Assembly (NCBI GenBank): GCA_020831765.1
Contig: JAFIFY010000059.1
Coordinates: forward strand, 1-64,000
DNA length: 64,000 nt
Source of the DNA: Phycisphaeraceae bacterium
GTDB lineage: Bacteria > Planctomycetota > Phycisphaerae > Phycisphaerales > Phycisphaeraceae
Direction of reading: 5' to 3'
The position numbers and the translations under genes are program-made. Shown here in pieces: positions 1 to 64,000 of this stretch. Within the stretch, counting starts at the first letter, position 1. Every line of letters begins with the position of its first letter. The notes beneath the pieces are model-generated. The model did no database searches and was not told the DNA's origin. It saw only the letters and a program-made list of their open reading frames with translations.

Positions 1-789
1 CAGACTCCGACGAACGCCACGCACTGGAGCACCAGGACGATGGCCGAGGCGACGGGCGCATCGCAGTCGATGGTCAGCCGGGTATGGCGGGCTCATAACC
101 TCAAGCCGCATCTGATCCGGACGTTCAAGCTGAGCAACGATCCGCGGTTCATCGAGAAGCTGCACGATGTGGTGGGCCTGTATCTCAATCCGCCCGAGCA
201 TGCATTGGTGTTGAGTGTGGATGAGAAAAGTCAGGTGCAGGCGTTGGATCGCACGCAGCCTTCACTGCCCATGAAGAAGGGCCGATGCGGCACGATGACT
301 CATGATTACAAACGCCACGGCACGACCACCTTGTTCGCCGCATTGCAGGTGGCGGGCCGTGAGGCGGGCAAAGTCATCGGCACATGCATGGCCCGCCATC
401 GCCACCAGGAATGGATCAAGTTCCTCAAACTGATTGACCAGCAGACGCCGGCCGAACTGGACCTGCACCTGATCGTCGACAACTATGCCACGCACAAACA
501 CCCGAAGGTTCAGCGTTGGCTCAAACGCCATCGGCGTTTTCACATGCACTTTATTCCTACAAGTAGTTCGTGGCTGAATCTCATCGAACGCTGGTTCGGC
601 CGCATCACCCAGGACCGCATTCGACGCGGAGCCTTCCGAAGTGTGCCGCAACTGATCGAAACCATCAACCACTACATCGATACGAACAATGCCAACCCCA
701 AGCCGCTGGTCTGGACCGCGACAACCGAAAAGATTCTCGCCAAAGTCAGCCGTGCTCGCGATGTCCTGGATAATGGGCCAACAGCGTGA
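1..789 (+). CDS. IS630-family transposase, 5' end cut by the window edge
   Basis: The reading frame is open from the first base, so the start lies outside the window. The visible part opens with the end of a helix-turn-helix (motif WSTRTMA followed by [12 protein letters not shown]) and continues into a DDE integrase-like catalytic core. The three acidic residues sit in [20 protein letters not shown] and [11 protein letters not shown], the order and context typical of IS630/Tc1-mariner transposases. The C-terminus looks complete, ending in a run typical of the family. The protein would cut and paste its own element, normally at TA dinucleotides. Whether the copy is active depends on the missing 5' end. 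Confidence 0.9.
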
Positions 790-835
790 CTCACTACACT
801 AGACTCGGGTGATGGATTGGCACACAGAGTAAAGG
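1..835 (+). mobile_element. Right part of an IS630-type insertion sequence
   Basis: The transposase reading frame defines the element. Its right terminus should lie in the short spacer between the transposase stop and the next gene at 846; I could not define a terminal inverted repeat because the left end is not in the window. The right boundary given here is an estimate. Confidence 0.45.
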
Positions 836-845
836 AGCCGGGCCG

Positions 846-1538
846 ATGTCGGACGTGCGGGATTGGCGTGAACAGCATGTGATGGTGACGGGTGCGGCCG
901 GTGGTCTGGGCCGCGCGGTGGTGCGTGAACTGCTCGGGCGGGGTGCGCGATTGACCGTGACAATCGAGACCGAATCGCAGCGGGAAGAGCTTCCGGTGGA
1001 TGATCGGCTGGTTTGCCAGCCGGTGGACCTCGGTGATGAATCGGCGGTGCGGGGGTTCTATGGCTCGCTGGATCGGATCGATGCCTCGGTTCATCTGGTG
1101 GGTGGATTCGGAATGGAGGCGATCGAGAAGACCTCGGCCGAGTCGATGCGGAAGATGTTTGAATTGAACGTGATGACGTGCTTTCTGTGTTGTCGTGAAG
1201 CGATCGCGGCGATGGGCAAGCGTGGCGGGCGATTGGTGAATGTCGCGGCGAGGCCCGCGGTGGACCCGGCCGCCGGGATGACGGCTTACGCGGTATCGAA
1301 GGCGGCGGTTGCGCATATGACGCGTTGCCTGGCCGAGGAGGTGCGTGATCGGGGCATTCTGGTGAATGCGATCGCGCCGTCGATCATGGATACCCCGGCC
1401 AATCGCCGCGCCATGCCGGATGCGGATTTCGGCAAGTGGCCGAAAGTCGAGGAGGTGGCCAGGGCGATCGCTTGGCTCGCCGGGCCGGAGAACACCCTGA
1501 CCAGCGGCGCGATCGTTCCGGTTTATGGGCGGGCGTGA
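846..1538 (+). CDS. Short-chain dehydrogenase/reductase (SDR)
   Basis: This is a classical SDR of about 230 residues with a Rossmann fold. The nucleotide-binding motif TGAAGGLG is at residues 15-22 and the catalytic Tyr-x-x-x-Lys is Y148-A-V-S-K152. The region that normally supplies the catalytic serine, 12-14 residues before the tyrosine, reads VNVAARPAVDPAAGM and has alanines where VN(I/V)SS is usual, so the classical Ser-Tyr-Lys triad looks incomplete. The C-terminal LTSGAIVPVYGRA is the usual SDR ending. The substrate cannot be read from sequence. The gene stands alone between an insertion sequence and an opposite-strand gene. Confidence 0.88.
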   Translation: MSDVRDWREQHVMVTGAAGGLGRAVVRELLGRGARLTVTIETESQREELPVDDRLVCQPVDLGDESAVRGFYGSLDRIDASVHLVGGFGMEAIEKTSAESMRKMFELNVMTCFLCCREAIAAMGKRGGRLVNVAARPAVDPAAGMTAYAVSKAAVAHMTRCLAEEVRDRGILVNAIAPSIMDTPANRRAMPDADFGKWPKVEEVARAIAWLAGPENTLTSGAIVPVYGRA

Positions 1539-1607
1539 ACATGAATAGCGGGCGCGGGGGTGGTGCCGCGGCGCGGGTTGATATCGATGGGCGCCAGCGT
1601 CCCGCGG

Positions 1608-2486
1608 TCAAGCGGCATCCATGCGCGGCAATCGTGTGAAGATGCAATGGGTGGGATCGAGCCGGCGGATGTTCTCGGCGATGCGTTGGCCCGTCTGGCC
1701 GAATTGACCGACATACCAGCCGGCGAGGCTGGGATGGCGCGAGAGCCGATCGATCTGGGCGACAACTTCCTGATCGGGATTGCCCGCGGGGTCCAGCGGC
1801 ACGCATTGCAGCAGCAGGATTCCGGCACGGTCGGCGGCCTCGAAGAGGACATCCGGCCCGTAATGGCCGCGAATGACCAGCAGCGATCGCCCGGCGATGG
1901 GCAGAAAGCCCCGCTCATCGGGAGCATCGATGGGCATCAGGGTGCTGAATTCACACGCCTGACCGTTGATCATCAGTTGTGTGGGTTCAAGATCGAGGGC
2001 TTGGGCCTCGTTGATGGATGGATTGCGGGAATCGCCGCCCAGCGCCGCCGATCCGATCGCGGTGCCGGGATCAGCCTGTGCCGGCAGCAGGGCCGGGGAG
2101 CGCGAGGGGCGAACGCTGGTCAGGCCGATGGTGGCCCGCCACGTATCGACCTGTCGGCGGTAATTGAGCAGGGAGAGTTCGACCTGGTAAAGCGATTGAT
2201 CACCCATGCCGACCGGCCACCAGAGTGCCGGCCGGACCAGGCGCATCTGGGTGACCCCGCCGCCGCGCACGATCGGAACGCGGAGGACTTCCTCATCATT
2301 GAAGCCGTCTTCGTGAGTGATGCGCATCAGCACATCCATCTGACGCGGGAAGCCGCATCGACGCTGGAGAGCAACGCGGGGGTGAAGCACAAAGTGGGTT
2401 TCGACGACGGCCTGCTCCTGATCCACATAACGAACCAGGGGTCGAACGGAGGCGAAACGGGGTGGGTCGATCGTGCTTGAGGTCAT
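1608..2486 (-). CDS. Truncated glycoside hydrolase family 2-like protein, probably not catalytic
   Basis: The first ~120 residues resemble the immunoglobulin-like sandwich of GH2 enzymes, with the signature PALWWPVGMGDQSLYQVELS close to the family pattern LWWPxGxGxxxLY. Residues ~165-260 resemble the start of the GH2 TIM barrel (NGQACEF, then GRSLLVIRGHYGPDVLFEAADRAGILLLQ). The segment that in active enzymes reads HPSxxxWxxxNE is HPSLAGWYVGQFGQ, so the catalytic Asn-Glu is absent, and the protein stops soon afterwards, before any nucleophile. The N-terminal sugar-binding domain is also missing. It may be a carbohydrate-binding remnant or a decayed gene. A long reading frame on the plus strand over the same bases shows no recognisable family and looks like a shadow. 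Confidence 0.65.
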   Translation of the reverse strand: MTSSTIDPPRFASVRPLVRYVDQEQAVVETHFVLHPRVALQRRCGFPRQMDVLMRITHEDGFNDEEVLRVPIVRGGGVTQMRLVRPALWWPVGMGDQSLYQVELSLLNYRRQVDTWRATIGLTSVRPSRSPALLPAQADPGTAIGSAALGGDSRNPSINEAQALDLEPTQLMINGQACEFSTLMPIDAPDERGFLPIAGRSLLVIRGHYGPDVLFEAADRAGILLLQCVPLDPAGNPDQEVVAQIDRLSRHPSLAGWYVGQFGQTGQRIAENIRRLDPTHCIFTRLPRMDAA

Positions 2487-2760
2487 GGTTCGGGGTCCAT
2501 ACAGCTCCCAAGGTATTCAAGCCTATCGGCCGGATTAATCAAGTCGCGTCAGCGGCAAAATCCGCGCGATGGCGTTGCGTTTCGATGCCGGAGCGTCGTC
2601 CGATAAAGGGTACGCGGCCCGAGGCCGTGCAGTTTTTGCGCTTGGGGCGTCGATGATGCCTCACGGACCGAGGCGGAAAGCATCGCGGATCAGGCCGCGT
2701 TGCTTCGAAGCGCGGCTGGTGGACCGGCCGTTCGGACCCTGAACGAAAGCGAGGCTGACG

Positions 2761-3246
2761 ATGGCGGTGGAACCCGCTGATCCCTCCACGGATGGTGAAC
2801 TGAGCGAAACCGAACGCATGGTTCAACAGGCCATGGCCGAAGCCCAGTCGGCGATGAGCCGGTTGCAGGATGAGGCGAGCGAGCAAAGCGAGGACGAGGT
2901 CGGCGCCAGGTCGCATTCCCTGCCGGGATTCGACACCGGCGCGGCGAGCGATGCATCTTCGGATATCGATCTGCTGGGCGATGTCGATCTGAATGTCATG
3001 GTCGAGCTGGGCCGCACGGAAATGCTGGTCGAAGATGTACTTCGCCTGGCGGCCGGCAGCGTGGTGGAACTGGACAAATTGGCCGGCGATCCGGTGGATG
3101 TCTATGTCAACCAGCAACTGGTCGCCCGGGGCGAAGTGCTGGTGCTCAACGACAACTTCTGTATCCGCATCAGCGAAATCCTGGACACGCTGCAGGACGC
3201 CACGCCGGACCCGGCGGTCAACGCCACCGCACCCGACGATTCATAA
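2761..3246 (+). CDS. fliN: Flagellar motor switch protein FliN
   Basis: FliN forms the lower C-ring of the flagellar motor and helps dock export substrates. The C-terminal ~80 residues are a SpoA (FliMN_C) domain: [62 protein letters not shown]. The N-terminal ~75 residues are acidic and low complexity, which is common in FliN. A GAGG ribosome site precedes the ATG by about 7 bases. It is the first gene of the flagellar run; fliM, which often precedes it, is not here, as the gene upstream is an opposite-strand GH2-like gene. Confidence 0.95.
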
Positions 3247-3339
3247 GAGATTGCTTCCATTCGGCAAACCGCGCCGGCCACTGACGGCCGAGCGCGGCGG
3301 CTCGATTCATTCACTGCTCAAGCCCGAGGAGTTTCGGCG

Positions 3340-4372
3340 ATGTTCATCGTGCGATCCGTTCATGCCCACATCCGGCCCTCAGCGTATTCACAAGGCGCAA
3401 AGGCAAACCCATTGGCCGCGCTGGTGATGGGGGTTGCGGTGTTGATCGTGCTCGGACTGATGCCCGGGACGCTGCATGCGCAACTTCTGGCACCCGAATC
3501 GCCCCAACCTCCCCAGTCGCCTCAAAGCCCCAACACGCCGGCTCAGCCGACGGTTGATCCCACCGACGCGGCGGACCGCCAATGGCCTAATCCCACCCCC
3601 GGAAGTCCCCCCACCCCCGGAAGCGCGATTGCCCCCGCAAACGCAAATGCCCCCGGAAGCGCATCCGCCTCCGGAAATCGCGTGGATGGAGCGCGAGGTG
3701 ATCGGGTTGATGGATTGCGCTCTTACCGGGATGCGGCGGGTGCATCAGAAACGGCAAGGCCGGCGCGTCGGCTGATGGATATGCAGGCTGACGGTGGCTT
3801 GGGCGTCCAAGCCGATGAGGACGGCAGCGCATCGGCCGGTTCGTCGGCGGGTGCCTTTCGGCTGAGCGGTTCGCTTTATCAGATGTTGCTGGCTTTGGCC
3901 GTGGTGGTCGGGCTCATTGTGATTCTCAAGAAGGTTGGCGGGCGCATGACTCAATCCGCGGTCAGCGCGGGCGGTGGGTCGGTGGTGGAGGTGCTGCTTC
4001 GCGTGCGGACCGGCATCCGGTCGAATGTCGTGCTGCTGAAGATCGGACATCGTGTGCTGGTCGTGGGCGAATCCTCATCGGGCATGCGGACGCTGGCGTC
4101 GATCGATGAGCCGGAGGAGCTCGCATTCGTGCTCCAATCGGTCAGTGCGCAGCAGGTGGGCAGCATCACGAAGAGTTTCGCCCATTGGGTTGGTCGGTAT
4201 GACCAGGACCACGAGGAGCAAGTCGCGGTGAGTGCCGCCGGTGGTTCGGCCCAGCGTGGCCGGGCTGTCCGCACGACAAGGCCGGGGCGAAAGCCAATGG
4301 TGGCCGCGCCCGACGAGGAACAGTCCGGCCATGAGCTTCGCCGGAAACTGAGCAATATGCGTCAGAAGCTCA

Positions 4373-4386
<14 letters not shown>
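3340..4386 (+). CDS. fliO: Flagellar biosynthesis protein FliO (long form)
   Basis: FliO is a small membrane protein needed to assemble the FliPQR export gate. The start has a good ribosome site (GGAG, 9 bases upstream). Residues ~27-48 form a hydrophobic signal or membrane segment ending LHA-Q. A proline, glycine and serine-rich segment of about 100 residues follows and includes an 18-nt nucleotide repeat. The second membrane helix (MLLALAVVVGLIVILKKVGG) leads into the FliO domain (VEVLLRVRTGIRSNVVLLKIGHRVLVVGES). At 348 residues it is much longer than enterobacterial FliO because of the linker. It overlaps fliP by 14 bases, which supports co-translation. Confidence 0.88.
3597..3676 (+). repeat. 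CCCCGGAA array inside fliO, 18-nt period
   Basis: The octamer CCCCGGAA starts at 3597, 3615 and 3651, with one-base variants CCCCGCAA at 3633 and CTCCGGAA at 3669. All five are exactly 18 nt apart. In fliO they are read as CCC-GGA-A.., giving Pro-Gly-Ser and derivatives. The same core occurs as arrays at 29.7, 42.2 and 47.3 kb. Confidence 0.85.
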
Positions 4387-5503
<1,117 letters not shown>

Positions 5504-5583
5504 CGCATCGAGTGGTGGCGGGCAGCGCGATGTGGAAGCGAGCGCGTGGGAACGGATGACCACCAGCCTGATGGAGTCTGGAC

Positions 5584-5847
5584 ATGATCACGGAATCGTA
5601 TGAGGCCGTTGACCTGGTGAGGCAGGCCCTGAGCATGATGCTGGTGGCCAGCGCGCCGATTCTGCTGGCGGGCCTGTTCGTCGGTCTGACGGTGAGCATC
5701 CTTCAGGCCATGACGCAGATTCAGGAGCAGACATTGTCATTCGTGCCCAAGATCGTGGCCATGGTCACGGTGACGATCATCCTGGCCCCCTGGCTGGCGC
5801 AGATGCTGATGGATTTCTCGGCGCGCCTGTTCTCCGGCAACGTCTGA
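5584..5847 (+). CDS. fliQ: Flagellar export gate protein FliQ
   Basis: This 87-residue protein with two membrane helices matches FliQ in length and sequence (ALSMMLVASAPILLAGLFVGLTVSILQAMTQIQEQTLSFVPKIVAM, then the second helix ending in the LxxF.R pattern). It packs around FliP and FliR in the export gate. A GGAG site sits 8 bases before the ATG. It lies 80 bases after fliP and 38 before fliR in the standard P-Q-R order. Confidence 0.96.
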   Translation: MITESYEAVDLVRQALSMMLVASAPILLAGLFVGLTVSILQAMTQIQEQTLSFVPKIVAMVTVTIILAPWLAQMLMDFSARLFSGNV

Positions 5848-5885
5848 ACGCGGATCGAACCCGACCGCGGACGTGAGCACGCTTC

Positions 5886-6701
5886 ATGAACGGACTGGAT
5901 CATCTTGTCCCCCACGTTCCCGGCTGGCTCCTGGTGATGTTTCGACTGACCGGGCTGTTCGTGCTGGCGCCGATGTTCGGTTCCAGTGTCGTGCCGGGGC
6001 GGATCAAGGTGCTGCTGGCGGTCGGGCTTTCGCTGTGTGTCTATCCCATGCTGCTGGCGCCGGAGCAGGCCTCGGCGGCCTGGTACGGCCGGATCGCCGA
6101 TGAGGGCATCAATCTCTATCAGTTGGGATCGCTGGTGGGCCTGGAACTGCTCATCGGCCTGGTGATCGGTTACGGGGCGACGTTGCCGCTGATCGGCATG
6201 CAGATCGGTGGGCGGATCATCGACCAGCAGATGGGCCTGGGGCTGGCCGGTGTCATCAATCCGGATCTTGACGAAGAGGCCGGTGTGGTGGGGCAGTTCT
6301 ATTTCATGCTGGCCCTGGCCATCTTCCTGATCCTGGGCGGGCATCGGGTGCTGATGTTCACCCTGCTGGAGACCTTCCACCGCATTCCCCCGGGCGGCTA
6401 TGCCCTGGATGCCCGATTGCTGCACATTCTCTGGAGCCTGCTGGCCTGTATGTTTGAGATCGCGGTGCGCGTCTCGGGGCCGCTGTTGTGCATCATTTTC
6501 CTTGAAAACGTCGCGGTGGGTTACCTGATGCGCACCGTGCCGCAGATCAACGTTCTGAGCGTGGGCTTCCCGCTGAAGATCACCGTCGGCGTCTTCCTGG
6601 TGATGGGCTCGCTATGGATCGAATCGGAGGTGCTTACCGAGAAACTGGGCTGGGTGCTCAGTGGGCTGGATGAGTACTTCCGCACATGGGAGGATCAATG
6701 A
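5886..6701 (+). CDS. fliR: Flagellar export gate protein FliR
   Basis: FliR is the single-copy subunit capping the FliPQ helical gate. The 271-residue product has about six hydrophobic segments and family motifs: FRLTGLFVLAPMFGSSVVPGRIKVLLAVGLSLCVYP near the start, IGYGATLPLIGMQIGGRIIDQQMGLGLAGVINPD in the middle, and VPQINVLSVGFPLKITVGVFL towards the end. Length matches the family. It follows fliQ directly and precedes flhB with 36 bases between. Confidence 0.95.
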   Translation: MNGLDHLVPHVPGWLLVMFRLTGLFVLAPMFGSSVVPGRIKVLLAVGLSLCVYPMLLAPEQASAAWYGRIADEGINLYQLGSLVGLELLIGLVIGYGATLPLIGMQIGGRIIDQQMGLGLAGVINPDLDEEAGVVGQFYFMLALAIFLILGGHRVLMFTLLETFHRIPPGGYALDARLLHILWSLLACMFEIAVRVSGPLLCIIFLENVAVGYLMRTVPQINVLSVGFPLKITVGVFLVMGSLWIESEVLTEKLGWVLSGLDEYFRTWEDQ

Positions 6702-6737
6702 TCGGTTCGGTGATCGAGACCGGACCGGGATGAACGC

Positions 6738-7808
6738 ATGGCCGAGAACGACCAGGAAAAAACCGAGGCCCCGACGCCGCATAAGCTGTCCGAAGCGCGC
6801 AAGAAGGGCAATGTCACCAAGTCGCAGGACCTGACCGCGGCCGTGGCGATGATGGCCGGCATCCTGCTGCTGTGGCTGCTGGGTGGTCACATGTTCGATG
6901 GATTCCGGCATCTGGTCGAGTCGATGCTCGATGGCGACAGTCATGCGAACCCGACGCGTCTGGATGACATGGCCCCGATGATCAGCCGCGCGGTGCTGCT
7001 GGGCATCTCGATTCTGGGCCCGGTGATGCTCTGCCTGCTGGTCGCGATGATGCTGATCAACCTGTTCCAGGTCGGGCCGCTGTGGACCACGCATCCGATC
7101 CAGCCGAATTTCAACAAGCTCGATCCGATCAAGGGTTTCAAGCGCCTGGTGGATGTCGCGGCATTGATGCGGCTGGTGATGAGTGTGGGCAAGCTGGCGG
7201 TGATCGCGGCGGCGTCGATCTGGTACATCTGGTCGGACGTGGCGCGGATCGCGGCGATGAGCCGCCTGGAGCCGATGGCGTTCTTCCTGGCCGGCGCTGA
7301 GCTTGTCTTCGCCCTGGGGCTCAAGCTTTCGCTGCTGCTGATGGTGCTGGGCATCGGCGATTACCTGTTCCAGCGTTGGAAGCGGCAGAAGGACCTTCGC
7401 ATGAGCAAGCAGGAGGTCAAGGAAGAGCACAAGCGGATGGATGGAGACCCGCTGATCAAGCAGCGGCGCACACAGGTGGCCCGCCGGCTGGCCATGCAAC
7501 GGCTCAGCGCCGCGGTTCCGACGGCCGATGTCGTGGTCACCAACCCGACGCACTTCGCCGTGGCGCTCAGGTACGACTCCAAGACCATGCGGGCACCGAA
7601 GGTGGTGGCCAAAGGCGCGGACCTGATGGCGTTTCGCATCCGGCAGTTGGCGGCGCAGCATCGGATTCCGATCCTCGAGCGCAAGGAACTAGCCCGGGCG
7701 ATGTATCGCGGTGTGGATGTCGGGCAGGAAATCCCGGCCGAGTTCTACTCGGCGATGGCCGAAATTCTGGCCTATGTCTACCGAATCGGCGGAAAAAAGG
7801 CGGCTTAG
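6738..7808 (+). CDS. flhB: Flagellar export switch protein FlhB
   Basis: FlhB controls the switch from hook to filament substrates. It begins with the typical charged head (DQEKTEAPTPHKLSEARKKGNVTKSQDL), has four membrane helices and then a cytoplasmic domain carrying the self-cleavage motif N269-P-T-H272. Cleavage between Asn and Pro in this motif is the known switch event, so the protein looks competent. Length (356 residues) is normal. It lies between fliR and flhA; the spacer to flhA holds a stem-loop. Confidence 0.97.
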   Translation: MAENDQEKTEAPTPHKLSEARKKGNVTKSQDLTAAVAMMAGILLLWLLGGHMFDGFRHLVESMLDGDSHANPTRLDDMAPMISRAVLLGISILGPVMLCLLVAMMLINLFQVGPLWTTHPIQPNFNKLDPIKGFKRLVDVAALMRLVMSVGKLAVIAAASIWYIWSDVARIAAMSRLEPMAFFLAGAELVFALGLKLSLLLMVLGIGDYLFQRWKRQKDLRMSKQEVKEEHKRMDGDPLIKQRRTQVARRLAMQRLSAAVPTADVVVTNPTHFAVALRYDSKTMRAPKVVAKGADLMAFRIRQLAAQHRIPILERKELARAMYRGVDVGQEIPAEFYSAMAEILAYVYRIGGKKAA

Positions 7809-7853
7809 CCCATGAGGCGATGCGTCCGGGCCGACGGTCCAATAAGCGGGTGC

Positions 7854-7872
7854 CCGCGCAAAGCTTGCGCGG
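7854..7872 (+). other. Perfect 8-bp stem-loop in the flhB-flhA spacer
   Basis: CCGCGCAA at 7854-7861 pairs perfectly with TTGCGCGG at 7865-7872 across a three-base loop. A second small hairpin (GGCGT-TGC-ACGCC, 7871-7883) overlaps its right arm, so the two exclude each other. There is no T-run, so it is not a standard terminator. It may affect translation or mRNA stability between flhB and flhA; that role is inference. Confidence 0.45.
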
Positions 7873-8005
7873 CGTTGCACGCCGAACAGGCACAGCGCCG
7901 ATAACAGCCTGACTCCCGCGCATGATCGCCGGCCCCAGCGGGACGGGCGGCCAAGGAGATGAACCGCTGCGCGGCGGAGACCGGAGGTCTTCGTTTCATA
8001 AAGTG

Positions 8006-10192
8006 ATGGACGCCAGGATTCCCACCAGCAACGGCCTGCCCGGATGGCTCAACGTCATCCTAGGATACCGGTCGCTGTTCATACCGGTCGCCGTCATCGG
8101 ACTGTTGGCGGTGATCGTCGTGCCGCTGCCGCCGGTGGCCATGGACCTGCTGATCGCGGCCAACCTGGCCCTGGCGGCGGTCATCCTGCTGACGACGCTG
8201 TTCATCGAGCGGCCCCTGGATTTTTCGGTCTTCCCCTCGCTGCTGCTGGGCACCACGCTTTTCCGCCTCGTACTCAATATCGCCACGACGCGGTTGATCC
8301 TGGCCGCCGATGCGCCCAATCCCGAAGCGGCGCAGCTTGTGGCCGGACGGGTGATCGCCTCGTTCAGTTCCTTCGTGGCCGGCAATTCGCTGGTCGTGGG
8401 CCTGATCCTTTTCATCATCCTCGTGGTGGTGCAGTTCGTGGTGATCACCAAAGGCGCCACGCGTATCAGCGAAGTGGCGGCGCGCTTCACCCTCGATGGC
8501 ATGCCGGGCAAACAGATGGCCATCGATGCCGACCTCAATGCCGGGCTGATCAATGAGCAGCAGGCCCGGCAACGTCGCGAGGCGATCGCCCAGGAGGCGG
8601 ATTTCTACGGTGCCATGGACGGTGCGGCCAAGTTTGTGCGCGGCGATGCGATCGCCGGCATCATCATCACCATCATCAACATCATCGGGGGCTTCGCCAT
8701 CGGGGCCTTCATCAAAGGCTGGTCGTTGTCCGAGTCGCTGGAGGTGTTCACCCGCTTGACCATTGGCGACGGCCTGGTGACGCAGATACCGGCGCTGGTG
8801 GTTTCGATCGCCTCGGGTCTGATCGTGACGCGCTCAAGCAGCCGCGCGGACCTGGGCACGGAGCTTTCCAGCCAGCTCATGCACAGTTGGCGGCCGCTGG
8901 CGATCACCTCCGGCTTTCTGGCGCTGATGGCATTCACGGGTCTGCCCGCCGCGCCGCTGCTGGCGCTGGCCGGTGCGTTGGGCGTCGGGGCGTACTTTCT
9001 CTATCGGCAGGGTGAACGCGAGGCGGAGACGGTTCGCCAGGAGGAAGCCAGGCAGGCTGAAACACCGCCGGCGCCGGTTGAGCAGTCGATGTCGGTGGAT
9101 GCCATGGAGCTTGAGGTGGGCTACAGCCTGGTCCGGCTGGTGGACACCGAGCAAGGCGGCGATCTGCTTTCGCGGATCAGCATGATCCGCCGCCAACTGG
9201 CCGCCGAGATGGGATTGGTCATGCCACCGGTGCGCATTCGCGACAACATGCAGTTGGACCCGTACGAGTATCAGATCAAGATTCGCGGCAACGGGGTGGC
9301 GCGCGGCATGGTCTATCCCGAGCAGCTTCTGGCGATGGATAGCGGATTGGCCACCGAGCCGATCGACGGCGCCCGCACGCGGGAGCCGGCCTTCGGCCTT
9401 CCGGCGATCTGGATCGAGCCCCAGCTTCAGCAGCGCGCCGAGACCCTCAACTACACCGTGGTCGATCCTTCCAGCGTGCTGGCCACGCACCTGACCGAAA
9501 TCGTCAAGCGTCACGCCCCGGAACTGCTCACACGCGAAGAGACCAACAATCTCATCCAGCAGCTCAAGGACAAGAGCCCGCGCCTGGTCGAGGAGGTCAT
9601 CACCGGCGAAGGCGCTCCCATCAAGCCGGGGCAGCTTCAGAAGGTCTTGCAGAACCTGCTGGCCGAGCGTGTGCCCGTCCGTGATCTTGAGAATATCATC
9701 GAAACACTGGGCGACTGGGCCTCACGCACCAGTGATCTGGACATCCTGACCGAATATGTGCGCAACGCGCTGCGGCGCTCGATCTGCCAGCTTTATGTCA
9801 CGCAGGAACCAGCGACCGACGGCGATGATCTTGCCCTGTCGCGCAGTATCTCCAAGCTCTACTGCGTCAGCCTGGATCAGAGCGTTGAGGATCTGATCAA
9901 CGGGTACATCCAGCGGACACAGGAAGGCACGACGATGTCGGTGCCGCCGGCGGTCGCCAATCGTCTGGCCAAGTCGATTCTTGATGAAGTGGGGCAACTG
10001 ACCGCACAGGGCCATCACCCGGTGGTGCTGGCTTCGCCGCAGGTTCGCGCCGCGGTCCGGAAGCTGGTCGAGCCGCATCTGCCGACGATCGCGGTGCTGG
10101 GTTACAACGAGATCGAGAAGGGGGTGGAGGTTGAATCGGTGGGGTTTGTGCAACTGGAATCGGCCGCCGCGGAGCCGGCCATGGCTAATTAG
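8006..10192 (+). CDS. flhA: Flagellar export protein FlhA
   Basis: FlhA forms the nonameric ring that receives substrate-chaperone complexes and couples export to the proton motive force. About eight membrane helices span residues ~20-320; the conserved cytoplasmic loop reads FVVITKGATRISEVAARFTLDGMPGKQMAIDADLNAGLI, the FHIPEP signature region. The cytoplasmic domain follows, with IRDNMQLDPYEYQIKIRGNGVARG and a C-terminal half typical of FlhA. The ATG at 8006 (MDARIPTSN) fits the family; an in-frame ATG at 7922 would add 28 non-conserved residues. Neither has an obvious ribosome site. Confidence 0.95.
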   Translation: MDARIPTSNGLPGWLNVILGYRSLFIPVAVIGLLAVIVVPLPPVAMDLLIAANLALAAVILLTTLFIERPLDFSVFPSLLLGTTLFRLVLNIATTRLILAADAPNPEAAQLVAGRVIASFSSFVAGNSLVVGLILFIILVVVQFVVITKGATRISEVAARFTLDGMPGKQMAIDADLNAGLINEQQARQRREAIAQEADFYGAMDGAAKFVRGDAIAGIIITIINIIGGFAIGAFIKGWSLSESLEVFTRLTIGDGLVTQIPALVVSIASGLIVTRSSSRADLGTELSSQLMHSWRPLAITSGFLALMAFTGLPAAPLLALAGALGVGAYFLYRQGEREAETVRQEEARQAETPPAPVEQSMSVDAMELEVGYSLVRLVDTEQGGDLLSRISMIRRQLAAEMGLVMPPVRIRDNMQLDPYEYQIKIRGNGVARGMVYPEQLLAMDSGLATEPIDGARTREPAFGLPAIWIEPQLQQRAETLNYTVVDPSSVLATHLTEIVKRHAPELLTREETNNLIQQLKDKSPRLVEEVITGEGAPIKPGQLQKVLQNLLAERVPVRDLENIIETLGDWASRTSDLDILTEYVRNALRRSICQLYVTQEPATDGDDLALSRSISKLYCVSLDQSVEDLINGYIQRTQEGTTMSVPPAVANRLAKSILDEVGQLTAQGHHPVVLASPQVRAAVRKLVEPHLPTIAVLGYNEIEKGVEVESVGFVQLESAAAEPAMAN

Positions 10193-10208
10193 TGGATGAG
10201 GTAAGAAC

Positions 10209-11828
10209 GTGAAGGTCTATCACGGCTCGACATTGGCTGAAGCGCTCAAGCAGGTGCGTGCGGAACTGGGCTCCGATGCCGTGATTCTGCACACGCGCAG
10301 CTTCCAGCAGGGCGGCGTGATGGGGTGGTTCGCCCGCACGGTGCATGAGGTGACCGCGGCGCGTGGCTCCGAAATCGGCCGGGCATCGCGCCGACGAAGC
10401 CAGGAGCGGAGCCAACGTCCGGCCCGGCGACCGGCGCGGGAGTGGACTGAACGGGATGAACCATCGCCCCTGGTGGCGGCGCGGCCGACAAAAGCCGCCG
10501 CGCCGTCGCGCCTCGCCGAGCTGCCCGCCGGCGATCTGATCCGGAAAACCTATCTGGCCGCGAGGCAGGAAATCCTCGGCGGGCGTTCGTCACAACCGGG
10601 AGGTGAGTCGCCATTGGCGAAGGCCGACCTGACGCCCACCACACCGACCGCGGCGACGCCGAGCCGGCAACCGTCACCGTCCGGTTCGAGCGCTTCGGAC
10701 CAGCAGGCGGCGCGTCTGGCCGAGGAACTGAGCCTGGTGCGCCGAATGGTCAGTGAACTGATGCAACAGCGTTCGCGGCCGATGGCGACTGAAGGGCCGG
10801 AAATGGATCAGTCCGTGATTCAAGCCGGGGCTTGCGATCCGCTGGCCGCGCAGTTCGCCGAGCTGATCAGCCGACAGGTCAGCGAAGAATTGGCCAGGGA
10901 GATCGTGGAGAAGGTTCGCCGATCGCTTGCCGGTGACCGGCTTGCCGATCCCGCCGCGGTCCGCGAGGCGGTGCGGAATCAGATCGCCACGATGCTGCCG
11001 GCCAGCGACGATGATGACCCGATGCGGTGGATGCTCCAGCGGCGGCCTGACGGTCGGCCGCATGTTCTGGCGCTGGTCGGGCCGACGGGTGTGGGCAAGA
11101 CCACGACCATCGCCAAGCTCGCGGCCACGTTTCGACTCCGCCATCGGCGTTCGGTGGGCCTGATCACGACCGACACCTACCGTATCGGCGCGGTCGATCA
11201 GCTTCGAACCTATGCCGACATCATCGGCGTTCGCCTTGAGGTCGTTTCCAATGCCGGGGAGATGTCCTCGACGTTGGAGAAGCTTCAGGGGCTGGATGTG
11301 GTCCTGATCGATACAGCCGGGCGCAGCCAGCGCGACGATCCGAGGTTGAATCAGCTTCGCCAGTTGCTGGAGGCCGCGGCACCCGATCAGGTTCACCTGG
11401 TGCTCAGTTCCACGAGCTGCCAGCAGGTGTGCATGGAGGCCTCGGAACGATTCGAAGCCCTGGGCATCGACCGGCTGATCTTCACCAAGCTGGACGAGGC
11501 GGTCGGGCTGGGCGTGCTGCTCAACGTGGCGCGCAAGGTCAACAAGCAATTGAGCTTTGTCACCACGGGACAGGCGGTCCCTCATCAGATCGAAGTCGGT
11601 CAGGCCCATCGGCTGGCGGAACTGGTGATCGAAGGCCTTCATCACCGCGCGCCGAATGTCGGACCGTCGGTCGCTGAGGGCGGGAACTCGGCGGCGAAGC
11701 GGGCGAGTTCCGGCGCCAAAGTCTTGAAGGTATCGCCGCGCGAAGTATCGCAGGAGCGGGAAGAAGTCGTTACGGCCACCTCCGGCGTTGTAAACAGTCG
11801 GGTGCTGATGCGGAGTGCCGGATCATGA
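10209..11828 (+). CDS. flhF: Flagellar biosynthesis GTPase FlhF
   Basis: FlhF is an SRP-type GTPase that sets flagellar position and number, usually at the pole. It starts with GTG behind a GAGG-containing leader. The N-terminus (VYHGSTLAEALKQVRAELGSDAVILHTRSF) is the FlhF-specific B domain, followed by a variable proline- and arginine-rich linker, the N domain, and the G domain with the P-loop G291-P-T-G-V-G-K-T, the TTDTYRIGAVDQL motif, DTAGR and TKLDE. All nucleotide-binding motifs are intact. It overlaps the next gene by four bases (ATGA), so the two are probably co-translated. Confidence 0.96.
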   Translation: MKVYHGSTLAEALKQVRAELGSDAVILHTRSFQQGGVMGWFARTVHEVTAARGSEIGRASRRRSQERSQRPARRPAREWTERDEPSPLVAARPTKAAAPSRLAELPAGDLIRKTYLAARQEILGGRSSQPGGESPLAKADLTPTTPTAATPSRQPSPSGSSASDQQAARLAEELSLVRRMVSELMQQRSRPMATEGPEMDQSVIQAGACDPLAAQFAELISRQVSEELAREIVEKVRRSLAGDRLADPAAVREAVRNQIATMLPASDDDDPMRWMLQRRPDGRPHVLALVGPTGVGKTTTIAKLAATFRLRHRRSVGLITTDTYRIGAVDQLRTYADIIGVRLEVVSNAGEMSSTLEKLQGLDVVLIDTAGRSQRDDPRLNQLRQLLEAAAPDQVHLVLSSTSCQQVCMEASERFEALGIDRLIFTKLDEAVGLGVLLNVARKVNKQLSFVTTGQAVPHQIEVGQAHRLAELVIEGLHHRAPNVGPSVAEGGNSAAKRASSGAKVLKVSPREVSQEREEVVTATSGVVNSRVLMRSAGS

Positions 11829-12688
11829 TTGAAGCTCAGCCCGCTTCGGATTGCGATCAGGCCGAATCGCTCCGCGTGATGATGGTCGATGCGGCGATTG
11901 GTGTGCTTTCCGATGAATCCGCAGACCGGGCTGATGAATCATCCCGCTGTTGGCCGATCTCGATCGCCTGTCCACTGGTGGTCCACCTTGATCTATGGTC
12001 AGTTCCGGGAAAGCCGACTCCATGCCCGGCGTGGTACCTGGCGATGCACCTTCGATTGTCCGGCCGAACTCTGGGATGGATGGACTTGGGGGATGGTTTG
12101 CCGATGGAGCTGGACTCGCTCGACGGACCGGTGCCCGTTGTGGGGTTGCACGATGCTCATCGTCGGTCACGGGAGTTGGATGCGTTGGTGGTGGAATATG
12201 CCGCCTCCGCCCCGGGTGGATGTGGAGGTTCGAATCGGCATTGGCCCCCGGACCTGAGCGACCGACCGCCGCATCTGTGGTTGACGCTGGGTGATTCGCC
12301 CGGCGCGGCGACGCACGCCTACGAGACCCTTTGCATGATGGACGGGAGGTTCGAAAGCGCATCCATCGGCGTGCTCATGGTGCATGATGGCGCGTTGAAC
12401 AGCGCGCTGTGGCAGCTTTCGATGTTCCGCGGGCTCGTGGCGCGGTCGGGCCGTCGCACGCCGACTCTGCTGGGCATCGTCGATTCGGCTCCAGGTCTTG
12501 GCCGGGGCATGGGGCCGGGCGACATGGCGGTCCATCGCTGCCTGTCGGCCGCGGCGGACATGCTGGCACGCTGGTTGGAGCTCGATTCCGGGCCGATAAC
12601 CGGTTCGAACCGGCGTCGGGGCATCGCGGCCTGGCTCGCGGGCCGATCCCATGGGGAGCGGCCGCCCGTTCCGTCGCCCGCGAATTGA
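11825..12688 (+). CDS. Unknown protein in the flhG position of the flagellar operon
   Basis: The ATG overlaps the flhF stop (ATGA), so it is almost certainly co-translated with flhF. In most bacteria this slot holds flhG, a MinD-like ATPase that regulates FlhF. I see no KGGVGKT-type Walker motif or other MinD feature here. The 287-residue product has a segment IGVLMVHDGALNSALWQLSMFRGLV, a later LLGIVDSAPGLGRGMGPGDM, and a basic C-terminus. I do not recognise the family. It could be an FlhF partner that replaced FlhG, or a very diverged relative. Function is inferred only from position. Confidence 0.75.
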   Translation: MIEAQPASDCDQAESLRVMMVDAAIGVLSDESADRADESSRCWPISIACPLVVHLDLWSVPGKPTPCPAWYLAMHLRLSGRTLGWMDLGDGLPMELDSLDGPVPVVGLHDAHRRSRELDALVVEYAASAPGGCGGSNRHWPPDLSDRPPHLWLTLGDSPGAATHAYETLCMMDGRFESASIGVLMVHDGALNSALWQLSMFRGLVARSGRRTPTLLGIVDSAPGLGRGMGPGDMAVHRCLSAAADMLARWLELDSGPITGSNRRRGIAAWLAGRSHGERPPVPSPAN

Positions 12689-12697
12689 GGAAATCAC

Positions 12698-12819
12698 CCC
12701 ATACCAATCGGAAGCCGATGTCTCTAGTATGCCTTCGGTCAGTTGGGTATGGGTTGTATGGGAAGGAGTCTTCGGATTCTCAACCTCGCTCGGGACCCCC
12801 GCGCAACCGATGAGTTGCG
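12698..12819 (+). other. Cluster of stem-loops between the flhF-linked gene and the next gene
   Basis: CCCATACC (12698-12705) is the exact inverted complement of GGTATGGG (12746-12753); between them ATCGG-AAG-CCGAT (12707-12719) forms its own small hairpin. Further on, CGCAAC (12802-12807) pairs with GTTGCG (12814-12819). No T-run follows any of them. They fill most of the 219-base spacer and may mark a transcript boundary or a leader for the gene at 12908. Confidence 0.4.
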
Positions 12820-12907
12820 GCTCGGCTTGGAATGGTTTAGCCTTCCAGTCAGGAAGGACTCGTGATCGCCGTTGCCTTGTTGAACGGCGGACCATTCAGG
12901 CCGAGCA

Positions 12908-13261
12908 ATGGAGTGCTCAGTCTTGCAGCCACGTGTCATTGCATCCTGCTTCGCGTTGACCGCCTTCGCCGCGTCCATCGTGGTCGGTGCGTTCTGGGCG
13001 GGCAATCCTCCGCTGGTGGTGCTGTGGCGCGCGTTACTCATCATGGCCATCTGTTACCCCGTCGGTCTGATCGTCGGTGGTTTCTGTTTCCGGCTGATCG
13101 AAGACCATATCAATGAACACCGTCGCAATCATCCACTTGAAGACATCACCCCCATACCGGCGGATGAATCTTCGGTGGAGATCATTGATCCATCTGAAAC
13201 ATCACCTGACGTCCCCTCACCCGGCGATGCGTCTGAAGCACCGTCAAGAAGCGCGGCCTGA
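12908..13261 (+). CDS. Small two-helix membrane protein in the flagellar cluster
   Basis: The 117-residue product has two hydrophobic helices (VIASCFALTAFAASIVVGAFW and VLWRALLIMAICYPVGLIVGGFCF) followed by an acidic cytoplasmic tail rich in Pro, Glu and Asp. I do not recognise a named family. It lies between the flhF-linked gene and fliA, 31 bases before the fliA start, so a flagellar role is plausible but rests on position alone. Confidence 0.65.
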   Translation: MECSVLQPRVIASCFALTAFAASIVVGAFWAGNPPLVVLWRALLIMAICYPVGLIVGGFCFRLIEDHINEHRRNHPLEDITPIPADESSVEIIDPSETSPDVPSPGDASEAPSRSAA

Positions 13262-13292
13262 AGAAGCCCACGACTTCCAAAGGAGTTGATCG

Positions 13293-14105
13293 ATGCCCAA
13301 AGTCCGATCCGTCCAGAACACAGGTTCCCGAAGCACACGTCCGATCGAAACGGTCTGGGAACAGTACAAGGACAACCCCACCGAAGACCTGCGCAACGAG
13401 TTGATCGAGCACTACCTGCCGCTGGTCAAGTACATCGCCGAGCGGATTCATACCCGCCTTCCGGCGGAAGTGGATGTTGAAGACCTGGTCAGCTACGGCG
13501 TCTTCGGCCTGATGGACGCGATCAAGTCGTTCCGGCCGGACCTTGGTTTCAAATTCGAGACGTTCTGCGCCCAGCGCATCCGGGGTTCGATCCTTGACTG
13601 GCTGCGGTCGATGGACTGGATTCCGCGACTGGTCCACTCCAGAACCAAGAAGATCGAGAGCACGCGCCAGCGCATCCAGAAGGAAACGGGGCGTAACCCG
13701 GCCGATGAAGAGATCGCCGGCCGCCTGAAGCTCAACGGCGAGGACTATTCCAAGATCATCAAGGATGGCCGGATCGCCACGATGGTTTCCCTGTCGCGAC
13801 AGCGATTCGAGACCGACTCGAACAAGGATGTGCGCGAGATCGATGTTCTTGAGGATGTCCGGCAGGATAATCCCTTCGATGTGGTGCAACGGCATGACCT
13901 CAAGGACCTGATCACCCGCGATCTGACCCGTGCCGAGCGGCTGATCGTGATCCTCTACTACTACGAGCAATTGACGATGAAGGAGATCGGCGTGACCCTG
14001 GACCTGAGCGAATCCCGCGTCAGCCAGATGCACTCGTCGATTCTCCAGCGGCTCAAGGCACAGCTCCACAATCGGGGCCGTGAGCTGGCCTGCAAGGTGG
14101 GTTGA
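13293..14105 (+). CDS. fliA: RNA polymerase sigma factor FliA/WhiG (sigma-28 type)
   Basis: FliA directs transcription of late flagellar genes. A strong ribosome site (AAGGAG) precedes the ATG. Region 2 is clear (EDLVSYGVFGLMDAIKSFRPDLGFKFETFCAQRIRGSILDWLRSMDWIPR), with a region 3 helix (TKKIESTRQRIQKETGRNPADEEIAGRL) and a region 4 helix-turn-helix (MKEIGVTLDLSESRVSQMHSSILQRL). Length, 270 residues, fits the family. The gene ends the flagellar run and is followed 110 bases later by an intrinsic terminator. I could not find a convincing sigma-28 promoter within the cluster itself. Confidence 0.95.
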   Translation: MPKVRSVQNTGSRSTRPIETVWEQYKDNPTEDLRNELIEHYLPLVKYIAERIHTRLPAEVDVEDLVSYGVFGLMDAIKSFRPDLGFKFETFCAQRIRGSILDWLRSMDWIPRLVHSRTKKIESTRQRIQKETGRNPADEEIAGRLKLNGEDYSKIIKDGRIATMVSLSRQRFETDSNKDVREIDVLEDVRQDNPFDVVQRHDLKDLITRDLTRAERLIVILYYYEQLTMKEIGVTLDLSESRVSQMHSSILQRLKAQLHNRGRELACKVG

Positions 14106-14213
14106 TCCGAGTTCGACGGCCGGGCGACTTGACGGTGGCGTCCGTGCCGGATTGAACTTCGGGCTCGACTTGCCTATCATTTTTCGACAACGTGATCTTC
14201 TTCTCCTCCTCCT

Positions 14214-14255
14214 CGCTTTTGCAGCGTCCGCAGTTGCTGCAAAAGCGTTTTATCT
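14214..14255 (+). terminator. Intrinsic terminator after fliA
   Basis: CGCTTTTGCAGC (14214-14225) and GCTGCAAAAGCG (14236-14247) form a perfect 12-bp stem with a 10-base loop, followed by TTTTATCTT. This is a textbook rho-independent terminator and closes the flagellar transcript. The rest of the 293-base spacer (14106-14398) shows a pyrimidine-rich tract just before the stem and nothing else I can name. Confidence 0.9.
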
Positions 14256-14398
14256 TGTTGGCATGACCGATCGGTGAGCGCGGTTCCTCCAACACCGTGC
14301 CTCGATGCTCCGGGCGCGTCATGGCCTGGAGTGCGTCGATCCCGGCCGATGGCTGCCCAGGTCGGGCGGGGCGTTCCGTCGGTGCGTAGTATGGGAGG

Positions 14399-17300
14399 AT
14401 GATCACGCAACTTGCGCTGATGCCCGAGGTGAGTTGGTCGGTGCTTGAGCCCCGGTGGCTGTGGCTGCTGGCGTTGCTGGGTCCACTGGTGGCGATGGGC
14501 TGGTGGTGGCTGCGGGGCATGGATATCGGGCGGCGGTGCGTGGTGGTGGGGCTTCGGGTGCTGCTGATCGGCGTTCTGGTGGTGCTGCTGGCCGGCCTCT
14601 TGTGGCAGCGGTCGGTGGATGATCTTCGCGTCGTGGTCCTGATGGATCGTTCAGAATCGGCCCTGCGTTTTTTCACACCGCCCGGGGACGATCCGGCGGA
14701 TCGATTGCCCGCGGAGACCGATGGCGCTGGATACATTCGATGGTTCACCGGCCTGCTCGAAGACGCTGCGCAGGCCAAGCCGGCGGATGACCGCCTGGGT
14801 CTGGTGGCCTTTGCGGGCAGCGCTTCGGTTCTGTCGCTGCCATCGCTGGATGGTGTGGGCGAGTTCAACCCGAACGTGAGTCTGGATCGGGGCACCGATC
14901 CATCGTCGGCCATCCGCAGGGGTCTGACGCTGATGACCCCGGATTCCGGTGGACGGATGGTGCTGCTCTGGGATGGCCGGGCGACGGTCGATGCGGCGTC
15001 GATCGAGGAAGCGGCGGCCGCGGCGGCATCGCAGGGGGTTCGCATCGATGTGGTGCCGCTGGAATATCGCCGCCAGCGGGAGGTCATGGTCCATCGCCTG
15101 GTCGCGCCGACCACGTCGGTCGCCGGTCGATCGGTCTGGGTGCGCACGGTCCTTCGCGCGACCGAGCCGGTGACCGGGCATCTGCGCTTGCTGCATGATG
15201 GGGTGCCGGTTCGGGTGGCCGGTGAAGGCGACGATGCCTTGGGTGTGCGGGTGGAAGTCGAGGACTGGGCGGGCAGCATGGAAGGGGGCGAAGCGATCTG
15301 GACCGCGGTGGTGAATGTGCCGGTGACGCTTTACGAGCCTGGCCTGCACCGCTACGAAGCGATCTTCACCCCGCTGGGCGCTGAGGATGTCCCGGTCTGG
15401 AGCGCGCATCGGCGAACGGGATACACCCTGGCCCAGGGTCGAGGCCGCATCCTGGTGATCCATTCCGGCGAGCGACGGGAGATCGATCCGCTGGCCCGCG
15501 CCGTGCATCGGGCGGGTGTCGAGGTCGATGTGCGGCCGGTGTCCGGGCTTCCCGGATCGCTTCGCGTGCTTCGCTCGTACGACCTGGTGATTCTCAGCAA
15601 TACCCCGTCGGACGGCATCAGCACGTCCCAGCAGCGTGCCCTGATGCTGTATGTGCAGGATATCGGTGGCGGCATGATCGTGATCGGCGGGGATCGGAGC
15701 TTTGGCGCCGGTGGCTGGACGGGGGCGCCGCTGGCCGATGTCTTTCCCGTGGATACGCAGATTCCGGACATGACCATTCTCCCGCCGGCGGCGCTGTCAC
15801 TGGTGATTGATAAGTCCGGCTCGATGGGCATGATCGTGCCCGGCACGCGCCAGACCCAGCAGACGGTGGCCAACGAAGCATCGATCCTCGCCCTGGAGAC
15901 ACTGCTTCCGCAGGACTTCCTGCAAGTGGTGGCGTTCGATCACCAGACGGATGTCATCGTGCCGATGGGGCCCAATCGCGATCCGGTACGGACCGAGCGC
16001 CTGATTCGAGGCATCCGGCCCGGCGGGGGTACGGCGATCGGCCTTGGCATGGAGGTGGCCTGGCAGGCGATGGAGCGTCTTCCGGAAGATGTGGCCGTCA
16101 AACACATGATCGTCTTGACCGACGGCGTCTCCATGGTGCCGCCCGGTGGGTGGGAAGACCTGATCAAGCGGGTGGCGGATTCGGGCATCACTGTCTCCAC
16201 GATCGGTGTCGGGGGTGAAGTCGATCACATGTTGCTGGAGAACATCGCGCGTGAGACCGGCGGGATTTATCACTTTGTTCGCGATCCGCGCCAGTTGCCG
16301 CAGGTGTTCATGCGTGAATCGCGCACCATTCGGCGGACGCTGGTCCGGGATGCCGAATTTCGGCCTCGGCCCGCCGATCGCTCACCATTGACCGAGGGGC
16401 TGGGTGAGATACCGCCTTTGGGTGGCCTGGTGCTGACCGGTGTTCGTGACGATCCGCGCGTGGTCAATGCCTGGATGGGGCCGGATGATGCGCCGGTGCT
16501 GGCGTACTGGCAGGTTGGCCTGGGGCGCGTGGCGGCGTTCACCAGTGATGCCACGGCGCGGTGGGCGACCAACTGGCTGGAGTGGGCGGGCTTCGAATCG
16601 TTCTGGCGAAATCTGGTCGATACGGTTGCGCGTCCTTCGGCCGAGTCGATGCTGGAGCTGAACACGAGTCTGCGAGGCCGTTCATTGCATGTGCGATTGG
16701 AGCACTTCCCCGAGGAGGATCAGGCGCCGGTCGGTCGGTCGATGACGGCCCAGGCGAGTGTTGTGCTGCCGGATGGGCAAATCAGCCCGATGACGCTCGA
16801 GCAAACCGGGCCGGGGATTTTTGAAGGCCGAATGGATGCGCCCGATGATGGCGATTACCTGGTCTCGGCATCGGTTCAGAGCGGGGATGGTGCGTATCGC
16901 GGGATGACGTTCGGGGTCGCGGCGCGTCGGCCGGATGCCGAGCTTGAGCACTTCACGTCCAATCGCGCGGCGGTGGAGCGTATCGCCCGGGTCACCGGCG
17001 GCCGGGTGCTCGAGGCCGGCGATCTGAACGCCGAGGAATGGTTCAGCCGCGACGGATTCGAGCCGGTCCTGGCCCGCCGGTTGGTGCAGTGGTCATTGCT
17101 GGTCGCAGCGCTCATGCTGTTCTGGCTCGACGTGGCGTCGCGGCGGATTGCCTGGAGCGGAACCGGAGTGATCGAGCGTCTTCGCTCGGGGTTTGCCCGA
17201 CGCGGTCAGGAAGAGGGCGAGGTCGGGCGCACGCTTGTCCGACTGCGCGATCGGGCGGCCACGGGCTACATCCGCCCCCGAGGCGATGGGCAAGACGAGG

Positions 17301-17557
17301 ACGGACAGGACATGGACCGCGCCGCGGCCATGGTCGATGCCCGACGGGCCAAAGCGGAGGCAGCGCGTCAAGCGGGCGTAACCGGCGTGAAACTGCCCGG
17401 TCAGGAAGATCCACCACCATCGGATCCGTTCGAGCCCGATCCCGAGTCGGGGGATATGGAGCCCCAAGGAACCGCCGACCGCGCCGCTTCACGGCTGCTG
17501 GAGGCCAAACGCCGCGCTCGTGGAAGATTTCGCGGTCGCCGACCGGACAAATCCTGA
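14399..17557 (+). CDS. Large membrane-anchored VWA-domain protein with glutamine-amidotransferase-like fold
   Basis: Two membrane helices lie near the N-terminus (residues ~18-70) and one near the C-terminus (SLLVAALMLFWLDVA). The first VWA-like region carries VVLMDRSESAL. A class I amidotransferase-like segment follows (ILVIHSGERREIDPLARAV, then DIGGGMIVIGGDRSFGAGGWTGAPLADVFP) without an obvious catalytic Cys. The main VWA domain has a complete metal site D471-K-S473-G-S475 plus VLTDGVS. The C-terminal tail is charged. Relatives occur near MoxR/Bat-type aerotolerance modules, but none is adjacent. A GGGAGG lies directly against the ATG, so the true start may be a few codons downstream. Confidence 0.85.
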   Translation: MITQLALMPEVSWSVLEPRWLWLLALLGPLVAMGWWWLRGMDIGRRCVVVGLRVLLIGVLVVLLAGLLWQRSVDDLRVVVLMDRSESALRFFTPPGDDPADRLPAETDGAGYIRWFTGLLEDAAQAKPADDRLGLVAFAGSASVLSLPSLDGVGEFNPNVSLDRGTDPSSAIRRGLTLMTPDSGGRMVLLWDGRATVDAASIEEAAAAAASQGVRIDVVPLEYRRQREVMVHRLVAPTTSVAGRSVWVRTVLRATEPVTGHLRLLHDGVPVRVAGEGDDALGVRVEVEDWAGSMEGGEAIWTAVVNVPVTLYEPGLHRYEAIFTPLGAEDVPVWSAHRRTGYTLAQGRGRILVIHSGERREIDPLARAVHRAGVEVDVRPVSGLPGSLRVLRSYDLVILSNTPSDGISTSQQRALMLYVQDIGGGMIVIGGDRSFGAGGWTGAPLADVFPVDTQIPDMTILPPAALSLVIDKSGSMGMIVPGTRQTQQTVANEASILALETLLPQDFLQVVAFDHQTDVIVPMGPNRDPVRTERLIRGIRPGGGTAIGLGMEVAWQAMERLPEDVAVKHMIVLTDGVSMVPPGGWEDLIKRVADSGITVSTIGVGGEVDHMLLENIARETGGIYHFVRDPRQLPQVFMRESRTIRRTLVRDAEFRPRPADRSPLTEGLGEIPPLGGLVLTGVRDDPRVVNAWMGPDDAPVLAYWQVGLGRVAAFTSDATARWATNWLEWAGFESFWRNLVDTVARPSAESMLELNTSLRGRSLHVRLEHFPEEDQAPVGRSMTAQASVVLPDGQISPMTLEQTGPGIFEGRMDAPDDGDYLVSASVQSGDGAYRGMTFGVAARRPDAELEHFTSNRAAVERIARVTGGRVLEAGDLNAEEWFSRDGFEPVLARRLVQWSLLVAALMLFWLDVASRRIAWSGTGVIERLRSGFARRGQEEGEVGRTLVRLRDRAATGYIRPRGDGQDEDGQDMDRAAAMVDARRAKAEAARQAGVTGVKLPGQEDPPPSDPFEPDPESGDMEPQGTADRAASRLLEAKRRARGRFRGRRPDKS

Positions 17558-17659
17558 CCGAAGCGCGTCCGTCGGCTAAGAAACCAACGGCGGGTCCGTT
17601 CCCCTTGCCGTCAGCGCATCAAGCGTGAATCGTCCCGGAGTTGGTTAGGATGGCTGCTG

Positions 17660-19684
17660 ATGTATGACTCGGCCTTGTCCCGAAAGCCCGGTCCGCGTGT
17701 GGCCCGCCAGCGGCGGCGCAGGCGTCTGTATCTGCGACTGTTGATCGGCGCGCTGGTCATCACGGGCAGCCTGCCGGTTTTCGCCCTGCTGATGATGCCG
17801 GGTATTCATCACCGGCTGATGATCGCGCGATTGAGCAGCGAGGATGATGAGCGTCGTCAGCGGGCGATCGCTTACCTGGTCCAGCGTGGTCCGGAGGACC
17901 CGGGGCTGGTGAGCGCGGCGGCAGCGCGGCTTGATGGCGCTTCGGATGCCGTCTTCCAGAGCATCAAGCAGGGCTTGGATACGATCGGCAAGTGGAATCG
18001 GCCGCCGGTCAGCGATGCATCCTGGATTCGATGGATGGAGAGCCTGGCCGAATATCCCGACCCGGTCTCACGGCTTTTTCTGGCCACGCGCATCGCCGAA
18101 GACATTGACCTGTTGAGTAACCCCGCCTTCGCCGCGATCTGGCCGAAGCTGGCTGAGGATGACGATGAGCAGGTGCGGCATGAGATGATCTTCGCCCTGG
18201 CGGCACGACTCCGTGCCGATCCTGAAGACATCGATGGGCAGATTCTGTTGATTCAGGGCATTGGGGATGAGTCGGCGGCGGTGGCGCGGGATGCGGCGAT
18301 CCTGACTGGGTTTTTCAAACCCTGGGCGACGGGCATTTCCGCCAATCCCGCCCGAGTGCCGCTGCCCGTGGGCATGGCCATGCTCTGGAGCGCGATGCGG
18401 ACCAACCCGGATCAGCCGCGCACGGCCATGGAGATCGCCGCCAACGAACAACTGCCTTTGCGAATGCGGTCGATGGCGGTCTGGGCGCTGTCCTTGAGCG
18501 ACGATGAGCGGGCCGCCGGTTTTCTCCGCGACCAGCGCGCCCGCCTGGCCACGGATGACCATAACGCCATGCCGGGGGAACTGGTCTGGACGCTGATCCG
18601 CTATGCCGGACGCAACGGGATCGATGATGAGCGGTCGGTTCGCGCTTGGTTGGGCGACCTGATCGAAGCCGGTTCATTGACTTCCGGCGCGCGCCGGCCG
18701 ATCTGGGCGTCGGTCCATCGCCATCCGGAGTTGCTCCTTGGCGATGATGCGGTCGCGCGGATGCTGCGCGATGATCCGGTGGCATGGATCGCGGGTGCCG
18801 AATCACCGTGGATGACGCCGGATACCGAACTCCAGCCGCCCGAAGCGCTGCTGGATGCGGTTCGCAGCGAGCCATGGTGGCTTGGTCGGGCGTTGAATCG
18901 ACAGACGATCACGCCGGCCGATGTCTGGCCATTGCTGGTCTCGCCCATCTCGACCTATCGCGATCATGGTTGCCTGCTGAGCGTTCAGGGATTGACCGAT
19001 GATCAGTTGGAGACGTTGATCCGCCGGCTTCTGCTGGAGCTGGATGATGCCCCGCGCTTCAGCGGAGCGATGCTCAGTGGGCTGACAGGTATTCGTCCGA
19101 AAATCGAGCTTGACGGCCGCGAGCGTGATCTTCTGGAGCTTCGGCTGCGATCGGCCAGGGATACCGGCCGATTGAATCATGTTCGGATGATGCAGCTTGG
19201 CTTGTGGATGCAGGGCGAAGTGGAGCTGGAGGATCATCAGCTTGGCGCGTGGATGCTGCACGATGAACTGCCCCGCACCAGCGTGCTCATGGCGATGATG
19301 CACCGCGGCGATCTTCGCGCGGTGGATCGACTGCTCGAGCTTCAGCACCCGATGGTGATTCCGCTTACCGCGCTGGACCTGCGATCCCCCGCCGAGCGGC
19401 GAAGGGATCGTGAGGCCGAAGCGACGGTGGACCTGCCCAATGCCGGGACGGAAGACGAGCGGACGACGCTCGAACTGGTCGAATTGCTGGTCGACTATCG
19501 GTGGGCCGGCGTGCTGGCTCATTTCCTGAACGATGATGCGCCGCGGCCCGACCTTTGGACCGACCGCTGGCTGGCGGAGTTTCAGGTTGAACTTCTGCGC
19601 TACTGGCGTCTGACCACCGACAGGGTGTTCAGCGATCGGCCGATGGATCATCAAAATGATCCGGATCGCGCGAGCGGACAATGA
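17660..19684 (+). CDS. Membrane-anchored helical repeat protein of unknown function
   Basis: A basic N-terminus (RQRRRRRLYLR) leads into one membrane helix at about residues 24-46, so the remainder probably faces the periplasm. The rest is rich in short amphipathic helices with recurring aspartates and leucines (for example SEDDERRQRAIAYLVQRG and EDDDEQVRHEMIFALAARLR), which suggests a HEAT-like solenoid. I recognise no catalytic motif. It follows the VWA protein by 102 bases on the same strand, and its last 56 bases overlap the 3' end of the opposite-strand helicase gene. Confidence 0.7.
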   Translation: MYDSALSRKPGPRVARQRRRRRLYLRLLIGALVITGSLPVFALLMMPGIHHRLMIARLSSEDDERRQRAIAYLVQRGPEDPGLVSAAAARLDGASDAVFQSIKQGLDTIGKWNRPPVSDASWIRWMESLAEYPDPVSRLFLATRIAEDIDLLSNPAFAAIWPKLAEDDDEQVRHEMIFALAARLRADPEDIDGQILLIQGIGDESAAVARDAAILTGFFKPWATGISANPARVPLPVGMAMLWSAMRTNPDQPRTAMEIAANEQLPLRMRSMAVWALSLSDDERAAGFLRDQRARLATDDHNAMPGELVWTLIRYAGRNGIDDERSVRAWLGDLIEAGSLTSGARRPIWASVHRHPELLLGDDAVARMLRDDPVAWIAGAESPWMTPDTELQPPEALLDAVRSEPWWLGRALNRQTITPADVWPLLVSPISTYRDHGCLLSVQGLTDDQLETLIRRLLLELDDAPRFSGAMLSGLTGIRPKIELDGRERDLLELRLRSARDTGRLNHVRMMQLGLWMQGEVELEDHQLGAWMLHDELPRTSVLMAMMHRGDLRAVDRLLELQHPMVIPLTALDLRSPAERRRDREAEATVDLPNAGTEDERTTLELVELLVDYRWAGVLAHFLNDDAPRPDLWTDRWLAEFQVELLRYWRLTTDRVFSDRPMDHQNDPDRASGQ

Positions 19685-21848
19685 TCGGCAACCCCGCGGG
19701 CAAGGCATCGAGAAACAACCGGCCGTAACGCTTGTGGATGATCCGGCTGTCGAGCACCACCACGGTGCCCTGGTCCTGATTGGAGCGCACCAGTCGGCCA
19801 AAGCCCTGCTTGAACATGAGGACCGCTTCGGGAAGCGAGTAGTCGAAGAACGCCGAGCCACCCGCTTCTTCGATGCGCTGGCACCGGGCTTCGATGATCG
19901 GTTGATCCGGCACGGCGAAGGGCAGGCGGGTGATGATGACATTGCGCAATAGTTCACCCTGGACATCGACGCCCTGCCAGAAGCTGGCCGCGCCCAGAAG
20001 AACACTCTGGCGGTTGGAGCGAAACCGTTCGAGCATCTGGGATCGCTGTTCGCCATCGCCCTGGACGAGCAGCGGCATGCGGTGATGCTGGAGGTGCGGG
20101 GCCAGCCACCGGGCCATCCGGCCGAGCAACCGGTAGGAGGTGAACAGCACGAACGCCCCACCATGGGTTCGCTTGAGGTGGGAGAGGATGGCCGGTCCCA
20201 GTCGGTCTTCGAAGCCGGGTTTGTCCGGCTCGGGCAGCGTGTCATCGATGAGCAATCGAGCCAGGCGGGCGTAATGGAAAGGCGAGCCAAGGCGCAGGCC
20301 GGTTGCCTCCTCGCAGCCCAGGCGACTTCGGATGTAGTCGAAACCGTCCGTCTCGGACGATGGCGATGCGCCCTGTCGTTGGCGCGGCACGCTCAATGTC
20401 GCGCTGGTCAGGATGACGCTGCGGCGGAGGTTCGGGCTCTCGCCCTTGAACAGGTGTTCGCCCAGCGCCGTCGCAACGTCGATGGGCACGCCGTGAAAGC
20501 TGATGCGCGGCCGGCCGCGATATTCACCCTGACCTTCCAGCCAATAGACGAACCCTCGCTTACGCTGTTCGATCAGCAGTCTCGCTCCTTCGCCCAGCGC
20601 CTGGGCACGCAGGGCGTACTTATCCAGCTCCATCTTCAGTTCCGGGTCATCGCTCCTCTCGACCATGAGCTTCAGGCCCAGCGAGAGGTTGACCAGGGCA
20701 TGGGTCAGCTCGTTGCCCACGATGTTGGGCTCTTCGATGCGGCCGTTCTTCGGGCCGTGATCGCGCTTCCACACGCTCAGTTCATCGAAAAACTGTTCGG
20801 CGGCGCGCACGAGATTGTCCACATCCCGCCGTACCCGGTTGAGCAGGTCATGCTCGAACTTCCGCGCCAGGGAGCGCTGATCGAGCAAGCCCTTTTCGCG
20901 CGGCGAAACCAGCGCCCAGGCCAGCCTGCGAATCTGGGTCTCGCGCAGTGTGAAGCCCATGTGCCGGCCGGCGACCTCTTCGATGGTGTGGGCCTCATCA
21001 AAGACCACGGTCTGATACGCCGGCAGCAGGCCGAACCCGCCTTCGGCGCGCATCGCCAGGTCCGCGAAAAACAACGCGTGATTGACCACCAGCAGATCGG
21101 CCGATTGCATCTGCCGCCGGGCGTTCTGGAAGTGGCAGACATCGTACTTCGGACAGTGTCGCCCCATGCAGTCATCGGTCTCACTCTGCACCGCATCCCA
21201 AACCGCCGGGCGCGGCAGCACGGGCAGACTGGTCAGAGATCCATCCGGCGTGGTCTGGAGCCATCGTTCGATGACCTCCAGCGACTGGAAATCCTCGGAC
21301 TGCTCAAAGAGCGTCCGGGCTCGATCCTTGGCACGGAGGAAACGTCGCAGCGAGATGTAATTGGAGCGGCCCTTGACCAGAACGGCGGAGAATTCATCGC
21401 CGCAGACGGCGCGGACCAGGGGGATATCCTTGTTGAGCAATTGCTCCTGCAGCGCGATGGTGTGGGTGGAGACCAGGGCGCGGGGTTTATCGGTGGGCGG
21501 TGGCTGGTCACCGCCATCGCCCTGACGCTTACCGGCCCATTGATCGCGGGTACGGAATATCCAGTCCACCAGTGGAAACAGATAACCGAAGCTCTTACCC
21601 ACGCCCGTGCCCGCTTCCACCACCAGGTGACGCCGCTGACCGAGCGCTTCGCCGACGGATTCGATCATCCGCGCCTGCTCCGGTCGAAATTCGTAGCGCG
21701 ACCCCAATCGACGGGCGATCGGGCCTTCCGGGGCGATCATGTGTTGAAGATCAAGGCCCATCGACAGCCATTGTAGATGCCCGCGGCTGAATCCCGCGCA
21801 ATCGGGACCACCGAGGGCGAAATCGAACCGGAAGGGTGGTCGGATCAC
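19629..21848 (-). CDS. dinG: DinG/XPD-family ATP-dependent DNA helicase
   Basis: This superfamily 2 helicase has Walker A EAGTGVGKS (residues 78-86), the DEAH box in VVFDEAHTIEEVAG, and C-terminal helicase motifs including a VLFTSYRLL segment and QGFGRLVRS. Three clustered cysteines (DDCMGRHCPKYDVC) fit the iron-sulfur region of DinG/XPD enzymes; the fourth ligand is not where E. coli DinG has it, the KGRSNYI segment lacking a Cys. The given GTG start overlaps the upstream metallophosphoesterase stop (GTGA), but family similarity begins only at Met30 (21761), which may be the real start. It probably unwinds damaged or structured DNA. Confidence 0.92.
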   Translation of the reverse strand: MIRPPFRFDFALGGPDCAGFSRGHLQWLSMGLDLQHMIAPEGPIARRLGSRYEFRPEQARMIESVGEALGQRRHLVVEAGTGVGKSFGYLFPLVDWIFRTRDQWAGKRQGDGGDQPPPTDKPRALVSTHTIALQEQLLNKDIPLVRAVCGDEFSAVLVKGRSNYISLRRFLRAKDRARTLFEQSEDFQSLEVIERWLQTTPDGSLTSLPVLPRPAVWDAVQSETDDCMGRHCPKYDVCHFQNARRQMQSADLLVVNHALFFADLAMRAEGGFGLLPAYQTVVFDEAHTIEEVAGRHMGFTLRETQIRRLAWALVSPREKGLLDQRSLARKFEHDLLNRVRRDVDNLVRAAEQFFDELSVWKRDHGPKNGRIEEPNIVGNELTHALVNLSLGLKLMVERSDDPELKMELDKYALRAQALGEGARLLIEQRKRGFVYWLEGQGEYRGRPRISFHGVPIDVATALGEHLFKGESPNLRRSVILTSATLSVPRQRQGASPSSETDGFDYIRSRLGCEEATGLRLGSPFHYARLARLLIDDTLPEPDKPGFEDRLGPAILSHLKRTHGGAFVLFTSYRLLGRMARWLAPHLQHHRMPLLVQGDGEQRSQMLERFRSNRQSVLLGAASFWQGVDVQGELLRNVIITRLPFAVPDQPIIEARCQRIEEAGGSAFFDYSLPEAVLMFKQGFGRLVRSNQDQGTVVVLDSRIIHKRYGRLFLDALPAGLPIIVRSRDPDHFDDPSADR

Positions 21849-22600
21849 CGCCCATCAAGCAGTCGCATGCCCAGAAAGTCACTGAGCTCGGGAATGGCCC
21901 GAATCTTTTCGATGACCTTCTGGATGTCGTATTCCAGCCGGACGAACTCCACGCGGTCATCGTGGAGAATGGCGTAGCTGCTTCTGCGGTCGCGGTCGCG
22001 CGGCTGTCCGACGCTGCCGGGATTGATCACGCATTTTTCGCCGGGGCGGAACTGGTATTTGCCATCAAGGTCCGAGGGCGGCCAGAAGTCCGGCTCATCG
22101 GTGAACACGCCGGCGATGTGCGTATGGCCCACGAAGCAGCGGCTTTCGATCCGGTCGAAGATCATGCTCATCTTGTTGGGGGCCGAACTGACATCATCGG
22201 GAAAGATGTACTCATTGATCGGCCGGCGGGGCGAAGCATGGAACCAGAGGCAGGAGTCATATTGCTGGCGCACGGGAAGGTTGCCCAGAAACTCCCATCG
22301 GCCGCGCTTCCGGTCCACATCCGTTTCGGCCTCAAGCTGGAAGCGGGTCCAGAACGCGGCGGCCTCGGCGCTGACGTTGAAACTGGTCGGCTCGTAGAGC
22401 ACCGCGAAATCGTGATTGCCCATCAGCGACCACTGGCATCGCTCCATGACCAGATCAAGGCACCGCACCGGGTCCGGGCCGTATCCGATGATGTCGCCCA
22501 GGCAGACGATGCGCTCGATGCCCCGGCGTTCGATGTCGGCCAGAACCACTTCCAGGGCATCGAGATTCCCATGAATGTCGGAAATAATGGCCAGGGTCAC
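21845..22600 (-). CDS. Calcineurin-like metallophosphoesterase
   Basis: All metal-binding blocks of the superfamily are present: SDIHGNLDAL at residue 7, GDIIGYGPDP, GNHD, and GHTH, plus a late H-A-S-P segment. The 251-residue length and the GYGPDP and INPGSVGQPRD motifs match YfcE-like or diadenosine-tetraphosphatase-like bacterial phosphoesterases. The natural substrate cannot be assigned. It starts with GTG and its stop overlaps the helicase start by four bases, so the two are likely co-transcribed. Confidence 0.9.
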   Translation of the reverse strand: MTLAIISDIHGNLDALEVVLADIERRGIERIVCLGDIIGYGPDPVRCLDLVMERCQWSLMGNHDFAVLYEPTSFNVSAEAAAFWTRFQLEAETDVDRKRGRWEFLGNLPVRQQYDSCLWFHASPRRPINEYIFPDDVSSAPNKMSMIFDRIESRCFVGHTHIAGVFTDEPDFWPPSDLDGKYQFRPGEKCVINPGSVGQPRDRDRRSSYAILHDDRVEFVRLEYDIQKVIEKIRAIPELSDFLGMRLLDGR

Positions 22601-22823
22601 GGGTGGAATGAACTCCGCTGGGCCGGGCGTTGGGCATGCCGGCGGTCATAAGGCCGTGGGGGCGGTGAGAGCCGACGGCTGGCAAACCGCGTCCAGCCGC
22701 CGCCGAACGAATAAAGATAGGAGATTTTCAGCGGTGCGTCGAACCTGTGAATCGGCCCGGACGATGGTTGGATTCTGCCACGGCCCCGCGTCCGGGGGTG
22801 GGCCCTAAAGTGCGTTGGAAAGA

Positions 22824-22853
22824 CAGGCGCGGCCGTGGAGCCGGCCGCGCCTG
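22824..22853 (-). terminator. Intrinsic terminator after the Bax-inhibitor-1 gene
   Basis: CAGGCGCGGCCG (22824-22835) and CGGCCGCGCCTG (22842-22853) form a perfect 12-bp stem with a six-base loop. Read on the minus strand, it is followed by GTCTTTCC. It sits 54 bases past the stop of the 22907 gene. The remainder of the 306-base spacer up to the phosphoesterase start shows nothing I can name. Confidence 0.75.
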
Positions 22854-22906
22854 ACAGAGTTCGAAATCGCACCCGGCCAACCAGCGACGGCGGCCCGGTC
22901 CGAGGA

Positions 22907-23665
22907 TCACCGGCGATTCATCACGATGATCAGGACATACCAGAACAGTGTCGCCAGCGCGGCGAACAAGCCCAGCGCCGCGGCCACATCCTGATCGACC
23001 CGGTAGTGCAGGAGAATGTTGCTGGTCTGATACAGAATCCAGCCGCACATCACCACCACCATGCAGACGGCGAAGAACACGCCCAGCGAGAAGCCCATGA
23101 TCAGCGAACCGACGATGAAAATCAGGGCGCCGAAGGTGGCGACCACCAGAAGCGGGCGGAGGAAGCTGAAATCCTTGCGGGTGGTGAACACCACGCCGGT
23201 CAGCACGCCAAAGAGCAGGATCGTGCTCACCGCCGCGATCGGAATGGCATCCGGGGCGTACCGCGTGGCCACCGAGATCAGTGGAATGAAAATGATCACC
23301 TCGGCCACGACGTACAAGCCCAGGCCCATGTACTGTGTGCCCCGGGATACGGCGGATTGAGCCCAGTGTTCGGCGATCTTGCCCACGACGATGAATGCGA
23401 CCAGAACCACCAACCAACTGATGCGCGAGCCGAACATGGCCTGGGCCATGGTGTCGATCGAATCGCCGAACACCGAGAAGATCAGGGTCAGCAGCAGCGT
23501 AAAGGCGACGACCGCGCCGGCGAGGTGGGTGTACGTCCGCCGGATGAACGCCACGCGCTCATCCTCGGTCAACTCCGCCACGACCTGTTCGTAGCGGGCG
23601 GTCAGCAGGTTGGCATCCGATGCGGTGTTGTAGGCTGAAGATTGATGCTCGTCGTACCTTGGCAT
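22907..23665 (-). CDS. Bax inhibitor-1/YccA family membrane protein
   Basis: The 252-residue product has seven hydrophobic segments and the family pattern from FIRRTYTHLAGAVVAFTLLLTLIFSV through to the C-terminal DVAAALGLFAALATLFWYVLIIVMNRR. Bacterial members are homologues of the TMBIM calcium-leak channels and of E. coli YccA, which modulates FtsH. The start at 23665 (MPRYDEHQ) has a GAGG site nine bases upstream; a longer frame to 23803 adds 46 residues without similarity. It is a single-gene unit with its own terminator. Confidence 0.93.
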   Translation of the reverse strand: MPRYDEHQSSAYNTASDANLLTARYEQVVAELTEDERVAFIRRTYTHLAGAVVAFTLLLTLIFSVFGDSIDTMAQAMFGSRISWLVVLVAFIVVGKIAEHWAQSAVSRGTQYMGLGLYVVAEVIIFIPLISVATRYAPDAIPIAAVSTILLFGVLTGVVFTTRKDFSFLRPLLVVATFGALIFIVGSLIMGFSLGVFFAVCMVVVMCGWILYQTSNILLHYRVDQDVAAALGLFAALATLFWYVLIIVMNRR

Positions 23666-23946
23666 GTGTATCGTCCTCAAGCTTGTGGGTGTTCCCCGGG
23701 GAGCCGGGCGCAACGCGACGGTTGGCCGGAACGGCGATGTCTGATTGTCCCGTGGGGTTTTGCCAGACCGACCCGGCGGCCCTTTTTCGCCGGTCCGGCC
23801 CACTTGCCGGCGGCCGAACCGCTGACAATAGGTTACCGATCAATACCGGTCGGAGTCAATAGTCGGTTCCCTTTTGCCACGATCGAGCGCCCGCGATCGG
23901 TTCTCTGCCGCTTGCCCGTTGCCCCGGCCGGAGTTAGAACACGATC

Positions 23947-25221
23947 ATGGATGATTTATCGGCACTGATCACCGCCCTGGAGCAGGGGAAGATGGTCGTG
24001 CTGGCCGACGACACGCAGCGCGAGAACGAGGGAGACCTGGTCATCGCGGCCCAGCACATCACCCCCGAGGCGGTGAACTTCATGCTGCGCGAAGCGCGGG
24101 GGATGCTCTGTGTGGCCCTCTCGCCTGAGATTTGCGATCGGCTGGACCTCGAGCCGCAGTCGGCCCAGAACAACACCCAGCGCGGCACGGCGTTCACCAT
24201 CAGCGTGGATGCCCACCACCGCTTTGGCATCTCGACCGGGGTCAGCACCGCCGACCGGGCCCGGACCATCCGCTTGCTTGCCGATCCCGATGCCACGGCC
24301 CGCGATTTTGTCCGCCCCGGCCATGTCCATCCGCTCCGCGCCCGGGATGGCGGGAGCCTGGTCCGAGCCGGCCAGACCGAAGGATCGGTGGACCTGTGTC
24401 GCCTGGCCGGGCTGATCCCCGCCGCCGCGATCATCGAGGTGCTCAATGATGATGGCACCATGGCGCGGCGGCCGGAGCTGGAGAAGCTCTGCCGGAAGCA
24501 CAACCTACTGATGGCCACCGTCGCCGACGTGATTCACTACCGGATCGAACGCGAAAAGCTGGTCCGGCGGATCGATGAAGCGCCTTTCCAAACGGAGTTC
24601 GGCGAGTTCCGGTTGATCGCCTACGAAAGCGATGTCGATCCGCTGCCCCATGTGGCCCTAGTGTGTGGCGAGGTTGGCCGGCTGGATGCTTCCGGGCGAC
24701 CGATCGAGCTGGACCGGCCGATCCTGGTGCGCATGCACAGCCAGAACCTGCTGGGCGATGTCTTCGGTGATATGGCCCAGCCATCGGGCAGCACGCTGCG
24801 GGATGCCATGAAGTTGATCCAGCGCCAGGGGGAAGGCGCGATCGTCTACCTGCGGCACGAGCAGATGGGCCAGGGTCTGTTGCGGCGATTGCAGACGCTG
24901 CGTCCGTCCGGCCCGCCGCGCGAAGCCGAATCCTCAACCCCTTCCAACTCGGGCACCATGCAGGACATGGAAGGGCCCGGCAAGGCCACCGATTTCCAGG
25001 GCGATCACCCGGCCATCGGCCGAAGCCAACTCGAACCCGGCATCCGCCCGCCCGCCGATAAACGCGACTACGGCATCGGCTCGCAGATTCTCCGCGACCT
25101 GGGCATCCGCCAACTCAAACTCATCACCCGTCACGGCTTCACCCCCACCGCGCTTGCCGGCTTCGGCCTGTCCATCGAAGGCTTCATCGACCCGGAAACC
25201 GGCCGGATGACCGGCGACTGA
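23947..25221 (+). CDS. ribB: 3,4-dihydroxy-2-butanone-4-phosphate synthase with degenerate GTP cyclohydrolase II domain (RibBX type)
   Basis: The N-terminal ~205 residues are an intact RibB domain (VVLADDTQRENEGDLVIAA, then RPGHVHPLRARDGG and RAGQTEGSVDL), which makes the four-carbon precursor of riboflavin. The C-terminal part aligns with RibA, but the zinc cysteines are gone: the usual HSEC is HSQN (N267), and the CxC that follows is replaced around Q278 and S280. The usual NNPRK near the end is also lost, though RDYGIGSQILRDLG is kept. The second domain is therefore probably not a cyclohydrolase. RibB fused to inactive RibA is a known variant called RibBX. No FMN riboswitch is visible upstream. 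Confidence 0.93.
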   Translation: MDDLSALITALEQGKMVVLADDTQRENEGDLVIAAQHITPEAVNFMLREARGMLCVALSPEICDRLDLEPQSAQNNTQRGTAFTISVDAHHRFGISTGVSTADRARTIRLLADPDATARDFVRPGHVHPLRARDGGSLVRAGQTEGSVDLCRLAGLIPAAAIIEVLNDDGTMARRPELEKLCRKHNLLMATVADVIHYRIEREKLVRRIDEAPFQTEFGEFRLIAYESDVDPLPHVALVCGEVGRLDASGRPIELDRPILVRMHSQNLLGDVFGDMAQPSGSTLRDAMKLIQRQGEGAIVYLRHEQMGQGLLRRLQTLRPSGPPREAESSTPSNSGTMQDMEGPGKATDFQGDHPAIGRSQLEPGIRPPADKRDYGIGSQILRDLGIRQLKLITRHGFTPTALAGFGLSIEGFIDPETGRMTGD

Positions 25222-25578
25222 GGGCGGATCGGACACCCGGCAAAACGTATCTCCACGTGCTGGTCGATTCCCGGCCCGTGGTCGATCGCGACCCGAATTG
25301 ATCTTAAAGGCGCGATTTAAGTCAAGTATACTTTGCTTAAATCGCGCTTTTAAGGCCAATTTGGTGATTTCGGGGTGCTTTTCGGGGGTCAGGTTGCTTT
25401 TCAGGAGACAAAAATATCTGGTGGTTTTGGCCGCTCGGGGGCGATCGGGTGCGGGTTGCGGGAGGGCGTATCGGCCGCGAATTTCCGGGCAGTTTCCGGT
25501 CGAACCGGTCAGGATCGGGGGCGACGATTCGTGATAACCTGTTGGCGATGGATCACCGCATCGGCATGGAGCAAAACG
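25222..25578. other. 357-base spacer with a locally AT-rich palindrome
   Basis: This spacer separates ribB from ddl on the same strand. It contains the large palindrome listed separately. After it comes an imperfect 20-nt direct repeat around TGCTTTTC (two copies, ~25376 and ~25393). I see no gene in it. Confidence 0.6.
25293..25364. repeat. 72-bp near-perfect palindrome
   Basis: Two 36-base arms meet at 25328/25329 with no spacer. Thirty of 36 positions are Watson-Crick complementary. Of the other six, four would be G-U pairs in a plus-strand RNA and two are real mismatches (A-C and C-U). The centre is AAGTATACTT. The segment is far more AT-rich than its surroundings. It could be an operator, a terminator-like structure, a recombination site or the footprint of a small mobile element. 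Confidence 0.85.
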
Positions 25579-26496
25579 ATGAAGGTCATGGTTCTGGCAG
25601 GCGGCCCGGATCGGGAACGGGAGGTGAGTCTTCGTTCGGGCGAGCAGGTGGCTCAAGCGCTCAGGGAGGCGGGTCACGAGGTTCTTGTGCGGGATGTGCT
25701 TCCCGGGGCCCTGGGCGTTCTGGATGAGTTTTCGCGATGGGGCGGGGATGTGATCTTCCCGGCGCTGCATGGCCCGTGGGGCGAGGGTGGCGGCTTGCAG
25801 GCGATTCTGGATGAGCGCGGGCTCGCTTATGTTGGCAGTCGCGCACCGGCGGCGCGCTGCGCGATGGATAAGCACGAGGCCAAGCGCATCCTCGCCGAGG
25901 CGGGAATCACGGTTCCGCATGGTGAACGGATCACTTTGCCCGGCAAGCCGAACTTGCCGCCGCCGGTGGTGCTCAAGCCGGTTGATGAGGGTTCGAGCAT
26001 CGGAGTCAAGCTTTGCCCCGATGCCGAATCGCTGGCTTTGGCCCTGGAACAACTGGGTGATGAATATCAGCAATTGCTCGTCGAGCGGATGATCCGTGGG
26101 ATCGAGTTGACGGTGGGTGTGCTGGGCACGGGTGGTGGCCATCGCTGGCTGCCGCCGATCCAGATCGTCTCCGTCACCGCCTTCTTCGATTACCAGGCCA
26201 AGTATCTTCGCGATGACACGCGCCATCTGTTCGATATCGATCTGGATGTCGCTGTTCTGACGGCGATCGGCGAGCAATCGGTCAAGGCTCACGAGGCCCT
26301 GGGCTGTCGGCACCTTTCACGCGTGGATTGGATCGTGGAGCCCGCTGGGACGGCGTATTGCCTGGAAGTCAATACGCTGCCAGGATTTACGAGCAAATCA
26401 CTGCTGCCCGAAGCCGCCGCCCGGTCGGGGCTTGCCTTTCCCGAGCTGGTCGATCATCTGGTCTGTCAGGCCGCGGCGGAACCAGCGACGGCGTGA
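25579..26496 (+). CDS. ddl: D-alanine--D-alanine ligase
   Basis: Ddl joins two D-alanines for peptidoglycan precursor synthesis using ATP. The start MKVMVLAGGPDREREVSLRSG is the standard head (VLxGGxSxEREVSL) and has a GGAG site seven bases upstream; a longer frame to 25375 adds unrelated residues. ATP-grasp motifs follow: FPALHGPWGEGGGLQAILD, KPVDEGSSIGVKL, YQAKY, and CLEVNTLPGFTSKSLLP. Length, 305 residues, is normal. Its presence implies that this organism makes D-Ala-D-Ala precursors. A weak hairpin (26539-26567) lies after the stop. Confidence 0.95.
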   Translation: MKVMVLAGGPDREREVSLRSGEQVAQALREAGHEVLVRDVLPGALGVLDEFSRWGGDVIFPALHGPWGEGGGLQAILDERGLAYVGSRAPAARCAMDKHEAKRILAEAGITVPHGERITLPGKPNLPPPVVLKPVDEGSSIGVKLCPDAESLALALEQLGDEYQQLLVERMIRGIELTVGVLGTGGGHRWLPPIQIVSVTAFFDYQAKYLRDDTRHLFDIDLDVAVLTAIGEQSVKAHEALGCRHLSRVDWIVEPAGTAYCLEVNTLPGFTSKSLLPEAAARSGLAFPELVDHLVCQAAAEPATA

Positions 26497-26643
26497 TTCG
26501 TCTTATGGATAGGGCGGGGCTATGCTGAGTAGAGAAGGGGAGTCGGGGCGTTATCCATCCCGAGTCCTTGATCCGCGGTACTAAGGCGCGGGAACGGCGA
26601 TCCCAGGCATTCGTCCGGCGAATGCGGTCAGTGGAGTCATGCC

Positions 26644-27876
26644 ATGATCCGAGGTCAGCGTGAACGATCAATGAAGCTGTCCGGTCTGCGGGCGGGTGTC
26701 GTGTGTCTGCTCATGGTCGGATTATTGACCGGTACGGCCGCCGCGTCGGAAGCCGAAGGCTCGGCGAACAGGAACTCCGATCAGGATGCGGCATCAGCGG
26801 CTTCGATCCCGACGGCCGAAGTGATGGCTCTGGTCAATCGGATCAACGATGAGGTTGAGCAAGCCCGGGCGGCTGAAGCGCGGCGTCGGGCTGAGATCGA
26901 GGCGGCCAATCGCGTGATTCGAGCGATGGCGATCGAGGCGGCTCGCGGTTGGCGTGATGAGGGCGATTGGCCGCGCCGCCGCGCCGATTTCGCCCGTGAC
27001 TGGGAGGGCGATCCGCCGACACAGGAACAACTCAAGCGACTCCTGACCCAACGCCTCCATGATGAACCGGCCCTTGACGGGTATCTGCGTTGGCAATTGC
27101 TTTCGTTCGAGCCGGATGTGGCTGAGTGGGATTCCGCCGCGCAGCTTGCCTTGATTCGCGGCATGCCGCGGGTCATTCCTCCGCCGCAGCCCAATGTGGG
27201 GGCGATGAATCAGGCCCGCCGCGAGGCCCTTGCCCGCGTCGATGCGCCGGCGCAGACCCGGGTCGAGATTCGCAATTCGGCGATGGGCGATCTGTCGTTC
27301 GGGGTGCCCGGTGGTGTTCAGGTCGCGCAGGAGCGTGCGTTCATTGGAGGCTTTCAGCCGGTGCCCGGCACTGCCGCGGTCCAGCCGGAGATTCGCTCGG
27401 TGTGGAGCGGTACCTCGCTGACCGTCTCGGGGTCCATCTCGCCCGACGGCCGATTCGTTTCGCTCAATCTGCGGATATTCCGGCAGGAACTGACCGAGCT
27501 GCGCCAACAGGTGATCCGGCAGGGCATTCCCGGTGTTCAATTCCGCTCACAGGTGATCCAGCAATTGCCCAGTGCCAACGGTGTGCGATTGGCGGCCCTG
27601 ATGAGCGACCTGAACGATCGCATGCAAGCCGGCGATCCGAGTTGGCGTGGGCTGGTGGACAAGGTGGTTGAAGAAGCCCAACGCGTGGGGGCCGATCCCC
27701 AACTTTCGCGGGAAGCGCGCAGTGAGCTTCTTGACTATGCGCGTCGGCTTTCGCGCGGCCGCAACACCATCGTCAGTGATGTGCGTTTCGAGAACGGCCA
27801 ATATGCGGCGGTGCAGACCCATATCCAACTCCCCCGTGAACGCTATCAGGAAATCGTCGCCGCGCTGCGCGGCTGA
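26644..27876 (+). CDS. Secreted protein of unknown function
   Basis: A GGAG site eight bases before the ATG supports this start. The N-terminus is a signal peptide (basic MIRGQRERSMK, hydrophobic AGVVCLLMVGLLTG, then AAASEAEG). The mature protein has a long charged helical stretch (~60-110) and a C-terminal half that includes GTSLTVSGSISPDGRFVSLNLR. That segment is loosely like the beta-strand pattern of secretin-type domains, a weak resemblance only. I do not recognise a family. It stands alone between ddl and the 28070 gene. Confidence 0.65.
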   Translation: MIRGQRERSMKLSGLRAGVVCLLMVGLLTGTAAASEAEGSANRNSDQDAASAASIPTAEVMALVNRINDEVEQARAAEARRRAEIEAANRVIRAMAIEAARGWRDEGDWPRRRADFARDWEGDPPTQEQLKRLLTQRLHDEPALDGYLRWQLLSFEPDVAEWDSAAQLALIRGMPRVIPPPQPNVGAMNQARREALARVDAPAQTRVEIRNSAMGDLSFGVPGGVQVAQERAFIGGFQPVPGTAAVQPEIRSVWSGTSLTVSGSISPDGRFVSLNLRIFRQELTELRQQVIRQGIPGVQFRSQVIQQLPSANGVRLAALMSDLNDRMQAGDPSWRGLVDKVVEEAQRVGADPQLSREARSELLDYARRLSRGRNTIVSDVRFENGQYAAVQTHIQLPRERYQEIVAALRG

Positions 27877-28069
27877 TCGTGGCGAACGGTCGGGGGATTA
27901 TTGGACCTTTCAATCGCCGATTCCGTGCAAAGCGTGCATTTCACGGCATGGATGGCGTTTTTTGGGTTAAGGTTTAGCGGCGGGCGATCCATCGCGACGG
28001 GAAAGCGTAGTGGCTTTCCGGCCGTGCATGCCCGAATGTGGTTCACTGAAACTCAGGGAAACCAATGCC

Positions 28070-29263
28070 ATGGATATGATGCGGACATATGGAAGCTGGA
28101 TGTTGTCGGTGGTGATGGCCGTTGCCATGCTGGGTTTGATGACGGATCGCGCCTCGGCGTTGTCGGTCGAGGACCACACGAAGGCGACCGAAGCCATCGA
28201 TAAGGCGATCGCCTATTTCCGCCAGACGCAGAATGAAGATGGATCATGGTCGCCTCGCGCCGGTCCTGCCATTACGGGGCTGGTGGTGGCTGGCATGCTG
28301 GATCAGCCCGGCATCGGCCCCAACGATCCGACCGTTCGCCGCGCGATTCAGTTCATCCTTTCCAAGGTGCAGGAAGATGGTGGCATCTACGACGGCATGC
28401 TGCCCAATTACAACACATCGATTTCCGTTTCGGCCCTGTCACGCGTGCGCGGCGATCGACGCATCGCCGAGGTTCTGGAGAACGCCGAGAAGTTCCTCAG
28501 ATCGCTTCAGTATATGGAAGGATCGGTTGATGCCCAGGGTCGCGCGGTGACCGAAGATCACCCGTTCCGCGGTGGATTCGGCTATGGCAATCACGGCCGC
28601 CCCGATGGCTCGAATACGCAGATGACCGCGCAGGCGTTCCGTGATCTGGGCATCGACTGTAATGACCCGGCCTTCCAGGAGATCGTGCGGTACACCAGCC
28701 GCTTGCAGGCCATCCCGGAGAACGAATTTCTGCGTGGCAAGGTGGAGATGGACGGCGGGGCGATCTACGCGACCAGCATCAACAAGGACCTGATCGGCGT
28801 GCCACAGAGCTTTGCGACTCCCGAAGCGCGCGAAGCGGCCATCGAGGGCAAGCCCATGCCGCCGCTGCGGACCTACGGATCGATGTCCTATGCCATGATC
28901 AAGACCTACATCTACGCCGACCTGAAGCGGGATGATCCTCGCGTCATTGGCGCTTATAACTGGATACGAAACAACTACACGGTGGAACACAACCCCGGAA
29001 TGCCCGAAGAACTCAAGCACAATGGCTACTTCTACTACCTGATGACCATGGCTCGAGCGCTGCACGCATGGAACGCCCCGGTTCTGGATAAGGATGATCA
29101 GCCGATCCTGTGGCAGTCGGACATGGTCCGCAAGCTCGTCTCTTTGCAACGCGAGGATGGATCGTGGATCAACGAGGCCGATCGCTGGATGGAAGGCGAT
29201 GTCAACCTGGTGACCGCTTACGCCCTGATCGCGATCAATAATGCTCTGGGCCGCGAACGCTGA
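28070..29263 (+). CDS. Secreted prenyltransferase/squalene-oxidase repeat protein
   Basis: The N-terminus (MDMMRTYGSWMLSVVMAVAMLGLMTDRASA) is a signal peptide. The mature part is an alpha/alpha barrel of the terpenoid-cyclase/prenyltransferase type, seen as repeats of the form Q-x-E-D-G-S-W: TQNEDGSWSPRAGPAITGLVVAGML near the start, VQEDGGIYDG, and QREDGSWINEADRWMEGDVNLVTAYALIAI at the end. The DxDD motif of cyclases is absent, so enzymatic activity is doubtful; such repeat proteins are common in Planctomycetota. A GTG at 28010 would extend it by 20 residues without a signal-like start. Confidence 0.83.
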   Translation: MDMMRTYGSWMLSVVMAVAMLGLMTDRASALSVEDHTKATEAIDKAIAYFRQTQNEDGSWSPRAGPAITGLVVAGMLDQPGIGPNDPTVRRAIQFILSKVQEDGGIYDGMLPNYNTSISVSALSRVRGDRRIAEVLENAEKFLRSLQYMEGSVDAQGRAVTEDHPFRGGFGYGNHGRPDGSNTQMTAQAFRDLGIDCNDPAFQEIVRYTSRLQAIPENEFLRGKVEMDGGAIYATSINKDLIGVPQSFATPEAREAAIEGKPMPPLRTYGSMSYAMIKTYIYADLKRDDPRVIGAYNWIRNNYTVEHNPGMPEELKHNGYFYYLMTMARALHAWNAPVLDKDDQPILWQSDMVRKLVSLQREDGSWINEADRWMEGDVNLVTAYALIAINNALGRER

Positions 29264-29353
29264 TCGGGGCCTACCCTGTAAGCGAGTGCCGGGCCTGCGA
29301 GCGAGCCCGCCGGCTCGATCATCGGCCAGCGGGTGCGGTGAGGTGTCCGCCCC

Positions 29354-29665
29354 TTAGCGCATGGCTTCGAGCAGTTCTTCGAGTTCGCCCACCGCCTTGG
29401 CATCGCCCTGTTTACGCGCCGCATCAATGCCGAGCGTGGCCGCTTCCCGGGCATCTTCGTTCCGGCCCATGTCGGCCAGCACCCGCGCTTTCTGATACCA
29501 CGCATAGGCGTATTTCGGGTCGATGCCCAGTGTCCGGTTCAACCAGGCCAGGGCTTCATCCTGCCGCCCGGCCTTGTTGTGCTCCATCGCGATGCCGTAG
29601 GTGCAGAAGGTGTCTTCCGGCTCCTGCTCGTGCATGCGCATCAGTTGCGTGAGTCGCTCGGTCAT
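29354..29665 (-). CDS. Small tetratricopeptide repeat protein
   Basis: The 103-residue product contains about two and a half TPR units (EDTFCTYGIAMEHNKAGRQDEALAWLNRTLGIDPKYAYAWYQKARVLADMGRNEDAREAATLGIDAARKQGD), with no signal peptide. The ATG at 29665 has a strong GGAGG site seven bases upstream, which excludes the longer frame beginning at 29695. It is probably a cytoplasmic scaffolding protein. The CCCCGGAA array begins 31 bases upstream of its start. Confidence 0.85.
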   Translation of the reverse strand: MTERLTQLMRMHEQEPEDTFCTYGIAMEHNKAGRQDEALAWLNRTLGIDPKYAYAWYQKARVLADMGRNEDAREAATLGIDAARKQGDAKAVGELEELLEAMR

Positions 29666-29695
29666 GCGATGGCCTCCCTTGGCATTGAGCCCCAC

Positions 29696-29778
29696 CCCCG
29701 GAATGCGTGTCCCCGGAACCCGTACCCCCGGAACCCGGCCCCCGGAACCGCACCCCCCGGAACGCCGGACCTCCGGAT
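29696..29778 (+). repeat. CCCCGGAA array in the uppP-TPR spacer, ~15-nt period
   Basis: CCCCGGAA starts at 29696, 29711, 29726, 29740 and 29755, with a decayed copy CTCCGGAT at 29771. Spacing is 15, 15, 14, 15 and 16 nt. The copies lie between the 3' end of uppP and the start of the TPR gene, on the strand opposite to both genes. Unlike the copies inside genes, the period here is not held to a multiple of three. Confidence 0.85.
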
Positions 29779-29869
29779 ATTGTCTTGCGATTCGCCGCGC
29801 AAGCGGAAGCGACGAAGGACGTCATCGGCGTCCTTTCGGCTCAGGGTCATGATAACGCCAACCGGGAGG

Positions 29870-30727
29870 TTAGAAAGCGCTTTGAAAGCTGGGCTGGATC
29901 ACTTCGAGCAGGATCAGGATCGCGACCACGATCGCCAGGGCGATCCGGTAGTAGCCAAAAAGCGCCAGGCCATGTTTTCGCAGGTAGCCGAGCATCCACT
30001 TGACGGAAATCACCGCCGCGATCCATGCCGCGACCGTGCCGATGATCATGTCCTGCCAGCCCAGGTGCTCGGCCATGTCGTTGTAGTGTTTGAGGAACTT
30101 GTACCCGCTGGCGGCCAGCAGGGTGACCATGCCCAGCAGGAAGGAAAACTCCACCGCCGCCACCAGGCTCAGGCCCACGAGCATGCCCGCGGCGATGGTC
30201 ATCAGGCTTCGGCTCGTCCCCGGCCACATGGCCACGCATTGCAGCAGGCCGATAACCAGCGCCATCTGAATCGTTATGTCCGTGACCGTCTTGCCTTCCT
30301 CCGATCCCCTGGTTTTGACCACCCTGGGAATCACCAGGATCAGCACACCGCCGATGAACCACGCCGCGACCGTGTACCAGAGGTTCATCAGGTGCTCATC
30401 GATCATGTCTTCGAAGATCAGGCCGATCACCGCGGCCGGGATGATGCCCACCACGATGGCCGTGAGCAGATTGCGGCCGTCCTTGTCGCCCCGGATCGCA
30501 TCGATGCTCATCTGCTTCACCCGGCTCCAGAAAACACTGGCCACCGCGAGAATGGCGCCAGCCTGGATGACGATGGCATAGGCGTTGTGGGCCGCGATCT
30601 CCTGCTCGGTCTCCGCCTCCAGACCCAGCGCCTGCTGGGCCAGGATCAGGTGACCGGTTGAACTGACCGGCAGATACTCGGTCAGGCCTTCAACGATGCC
30701 CAGAATCAAGGCTTCCCACCACTGCAT
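29870..30727 (-). CDS. uppP: Undecaprenyl-diphosphatase UppP (BacA)
   Basis: UppP recycles undecaprenyl pyrophosphate to the lipid carrier used for peptidoglycan. Both signature blocks are present: GIVEGLTEYLPVSSTGHLIL near the N-terminus and MWPGTSRSLMTIAAGM in the middle, together with about eight membrane helices. The start at 30727 (MQWWEAL) is preceded by AGGG; a frame to 30757 adds ten residues. Length, 285 residues, is slightly above average because of a loop after PGTSRS. It follows the 30872 gene on the same strand with 144 bases between. Confidence 0.94.
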   Translation of the reverse strand: MQWWEALILGIVEGLTEYLPVSSTGHLILAQQALGLEAETEQEIAAHNAYAIVIQAGAILAVASVFWSRVKQMSIDAIRGDKDGRNLLTAIVVGIIPAAVIGLIFEDMIDEHLMNLWYTVAAWFIGGVLILVIPRVVKTRGSEEGKTVTDITIQMALVIGLLQCVAMWPGTSRSLMTIAAGMLVGLSLVAAVEFSFLLGMVTLLAASGYKFLKHYNDMAEHLGWQDMIIGTVAAWIAAVISVKWMLGYLRKHGLALFGYYRIALAIVVAILILLEVIQPSFQSAF

Positions 30728-30871
30728 GATGACCCTTTCCAATAACCGGAAAACCACGCTACGCGAAGCTGCCTTCAGAGGATCGGCAATATATCCAACC
30801 GTTCGCCACGTTTGAGCCGGCCCCCCGCGGTGGCCGGGCGATCGGGGATAAAGCAGGAAAAATGCAGGGAT

Positions 30872-32989
30872 TCAGCGGCCGGGCAGCAGCAGCATCGGGC
30901 CCGGCTGGTCGGCGAACAGGCCCCAGGGCAGGCTACGGATGCGATCGTGTGCTTCGGCCGAGAGTTCGACGACGGTGGTCATGGCGGATGAGGCATCTTC
31001 GCCAGCGGGTCGATCCAGATCGGCGTTCCAGCGGATTTCCAGCGTTTTGTCGCCGAGCATCGCTTGCAGCACGATGCGCGGCTGATCCATCGCTCGCAGC
31101 CGTCTTCGTAGATCGGGTTCGGCTTCGATCCGCCTCGCTTCGATCCCCATGGCCGCGCCATCGATGTGGAGTGTGCCTTGTGCATCGACGGCCAGGGTCA
31201 GTTCGCCCCACCGAGGCTGGGAAAAATGGGCCAGTCTCACTTCGCCGGTACGTGGGGTGGTTCTCAGGATGACCAGTTCCAGATCGTGCCGGCCGGCGGG
31301 CAGCACCGGGCCGATGACCGCCGGCTGATGGGGTGTGGCCGGTCTGGCAGATGCGATCGGTGCGTCGGCGACCGTGAGAGCAACACGCTCGGCTGAGAAG
31401 ACAGCCAGGGGACCGGGCAGGGGCTCGGCCACTTCGATACGGCCGGCCATGCGGATGGCGCTTGCGCGCGGCAGGTTCTGAGCCGCGAAGCCGAAATCAG
31501 TCGGGTTGACGGTCCGAACCGCGAATTCTCGATGAGATTGCGCCAGCGTGGGTGGGCCATCGTCCTTGCCGTCCGAGGCGGCCGGGCGCGAGCGTACCTG
31601 TGAGGGGAGGAACAGCTCCGCCCAAAGCCCCGGCTCCGGCTGGCCGGGCGTGCGACGAATCAGCGCATCGGCCGGCAACTCGATCCAGCGGCCCTCGGCA
31701 ACCCCCAGTGCAAACCCCGCTTTAGAAGATACTTGTGATGATGGAAAGCGGATGGTGGTGCTGAGGGTGGCCGGCTTCACCGGGGATGGTCCAGCGGCCG
31801 TGGAAGCCTTGGGCTCATCATCCTCGGTGGCGGCTGCCCCGTGTCCGCTTCCATCGAATCGGAAAAGGTCGGCTTTGGCGGTGGGAGAGACCGTGCCGTC
31901 GGGTGAGTGATCACGGATCAGCAGAATCGGGCGCCGATTCCAGTCGGGAGTGGCCGCGAGGGTCAGCCAAGGTCCATCCTGTTCCCACCCCCAGAACAGG
32001 GCATCGAAGGCCGGTCGGCGGTCATCCAGCCAACTCCCAAACCGCCGGTCCAAGGCTTCCCGATCTTCGATCAACTCGTATAGCCTATTCATCATCCATG
32101 GTTTGCGCACATCATGATCGGTCTGGCCAACCTCGGCCAACTCCCGGAGCCATCGTGTGAATGCCGCCCGCCGCTGGGGCTGGGCAAGGAAGAACGAGAC
32201 GATCAGAAACCCCTCCGCGCGGCTGAGGCGTTCCTCAGCCATCAGCTCACTCAATGGACGGGGCGATCGGGCCAGTGCATCGAGGCCGGCGCGGCCAAGC
32301 TGAAGTGGGGTTGGGCGATCGAAGATGTGAATTTGCAAATGGTTACGCTCGGAATCGAACACATGCGATGCGGTGCTGTCGGCCAGGGCTTCGTAGAGCC
32401 AGTGGGGCATGGCCCGAAGGGGAGGGGCCACGGCACTGTGAACGAGATGGAAACCCTCGTGCAGCAGAAGGTAACGGTGATGCTGGCGGGTGGTGCCATC
32501 GGCGAAGAGCCAGGAGGTGAGCAGGCTGTCAAAGGTCACACCACCGGCATGGGCGAAATCCCAGCGAAGACCGTGGGCTCTTAGCGCAGCGCGAAGCCGG
32601 GCTTCGTTGGAGGCATAGATCACAGGCAGCCGACCTTCGGGCAGTGGATGACCCGGCGTCCCGAGGAGATCGAGCATGTGAGGCAGGGCGAGCTCGAGCA
32701 GCAGAAGGCCCTCGCGTGCCCGCTGATCGGAAAGGTCGGTGTAGAGGGCAAAGTGGCGACTGTTCCACCAGCGGAAACCGTGAATCCGCTGAATGTCAAG
32801 CTTCGCGGCCAACGGGGGAGGGGCCAGCCGTGGACCCTCGAAAGTGGGGGCCGGACCCGGCCAGAGGCTGCCATGGCCGGAAATGCGAATGGGATCGAAG
32901 CGGGCAGGCTGGGGCGAATCCGGCTCATCCCCCCGCAAGTCCGGGGGCGATGCGGCGAAGAACAGGCACGCGGACAGCGCACAGAGCAT
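30872..32989 (-). CDS. Secreted HExxH peptidase-like protein (DUF1570-like)
   Basis: The start at 32989 gives a signal peptide (MLCALSACLFFAASPPDLRG) and leaves 67 bases to the divergent gene; longer frames run into that gene. A zinc-peptidase motif H177-E-G-F-H181 is followed 19 residues later by Glu200 in PHWLYEALADS, the HExxH...E layout of gluzincins and of planctomycetal DUF1570 proteins. The rest of the ~705 residues has an Ala/Pro-rich linker and a beta-rich C-terminal part of no known family. It is likely a periplasmic or outer-surface protease. Confidence 0.75.
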   Translation of the reverse strand: MLCALSACLFFAASPPDLRGDEPDSPQPARFDPIRISGHGSLWPGPAPTFEGPRLAPPPLAAKLDIQRIHGFRWWNSRHFALYTDLSDQRAREGLLLLELALPHMLDLLGTPGHPLPEGRLPVIYASNEARLRAALRAHGLRWDFAHAGGVTFDSLLTSWLFADGTTRQHHRYLLLHEGFHLVHSAVAPPLRAMPHWLYEALADSTASHVFDSERNHLQIHIFDRPTPLQLGRAGLDALARSPRPLSELMAEERLSRAEGFLIVSFFLAQPQRRAAFTRWLRELAEVGQTDHDVRKPWMMNRLYELIEDREALDRRFGSWLDDRRPAFDALFWGWEQDGPWLTLAATPDWNRRPILLIRDHSPDGTVSPTAKADLFRFDGSGHGAAATEDDEPKASTAAGPSPVKPATLSTTIRFPSSQVSSKAGFALGVAEGRWIELPADALIRRTPGQPEPGLWAELFLPSQVRSRPAASDGKDDGPPTLAQSHREFAVRTVNPTDFGFAAQNLPRASAIRMAGRIEVAEPLPGPLAVFSAERVALTVADAPIASARPATPHQPAVIGPVLPAGRHDLELVILRTTPRTGEVRLAHFSQPRWGELTLAVDAQGTLHIDGAAMGIEARRIEAEPDLRRRLRAMDQPRIVLQAMLGDKTLEIRWNADLDRPAGEDASSAMTTVVELSAEAHDRIRSLPWGLFADQPGPMLLLPGR

Positions 32990-33056
32990 GATGAGCCGGG
33001 CGCGGCAACGTCCGATGATGCCACCGCTTCGGCTCGCTCCTAAACTAGGGAGTCTG

Positions 33057-33704
33057 ATGTCCAAGGAAACCCGCTTCAACCTGATTGTCCTTGTCGTTCT
33101 GCTCGCTGCGCTGGCTCCCGGGGCGGTGATCCTGTTCAACAAGAAACTGGATCCGGATGCCTCGATGATGTACCTGCCTTCGGTTCTACCCAACGCATTC
33201 AGTTACAACGATCCTTGGGAGCGGCCGCCCCACATTCAACGCATCGTCCCGGAATTGACCGGCCAGTGGGTTCGGATACTGGCCGAGGAGTTCATGAATG
33301 ATCCTAACGTTCGAGAGGTTCGCTGGCTTTCGGGGATGATCTCCCAGCGGCGCGGGTTCGAGCTGGTGGCGGTTGGCGAGGTGGAGGAGGGGTGGATTCT
33401 GGGCCTTGTGGTGTGGCAATTGAAGGATGAGCCGGACCCGGAATCGTGGATCATCACGGTCAACGGCGATCAGGTCCAGCCGCGCCAGGTCGTGCTGCGA
33501 CGCACCCCCCGGGAGGTCCGCGAAGAACTCAAGGGTCTTGGCATGGTCGAACCGCACCGGCAGGCGAGGTGGGTTGATCTGGTGCTGCCCGGTGCGGCGT
33601 GGGACGGCATGTCGCCCATCGAGATCCACTTCGCCACGCCGGATCGTCTGGATGTGGATCAGGCGAGGTTTCGACTTGGGCGGGGTTCGAATGCGGCTTC
33701 CTGA
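33057..33704 (+). CDS. Single-pass membrane protein of unknown function
   Basis: A GGGAG site precedes the ATG. One N-terminal helix (FNLIVLVVLLAALAPGAVILF) anchors a soluble domain of about 185 residues, probably periplasmic. The domain has mixed alpha/beta character (RIVPELTGQWVRILAEEFMNDPNVREVRW, GFELVAVGEVEEGWILGLVVWQLKDEP) and no catalytic motif I know. It diverges from the peptidase gene, sharing a 67-base promoter region, and lies upstream of the respiratory block but 230 bases away. Confidence 0.65.
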   Translation: MSKETRFNLIVLVVLLAALAPGAVILFNKKLDPDASMMYLPSVLPNAFSYNDPWERPPHIQRIVPELTGQWVRILAEEFMNDPNVREVRWLSGMISQRRGFELVAVGEVEEGWILGLVVWQLKDEPDPESWIITVNGDQVQPRQVVLRRTPREVREELKGLGMVEPHRQARWVDLVLPGAAWDGMSPIEIHFATPDRLDVDQARFRLGRGSNAAS

Positions 33705-33937
33705 TCGCTCGAATGCGGGGTTCGAGATGGGCGGGCGTTAATCGGGCTTGGCTCTCCTATTTTCGGGTTCAGACTTCTGGATTCCGTTTGGATGTTTTGC
33801 CGGTTTCGAGCGACTTGCCAAGCATGGCATCCCAACTAAGATAGGGCCCCGCTCGCGAAGGGTCGTCCTTAGCTTTAGTGCGGTAAACGTTTGCCCCTGA
33901 AGGCAGTTGGTCCGGCATTGCTCCTGGGTGTGTTGCC

Positions 33938-34642
33938 ATAAGTACCGAAGAATCTTCGAGCCTGGTTTTTCCGCGTTGGTCCAATTACCTTCTCCCGGTC
34001 ATGCTGCTGGCCGGGGTGGGTATGGTCAGCTATGTGCCGTTGCTGCTGGGCCTGACCTTCTCGCCGCGCACCACCGACATCGGCTATGCGCCCAAGCAGC
34101 CGGTGGAGTTCAGTCACGCGGTTCACGCCGGCCAACTGGGCATGGATTGCCGTTACTGCCACACCACGGTGGAGGAAGCGGCGTTCGCGGCGGTGCCGCC
34201 GACGGCGACCTGCGCCAACTGTCACAGCAATGAGCCCAACGTTCCGGGCATCTGGCGGAATCAGCAGAAATTGACGCCGGTGCATGAGAGCCTGGCCACG
34301 GGCCGGCCGATCGAGTGGGTTCGGGTGCATGACCTGCCGGATTACGCCTACTTCAACCACGCCGCGCACGTGAACAAGGGCGTGGGCTGCGTCGAGTGTC
34401 ACGGGCGGGTGGATGAGATGGAGGTGGTCACGCAGGTTCAGACGCTGAGCATGGCCTGGTGTCTGGAGTGTCACCGCGAGCCCGAGCGGTTCCTGCGTCC
34501 GGTCGATCAGGTCACCAACATGACCTGGGATCCGGTCAGGGAGACGGGCAAGAGTCAGCTTGAACTCGGGCTTGAGCTGAAGAAGAAGTACGACATCAAA
34601 GGCCCGCAATACATGACGAGTTGCTCCACGTGTCATCGCTGA
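33938..34642 (+). CDS. actA: Alternative complex III pentahaem cytochrome ActA
   Basis: ActA carries electrons within alternative complex III, the bc1-independent quinol:cytochrome c oxidoreductase. Five CxxCH haem sites are present (CRYCH, CANCH, CVECH, CLECH, CSTCH), as in the family. One N-terminal membrane helix precedes them. The first in-frame ATG (34001) lies inside that helix and would truncate it. The frame is open upstream to 33887 and reads STEESSSLVFPRWSNYLLPVM, which looks native, but offers only an ATA at 33938 or an ATT at 33917 as start. I give the ATA position. ATA is rare, so the start is uncertain; the gene is not. Confidence 0.93.
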   Translation: MSTEESSSLVFPRWSNYLLPVMLLAGVGMVSYVPLLLGLTFSPRTTDIGYAPKQPVEFSHAVHAGQLGMDCRYCHTTVEEAAFAAVPPTATCANCHSNEPNVPGIWRNQQKLTPVHESLATGRPIEWVRVHDLPDYAYFNHAAHVNKGVGCVECHGRVDEMEVVTQVQTLSMAWCLECHREPERFLRPVDQVTNMTWDPVRETGKSQLELGLELKKKYDIKGPQYMTSCSTCHR

Positions 34643-37600
34643 ACGAAAACCTCAAGGGACGCGATTACTGGCGTAGTCTCGAGCATCTGGCCCAGTCGCC
34701 GGAGATCGAGGCGGTGATCGACCAGGAGTTTCCCGGTTACAGTCCCGAGGAGATCCAGGGGCTTTCGCGCCGGAGATTCCTCAAGATCATGGGCGCTTCG
34801 ATGGCTCTGGCCGGGTTGACGCTCAGCGGTTGTCGGCGATGGCCCACTCGACAGATTCGGCCCTTTGCCGCGCGGCCGGAAGGCATGGTGCCGGGCATCG
34901 CCAACCATTACGCCAGCATGATGACGCTGGGCGGCGTCGCCGGCGGCTTGCTGGTCAAGAGCTACGACGGCCGGCCGATCAAGATCGAAGGCAACCCGCT
35001 GCATCCCGAATCGAAGGGCGCTGCATCGGCCTTCGCGCAGGCATCGATTCTCGAACTCTACGACCCCGACCGCAGCCGCCGACCGATCCAACGCACCGGC
35101 GGGGAAGCGCGGCCTGGAACCTGGGACCTGTTCAGCGCCTACAGCCGCGAGCAGATGGCGCGGCATCGCGAAACCGGCGGGCGCGGCCTGGCCGTGGTGG
35201 CCGAGGCCGATCATGGACCCACCTTCCAGCGGCTCCGCGCCCAGATGCTCGAACGGTTCCCCGAGATGACCTGGGTGACCTGGGAGCCGATCTGCCGGGA
35301 TCATGAACTCGAGGGCGCAAGGCTCGGTTTCGGTAAGCCCGTCCGGACGCATTACCACCTCGAGCGGGCACAGTGCATCGCCTGCTTCGATGCCGACCTG
35401 CTCGGTCGCCATCCGGCGGCGCAGAAACTTGCCCGGCAATGGTCCGCCGGTCGGCGCTCGGCCGATGAGGGCGAGATGAATCGGCTCTGGTCGATTGAAA
35501 GCGACTTTACGATGACCGGGGCCGTGGCTGATCATCGCCTGCCGGTCAAGCCAAGTCGCGTCGGCAGAGTTCTCGGAGCCCTTCACGCCCGATTGAGCGC
35601 TGAGCTGCCCGGTTTGGAAATGCTCAGCAGTGCGCAACTGGCTGATCACGAGACGAAGTTCGTTGAAGCGCTTGCCCAGGACCTGCTGGCCAATCGGGGC
35701 CGGAGCCTGGTGGCGGTTGGAATCGGTCAGCCCGCCTGGGTCCACGCCGAGGCGCACCAGATCAACATGGCTCTGGAGAACCAGGGCTCGACCGTGACGT
35801 TCACCGAGGAACCGGGCATCGAAGCCGACCATCAGACGGTTGCGCATCTCAAGCAACTCGTCGAGCGGATCGATGATGGCGCGATCGACACGCTGATCAT
35901 GCTCGGCGGCAACCCGGCTTACGACACGCCGATCGACCTGCGACTCAGCGCCGAGCGGCTTGGCCGTGTCGAGCACACGGTGCATCTATCCCCATACGTC
36001 AACGAAACCAGCACGCTCTGCCGCTGGCATCTGCCCCGTGCCCATTATCTGGAGTGCTGGGGCGACGGCCGCGCCTGGGATGGCACGCTGTCCGTGCAGC
36101 AGCCCCTGATTCTTCCGCTGTTCAACGGCCGTTCGCCGATCGAGTTGATGGCGTTGCTCCTGCGGCGGCCGCAGCGCGAAGGCATCGACCTGGTTCGCGA
36201 AACGTTCCGTGAGCAGAACCTGCTTCCCGGGGATAAGAGCTTCGAGAAGGCCTGGCGCGAAGCGCTGCACAACGGCGTGGTGGCCGATAGCGCTTACGCG
36301 ACGATCACCGACGATGGCTTTCAACAACCCCTGCCTGCCGATGACGAGGCGGCCCAGGGGCTGGAGATCGTCTTCGCCGCCGACTACTCGGTCTACGACG
36401 GCCGCTTTGCCAACAATGGCTGGCTCCAGGAAATGCCCGACCCCATGACCAAGCTGACATGGGACAACGCGGCGTTCATCGGGCCGGAAGAGGCGCGTGA
36501 GCTTGGGCTTGCCCACGGCCGGATGGCGAATCTGACCGGCCCGAATCTGCCCGAGGACGGGTTGAATATCGCCGTGTTCGTGATGCCGGGCATCGCCCGG
36601 GGCACGGTGGTGCTGCCGCTGGGCTACGCCCGCGCGGCGGCGGGCAACGTGGGCAACAAGCTGGGCTTTGACACCTACGCCCTTCGCCACAGTCAGACGC
36701 TCTTTGGCGGCATGGGCTATTCGCTCAGCCGGGCGCGGGGTCGATACACCCTGGCGACGACGCAGAACCATCACATCATTGATGACAACGTCGGTCGCTG
36801 GGGCGTTGAGAAGCGCATCGGCAAGCCCGGCGGAAGCGGATACCTGGTCCGCGATGGCTCGTTTGAGCAGTACCAGCGCGATCCCAACTTCTTCCGCAAG
36901 CCGGCGCATGGCAATCTCGAGCTTCAGCTTTTCGAGGCGCCCCACAAGTTCAACGATCCCCATGCCTGGGGCATGGCCATCGACATGAACAGTTGCATCG
37001 GATGCAACGCGTGCGTCATGGCGTGCCAGGCGGAGAACAACGTGCCGATCGTCGGCAAGAGCGAAGTGGCCAACAGCCGTGAGATGCACTGGATTCGCAT
37101 CGACCGATACTTCAAGGGCGAATACACCCTGCGTACGCCGGATGTGATCTTCCAGCCGATGATGTGCCTGCACTGCGAAAAAGCGCCATGCGAACAGGTC
37201 TGCCCCGTGGCCGCGACGGTTCACGACACCGAGGGGTTGAACACCATGGTGTACAACCGCTGTATCGGCACGCGGTACTGCTCGAACAACTGCCCCTACA
37301 AGGTCCGGCGGTTCAATTACTTCGATTATCAGGCCAAGGACCCGCGCGGCATGGCGATGCCCTGGCTGGGCATCCCCGACCAGCAGCAGCGCGAGGTGAT
37401 CGACAGCATCAAGCAGATGGTGTTCAACCCCGAGGTGACCGTGCGGATGCGCGGCGTGATGGAAAAATGCACCTTCTGTACCCAGCGGATCGCTGATGCC
37501 AAGCGCATCGCCACGGTGGAGTACCGCCGCAACCAGCGCCAGAGCGAAACCCTGACCGATGGCGAGGTGGTGGTGGCCTGCCAGCAGAGCTGCCCGACCG

Positions 37601-37761
37601 AGGCGATCGTGTTCGGCGATCTCAACGATCCCAACAGCCGGGTTTCCAGGCTGATGCGGGGCAAGCGGACTTACGAAGTGCTGCGGGAGCTGAACAACCA
37701 GACCCGCGGCCGGCACATGGCCAAGGTGCGTAACCCGGCCTTTGACCCCTACGACGGATAA
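34630..37761 (+). CDS. actB: Alternative complex III molybdopterin-like/iron-sulfur subunit ActB
   Basis: ActB is a fusion of a molybdopterin-oxidoreductase-like domain (known to lack the cofactor in this complex) with a four-cluster ferredoxin-like domain. A twin-arginine signal ([17 protein letters not shown], residues ~46-62) is present. The C-terminal ~270 residues hold the iron-sulfur cysteines: [47 protein letters not shown], CTFC and CQQSCP. The GTG at 34630 overlaps the actA stop, and a TTG at 34621 is an alternative. At 1043 residues it fits known ActB proteins. Confidence 0.95.
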   Translation: [1043 protein letters not shown]

Positions 37762-37814
37762 GCGGATGAACGTCGCGTCGGGCCAATCCGACGCGGGATG
37801 GAACCCCGTAGACC

Positions 37815-39332
37815 ATGGCAACGCTCAACCCAGGCATCACGATCCCGCGGGATACCGCCGCGCCCGGCGGGCGGGAACCGGATAACTCCAGCGACGATCC
37901 GCGCGGCCGCGCTCCGCTGGTGCTGGGCGATAACGATTTTTCCAGTGTGACCGACAAGGTCACGGCCATCGCCCTCAAGCCCATGAACCAGACGCCCAAG
38001 GCGTGGTACGTGGCCTTTGCCATCTCGCTGGCCATGCTCAGCCTGCTGGGCGTCACGGTCGCCTACCTGCTGACCACCGGCGTGGGTGTGTGGGGCAACA
38101 ACAACCGGGTCGCCTGGGGCTTTGACATCATCAACTTCGTGTTCTGGGTGGGCATCGGCCACGCCGGAACGCTGATCTCGGCGATCCTCTTCCTCTTCCG
38201 CCAGAACTGGCGCACCAGCATCAACCGTTTTGCCGAAGCGATGACCATCTTCGCGGTGACCTGCGCCGGCATCTACCCGGCGCTGCACATCGGCCGGGTG
38301 TGGCTGGCTTACTGGATGCTGCCTTACTTCAACCAGATGGGCATGTGGCCGCAGGCCCGCAGCCCGCTGCTGTGGGACGTGTTTGCCGTGACGACCTATG
38401 CCACGGTCTCGGCGCTGTTCTGGTACGTGGGCATGGTGCCGGACCTGGCCACCTTCCGCGACCGGGCGAAGAACAGAATCGGCAAGCTGATCTACGGCCT
38501 GGCGGCGCTGGGCTGGAACGGTTCCAGCCGCCATTGGATGCGGTTCGAGCGGGCTTATCTGCTGCTGGCCGCCCTGGCCACGCCGCTGGTGCTTTCGGTA
38601 CACAGCGTGGTGTCGTTCGACTTTGCCATCTCCCAGCTTCCTGGCTGGCACACGACGATCTTCCCGCCGTACTTCGTCGCCGGCGCGGTGTTCGGCGGGT
38701 TCGCGATGGTGATCACGCTGGCCATCCCCGCGCGGCAGTTCTTCGGGCTCAAGGATATGATCACCATCCGCCACCTGGAGAACATGGCCAAAATCATGCT
38801 CGGCACCGGGCTGATCGTGGCATTCGCTTATGTATCCGAGTTCTTCGTCGCCTGGTACAGCGGCCACCACTTCGAGCAGTTCGTCTTTGCCAACCGCGTG
38901 GTCGGGCCGTATGCCTGGGCGTTCGGCGTAATGTTCTTCTGCAACGTGATCGCCCCGCAGGCGCTCTGGTTCAAGGCCATGCGGACCAATATCTGGGTGC
39001 TGCTGGCCGTGGCCATGTGCGTCAATGTGGGCATGTGGTTCGAGCGGTTCGTGATCATCGTGACCTCGCTGCATCGCGACTTCCTGCCGGCCAACTGGAC
39101 GATGTACGCCCCGACCTGGGTGGATATGGGCATGCTGATCGGCAGCTTCGGCCTGTTCTTCACCATGTTCCTGCTTTTCTGCCGCTTCCTGCCCATGGTG
39201 GCGATGGCCGAAGTCAAGACCGTGATGCCCCAGTCCCATGTCGAGCATCACGGAGACTACGCCGGCGACTACCACGGCGATTACGGCCAGACCGATGATG
39301 AATCAGCCAACGACAAGGAGGATCAGCCCTGA
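37815..39332 (+). CDS. actC: Alternative complex III quinol-binding membrane subunit ActC (NrfD family)
   Basis: ActC is a polytopic NrfD/PsrC-type protein that binds and oxidises quinol. Ten hydrophobic helices are apparent between residues ~65 and 470, with family sequences such as [37 protein letters not shown] and [37 protein letters not shown]. The C-terminal tail is rich in His, Asp and Tyr. It follows actB by 53 bases, and its stop overlaps the actD start (TGATG). Confidence 0.95.
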
Positions 39333-39955
39333 TGCAGGATGCCGCCTCCCATCCCACGCCCCATGGTCAGGCCACCGCCGCCACTGAGCAGGCCTCCGCC
39401 GCGCCCTTTGCCATGCTGGCTGAGTTCGCCGATGTGACTTCCGTGGTCAACGCCGCCCGCAAGACGCGGGAGCAGGGCTACGTCCACTTTGATGTCCACT
39501 CCCCGCTGCCGATTCACGGCATTGACCGGGCGGTGGGTATCCGGCCGACCATCCTGCCCTGGCTGACGCTGGCCGGTGGGCTGGCGGGTTTCTTCGGCGG
39601 GCTGTTCCTGGTCTGGTGGATGAACGCGACGATGTTCAGCGGCGTGACCACCAGCCTTCAGGGTTATCCCTACCTGATCAGCGGCAAGCCGATCTTCAGC
39701 CTTCAGGCCAACATTCCCATCATCTTCGAAACCACCATCCTGCTGGCGGCTTTCGCCACGGTGTTTGGCATGTTCGCCCTCAACCGCCTGCCGATGCTGT
39801 ATCACCCGCTTTTCAAGAGCAGCCGGTTCAGCCGCGTGACCAGCGACCGGTTCTTCCTGGTCATCGAGGCGGATGATCCCAAGTACGACTCCCGCTGGAC
39901 GCGGGAGTTTCTGGAGAAGCTCGATCCGCTGTCGATCGAGGAAGTCGATGACTGA
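39332..39955 (+). CDS. actD: Alternative complex III subunit ActD
   Basis: ActD is a two-helix membrane protein (DUF3341) of the complex. The pattern matches: AMLAEFADVTSVVNAARKTREQGYVHFDVHSPLPIHGIDRAVG, then two helices (LPWLTLAGGLAGFFGGLFLVWWM and PIIFETTILLAAFATVFGMF) and the conserved NRLPMLYHPLF. The ATG shares one base with the actC stop, so translation is coupled. Length, 207 residues, is typical apart from a variable head. Confidence 0.94.
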   Translation: MQDAASHPTPHGQATAATEQASAAPFAMLAEFADVTSVVNAARKTREQGYVHFDVHSPLPIHGIDRAVGIRPTILPWLTLAGGLAGFFGGLFLVWWMNATMFSGVTTSLQGYPYLISGKPIFSLQANIPIIFETTILLAAFATVFGMFALNRLPMLYHPLFKSSRFSRVTSDRFFLVIEADDPKYDSRWTREFLEKLDPLSIEEVDD

Positions 39956-40009
39956 AACGAACATCGTCGCGGCTGATGAGTCGGCGTCGATGACTGGAAA
40001 GTAACACTC

Positions 40010-40762
40010 GTGAACAAGTATCAGCGAGAAACCCTGCCGGTTCCCCTGCCCTCGAAGCTCAAGAAAGAGCTTCTGCTGGGTGCGCCGCCGTTCTGGCTGG
40101 TGAGCGGTGTGGTGATCGCGGTGCTGCTGAGTCTGGTGCCGCTGTCGCTGCTGCTGCGGGCGCGGGTGACCACCAGCGAGCATCCCCGGATGCACCTGAT
40201 CCAGGACATGGGCGTGCAGCCGAGCTTCGGCCCGCAGGCGGCCAGCCCGGTCTTCGCCGATGGCCGGGCGATGCGTCCGCCGCCGCCGGGCACCGTGGCC
40301 GTGGGCCAGCTTCGCGAGGATGACCACTATTACCGCGGCTTCGTCTGGGAGCGCGATGAAGAGGGCCGCCTGCGACAGCGGTTCTTCAACGAGCTTCCCG
40401 ATCAGGTGGTGGTGGACAGCGCGTTCATGGAGCGCGGCCGGGAGCGGTACAACATCTTCTGCGCCACCTGCCACGGCATGGACGGACACGGCGACGGCCT
40501 GGTGACCCAGCGCGCCATGGAAATCGGCGGCATCGGCTGGATTCGCCGCGATCTGCTGGGGCCGACCTACGACCGCGAGAACTACACCGACGGGGAAATG
40601 TTCAACGTCATCACCCACGGCATCCGCAGCATGGGGCCCTACGGCAGCCAGATTTCCGTCGAGGACCGGTGGGCGATCGTGGCCTACCTGCGCGCCCTGC
40701 AGCGCTCCCAGCGCACGGGCATCGAAGACCTCGAGCCCGGCGAACTGGAGCAACTGCGATGA
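40010..40762 (+). CDS. actE: Alternative complex III monohaem cytochrome c ActE
   Basis: ActE is the monohaem cytochrome c of the complex. The GTG start leads into an N-terminal helix (FWLVSGVVIAVLLSLVPLSLLL) that anchors it. The segment RMHLIQDMGVQPSFGPQ is typical of ActE. The single haem site is C151-A-T-C154-H155, with a likely methionine ligand in SMGPYGSQI (RSMGPY). It lies in the actD-actF interval as expected. Confidence 0.93.
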   Translation: MNKYQRETLPVPLPSKLKKELLLGAPPFWLVSGVVIAVLLSLVPLSLLLRARVTTSEHPRMHLIQDMGVQPSFGPQAASPVFADGRAMRPPPPGTVAVGQLREDDHYYRGFVWERDEEGRLRQRFFNELPDQVVVDSAFMERGRERYNIFCATCHGMDGHGDGLVTQRAMEIGGIGWIRRDLLGPTYDRENYTDGEMFNVITHGIRSMGPYGSQISVEDRWAIVAYLRALQRSQRTGIEDLEPGELEQLR

Positions 40763-40829
40763 ACGCGATGCGATGCCCGATCCATGCCCCGGCGACCGTG
40801 CCAACCGACTCGACTGACAGGAGTGGTCT

Positions 40830-42149
40830 GTGAGCAGTCCTTCGCCAAGTCCTGATCTGAGCAAGCAGCCGCTTCGGCTCGGGCCCGAATCCCAGGGCTG
40901 GATCCGGTTCTGCATCATCGCGGCGGTGGTGGGCGTGCTTTCGGCGGTGGCCCATCTCTTCCTGGCGGTGGATGGCGATAAGCGCTTCTTCCTGGCGTAT
41001 GTCGTGGCCTATGGCTTTATCCTGAGCCTCTCGCTGGGCGGCCTGTTCTTCGTGATGATCCAGCACCTGTCGCGGGCCGGCTGGTCGGTTGTCGTTCGCC
41101 GCCCGGCCGAACTGCTGGCGGCCAACATGCCGGTGGTGGCGCTGCTGTTCCTGCCCATCGCCGTCTCGGTGGCCATGGGTGGGGGTGAAATCTACCCCTG
41201 GGCACAGCCGGACTCCGCGGCCGTCGAGTACGCCGAGGAAGGAACCTTCCGCGAATCGCTGGCCGGGGTCGAGCACCTCTACCTGCACCAGGTCCTGGAC
41301 GGCCTGACCATGGAAAAGCGGCCTTATCTCAACCGGCCATTCTTCCTGCTGCGCTGGGCGCTTTTCCTGGCCCTCTGGATGTGGATGGCCCACTGGTTCC
41401 TCAAACATTCAACGCTTCAGGATGAGACCGGCGATCACCAATTAACCGTCAAGCAGGAGACCTGGGCGGGATTGCTGCTGTTGATCTATGCCCTGACGGT
41501 GTCGTTTGGCGCCTGGGACCTGCTGATGAGCGTGAACCCGCACTGGTTCAGCACGATCTTCGGCGTTTATTACTTCACCGGCGCGGTGGCCGGCACCCTC
41601 GCGGTGATGATCCTGCTGCTCAAGTTCCTGCAGGGACGGGGTTACCTCAACGAGGTGGTGACGGTCGAGCACTACCACGACCTGGGCAAGTTCCTCTTCG
41701 CCTTCGTCTTCTTCTGGGGCTACATCGCCTTCAGCCAGTACATGCTGATCTGGTACGCCGCGCTGCCCGAGACCACCGGCTGGTTCACCAACCGTGGGGC
41801 GACGGCCGTGCGTGAAGAGATGAACGGTTGGCTCTGGATCGCGATCCTCCTGGTCGTCGGCCACTTTGTCATTCCGTTCGTCGGGCTGATGTCCCGGCAT
41901 GTGAAGCGGAATGGAGGTGGGCTGGTGTTCTGGGCGGGCTGGGTGCTGGTGTTCCACTGGCTGGACATTTACTGGGTGGTGATGCCGGAGATGGGCCCGG
42001 CGGTGGTGCTGGGCCCGATGGAGATCGGTCTGGCGGTGGCGCTGTCGGCGGTGTTCGCCATCGGCCTGATCCGGCGGGCGTCGAAGGTGAACCTTGTGCC
42101 GACGCATGATCCGCGCCTGGCCGATTCGATCGCATTTGAGAACCTCTAA
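40830..42149 (+). CDS. actF: Alternative complex III membrane subunit ActF
   Basis: ActF is the second NrfD-like membrane subunit, paralogous to ActC. About ten helices are visible, with family motifs FVMIQHLSRAGWSVVVRRPAELLAANMP, HPHWFSTIFGVYYFTGAVAGTLA-type sequence and YIAFSQYMLIWYAALPETTGWF. It starts with GTG after a GGAG site. It completes actABCDEF, all on one strand in the canonical order. Confidence 0.95.
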   Translation: MSSPSPSPDLSKQPLRLGPESQGWIRFCIIAAVVGVLSAVAHLFLAVDGDKRFFLAYVVAYGFILSLSLGGLFFVMIQHLSRAGWSVVVRRPAELLAANMPVVALLFLPIAVSVAMGGGEIYPWAQPDSAAVEYAEEGTFRESLAGVEHLYLHQVLDGLTMEKRPYLNRPFFLLRWALFLALWMWMAHWFLKHSTLQDETGDHQLTVKQETWAGLLLLIYALTVSFGAWDLLMSVNPHWFSTIFGVYYFTGAVAGTLAVMILLLKFLQGRGYLNEVVTVEHYHDLGKFLFAFVFFWGYIAFSQYMLIWYAALPETTGWFTNRGATAVREEMNGWLWIAILLVVGHFVIPFVGLMSRHVKRNGGGLVFWAGWVLVFHWLDIYWVVMPEMGPAVVLGPMEIGLAVALSAVFAIGLIRRASKVNLVPTHDPRLADSIAFENL

Positions 42150-42212
42150 GGAACAGCAAGCTGTTCGATCGGCCCGCGCGGCCGACCCGGCTTGAACCTG
42201 GGTAAGCCGACC

Positions 42213-42668
42213 ATGGAAAACCAACCCCATCACGAGAAGCCCCCGCCCCCGGAAGCGCCCCCGCCCCCGGAAGCGCCCCCGGCACCGGAAGCAGCCCACG
42301 GCGCCACGTCGCCGCAACCGGGCGGCCATGCGGATGATGGGCACGGCGGTGAGCAGGCCATGGCCAGCTTCGGGCGCGATATGAACATGCCGCTGCTGGT
42401 CGTGGTTTCGATCTGCTCGGTCATTGTGGTGTTCGTTGTGATCGTCCTGATCCAGGTGCTCTATTACGATCAGCAGCAGCGGCAGGATGAGGCGAAGATT
42501 TACGATCGGATTCAGCCCGAGGTCGAAGAGGCCCGACGGGTGCAGAATCAGCGTTTGAACCAGGTTCGCTGGGTGGACCCGGATGCGGAAAAGGTTTCCA
42601 TTCCGATCGACCGGGCCATGCGTCTGTTCGTTGAGGATGAGACCCGGCGCCGCGCCCAGAGTGATTGA
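42213..42668 (+). CDS. Single-helix protein of unknown function between actF and the oxidase genes
   Basis: The 151-residue product begins with a Pro/Glu-rich head (PPPPEAPPPPEAPPAPEAA) encoded by the CCCCGGAA array, then a His/Gly-rich stretch (HADDGHGGE), one membrane helix (MPLLVVVSICSVIVVFVVIVLIQVLYY) and a charged coiled region (QQQRQDEAKIYDRIQPEVEEARRVQNQRL). I know no family name. It sits in the act-cox block, so it could be an assembly or linking subunit; that is inferred from position. A TTG at 42192 would add seven residues. Confidence 0.7.
   Translation: MENQPHHEKPPPPEAPPPPEAPPAPEAAHGATSPQPGGHADDGHGGEQAMASFGRDMNMPLLVVVSICSVIVVFVVIVLIQVLYYDQQQRQDEAKIYDRIQPEVEEARRVQNQRLNQVRWVDPDAEKVSIPIDRAMRLFVEDETRRRAQSD
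42247..42290 (+). repeat. CCCCGGAA array in the 42.2-kb gene, 18-nt period
   Basis: CCCCGGAA starts at 42247 and 42265, with a one-base variant CACCGGAA at 42283, exactly 18 nt apart. Here the core is read as CCG-GAA (Pro-Glu), a different phase from the copies in fliO. Confidence 0.8.
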
Positions 42669-42761
42669 TCACGGCTTGCGCCGTGACCGTGGCGGTGCGG
42701 CGGCCTATATTCTTCTGAATCGAATGGACCAATGGGCGAATCCGGGTGAAAGAAATTGGCG

Positions 42762-43661
42762 ATGAAGATGTCCTTCTCAGGAAATCGTGCTCTGATCATC
42801 CTGATTCTGGGATGCCTGGTCGCGGGCGCATCGGTCGAGCCTCTGAAGGCCGATGAGCCGGCCGACGATCCCATGGATCGTCCGGTCGGCCGGATACCAC
42901 GCGAGGTCGAGGAACTTCAGATCATCGACCGGCTCAATGAGTTGGTTCCCTTTGAAGCCGAACTGCGGGATGAAACCGGCCACATCGTTCGGCTGGGTGA
43001 TTTCTTTGAATCCGGCAAGCCGGTGATCCTGAATCTGGGTTATTATTCCTGCCCGAGCCTGTGCAGCCGCGTGCTCAACGGACTTCTGGATTCGCTGAAA
43101 GACCTTGAGTGGATGCCGGGTGAGAATTTCACCGTGGTGACGCTGAGCATCGACCATCGCGAGACGCCGCAACTTGCGGCGGCCAAGAAGGAAGCGTACA
43201 TGGCCGAGCTCGGCCGACCCGGGGCCGAAAACGGCTGGCATTTTCTGACCGGCAGCGAGCGGAATGTGCGCATGGTGGCCGATGCCGTGGGCTTCAATTT
43301 CCGCTGGGATGATATGCGCCGCATGTACGCCCATCCAGCGGTGATCATCATCGTCACGCCCGACGGCCGGGTGGCGCGATATCTTTCCGGAATCGTGTAT
43401 CCTTCGCAGGTGGTGCGACGCTCATTGGTGGAAGCGGCCGACGGCCGGATCGGCACGTTCGTGGACCAGATTTTCCTGGCGTGCTTCAGTTTCGACCCCG
43501 CGAGGGGCCGATACACGGTCGAGGCCATGTTCCTCATGCAGGCGGCCGGTTCGCTCTCGGTGCTGGTCATCATGACGCTGATCGGACGTTCGCTCTACCG
43601 GGAGCGCGTGCGTCGGCGGGCTGCGGGGACGTTGAACCCGGGGGCTGCGTCCGAGTCGTGA
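42762..43661 (+). CDS. SCO1/SenC-family copper chaperone for cytochrome oxidase
   Basis: SCO proteins deliver copper to the CuA site of subunit II. The thioredoxin-like domain carries the copper ligands C97-P-S-L-C101 and H191 (in MYAHPAVIII). An N-terminal signal or membrane segment (ALIILILGCLVAGASV) and a C-terminal helix (AAGSLSVLVIMTLIGRSLY) bracket it. It lies directly upstream of coxB, matching its job. The ATG at 42762 is preceded by a GAAAG run; a TTG at 42756 is an alternative. Confidence 0.93.
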   Translation: MKMSFSGNRALIILILGCLVAGASVEPLKADEPADDPMDRPVGRIPREVEELQIIDRLNELVPFEAELRDETGHIVRLGDFFESGKPVILNLGYYSCPSLCSRVLNGLLDSLKDLEWMPGENFTVVTLSIDHRETPQLAAAKKEAYMAELGRPGAENGWHFLTGSERNVRMVADAVGFNFRWDDMRRMYAHPAVIIIVTPDGRVARYLSGIVYPSQVVRRSLVEAADGRIGTFVDQIFLACFSFDPARGRYTVEAMFLMQAAGSLSVLVIMTLIGRSLYRERVRRRAAGTLNPGAASES

Positions 43662-43706
43662 TTGTTTGTGAATGGCGTGCCGTTGGTGCCGTGGAAACTA
43701 GACAAC

Positions 43707-44801
43707 ATGGACAACCCATCCATCAGTAACCAAGCCAGCCTCTTCCGACTGCTGCCCAGTTCCTCCTCGACGTTCGCGCCGGACCACGACTGGCTGTTCT
43801 ACTTCATCACGTGGGTTTCCGTGGCGGCGTTCGCCATCGTCATGGCGACGATGATCTATTTCGTGATCCGTTACCGCCGCCGCCATCCCGATCAGCGGGC
43901 GCAGAGCCGCGTCAGCCACTCGACGGGTCTGGAAGTCACCTGGAGTATCATCCCGACGCTGATCTTCGTCTTCATTTTCTGGTACGGCTTTAAAAGCTTC
44001 ATGGACAAAGCCAACCCGCCGCGCGATGCCTACACCATCACCGCCATCGCCTGGACCTGGGGCTGGCGGTTCAGCTATGAAGATGGCGCTTTTGAAAGCC
44101 CCGAGCTCTATGTGCCCAGGGATCGGCCGGTCCGCATCCTGCTGACCTCCCAGGATGTGATCCACAGCCTCTTCATCCCCGATTTCCGCGTGAAGAAGGA
44201 TGTGGTGCCCGACCGGCTCAATACGATGTGGTTCACGGCGACGGAAGTCGGCACGTTCCCGCTCTTGTGCGCGGAATACTGCGGCCGGGATCACTCCGAG
44301 ATGCTCTCGAAGGTCCACGTGCTGGAGGATCGCGACTTCCGCCAGTGGTTGTCTGAGGAACGCCAGGCGGCGGACATGCTGCCGCCGCTGGAGCTTGGCG
44401 AGCGGCTTTATGTCAATCTTGGCTGCGCAAGCTGCCACTCGATCGATGGCTCCTCGATCTCCGGCGGCGGCCCATCGTTCCTGAACATCTTCCGCTACGA
44501 GCGGCCGCTGCGCACCGGGGAAGCGGTGATGGCCGATGAGGAATACCTGCGCCGATCGATCCTCGAGCCGGGCGCTGAAGTGACGGCGGGCTACAACAAC
44601 ATCATGCCTTCTTACGCCGGACAGGTGAATGAACGCCAACTCGCGGCGTTGGTGGCCTTCGTCAAGGCGCAGAGCGATCGGCTGACGGCCGAGGAACTCG
44701 AGGCGCTCAAGAGGCTTCCTGAAGAGGATGAGGAATCGGATGAGGATGCGGCGGATGAGGAAGCCGGGGATGAGCAAGCGCAACCGGCCGAAGTCGATTG
44801 A
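43707..44801 (+). CDS. coxB: Cytochrome c oxidase subunit II with fused cytochrome c domain (caa3 type)
   Basis: Subunit II receives electrons. Two N-terminal helices (WLFYFITWVSVAAFAIVMATMIYFVI and LEVTWSIIPTLIFVFIFWYGF) precede the cupredoxin domain, with CuA ligands in DVIHSLFIP and CAEYCGRDHSEM. A C-terminal cytochrome c domain has C240-A-S-C243-H244 and a candidate Met ligand in NNIMPSYAG, so the oxidase is caa3-type. The tail is highly acidic. The start at 43707 (MDNPSIS) gives a normal head; a frame to 43662 adds 15 residues. Confidence 0.95.
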   Translation: MDNPSISNQASLFRLLPSSSSTFAPDHDWLFYFITWVSVAAFAIVMATMIYFVIRYRRRHPDQRAQSRVSHSTGLEVTWSIIPTLIFVFIFWYGFKSFMDKANPPRDAYTITAIAWTWGWRFSYEDGAFESPELYVPRDRPVRILLTSQDVIHSLFIPDFRVKKDVVPDRLNTMWFTATEVGTFPLLCAEYCGRDHSEMLSKVHVLEDRDFRQWLSEERQAADMLPPLELGERLYVNLGCASCHSIDGSSISGGGPSFLNIFRYERPLRTGEAVMADEEYLRRSILEPGAEVTAGYNNIMPSYAGQVNERQLAALVAFVKAQSDRLTAEELEALKRLPEEDEESDEDAADEEAGDEQAQPAEVD

Positions 44802-44883
44802 TGGCGGCACGGCCGCCTGATCGCCGCGCCATTCGTCCCGGACCCCGAATTCAGAAGCGGAATCAGAGAATCAAAGGTTTTTG

Positions 44884-46659
44884 ATGAGCGTTACCACGAC
44901 ACCCCCGATTACCGTCGGACATCGCCAGCAGCCTTCATCGCCCCCGCCGGGCTCGAATTACCTCAACGCCCGGCGAGGCATCATGTCGTGGTTGATCACG
45001 CTGGATCACAAGCGCATCGCCCTGCTTTACCTCTTCGGCGTCCTTGGGGCTTACTTTCTCGGCGGTGTTTTCGCCCTGCTCGTGCGGCTTGAGCTTTTCA
45101 CGCCCAGCCCGGTGCTGGCCGGCAGTTCGGAAAAGGCCTGGGAACTGTACAACCACATGTTCACGCTGCACGGCGCGGTGATGGTTTTTCTCTTCATCAT
45201 TCCCGCGATCCCCGCCATCATCGGCAACTTCGTTCTGCCCCTGATGCTCGGGGCCAAGGACCTGGCCTTTCCCCGGATTAATCTGGCCAGCTTCTATTTC
45301 TGGCTGGCGGGAGGCCTTTTCTTCACGTACGTATTGATCAAGGGTGTGCTCAATTTCACCTTCCCGGTGCTTGAGACGATCTGGGGCCCTGGTGGGCTGG
45401 ATACCGGTTGGACGTTCTACACGCCGTACTCGACCACCCTGACGCAGACCGCCGTGGTCGAGGCCACGCTGGGCGCGTTCATTCTCGGGTTCGCCTCGAT
45501 CCTCACGGGCGTCAACTTCATCGCCTCGATTCACACGCTCCGGCCCAAGGGCATGACCTGGTTCAGGATGCCCCTCTTTCTCTGGAGCCTCTACGCCACC
45601 AGCATCATCATGATCCTGGCCACGCCCGTGCTGGCCATCACGCTGCTGCTGCTGGCCGCCGAACGTGTGCTGGGGGTGGGCATCTTCGACCCGAACATGG
45701 GTGGAGACCCGATCCTCTACCAGCATTTCTTCTGGTTCTACAGTCACCCGGCGGTGTACATCATGGTGCTGCCGGCGCTGGGCATTCTCAGCGAGCTGAT
45801 CTCCGTCTTCAGCCGCAAGCACATCTTCGGCTACAAGTTCATCGCCATCAGTTCGCTGGCCATCGCCTTCATCGGCTTCCTGGTCTGGGGACACCACATG
45901 TTCGTCAGCGGCCAGTCGCCCCTGGCCAACGCCATCTTCAGCCTGCTGACGTTCTTCGTGGCCGTGCCCTCGGCGATCAAGACCTTCAACTGGCTGGCCA
46001 CGATGCACAAGGGCAGCATCAGCCTCAAGACGCCCATGGTCTATGCGCTGCTGACGATCTTCCTCTTCGTGGTCGGCGGTCTGACGGGCCTGTTCCTGGG
46101 CGCGATCAACACCAACGTACACCTGACCGACACCTACTTCGTCGTGGCCCATTTCCATTACGTGATGATGGGCACGGTGCTGTTCGCGTTCCTGGGCGCG
46201 ATGTATTACTGGTGGCCGAAGATCTGGGGCAAGATGTACAACGAGAACTGGGCGAGGATCGCGGCCATCGTCGTGTTCATCGGCTTCAACCAGACCTTCT
46301 TCTGGCAGTTCATCATGGGCTCGCAGGGCATGCCGAGGCGGTATGCGACCTACAGCACGCAGTACACCCGGCATCACCAGTTCTCGACGGTGGGCGCGTT
46401 TGTCATGACCGCCGGGCTGGTGATGGTCCTGGCCAACATGGTGCATTCGGTGGCGGTGGGCCGCAGAGCCCCGCGGAACCCCTGGGGCGGCAACAGCCTG
46501 GAATGGCACACGCCCTCGCCGCCGACGACCTTCAACTTCGACCGGACGCCGTATGCCGGCGATCCGTACAACTATGACCACTGGCGGTATGTTTCGGAGG
46601 AGGAGGGATATGTGTATGATCCGCCGGACAGCGATGACGAGGACATTACACGACCGTAG
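44884..46659 (+). CDS. coxA: Cytochrome c oxidase subunit I, A2 subtype
   Basis: Subunit I holds haem a and the haem a3-CuB oxygen site. Twelve helices are present with the metal-ligand histidines in [35 protein letters not shown] and [11 protein letters not shown]. Residues 286-292 are Y-S-H-P-A-V-Y. The glutamate of HPEVY found in A1 oxidases is replaced by the YS motif, which defines the A2 subtype, as in Rhodothermus and Thermus caa3. The ATG at 44884 follows a TTG codon; either could be used. Confidence 0.97.
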
Positions 46660-46717
46660 CTGGAAAGCGGACAACGCCGGCTGATGATCCCGACGGGTTC
46701 CCAGGGTTTCAGGTTTC

Positions 46718-47773
46718 ATGAGCGATTCCGACACACCGCACCATGATGGCGGCCATGGCCACGACGGGCACGACCACCCGGCCAACCTGGCCCACCACTT
46801 CGATTCGCCGCGCCAGCAATTTGATGCGGCCAAGGTGGGCATGTGGGTTTTCCTGGCCACCGAAATCCTCATGTTCGGCGGCCTGTTCTGCGCCTACGCC
46901 GTCTGGCGGGCCAACCATCCGGAAGTCTTCCTGGCGGCCCACAAAAAACTGGATATGACCCTGGGGTTGATCAACACGATCATCCTCATCACCAGCAGCT
47001 TCACCATGGCCTGGGCGGTGCGCGCTGCCCAGCTCAACCAGCAGCGCCTGCTGGTGATCCTGCTGAGCCTGACCATCGCCGGCGGCTGCGGCTTCCTGGT
47101 GGTCAAGACCTTCGAATACAGCGACAAGTGGGACAAGGGCCTCTGGGTCGGCACGAAGAATCTCTTCAATCCCCGCTACGAGGAGCCTTCGGATCGGGAA
47201 GCCAACCAGGCGCCGGGCGAGCAAGAGAATCAGGCCGGGAACGAATCGGAAAATGGCCTGGGCGAGTCGAACGAAAACACCGCCCCGGAAATGCCCCCGG
47301 AAATGTCCCCGGAAGAAACCCCGGAAGAAGCCTCGGAACAAGGTCCGGTCGCGGCGCCCGACGCCGCGCTTCAAGACCCGGACGAAAACGCCCACAACGA
47401 TGAGCCGGAAGTGATGCGATCGGCGATTCCCGTGCCCGGCATGGGGCCGCCCGGACTCAGTGAGGCCTATAGCGATCAGGAGGTCCAGCGCCAGGAAACT
47501 CCGCCCACGCCCGAAGAGCTCATCGCCCAGCTTCCCGACCATGTGCGCGAGAAGTGGCTGCACCAGTTCTTTCAGGTCTACTTCCTCATGACCGGCCTGC
47601 ACACGCTCCACGTGATCGTGGGCATTGGCCTGATCGGCTGGATCACCGTCCGCGCCCAACGCGGCGCGTACAGTTCCGAGTATTACACGCAGGTGGACCT
47701 GGTCGGTCTTTACTGGCACCTGGTGGACCTGATCTGGATTTTCCTCTTCCCCCTGCTGTACCTGATTCACTGA
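46718..47773 (+). CDS. coxC: Cytochrome c oxidase subunit III with a ~120-residue acidic insertion
   Basis: The N-terminus is His/Asp/Gly-rich. Helices at ~41-60, 80-100 and 110-130 and the conserved [19 protein letters not shown] identify subunit III. Residues ~151-270 are an insertion rich in Glu, Asn, Pro and Gln with no counterpart in ordinary subunit III; it contains a CCCCGGAA repeat. After it the core resumes with [24 protein letters not shown] and [25 protein letters not shown]. The insertion falls between core helices, so it should form an exposed loop. The gene is in frame throughout. Confidence 0.93.
47283..47338 (+). repeat. CCCCGGAA array inside coxC, 12-nt period
   Basis: CCCCGGAA starts at 47283, 47295, 47307 and 47319, with a variant CCTCGGAA at 47331. 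All are exactly 12 nt apart. It is read as CCG-GAA (Pro-Glu) within the acidic insertion of subunit III. Confidence 0.85.
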
Positions 47774-47817
47774 GCCGCAGCGAAACCGACCGCCCCCGGG
47801 CTGGCCGGAGATGACCG

Positions 47818-48213
47818 ATGTTTGAGAAGAAACCCAACCCGGAATTCGAAGCCGCCGGCCAGGCGAAGGGTGAATCCCATCACGATGGGCATGGCGGCGA
47901 GCATGTCCACGCCGTGCCGCTGAGCCTTTTGACCGGCATCTTCGTCATCCTCATGATCCTCACCGGGCTGACCGTCGCGGCCACATGGGTCGAGCTGGGC
48001 GCGCTCAATGTCTGGGTCGCGCTCCTGATCGCCCTGGTCAAGGCCGCGTTCGTTGCCCTGTACTTCATGCACCTGCGCTGGGACAGCCCGTTCAACAGTT
48101 TCGTGCTTATCACCTCGCTGGTTTTCGTCGTGCTGTTCATCGGCGTCACGCTGATGGATTCACTGCAGTATCAGTCGGTGATCGAAAGATTGATCGAGCG
48201 GCAAGCCCCCTGA
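47818..48213 (+). CDS. coxD: Cytochrome c oxidase subunit IV (prokaryotic type)
   Basis: The 131-residue product has three helices (VPLSLLTGIFVILMILTGLTVAATW, VWVALLIALVKAAFVALYFMHL, FVLITSLVFVVLFIGVTLMDSL). The KAAFVALYFMHLRWDSPFN segment is diagnostic of the small subunit IV found with caa3 oxidases. It follows coxC by 44 bases. A His/Gly-rich head (GESHHDGHGGEHVHAV) resembles that of coxC. Confidence 0.92.
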   Translation: MFEKKPNPEFEAAGQAKGESHHDGHGGEHVHAVPLSLLTGIFVILMILTGLTVAATWVELGALNVWVALLIALVKAAFVALYFMHLRWDSPFNSFVLITSLVFVVLFIGVTLMDSLQYQSVIERLIERQAP

Positions 48214-48275
48214 CCGCCCCTGAGGCCTAGGATTGCCAGCGTCGGTGGCCCGCCGGCTCCGTACGCCCGCCGATC

Positions 48276-48881
48276 ATGAGCCATGCCCCTTCCAGTCCGA
48301 TTCCCCACACGCCGCCCTCGGCGGGCCGGTTGGCCATGCTGCTGTTCCTGGCCTCGCTGACGATGCTGTTTCTGGCGTCGATCGCGGCCTACGCGGTCAT
48401 CCGCCTGACCGGAAGTTTGAGCCCGCCGGTCGGCTCGGTCAGCCTGCCGGGCCTGCTTTGGGTCAGCACGGTGATCATGCTGATCAGCAGCGTGACCATG
48501 CACCATGCGCTCAAGTGCGTGTCGTTCGAGCGGATTACGCACTTTAAGATTTCCATGACCGCGACATTCGGCCTGGCGCTGTTGTTCGTCGCATTGCAGG
48601 GGCCGGCGCTGGCCGGTCTGCTCGCTGAGCACAACACGTTGCGCCATGGCGGCGAGGGCGTCCAGCCGGTGCATCTCTACGGCATGGTGTTTCTGATGAT
48701 CCTGCTCCACGCCGCGCACGTGGTCGGCGGCCTGATCCCCATGCTGGTGGTGCTGATCAATGCCCTGGCCGATCGATACGACCACGAACAGCACCGTCCG
48801 GTGACCCACCTGGCGATGTACTGGCACTTTCTCGACATCGTCTGGCTGGTGATGTTCGTGACGTTTCTTGCGCTGTCGTGA
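48276..48881 (+). CDS. Second haem-copper oxidase subunit III-like protein
   Basis: The 201-residue product has about five helices and the subunit III pattern: RLAMLLFLASLTMLFLASIAAYAVIR at the start, VHLYGMVFLMILLHAAHVVGGLIPMLVVLI in the middle and THLAMYWHFLDIVWLVMFVTFLAL at the end, equivalent to the H-x-x-x-G and YWHFVDxVW motifs of the family. It is short and lacks the insertion seen in coxC. Two subunit III-like genes in one block are unusual but known in some phyla. It ends the respiratory run. Confidence 0.88.
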   Translation: MSHAPSSPIPHTPPSAGRLAMLLFLASLTMLFLASIAAYAVIRLTGSLSPPVGSVSLPGLLWVSTVIMLISSVTMHHALKCVSFERITHFKISMTATFGLALLFVALQGPALAGLLAEHNTLRHGGEGVQPVHLYGMVFLMILLHAAHVVGGLIPMLVVLINALADRYDHEQHRPVTHLAMYWHFLDIVWLVMFVTFLALS

Positions 48882-48980
48882 GGCATCCTGATGATGGAAC
48901 ACCGGGCCGGTCCGTCCGCGTCTGGGCCTTGCGCGGTCGCGTTGTGAAGTTGCTTGCATGCTCTCCACCCGCCGATGCCC

Positions 48981-49403
48981 TCACAGAAACAGCGAAGGCT
49001 CGACGTGAAAGCGATCGGCCAGCTTGCGAAGGTGATCTGTCGTCAGCCTTCGCTCGCCCTTGAGGATTTTCGAGCCCATGCTGGCATGGACGCCCAGCAG
49101 CCTGGCCAGATCAGTGCCGCTCATTTGGTTCTGTTCGAGAAGGTACTTGAGCGAATCCAGCCCAGTGACTCCTCCGGTATCGATGGCATGGTGCTCCGAT
49201 TCGTAGACCTCCACGAGTTGGGTGAGGGTTTCCAGATAGAGCGCCTGGCCCTTGGTCAATCTGGGGATGGCCATGAGCCTGTCGATCATCTCGGCGGTGT
49301 CATCGAGGTGAACATCGTCAGTGATGGCGCGCGGCGGCATCAGTCGAACCAGTTCCTCGAATCGGCCGGGCAGCTTTACCTGGCCATTGCGGGTCTTACC
49401 CAT
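48981..49403 (-). CDS. higA: HigA-like antitoxin with helix-turn-helix
   Basis: The C-terminal ~60 residues form an XRE-type helix-turn-helix (YLLEQNQMSGTDLARLLGVHASMGSKILKGERRLTTDHLRKLADRFHVEPSLFL) typical of HigA antitoxins; the N-terminal ~75 residues would bind the toxin. The start follows the toxin stop by three bases. It probably neutralises the adjacent toxin and represses the shared promoter. Confidence 0.88.
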   Translation of the reverse strand: MGKTRNGQVKLPGRFEELVRLMPPRAITDDVHLDDTAEMIDRLMAIPRLTKGQALYLETLTQLVEVYESEHHAIDTGGVTGLDSLKYLLEQNQMSGTDLARLLGVHASMGSKILKGERRLTTDHLRKLADRFHVEPSLFL

Positions 49404-49406
49404 GAC

Positions 49407-49709
49407 TCAATCCTTCCACTTACCCCTGTCGTAATTGGCGTGCGTGAGCACGTCACGGATGTTGATCAACTGGTGGTCGTACCGGATGCGGACGATCAGG
49501 CGGTACTTGTTGCCGCCAATGTTGAACACCGTCAGTGTCCCGCCGAGTCCATTGGTGACCCCGTCCGCCTGTGGCAGGTCGTTCCGTAGTTCCTGGAGGC
49601 TCCCCCAACGGGCGTGCAAAGCCAGCTTGTACCACTGCCTCAGCGGTGCCACCGCATCGGGATGCCTCGACCAGAACTCGCGCAGGCGTTTGAGGCTGAT
49701 CACTCGCAC
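49407..49709 (-). CDS. higB: HigB-like mRNA interferase toxin
   Basis: The sequence RVISLKRLREFWSRHPDAVAPLRQWYKLALHARWGSLQELRND...VFNIGGNKYRLIVRIRYDHQLINIRDVLTHANYD matches HigB_toxin proteins closely, including NIGGNKYRL and the C-terminal THxxYD. HigB cleaves mRNA on the ribosome. The GTG at 49709 is the best start; a frame to 49823 adds 38 unrelated residues. Toxin precedes antitoxin, as is usual for higBA. The 263-base spacer upstream (49710-49972) holds a 7-bp stem (GTCGTGG/CCACGAC) and no gene. Confidence 0.9.
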   Translation of the reverse strand: MRVISLKRLREFWSRHPDAVAPLRQWYKLALHARWGSLQELRNDLPQADGVTNGLGGTLTVFNIGGNKYRLIVRIRYDHQLINIRDVLTHANYDRGKWKD

Positions 49710-49972
49710 CAGGGTATTCTGTTCGTCCGTCGCCCTCGGGTCAAGTGATTGTGAGACAAAATGTCTAAAATTCTGTGCCGGCGGGTATGCCGGTCGTGGG
49801 GTCAACAGGAATCCACGACTCAAGCCGTCGTTTTTCAGTTCAGGAACAAGACTCCGCGCGGCCCGGGTCGATCGAGCGGATTGTGAACCCCGGGGTAGCG
49901 CGATTCGCCATCATATGTGCCCTCAGTGCCCGCGAGTCGCCACGTCAGATACCTCCGGCCACGCACGCCCCC

Positions 49973-50524
49973 TCACGATTCGATGCTGACTTGCGGCGCC
50001 TGGCGGATGTCGCAGCTTTCGACCTCGAAGAAGTCGCTTCGTTGGAAGCCGAACATGGCCGCCACGAGGCTGGAGGGGAACATTTCGACGCGATTATTCA
50101 GATCGCGCACGTTGCCGTTATAGAATCGGCGGGCGGCCTGGATGCGGTCTTCGGTGTTCACCAGTTCACGCTGAAGGCGCAGGAAGTGCTCACCGGCTTT
50201 GAGATCGGGGTATTTCTCCACCACCACGAACAGATGCCGCAGCGCATGCACGAGCTGGTTCTCATCCCTGGCCTGACTGGCGGCCGAGCCGGTCGAGGCC
50301 ACCGCCCGCTGCCGGGCGTGGACCACCTCCTCGAGCACCGCCCGCTCGTGCGCGGCGTATCCGCGGACCGTCTCAACGAGATTGGGAATGAGGTTGTATC
50401 GTCGCTTCAGCTCGGTATCGATCCCCGACCAGCTTTCGGCCACGTGCTGGCGCAGGCGCACCAGGGCGTTGTAGGTGCCGATCATCCACAGCAGGGTCAC
50501 GGCCGCCGCAATGGCGATGATCAA
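49973..50524 (-). CDS. lemA: LemA family protein
   Basis: After an N-terminal helix (LLIIAIAAAVTLLWMIGTYNALV) comes the LemA domain: RLRQHVAESWSGIDTELKRRYNLIPNLVETVRGYAAHERAVLEEVVHAR and, near the end, RFYNGNVRDLNNRVEMFPSSLVAAMFGFQRSDFFEVE. The frame has no ATG before the helix; a TTG at 50524, 17 bases after the stop of the upstream gene, or a CTG just before it, would give a normal length. The start codon is therefore a guess. It is paired with a DUF3137-like gene, a common partner. Confidence 0.9.
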   Translation of the reverse strand: MIIAIAAAVTLLWMIGTYNALVRLRQHVAESWSGIDTELKRRYNLIPNLVETVRGYAAHERAVLEEVVHARQRAVASTGSAASQARDENQLVHALRHLFVVVEKYPDLKAGEHFLRLQRELVNTEDRIQAARRFYNGNVRDLNNRVEMFPSSLVAAMFGFQRSDFFEVESCDIRQAPQVSIES

Positions 50525-50540
50525 CAGCGGGATGAGCGCT

Positions 50541-51251
50541 TCAGCGGGCAGGTTGGGCCTCCATATCCATCTGTTGGCTGCGCAGGTAATCCGGCAGTTG
50601 GTCGAGCAGCCCCTCGATGATGCCGACGGCGCGCTCGAACTCCTGGGGTTTGAAGCGGCTGTTGCGCCACGCGATGCCGTGGTGATGGTCGAACTCGATG
50701 CTGAATCGCGGGTTATCCAGCAGAAACCGCATCGCCCGGGTATGCAGCACATCGTACGCCCAGCGGCGGTCGGGCGCTTTGACGGTGAAGGCCCGGTTGA
50801 ACTCGGCCGATTCGAAGCTGATATCGGCAAAGCCGAAGAACGAGGAGATGCTGTCGAAGAAATTTCGCCCGCGGATCAGCAGCGGTTTCACCGGAAACCT
50901 GGTCCGGACGATGACTGCGCTGAAGTGATGATGGTTGGTCTTGGGCCGGCCCTTGGAGTCGGTCGAGGTGGTCTGGTAGTGGTAGTCAAATGCAAGAATC
51001 TCACGGCCGCGCCACTGGCCGCTGATCACGTTGTAGGCGTACCGGTTGGACCCCTGTCCCAGTGGATGGAGATCGCGAAAGCGTCTTTCGAGGTCGCGGC
51101 GCTTGTCGCGACTGAAGTGCAGGCCATGCTGCCGAGCCCAGTTGGAAAGCTCCTCGCGGCGCTTACGCTCCTGCCTGATGCCCAGCACCACCAGAACAAT
51201 GACCAGGACGAAGAAGGCCCCAAACAACGGAAAGATTATTTCACCAAACAT
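50541..51251 (-). CDS. DUF3137-like membrane protein upstream of LemA
   Basis: One N-terminal helix (IIFPLFGAFFVLVIVLVVLGI) is followed by a soluble domain with SGQWRGREILAFDYHYQTTSTDSKGRPKTNHHHFSAVIV and PLLIRGRNFFDSISSFFGFADISFESAEFNRAFTVKAPDRRWAYDVLHTRAMRFLL, a pattern seen in proteins encoded beside lemA. Function is unknown. The ATG at 51251 precedes the helix directly, and a longer frame to 51371 adds 40 residues without similarity. Confidence 0.8.
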   Translation of the reverse strand: MFGEIIFPLFGAFFVLVIVLVVLGIRQERKRREELSNWARQHGLHFSRDKRRDLERRFRDLHPLGQGSNRYAYNVISGQWRGREILAFDYHYQTTSTDSKGRPKTNHHHFSAVIVRTRFPVKPLLIRGRNFFDSISSFFGFADISFESAEFNRAFTVKAPDRRWAYDVLHTRAMRFLLDNPRFSIEFDHHHGIAWRNSRFKPQEFERAVGIIEGLLDQLPDYLRSQQMDMEAQPAR

Positions 51252-51677
51252 CGAAACACTCCACCGGCAAGCGATGGGTACACCCCTTGCGCATCGCTGC
51301 CGACCGGAATCGCCGCGACCAGCCGTGTCCTGGTGGGGGAAATCGTAACCCAGGAAAGGGATTACCACCACCGGGTTTCAGAATGGGCGCGGCCGATCCG
51401 ATCACGAATCGATTCGCACCACAAATCTTCCCGGGCATGGCCTGATGCCATTACCATGGCCCCGCATCTGGCCGCTGGGCTCGGAAGCATTCGGAACTGG
51501 CTATGTGGAAGCTTCCATTGGCCGGGCCGGTGCGTGCCGTGGGATCGGTGGTTTCAAGCGCGTCGGTGAAACGGCCCGAATTCACACTTGGCCGGTGGCA
51601 ATAGGCTGCCCACCGCGGACGTCTGGCTTAAGTTTGGCCCAGAGACTGACTTTTCTTTGCCTTAGCAGGAGCTACTG
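51252..51677. other. 426-base divergent intergenic region
   Basis: This spacer lies between the minus-strand DUF3137-like gene and the plus-strand 51678 gene, so it should carry two promoters. It shows several short inverted repeats but no element I can name. An AGGAG site at its right edge serves the 51678 start. Confidence 0.5.
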
Positions 51678-53963
51678 ATGCGCTTGATCCGTCGCTTTTT
51701 CAAGATTCTGGCCGCGCCAATGGCCGCGGCCATGCTGCTGACCACGCCCGCGATCGGCGACCAGCCGGACCTTGGTCTCCGGCCGATCGCCCGGGATCGG
51801 GACGACCAGGCCCAGGTGCTTCATGCCTCGTTTCTGGGTGGATCGGGCCATGAGTGGCTGGCCGCCGGTGGCTTCCAGGCCGACGGAACGATCGTGGTCG
51901 CGGGCAATGTCATCGGGCAGGAGTTGAATCTCGGCACGCGGACGTCGGTCCTCGGCCGCGACCTTCCGGCCCCGGCGGCGATCACCGAGTGGCCCACGGA
52001 TCGGCGAGGCCGTGAGGAGCGCCCCTCGTGGACCCAGCAGCAGGCCACGGGCTTTGTCGCCCGCATCTCGGCCGATGGTCGCCGACTGATCAGCGTCCAT
52101 CGCATGCCGTGGCAGTCCGGTTCGATCACCAGCGCATTGGTCGGCGAGGATGGATCGATCTACATCGCCGGCCGCGCCCAGAACGGCATTGTCAATCTCG
52201 GCGGCCAGCACCAGGCGCTGGCGGTGGAAGGAGCCCGGGGTGGCGACGGGGTGGGCACTTTCTTCGCCAAGCTCAACAGCGATGCATCGCGAGTGCTCTG
52301 GCTCAAGACCATCGCCGGCCAGTCCAACGCGCCGCGGCTTGAGGAGCGGCCCAACGGCAATATCGCCTTCTTCGCCCAGGATTATCGCGTGTTCGACGCC
52401 AACGGCCGGCAGGTCGAGCATGTGCCGCCGGCCGGTTCGGTTCGTCAGACCACGGCGGTCAGCCCCGTCGATGGCAAGGTCGTCCGCTCCGGCGAGCGGC
52501 ACTGGCGCACCGGCCGCGAGCCGTGGCGCTGCCCGCTGATGGACACCTACCTGCCCGACGGCACGCATGAATTCCAGCTCTATCGCTGGCCCGGTCCTTA
52601 TGTCGGCCTGGATAACTCGCGCCAGGTTTCCGACTCGGCCATCCGCCTTGCCCGCTACAACCGCGATGGCACGCTGACCTATGTCGCCTGGAGTGATGGC
52701 GGCAACAGTGTGATGGTTTCACCGCCGATGGATGTTCGTCAATCCGTGGGTCTCAATGGGCTGGGCATGTCGCCGGCGGGCGCGGGCGTGCTGAGCATCG
52801 CTTATCTGATCACCCTTGATCCACAGCAGGATATGCAGGTTGTCGCCTGGACCCGGCTGCTGGCCACGATGGGGCCCAACCGGCCCAACAGCGTGTGGAT
52901 TCGAAGCCTTGAGGAGTCGGTGGATGGTTCGATCCTGATCGCCGGCGATGCGGCTCGAAACCTGATTCAGACCAGTAATCACATCAATGACGGCGTGGCG
53001 TCGGGCACATTCATCGGCGTGCTCAACCGCGAACTCAACGGCCTGCGGTTCCTTTCGGTGGTTCCCGGCGCTGGCGCGGCCAGGATCGGCGATGATGGCA
53101 ACAGCAAGTGGGGTATCGCGACGCGATCGATCAATGGCCGCACTCGGGCGTTGTTTGTCGGCAGCGCGGTGGACGAGGGTGAATCCTATGGCGTCACGAC
53201 GGCCACCCCGACGCGCAATGCCCTGCGGGACAGCTTTGCCGGTGGGCGCAGCGATGGATACTTCGTCGTGCTGGACCTCGGTCCCACGCCTTCGAGCATC
53301 GATCGCGTGCCCGCCCCCGAGCGCGATCCCCCGCGTCTGAGCGTCCGCAACCACGGCCAGCAGGTCGGCCGCGATCGCGCCACGCCCAACGAGGGCGCGC
53401 GGATGCCGTTCCTGCCCAACAACCCCCGCTACATCAGCGTGGATGCCGAAATCCGCGAGACCAGCGGCGAATACTGGCCCAACTACTTCTATGGCCGGCC
53501 GGTTTCCGGCGAACTGGTCTATCGCGAGGCCGGTTCCACCATGACCGTCACGGTCGATGCCAATCAGCGCGTGCAGGACGGGGGCAAGCAGCATCGTCGC
53601 GTGCTTGGTGAACTGATGGAAGGCGGTCAGGAAATCGGCGTGAAGCTGACCATCCACCGGCTGGGCGAGCGGCGTACGGATCAGTTCCAGTTTGTTGACG
53701 GCCGGGGCCGCGAGCAGAACCGCGAGGTGACCTACTACCCGGCGCGCGGCACGCTGGAGATCGGTGGCCGCGCGGTCGAAGTGGATGTGGATTGCCAGGT
53801 TCAATGGCTGACGCGCGGCCGGGACGGCGTCTCGGTCGGGGCGCGGGTCAACGCCTATATCAGCCTCAAGGGCAGTGACCTTGGGCTCCGCGAACTGGCC
53901 GACCGCACCATCGAGATGCGTATCACCTTCCAGGCCAACCCCGCCGCCGATGGGGCCCGGTGA
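51678..53963 (+). CDS. Secreted beta-propeller-like protein with SBBP-type repeats
   Basis: A signal peptide (MRLIRRFFKILAAPMAAAMLLTTPAIGDQ) follows a clear AGGAG site. Several segments have the shape of SBBP-type repeats, as in LHASFLGGSGHEWLAAGGFQADGTIVVAGNV and ITSALVGEDGSIYIAGRAQ, which suggests a propeller in residues ~45-540. A Pro/Arg-rich linker (PAPERDPPRLSVRNHGQQVG) leads to a C-terminal domain of ~190 residues starting near NPRYISVDAEIRETSGEYWPNYFYG. I recognise no catalytic site; export to the cell surface is likely. A strong terminator follows the stop. Confidence 0.75.
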   Translation: MRLIRRFFKILAAPMAAAMLLTTPAIGDQPDLGLRPIARDRDDQAQVLHASFLGGSGHEWLAAGGFQADGTIVVAGNVIGQELNLGTRTSVLGRDLPAPAAITEWPTDRRGREERPSWTQQQATGFVARISADGRRLISVHRMPWQSGSITSALVGEDGSIYIAGRAQNGIVNLGGQHQALAVEGARGGDGVGTFFAKLNSDASRVLWLKTIAGQSNAPRLEERPNGNIAFFAQDYRVFDANGRQVEHVPPAGSVRQTTAVSPVDGKVVRSGERHWRTGREPWRCPLMDTYLPDGTHEFQLYRWPGPYVGLDNSRQVSDSAIRLARYNRDGTLTYVAWSDGGNSVMVSPPMDVRQSVGLNGLGMSPAGAGVLSIAYLITLDPQQDMQVVAWTRLLATMGPNRPNSVWIRSLEESVDGSILIAGDAARNLIQTSNHINDGVASGTFIGVLNRELNGLRFLSVVPGAGAARIGDDGNSKWGIATRSINGRTRALFVGSAVDEGESYGVTTATPTRNALRDSFAGGRSDGYFVVLDLGPTPSSIDRVPAPERDPPRLSVRNHGQQVGRDRATPNEGARMPFLPNNPRYISVDAEIRETSGEYWPNYFYGRPVSGELVYREAGSTMTVTVDANQRVQDGGKQHRRVLGELMEGGQEIGVKLTIHRLGERRTDQFQFVDGRGREQNREVTYYPARGTLEIGGRAVEVDVDCQVQWLTRGRDGVSVGARVNAYISLKGSDLGLRELADRTIEMRITFQANPAADGAR

Positions 53964-53996
53964 GCCGCCAACCGCGATCAGATCAGACCTGACCTC

Positions 53997-54035
53997 GCCG
54001 GTGGAAGGGCCAGCCCCCTCCACCGGCTTTTTTTT
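53997..54035 (+). terminator. Strong intrinsic terminator after the propeller gene
   Basis: GCCGGTGGAAGGG (53997-54009) pairs with CCCCTCCACCGGC (54015-54027) with one mismatch, followed by a run of eight T (54028-54035). This is the clearest rho-independent terminator in the window. The rest of the 300-base spacer to the next gene shows no other feature I can name. Confidence 0.93.
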
Positions 54036-54263
54036 GATGAGCGATATGCCGCCTCGGACCGCTGTGCCGCGGGCGGGGCCGGCGTGATGCGGGCGTGTAG
54101 AATCCGCCGTCGGCCGATCGTCCGGGCCGGCATATGCCGAGGCGGGCCGATGACGGTTGACCGTCCAGTTCCGGGCGCGGCGGCCGGGCGGGACCGAGCC
54201 TTATTTGGCCCCCGGGGCCGGTTTGGCGTACACTGAGCAACTGGACCCTCTGGAAGGTTTTCG

Positions 54264-55622
54264 ATGATGAAACGGTCGATTCTGCTCGTGGGTGTGGCCT
54301 GTTCGGCGCTGACGCTGGGCGGCTGTGGAGAGGACGCTGAGTTTTCGGAGCTTCGCCAGGTCCGCGCCGAGTTCATGCAGGCATTGGAACGCGCCGACCG
54401 CATCCAGCAGGGGCTTGACGGCATGACGGTGGAGGCCCAGCAGGGGCCTGACCAATGGCGGTACGAGCAACTCAGTGATCTGCGAGGCACGTTCGAGAGC
54501 CTTGCGACGCGCGGCCCGGTCAATCAGCAGCTTCAATCGGCGATCATCCTCGCGCGGATCGATGTGCGGATTTCGTATCTCAAGGCCGAGCGGGCGATGG
54601 AGCCGTGGTCGCGCATGGCGGGGTTGAGCGCTGATCTGGGTGAGGCGATGAGTGAGTTCCACGACACCGCCCGTCGGGAGCAGCTCGCCCGCACGGTGAT
54701 CGTGCCCGTGGACGAACGAACCAACGTCGAAGCGCTTCGCGAAGCGCGCTCACGGGTGGATGATGATCACCGTCTGACCTTGCGGCAGCAGATCGCCACG
54801 ACGCGTGAGACGATCGATGACCTGGAAAGCACGCGAACGCGCACGATGCGTCAGGCCGCCGACTTGCGGGATCAGGCCTTCACCTTGCAGGGCGCTGAAC
54901 GCCTGGAAACGGAGAATCGCGCCGCGGCACTGATGCTCGAGGCCGATAAGGCGGCGGCGCGGGTCACCTACGAGCGAGCACGCATGCGAACGCTTGAGGA
55001 GCAGATCGAGGCCGATGAAAACGCCTATGAGCTGATCGAACGGATACTCAATACGCCACCGATCGTCTTTCGCATGCCCGACACCACGTTCCGCAGCCGC
55101 GTTGGCCGCGAACTTACGCCGGAGGAACGGAGCCGCGAAGCCGGACGAATCCTGCGCGATGCGCTGTCGAACATCGAGAACGTCTTCTACGCCAACTTCC
55201 AGCGCGAGTATGATGCCATTGACGCCCTCCTCGAGCGGGCCATCGAGCTTCTGGATCAGGCCGCGTCCCGTGCCGAGCGTACGCCGCAGGTGCGTGAGGA
55301 AATGCTGGCGATCCGTATCGAGCGGGTCAATTTCGCCGCCGATCATCTGGTCAAGAGTGGCCAGATCCGTCGGCAGCTTTCGATCCTCGATCAGTGGGCC
55401 GAGGGTGCCGACTACGAGCTTGGCGCGCTGGCCGAAGAGATAACCACCAAGGCCGCCACGGCCCGGGAGCAGTATCAGCGCTATGTGACCCGTGCCGGCC
55501 GCGTTCTGGAGGAAGCCCGGAACTTCGCCGCCGATCTGCCCTCGACCGACCGGGCCACGGATCTTCGCCAGCGACTCGACGTGCTGAGCCAGATCATCCA
55601 GGAAAAGACCGGACAGGATTGA
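54264..55622 (+). CDS. Coiled-coil lipoprotein of unknown function
   Basis: The N-terminus is a lipoprotein signal (MMKRSILLVGVACSALTLGGCGEDAE) with lipobox LGGC. The remaining ~430 residues are almost entirely charged helix with heptad character (for example LRQQIATTRETIDDLESTRTRTMRQAADLRDQA and KAAARVTYERARMRTLEEQIEADENAYELIERIL), so a long coiled coil is likely. No enzyme motif is visible. It could act in cell-envelope organisation; that is a guess. The stop is 16 bases before the next start. Confidence 0.75.
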   Translation: MMKRSILLVGVACSALTLGGCGEDAEFSELRQVRAEFMQALERADRIQQGLDGMTVEAQQGPDQWRYEQLSDLRGTFESLATRGPVNQQLQSAIILARIDVRISYLKAERAMEPWSRMAGLSADLGEAMSEFHDTARREQLARTVIVPVDERTNVEALREARSRVDDDHRLTLRQQIATTRETIDDLESTRTRTMRQAADLRDQAFTLQGAERLETENRAAALMLEADKAAARVTYERARMRTLEEQIEADENAYELIERILNTPPIVFRMPDTTFRSRVGRELTPEERSREAGRILRDALSNIENVFYANFQREYDAIDALLERAIELLDQAASRAERTPQVREEMLAIRIERVNFAADHLVKSGQIRRQLSILDQWAEGADYELGALAEEITTKAATAREQYQRYVTRAGRVLEEARNFAADLPSTDRATDLRQRLDVLSQIIQEKTGQD

Positions 55623-55638
55623 GGGCGCGATTCATGCG

Positions 55639-56604
55639 ATGGCGACTTCAACACCCCACATTGTGATTCCGGGCGGCAGTGGCTTTCTGGGACAGGGGTT
55701 GGCGCGGTCGCTTGAAGCCGCGGGTTATGCCGTGACGGTGCTCGGCCGCGCGGCCGCCCGGCCCGCCGACCTGCCCGAGACCGTGCAATGGCGACAGTGG
55801 GATGGCAAATCGACGGGCGACTGGGTTTCATGTCTGGACGGCGCGGCGGCGGTGGTGAACCTCGTCGGCCGAAGCGTCGATTGCCGCAAGACCCCGGAGA
55901 ACAAGCGGGAGATTCTCGAATCGCGCACCAACTCCTGCCACGCACTGGGCCAGGCGATGCGGGCCATCGCCAAACCGCCGCCGGTCTGGATTCAATCCGC
56001 CACGGCTCACATCGTCGGCGACCCGGAGCCCAAAGACACCATCTGCGATGAATCCACGCCGCCGGGTCCCATGCATGAAATGGCCCCGAGCGTCGGCGTC
56101 GCGTGGGAGAAGGCGTTCTACGAGGCCAAACTTCCCGAACAGCGGGATGTGGTGATGCGCATCAGCTTCGTGCTCGGCCCGCATGGCGGCGCGATGGCCC
56201 GGCTGACGCGATTGACCCGATTGGGCCTCGGCGGCACGATCGGCTCCGGCCGGCAATGGATTTCATGGATACATCAGGATGATCTGAATCGACTGATCAT
56301 CCAGGCGATCGAGGATGACCGTTACCGGGGCGTCTACATGGTCACGGCCCCGGAACCGATCACCAATCGCCGGTTCATGCGGACGCTTCGCCGTGTTTAC
56401 CGTCGTCCCTGGTCGCCGCCGGCCCCGGCGCTGGGTGTGCGATTGGCCGCCCGGTTCCTGATGAATACGGACCCTGAACTGGCCTTGCTGGGAAGGCGCT
56501 GTGTTCCCGCCCGGCTGATCGATGAGCATGGTTTTGCGTTTCGATATCCGAAGCTGGACGATGCCGTTGAAGCCATGCGTCAGGCCCAGCTTGCCGAAGG
56601 ATGA
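55639..56604 (+). CDS. TIGR01777-family NAD-dependent epimerase/dehydratase-like protein
   Basis: This is an extended SDR with the nucleotide motif GGSGFLGQGLAR at residue 12, and the family's VVNLVGRSVDCRKTPENKREILESRTNSCHALGQAM. Later motifs ISFVLGPHGGAMARLTRLTRLGLGGTIGSGRQWISWIHQDDLNRLI and the C-terminal GFAFRYPKLDDAVEAM are diagnostic of TIGR01777. The classical YxxxK is replaced by SVGVAWEKAF, as in many relatives. The substrate is unknown. It follows the lipoprotein by 16 bases and may share its transcript. Confidence 0.92.
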   Translation: MATSTPHIVIPGGSGFLGQGLARSLEAAGYAVTVLGRAAARPADLPETVQWRQWDGKSTGDWVSCLDGAAAVVNLVGRSVDCRKTPENKREILESRTNSCHALGQAMRAIAKPPPVWIQSATAHIVGDPEPKDTICDESTPPGPMHEMAPSVGVAWEKAFYEAKLPEQRDVVMRISFVLGPHGGAMARLTRLTRLGLGGTIGSGRQWISWIHQDDLNRLIIQAIEDDRYRGVYMVTAPEPITNRRFMRTLRRVYRRPWSPPAPALGVRLAARFLMNTDPELALLGRRCVPARLIDEHGFAFRYPKLDDAVEAMRQAQLAEG

Positions 56605-56612
56605 AGCCCTGT

Positions 56613-56642
56613 GGGGACGGGCGCGCCCGGCGATTCGTCCCC
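56613..56642. terminator. Candidate bidirectional terminator hairpin
   Basis: GGGGACG (56613-56619) pairs perfectly with CGTCCCC (56636-56642) in the 58-base gap between two convergent genes. There is no T-run on either side, so termination is plausible only from position and stem strength. Confidence 0.35.
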
Positions 56643-56662
56643 GGGCGAGATGATGGCGGCGA

Positions 56663-57001
56663 TCAGTCGGCGATCTGCAGGCCGGCCAGAGCCGTGCTCA
56701 GGTCATCCTGAAACTCGAAAACTTTGTCCAGCCCGGTGGTCAGGAAGATGGCCCAGACGCTGTTGGGCATGCCGGCGATGACGATTTTCTGGTCGTTGTC
56801 GATCATCGCCTTGCGCAGGCGGAGGAGCTGGCTGAGATTGGAACTGTTCAGGTGCGTGAGGTTGGAGACATCGATCACCATGCTGGGCGTTCGCTCAGCC
56901 CGTACCACGGCCTCGTGGGCGGTGGCGAGGTCTTCTGAGAGCGCCGGCTCGTCCTGAAGGGCGACCACCCAGATTCTGTTGGACCATTTCTCGATGGGCA
57001 T
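56663..57001 (-). CDS. STAS-domain protein (anti-sigma-factor antagonist-like)
   Basis: The 112-residue product is a single STAS domain: IWVVALQDEPALSEDLATAHEAV, SMVIDVSNLTHLNSSNLSQLLRLRKAMIDNDQKIVIAGMPNSVWAIFLTTGLDKVFEFQDDLSTALAGL. The segment LTHLNSSNL holds the serine that anti-sigma kinases phosphorylate in the SpoIIAA/RsbV family. No anti-sigma kinase or phosphatase gene is adjacent. It diverges from the portal-like gene. Confidence 0.9.
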   Translation of the reverse strand: MPIEKWSNRIWVVALQDEPALSEDLATAHEAVVRAERTPSMVIDVSNLTHLNSSNLSQLLRLRKAMIDNDQKIVIAGMPNSVWAIFLTTGLDKVFEFQDDLSTALAGLQIAD

Positions 57002-57308
57002 GGCCGGTCTCCCAGCACGACCTCAGTCGCACGGGCATCGGGCGATCACGCGGCGGGGTCGATATCACCTATTGTGCCTTGACCGGTGGATTTGGCAACT
57101 TGAGGCATCGCCAACACTCGATGGCGGCCGAATCAACCGGTTCCGGGCAAACGGTCCGGCATCGAAGAATCTCGTCCGCCGGGTGTGAATCGCCGATCGC
57201 GCTGAACCGCGCCGGAACCGTAACTTGCTCAGCGGGCGCTTGCGTTTTGGCTATGACGCTTGCGTTTTGGCGTTGAAGCGCCCAAGTGTTCGCGATAGGA
57301 GCCTTTTC
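57002..57308. other. 307-base divergent spacer between STAS and portal-like genes
   Basis: CGGTTCCGG near 57140 and CCGGAACCG near 57212 form a 9-bp inverted repeat about 60 bases apart. Downstream lie two 20-bp tandem repeats listed separately. No gene is visible. Confidence 0.5.
57237..57276 (+). repeat. Two tandem 20-bp repeats before the portal-like gene
   Basis: The 20-bp unit CGCTTGCGTTTTGGCTATGA (57237-57256) is followed at once by a second copy (57257-57276) differing at two positions. They end 33 bases before the portal-like ATG. The arrangement suggests a duplicated protein-binding site or a duplicated promoter element. Confidence 0.75.
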
Positions 57309-58619
57309 ATGTCCCCCACCGCATTGCCGGCGAAACAACCTCAACCCGGCCGGGAACGCACCGGCGCTCAACGTCCGGCCGAAGTCGGCTGGGGCATGCC
57401 GCCGCTGGATGAATCATCGGGAGCCCTCCATGGCGATCCGGCATCCGCCCACCGCCCGACCCAGGCCGTGCCGCTGGCCGGGTCCGGGCCCTACACCGAA
57501 TATCGGCGCATGCTTGCCGACCCGACCCTGGCCCTGGCACGGGCATCGGTGATGGGGCCGATCCTGAGCGCCGGCTGGGCCGTCGAGGCCCGGACGGATG
57601 CGCCCGGCGGCGCTGAAGCGATGATCCGCAGGCAGCTCGATCCCATCCGCACGCTGGTGCTGCGCGACTGCCTGCGCGCGATGGATTACGGCTGGGCGGG
57701 GTTCGAAAAGGTCTGGAGCACCGGCCGCGATCCGGCCACCGGCCGACCGGAGTTGCGACTGGCCAGGGTCAAGCCGCTCCTGGCCGATATCACGCGGATC
57801 ATGGTTGAGAAGGACAACGGCCGCTTCGCCGGGTTCCTCCAGGGCCGGGCGTATGTCCCGGTTTCCCATGCGCTGCTTTACACCTACGACCGCGAAGGCG
57901 ATGAGCTGTACGGACGATCGAGGCTGGAGAACTGCCGGGATGCCTGGCGACAATGGCAAGGGGCAAGCGAGTCGGCCGAACGGTATGACCGCAAGGTCGC
58001 CGGGGTGTATGTGATGGTTCACTATCCACCCGGCCGGAGTGTCGGGCCCGGCGGCCGCACGATGGATAACTTTCAGATCGCCCAGCAACTGGCCGCATCG
58101 ATCACGGCCAATCGGCCGGTCGTCGTTCCCCGCTCGCTGGATGAGCAGGAAACGCGCCTGCCCGGTGAGACCGATCCCAAGGCGTGGCTGATCGAGCTCA
58201 AGGAGGACCGAGGCGGGCGGCATGGCGACTTCATCCAGCGCCTGCGCTATCTGGATGCGATCAAGGTTCGCGGCTATCTTCGGCCCGAGCGCAGTCTGCT
58301 TGAAGCCAGCGAAGGCACGCGCGCCGATGCTGAAACCCACGTGGAAGCCGGCCTGGCCGACAGCGAGCTGGTCTACGGCGACATCCTTCGTCACCTCAAC
58401 TGGCACGTGGTCGATCCGCTGCTGGCGTGGAACCATGGTGAATCAGCGCGGGGCACGGTGTGGCTCCAACCCGCGCCGCTGCGGGCGCGCAGGCTCAGCG
58501 CCATGAGTGACCTGCTGGAGAAGGTGCTGGCCCATCCCGAGGGCGGGAACCGCGTCGTCGGCTCGCTGGACCTTCCGGCGGTGCTCGATCTGCTCGATGT
58601 GCCTCGAAGCGGGGAGTGA
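57309..58619 (+). CDS. Phage portal-like protein (Mu gp29/DUF935-like), isolated
   Basis: Portal proteins form the dodecameric gate for DNA in phage heads. The 436-residue product has the pattern of the Mu-type portal family: YRRMLADPTLALARASVMGPILSAGWAVEA, RDCLRAMDYGWAGFEKVW, a middle segment ELYGRSRLENCRDAWRQWQ, and the late GDILRHLNWHVVDPLLAWNHGE. The start at 57309 has a GGAG site. No terminase, capsid, protease or tail gene is near it, so it is either a remnant, a domesticated gene, or part of a dispersed gene-transfer system. Base composition is like its neighbours. A MazG-like gene follows after 49 bases. Confidence 0.8.
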   Translation: MSPTALPAKQPQPGRERTGAQRPAEVGWGMPPLDESSGALHGDPASAHRPTQAVPLAGSGPYTEYRRMLADPTLALARASVMGPILSAGWAVEARTDAPGGAEAMIRRQLDPIRTLVLRDCLRAMDYGWAGFEKVWSTGRDPATGRPELRLARVKPLLADITRIMVEKDNGRFAGFLQGRAYVPVSHALLYTYDREGDELYGRSRLENCRDAWRQWQGASESAERYDRKVAGVYVMVHYPPGRSVGPGGRTMDNFQIAQQLAASITANRPVVVPRSLDEQETRLPGETDPKAWLIELKEDRGGRHGDFIQRLRYLDAIKVRGYLRPERSLLEASEGTRADAETHVEAGLADSELVYGDILRHLNWHVVDPLLAWNHGESARGTVWLQPAPLRARRLSAMSDLLEKVLAHPEGGNRVVGSLDLPAVLDLLDVPRSGE

Positions 58620-58668
58620 ATGGCGCATCGATCGCGGCGGCCCGGGCAAGGGCGATTACAATGCGCTG

Positions 58669-59010
58669 ATGAATTCAAGCGAGGAATCCAGCACGACACC
58701 CGAAGCGATCGATGGCCTGACGCTTGGCCGGTTTCAGGCCATGATCCGCGATCGCTACTACGCCACCGACAAGGCACGCGGCACGCCGGGCACCTTCATG
58801 TGGCTGGTCGAGGAGATCGGCGAGCTGGCCACAGCGCTGCAGAAGAAATCCGGGCAGGGGATGAACACCTCCGGCGGCGAGGACCTGGCCGGCGAATTCG
58901 CCGATGTCCTCGCCTGGCTCTGCACCCTGGCCAACATCAACGATGTGGACCTCGAAGCCGCCGTCAAAACCAAGTACTACACCAACGGCGGCCCGGAAGG
59001 GCATAAGTGA
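58669..59010 (+). CDS. MazG-like nucleotide pyrophosphohydrolase
   Basis: The 113-residue product has the all-alpha NTP pyrophosphohydrolase motif: E48-E-x-x-E52 in LVEEIGELATAL and E76-x-x-D79 in GEFADVLAWL, the EExxE...ExxD metal site. Such enzymes hydrolyse nucleoside triphosphates, often non-canonical ones. The ATG at 58669 precedes the conserved region by about 15 residues; the ribosome site is weak. It lies 49 bases behind the portal-like gene on the same strand and is probably co-transcribed. Confidence 0.85.
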   Translation: MNSSEESSTTPEAIDGLTLGRFQAMIRDRYYATDKARGTPGTFMWLVEEIGELATALQKKSGQGMNTSGGEDLAGEFADVLAWLCTLANINDVDLEAAVKTKYYTNGGPEGHK

Positions 59011-59339
59011 GATCGGCCACGCGCTGCGCCCCGGACATCGGGCGATCACAACGAGCAGCCCGACCTTTGTTACCTCACCTTTCGCGTATTCGGCGTGTTT
59101 TGTCGTTGAATCTGAAATCCGATTGAGTTCCGCGATTTCGCTCTTGGTGACGCCGCGCTTGTGGGGGAAACTTTCCTGCATGACGGGCCTCCGGTCTCCA
59201 GGGCAATTCACGCCTGATCCGGGCCCTTCCGGGCCGGACTTATCGCAAGGTTCGACCAGCTGTGTAAGCTCATGAACACGAAGGGAACGAAGTGGCGTAA
59301 TTGGGTGACACGATAGACACGGCACAGGAGTATCCGCGC
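59011..59339. other. 329-base spacer with degenerate repeat
   Basis: No convincing gene lies here. At about 59270-59292 the sequence reads ATGAACACGAAGG then AACGAAG, a 9-nt periodic motif of the kind found in dispersed intergenic repeats of environmental bacteria. The rest shows nothing I can name. Confidence 0.4.
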
Positions 59340-59927
59340 ATGGCTGCCGATCCGCTGAATGATCTGCGATCTGTGTTTGATGAAGAGCTTTTTGTTCGCG
59401 AGATCACGGACGTGCTCGAATCGTTCATTCGTGAATGGGCAGCGAAGCCGCGCCCACCTATTCATACCCTCTTAGCCTACATTGACTGTAACTGGGCTCA
59501 GACTGAAGTGGATGTGGATACCCGCGAACGATCACAGGCTGCGTACGAACGTTCGCGACGGAAGTATGCGCCGGACTGGCCACCATTTGGAGAAACCGTT
59601 GAAGCACGGAATTGGAGCGGCGCGGATTTCACGTCCCAGAGGATCGTGAGCATTTCACACGCGAGCTTCCCCGAGGTCTGGGCCGAGGACTCGGATCGCC
59701 TGTGCTGGAGGCTGATCCACCCTTCGGCTATCCGAGCGGTGGAGCAGATGTGGGATCGGATTCGAGAATTGCCCCACGAATCTGATGGTGTTATGGCTCT
59801 CGCCGGTTATTGGGAAGACCGCGACTGCTACTGGCCATTGGTCTCCAAGCACCCGAGCTTGGTCGCCAAAGTGCCGACCCTGGATGCGGAGTCCGGGCCG
59901 GACACCGATTCGGATGTCACATCGTGA
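59340..59927 (+). CDS. Orphan protein of unknown function
   Basis: The 195-residue product has no signal peptide or membrane segment. It contains several aromatic and acidic stretches (LFVREITDVLESFIREWAAKP, AYERSRRKYAPDWPPFGETVEARNW, LCWRLIHPSAIRAVEQMWDRIRELPHESDGVMALAGYWEDRDCYWPLV). I recognise no family. It is flanked on both sides by degenerate repeats, so it may be an acquired gene. A TTG at 59301 would add 13 residues. Confidence 0.6.
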   Translation: MAADPLNDLRSVFDEELFVREITDVLESFIREWAAKPRPPIHTLLAYIDCNWAQTEVDVDTRERSQAAYERSRRKYAPDWPPFGETVEARNWSGADFTSQRIVSISHASFPEVWAEDSDRLCWRLIHPSAIRAVEQMWDRIRELPHESDGVMALAGYWEDRDCYWPLVSKHPSLVAKVPTLDAESGPDTDSDVTS

Positions 59928-60276
59928 AGCGTTTCGCAGATGCGACGGTGGCGACGTGTCGGCGGGGCCGCATGGCTTGGCCCGCCCTACGGTGCCGCCT
60001 TGCTCTGTGGCCTCGGTGCCCTCTGTGGCTGACCCTCCGGTTCCGATGTCGTGCAGGCCACGAGTCCCAATTAGGACGACGGTGGACTTCCCCACGATTC
60101 GTGGGCGCGCCTGGGCCGCGATCCTCGATCACCAGCGTGACAGCGGGCTTTCCGAGGTGGTGCCCCCGCCCGGAATCGCCGATCGCGCCCCAGCGGCGAC
60201 CCGGCCTGGAATGAGGCGCGCCGCCCGGCGATATCGGTCCATGATCGCACGGAGCCGTCACCGGGAACCGCCGCGC
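59928..60276. other. 349-base spacer with an 18-nt CTCTGTGG repeat
   Basis: CTCTGTGG occurs at 60003 and again at 60021, 18 nt apart, with CTCGGTG between. On the minus strand this would read as His-Arg-Gly repeats. Similar sequence is a common dispersed intergenic element in many environmental genomes. I see no real gene in the spacer. Confidence 0.5.
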
Positions 60277-60489
60277 TCAACGTCGCCAATCAGCGTGGTA
60301 AAGCCCAGCGAACCAGTTGATGAGCCCGGTTATGGTCAGGAGCAGGCCGAAGATGGGAATCAGGTAGAGCATGGGGTTGATGTAGCTGTCGATGAATGGC
60401 CAGGTCGCCATAAGGATAGACCCGGCCAGAATCACGTTGCTCGCGGATACCGCTTGCATATGAATCACCGCTCTTTCAATTGGAATCAC
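60277..60489 (-). CDS. Small two-helix membrane protein
   Basis: The 70-residue product has two hydrophobic helices (ASNVILAGSILMATWPFIDSYI and NPMLYLIPIFGLLLTITGLINWFAGLYH). No family is recognised. It lies seven bases after the stop of the 60497 gene on the same strand, so the two probably form a unit. A second Met at 60459 is an alternative start. Confidence 0.55.
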   Translation of the reverse strand: MIPIERAVIHMQAVSASNVILAGSILMATWPFIDSYINPMLYLIPIFGLLLTITGLINWFAGLYHADWRR

Positions 60490-60496
60490 CGGACAG

Positions 60497-61018
60497 TCAC
60501 CGGAGATGAAGCGTCGTTACCACAAGCATGAATACGATCAGGACGCCGCATCCAAAGATGAGCGCCAGGCTGGGTCCAAGAAAAAGTGGATAGAGGTTTG
60601 CCGAGTCGGCGGGATCATCAATCTCACCGGCCTCGTCGTCCAGATATACGCGTCGGCAGAGATGGCCGTACTCATAGATGTCGCGATGGTAACCGAGTTG
60701 TCGTGCGACTTTGTTGTAGGCTGCTGAAGCGCGGACACAGGCCTTTCGGTCATTGCTCAGCCCAACAAGCGCCCAGAAGGTGACCATAACCGTGCTCAGG
60801 ACCATTCCGGCGAAAGCAGCCCAAGTGGTGTCGTCACGCCAGCCGCTATCCCCGCTCACTAGCTGCAAGAATATGAATGTGGCGATGATCGGAACAATCA
60901 AGGCGGCCGCCAACCGCATGCGTCGATCGGCCGTCTGGTGACGCGCCTGCATCATCTCGAAATACTCGCGCTTCTGCGCTTCAAGTGATTCACGTGATGG
61001 TCCGTTGGTTTCGTTCAT
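60497..61018 (-). CDS. Membrane protein of unknown function
   Basis: A GGAG site precedes the ATG. The 173-residue product has a charged cytoplasmic head, helices at about 36-54 (LAAALIVPIIATFIFLQLV), 66-88 (WAAFAGMVLSTVMVTFWALVGL) and near the C-terminus (LALIFGCGVLIVFMLVVTTLHL). The loop between helices two and three holds RKACVRASAAYNKVARQLGYHRDIYEYGHLCRRVYLDDEAGEI. I know no family. It is followed closely by the 60277 gene. Confidence 0.65.
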   Translation of the reverse strand: MNETNGPSRESLEAQKREYFEMMQARHQTADRRMRLAAALIVPIIATFIFLQLVSGDSGWRDDTTWAAFAGMVLSTVMVTFWALVGLSNDRKACVRASAAYNKVARQLGYHRDIYEYGHLCRRVYLDDEAGEIDDPADSANLYPLFLGPSLALIFGCGVLIVFMLVVTTLHLR

Positions 61019-61067
61019 GGCGGTGTCTCCTCGGAAGGTATGGGGTTTCGCGTTCCGGCCGGACGGA

Positions 61068-62438
61068 CTATTCCGGCGGGTTGTTCAGGTGATCGCCGTT
61101 GGTGTGGATGACCGTTTTGTACCAATGGCCGGATTCCTTGATGGTGCGCTTTTGCGTGGCGAAATCGACGTGGACGAGGCCGAAGCGGTGGCGGTAACCC
61201 TCGGCCCACTCGAAGTTGTCCATGATCGACCAGTGGAAGTAACCATTCACGGGCACTCCATCCTTGATCGCATCGGCCAGGCGCAGCAGGTATCGCCGGG
61301 TGAAGTCGATCCGGTTGTAGTCGCGCACGCGGCCGTCCAGATCGACCCAGTCGGTGCTGGAGAGGCCGTTTTCGGTGATGTAGATGGGCAGTTGGTAGCG
61401 TTCATGGAGGAATCGCGGGCCCCAGTAGAGACTGTCGGGCTCGATGGGCCAGTCGAAATGCGTCGTCGGGAAGCCGGGCTTGCGTTGCACTTCGCGCCAG
61501 CCGCGCGGCGAATCGTCGGCCTCCACCGGCAGGCCGTTGTAGATGTTCACGCCAAGAAAATCCAGAGGCTGATGCATCACGGCCAGGTCACGCTCATCAT
61601 GCTCGGGCACATCGCCTTCGAATGCCTTGAGCGCATCTTCGGGATACCGCCCGAAGATGACCGGATCGTTGAACCAGGTGTTGTTCCAGCAGTGCTTTTC
61701 ATCGGTGGTGAAGGTGGCTCGTCGGGCCGCTTCGATGTTCGCCGGATCGTTGCCCGCCGGATAGCGGATGATGCCGACCGGCGCCCAGCCGATGGTCGGC
61801 TTGGCCTTGGCGCTGTCGCGCAGCACCCGCACCGCGCGGCCATGGGCCATCAACGTGTGATGGGCTGCCAGGAGAATCTCGCGGAAGGCCAGCTTGATGC
61901 CCGGCGCATGCACACCATCCATGTGCCCGAGGCCGATGAAGCACTGCGGCTCGTTCAGGGTCATCCAGTGAGTGACGCGATCGCCCAGCCGTTTGGCCAC
62001 CACCTCGGTGTACCGGGCGAACCACTCGACACTGTCGCGGTTGAGCCAGCCGCCGCGGTAGAAAAGGCTCAGCGGATAATCCCAGTGGAAGAGCGTCACC
62101 CATGGCTGGATATCACGGGCCAGGAGGTCATCGACCAGCCGGTCATAGAATGCCAGGCCGGCTTCGTTGGGCTTGCCGTCGCCGTCGGGGATGATGCGGG
62201 GCCAGCTCAGCGAGAGCCGATAGGCCTGGATGCCCAGCGACTGCATGATGTCGGCATCTTCGATGTGTCGGTGGTAGTGGTCACAGGCGATCCGGCCGGT
62301 GTCGCCCTTGTTGATCTTGCCGGGCCAGCGGCACATCATGTCCCAGACGCTGGGCCCCTTGCCGTCGGCATCATGCCCACCTTCGACCTGGTAGGAAGCC
62401 GCCGCCGCGCCCCATACGAACCCTTGTGCGAATGCCAT
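61068..62438 (-). CDS. GH1 beta-glucosidase
   Basis: Glycoside hydrolase family 1 enzymes cleave beta-glucosides. The start motif FVWGAAAASYQVEGG, the acid/base glutamate in THWMTLNEPQCF and the nucleophile in PIYITENGLSSTD are all intact, with GYFHWSIMDNFEWAEGYRHRFGLVHVDF near the end. Length, 456 residues, is typical. There is no signal peptide, so it acts in the cytoplasm. The ATG at 62438 has a GGAG site; a longer frame to 62543 adds 35 unrelated residues. No sugar transporter is adjacent. Confidence 0.95.
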   Translation of the reverse strand: MAFAQGFVWGAAAASYQVEGGHDADGKGPSVWDMMCRWPGKINKGDTGRIACDHYHRHIEDADIMQSLGIQAYRLSLSWPRIIPDGDGKPNEAGLAFYDRLVDDLLARDIQPWVTLFHWDYPLSLFYRGGWLNRDSVEWFARYTEVVAKRLGDRVTHWMTLNEPQCFIGLGHMDGVHAPGIKLAFREILLAAHHTLMAHGRAVRVLRDSAKAKPTIGWAPVGIIRYPAGNDPANIEAARRATFTTDEKHCWNNTWFNDPVIFGRYPEDALKAFEGDVPEHDERDLAVMHQPLDFLGVNIYNGLPVEADDSPRGWREVQRKPGFPTTHFDWPIEPDSLYWGPRFLHERYQLPIYITENGLSSTDWVDLDGRVRDYNRIDFTRRYLLRLADAIKDGVPVNGYFHWSIMDNFEWAEGYRHRFGLVHVDFATQKRTIKESGHWYKTVIHTNGDHLNNPPE

Positions 62439-62645
62439 GTTCTTCAAACTCCGATTGAATAGATGCCGGAAACCGCGGGTCAATGTACCCTGCCGCGCGC
62501 CGGTGGGCCAGATGGGCTCCTTCCGGGTCGCCCGGGTCATCAATACGCGGGCATGGCTCGGCCGCGCTCAATCGAACATCCGACGCTCACTTGGCGTGGG
62601 CATATCGTACGATGAGTTAACGCACCACCCCTGAAGGAATTAGCC

Positions 62646-64000
62646 ATGCCAAGCCCGTACCCCGTATTTTTCTCCGTCGTGCTGATGTTGTCGCTGGGCT
62701 GTGCTTCGAGGTCCGGAGAGCTGGGAAGGGCGGCGAGGTCCGCCATGGATCAGAAGGATGTCCCCGCGTGGTCGGTGACGACGTTCGATGATGAAGCCGG
62801 CTTTCAGCGGCGAATCCACCCTACGATTCCGGCACTGGCTCAACAGAGCGTCGGGGTTCGCAGTCTGGCGGCCTCCCGTTGTCCGGATACCGATCTGCCG
62901 GTGCGTGTCTGGGCGGTGGAGGGCGAGACGATCATCTCCCCCTATACCGGAAGGGCTTATATCCAGGGCCCGACCGGATACTTCGGCCCCAAGGCCCGCA
63001 ATGAGGACGGGGAGATCACGGCGTTCGGCGGGGATCCGCTCAAGTATGATCTGCCGCCGGCGCAGGCGCGGCTGATGCTCGATCCCGATGATCAACAGGT
63101 GCGGGCGTTTCTGTCCATCCCCGGCAATCTCAACCAGCAGTATCACTTCGCCGCGGTGAACTGGTGCCGTCTGTATCCGGTGTTCGCTGAGAAGCTGGGT
63201 GAGGAGTGGCAGCAGCGCTTCGCCCAGGCGGTGGCCGAGTATCGGGAGAAGCGGCGACCCTCCGACGGCGAGCGTGAGCATGCGCCGATGGCCAGCGCGC
63301 ATGACCTTGTCGGTGAACCGGGGGAACTGCTCGGCGGCGGGGTGGAAGACGGCGGCACGGAAAACCACAAAACCATGAACCGCACCAGCGGCCTGCTCTA
63401 TGCCCAGTTGCTCGGCGATGAGGCGAAGATTTCCGGCTATCCGGCTCCTGAAGCACGCAACATCATCACGGAGATGATCCGCCATTATCTGGACATGCTG
63501 CTCCGCACCGGAAGCGGGGAGTACGACTCATCCACCTATTATCCGTATTCGATCCGGGGCTTTCTGAATCTGTATGACTTTTCGCCCGATCCCGCGACGC
63601 GCGACATGGCTCGCTTCGCCCTGGATTATTACCTGGCGACTTATGGGCTGAAGGTGTTCAACGGCTACCACACCGGCGCTCAGAAGCGGGGCTTTACTTC
63701 CGGCTTCGGCATGGCGGAGATGGAAGCGCTTTTGTGGGCGTATCTGCCCAAGGGCACCACATCGATGGAGTCGCCGCCCATTCTGACCATTCAACAGGCG
63801 ACCACCGACTATCGGCCCAATCGGGTGATCAGCAACATCATCACCAAGAATGTGGAGCTTCCCTTCGAGGCGTTCATCGCCCGGCCGACTTACCACCTGC
63901 GCGATCACAATGCCTTCCAGGAGACGTTCTACTGCTCGCATGCGTTCGCCATGGGCAGCATCGCGATGACCATGGTGGATAACCCGACGCAGCAGACGGT
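62646..64000 (+). CDS. Lipoprotein of unknown function, 3' end cut by the window edge
   Basis: The frame is open from an ATG with an AAGGA site to the end of the window (over 450 residues). The head MPSPYPVFFSVVLMLSLGCASRSG is a lipoprotein signal with lipobox SLGC. The mature part has many aromatic residues and His-rich loops (NGYHTGAQKRGFTSGFGMAEMEALLWAYLP, then TYHLRDHNAFQETFYCSHAFAMGS), resembling an alpha/alpha-barrel enzyme such as a polysaccharide lyase; I cannot name the family. It diverges from the GH1 gene, which suggests a link to sugar use. Confidence 0.75.
   Translation, partial: MPSPYPVFFSVVLMLSLGCASRSGELGRAARSAMDQKDVPAWSVTTFDDEAGFQRRIHPTIPALAQQSVGVRSLAASRCPDTDLPVRVWAVEGETIISPYTGRAYIQGPTGYFGPKARNEDGEITAFGGDPLKYDLPPAQARLMLDPDDQQVRAFLSIPGNLNQQYHFAAVNWCRLYPVFAEKLGEEWQQRFAQAVAEYREKRRPSDGEREHAPMASAHDLVGEPGELLGGGVEDGGTENHKTMNRTSGLLYAQLLGDEAKISGYPAPEARNIITEMIRHYLDMLLRTGSGEYDSSTYYPYSIRGFLNLYDFSPDPATRDMARFALDYYLATYGLKVFNGYHTGAQKRGFTSGFGMAEMEALLWAYLPKGTTSMESPPILTIQQATTDYRPNRVISNIITKNVELPFEAFIARPTYHLRDHNAFQETFYCSHAFAMGSIAMTMVDNPTQQT

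Follow-up and report, generated by a model that had tools for sequence, protein, structure and literature searches.

A long AT-rich palindrome between ribBA and ddl as a probable transcript-end hairpin in a Phycisphaeraceae bacterium

The region between ribBA and ddl in this genome carries a 72-bp imperfect palindrome that, judging from the sequence and its context, is probably the transcript-end hairpin of ribBA and most likely takes the form of a bidirectional-type intrinsic (Rho-independent) terminator. The palindrome and the genes on either side are arranged as follows in the window, the whole 64-kb stretch of DNA that was analysed:

23947-25221, + strand: ribBA, with DHBP synthase and GTP cyclohydrolase II domains (riboflavin synthesis; Pfam PF00926, PF00925)
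25293-25364, + strand: 72-bp imperfect palindrome, the whole hairpin (palindrome search, RNA fold)
25579-26496, + strand: ddl, D-alanine-D-alanine ligase, the next gene downstream (Pfam PF07478, PF01820)

The two arms of the palindrome (25293-25328 and 25329-25364) have 36 bases each, adjoin without any spacer and are complementary at 30 of 36 positions. The first base lies 71 nt past the stop codon of ribBA, on the same strand, and the palindrome is ~215 bp upstream of ddl. Its GC content is 39% versus 63% across the window, and base composition predicts a palindrome of this kind, allowing for 31 spacer lengths, ~4e-6 times in 64 kb and 3e-4 times in the 4.7 Mb of a whole genome. Recomputation reproduced exactly the coordinates, arm length, lack of a spacer and arm identity given in a preliminary description of the region, and its remarks on the AT-richness and rarity of the palindrome were equally borne out. 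A recount also agreed that four of the six exceptions between the arms would be G-U pairs in RNA of the + strand. All four are transition-type mismatches, a bias that fits selection on the + strand RNA but is weak (p ~0.06). An inverted-chimera assembly artefact was considered and is unlikely, given six differences between the arms that lean to G-U. Directly past the palindrome, two adjoining 19-nt direct repeats that are 79% alike occupy positions 25370-25407, where the GC content is below that of the flanks. The ddl frame stays open for ~68 codons upstream of its likely ATG at 25579 (25375-25578), a stretch that is probably non-coding, and an antisense ORF of 459 aa that crosses the palindrome site has no Pfam match.

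Folding of the palindrome as + strand RNA gave -43.3 kcal/mol, compared with a mean of -19.6 for shuffled sequences (z -7.17), in support of the structured RNA that had been listed among the earlier options. The - strand RNA reached -34.4 kcal/mol (z -6.44), and the inner segment 25301-25356 alone folded at -30.7 kcal/mol (z -9.3) into a stable hairpin with a GC-rich stem base. No Rfam family matched at gathering score anywhere in the window. When hairpins were surveyed over 339 kb of the same genome, comprising the window and 20 further stretches, the palindrome had the highest score (25), followed by a runner-up at 18.6, and the best hairpin of a Markov control scored 14.7. The second-strongest hairpin of the sampled genome (L164:4866-4933, on contig C110) is likewise AT-richer than its surroundings, lies 11 nt past a + strand stop codon and is also without a T-run.

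The elements that point to a terminator are found inside the palindrome, on the + strand:

25304-25308, + strand: TTAAA, an upstream tract that pairs with the T-run and that on the - strand would itself be a T-run
25310-25321, + strand: 5' arm of a perfect 12-bp core stem, GCGCGATTTAAG (sequence, fold)
25336-25347, + strand: 3' arm of the core stem, CTTAAATCGCGC (sequence, fold)
25348-25351, + strand: TTTT, a likely U-tract directly 3' of the GCGCG base of the core stem

The loop of the core stem has 14 nt and is able to form a small inner stem, and the TTAAAG just 5' of the core stem pairs with the TTTT. Read from the sequence, the GC-rich base, the T-run and the A-tract upstream that pairs with it are arranged as in an intrinsic terminator of bidirectional type. 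The preliminary description had held that there is no T-run after the palindrome and that a normal terminator does not explain it. The absence of a T-run is correct for the 72-bp unit as a whole and incorrect for its GC-rich core; the run was missed because it was sought after the whole unit and lies within the 3' arm. The rejection of a terminator thus loses its support, and the position of the palindrome, the habit of the genome and the family relatives all fit a hairpin at a 3' end. A general lesson is that a hairpin of terminator type is easily overlooked when its T-run sits within a longer palindrome.

What was observed is the sequence, fold and position of the palindrome and the enrichment of hairpins at the ribBA end in relatives; termination at the palindrome, and its direction, is inferred. 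RNA polymerase copying the TTTT at 25348-25351 would allow the GCGCG-based 12-bp stem to fold, capped by the small inner stem-loop, and the transcript would be released. If the polymerase read through, the longer hairpin would be completed, the U-run now paired to the upstream TTAAA and ~8 further pairs contributed by the outer arms. The hairpin would in this way separate the transcription of ribBA from that of ddl. A-tracts that precede terminator hairpins are known to make termination bidirectional, on both strands (PMC4824070), and GC-rich Streptomyces are reported to have the longest and most stable terminator hairpins together with the weakest U enrichment (PMC12207403). Against a terminator stand the U-run, which consists of four T only before continuing as AAGGCC and is weak for an intrinsic terminator, and the hairpin itself, which is AT-rich and far longer than needed. 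Because the U-run is short, termination efficiency may be modest. Further, a simple terminator scan (loop of 3-8, at least five T) listed nothing at the palindrome, although these limits would exclude such a hairpin in any case.

Terminator-like hairpins occur elsewhere in the genome at comparable distances from stop codons. One at 53997-54027 is followed by T8 (TTTTTTTT) and lies 33 nt past a stop, another at 14214-14247 is followed by TTTTATCTT and lies 108 nt past a stop, and a third, on the - strand of L149, is followed by TTTTTT. With genes in the surveyed stretches called by a simple codon-bias script rather than by full annotation, a T-run of at least four followed 7 of 122 hairpins located past same-strand stops, versus 4 of 1059 within genes (p = 2e-5) and 2 of 145 among other intergenic hairpins (p = 0.05). 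This enrichment argues for termination, but hairpins precede start codons (19/114) about as often as they follow stops (17/94), so that the mere presence of a hairpin is not specific.

The family relatives provide a further line of evidence. Of 29 relatives, 10 have a hairpin of 10 bp or more in the 130 nt that follow the ribBA stop, as do 18 of 203 coding windows used for comparison (p = 6e-4); in the four 130-nt bins after that, only 2-4 of the 29 per bin have one. These hairpins are unrelated in sequence to the palindrome at 25293-25364, and several of them (L177, L190, L192) end in paired T-runs, the T-run ends being GGGCTTT, GTGGTTTT and GCGGGTTTTTG. The end of ribBA thus appears often to carry a hairpin while the sequence turns over, as would be expected of terminators, which suggests that in this family, probably Phycisphaerae-like planctomycetes to judge from the nearest named ddl relatives, the end of ribBA is often a hairpin that evolves fast and does not keep its sequence. 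The hairpin at 25293-25364 is itself unconserved, which counts against a terminator. The two closest relatives that share this gene order have ~80 bp (G033) and ~4 bp (G001) between ribBA and ddl instead of 357 bp, and neither gap contains a comparable hairpin, so that the conservation proposed as a check on the palindrome was absent from both. At 27 other ddl loci of the family ribBA was absent from the fetched upstream flank, some of these flanks ending at contig ends. Relatives were also seen to have long imperfect palindromes in intergenic DNA, 70-85 bp in length and different in sequence (L064:562-646, L065:197-268 and L078:3889-3965), which are possibly repeat families of those genomes.

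Other explanations were weighed against a terminator. The hairpin may occupy the 3' UTR without terminating transcription, blocking 3'-5' exonucleases or marking a processed mRNA end, with termination taking place further on, for example by Rho. The very stable fold, the weak U-run and the many post-stop hairpins of this genome that are without T-runs agree with such a role, but it would leave the TTTT exactly at the base of the GC-rich core unneeded, and we regard it as unlikely. As the source of the palindrome, a small palindromic mobile element now in decay, or a pair of inverted-repeat ends left by a lost transposon, is harder still to credit. The palindrome is lineage-specific, is AT-rich within GC-rich DNA and lies in a gap that is longer than the ~4-80 bp of the two syntenic relatives, and all of this would suit such an element. 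However, a DNA search of the 4.7-Mb genome, the check for other copies that had been proposed, matched only the palindrome itself. The sole exact 11-mer match elsewhere (C99) does not belong to any palindrome and was discarded. Samples of the class (397 genomes) and the phylum (392) yielded no relative, the best matches being two partial ones of 21-24 bp (E ~0.006) at chance level; phages and viral contigs gave no match, and plasmids a single chance-level one of 26 bp (E 0.3). No target-site duplication was found flanking the palindrome, and the profile of the REP-associated Y1/RAYT transposase (PF01797) had no match in the genome, whereas control genomes were matched.

A site acting at the DNA level appears very improbable, whether as an operator bound by dimeric regulators or as a site of recombination or telomere resolution. 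It would account for the long symmetric DNA and its central AAGTATACTT, but the palindrome is single-copy, its position ~215 bp upstream of ddl does not favour it, the lean of the mismatches to G-U is relevant in RNA only, and the protelomerase profile (PF16684) had no match in the genome. The single copy, the lack of kin, of a Y1 transposase or protelomerase and of a target-site duplication together speak against a telomere-like site and against a repeat family that is active. Accordingly, no positive evidence was obtained for the mobile element, the recombination site or the dimer-binding operator suggested in the preliminary description. A broader proposal would see in the palindrome no terminator but a DNA element specific to this lineage, by which ribBA and ddl were split apart; it could be a binding site, or a palindromic mobile element of which it is the remnant or the founder. 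This is likewise improbable. A terminator of ribBA, the preferred reading, would give the palindrome an ordinary role and a small significance, the unusual part being the length and AT-richness of the hairpin.

Compared with known systems, the palindrome resembles bidirectional intrinsic terminators in its GC-rich stem base, with a T-run directly 3' and a pairing A-containing tract directly 5', and in its position within ~100 nt past a stop codon. Unlike them, it has a stem of ~33 pairs that is AT-rich outside the core, and its short T-run (4) is buried in this longer stem. Small palindromic repeats such as REP/REPIN are similar in being intergenic palindromes of 70-odd bases, but the present palindrome is single-copy and its genome has no match to a RAYT-type (Y1) transposase, which sets it apart from REP/REPIN or MITE elements. 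Protelomerase target sites (telRL) are also long near-perfect palindromes; they differ from the present case, where the genome has no protelomerase family match and the neighbouring genes are housekeeping genes.
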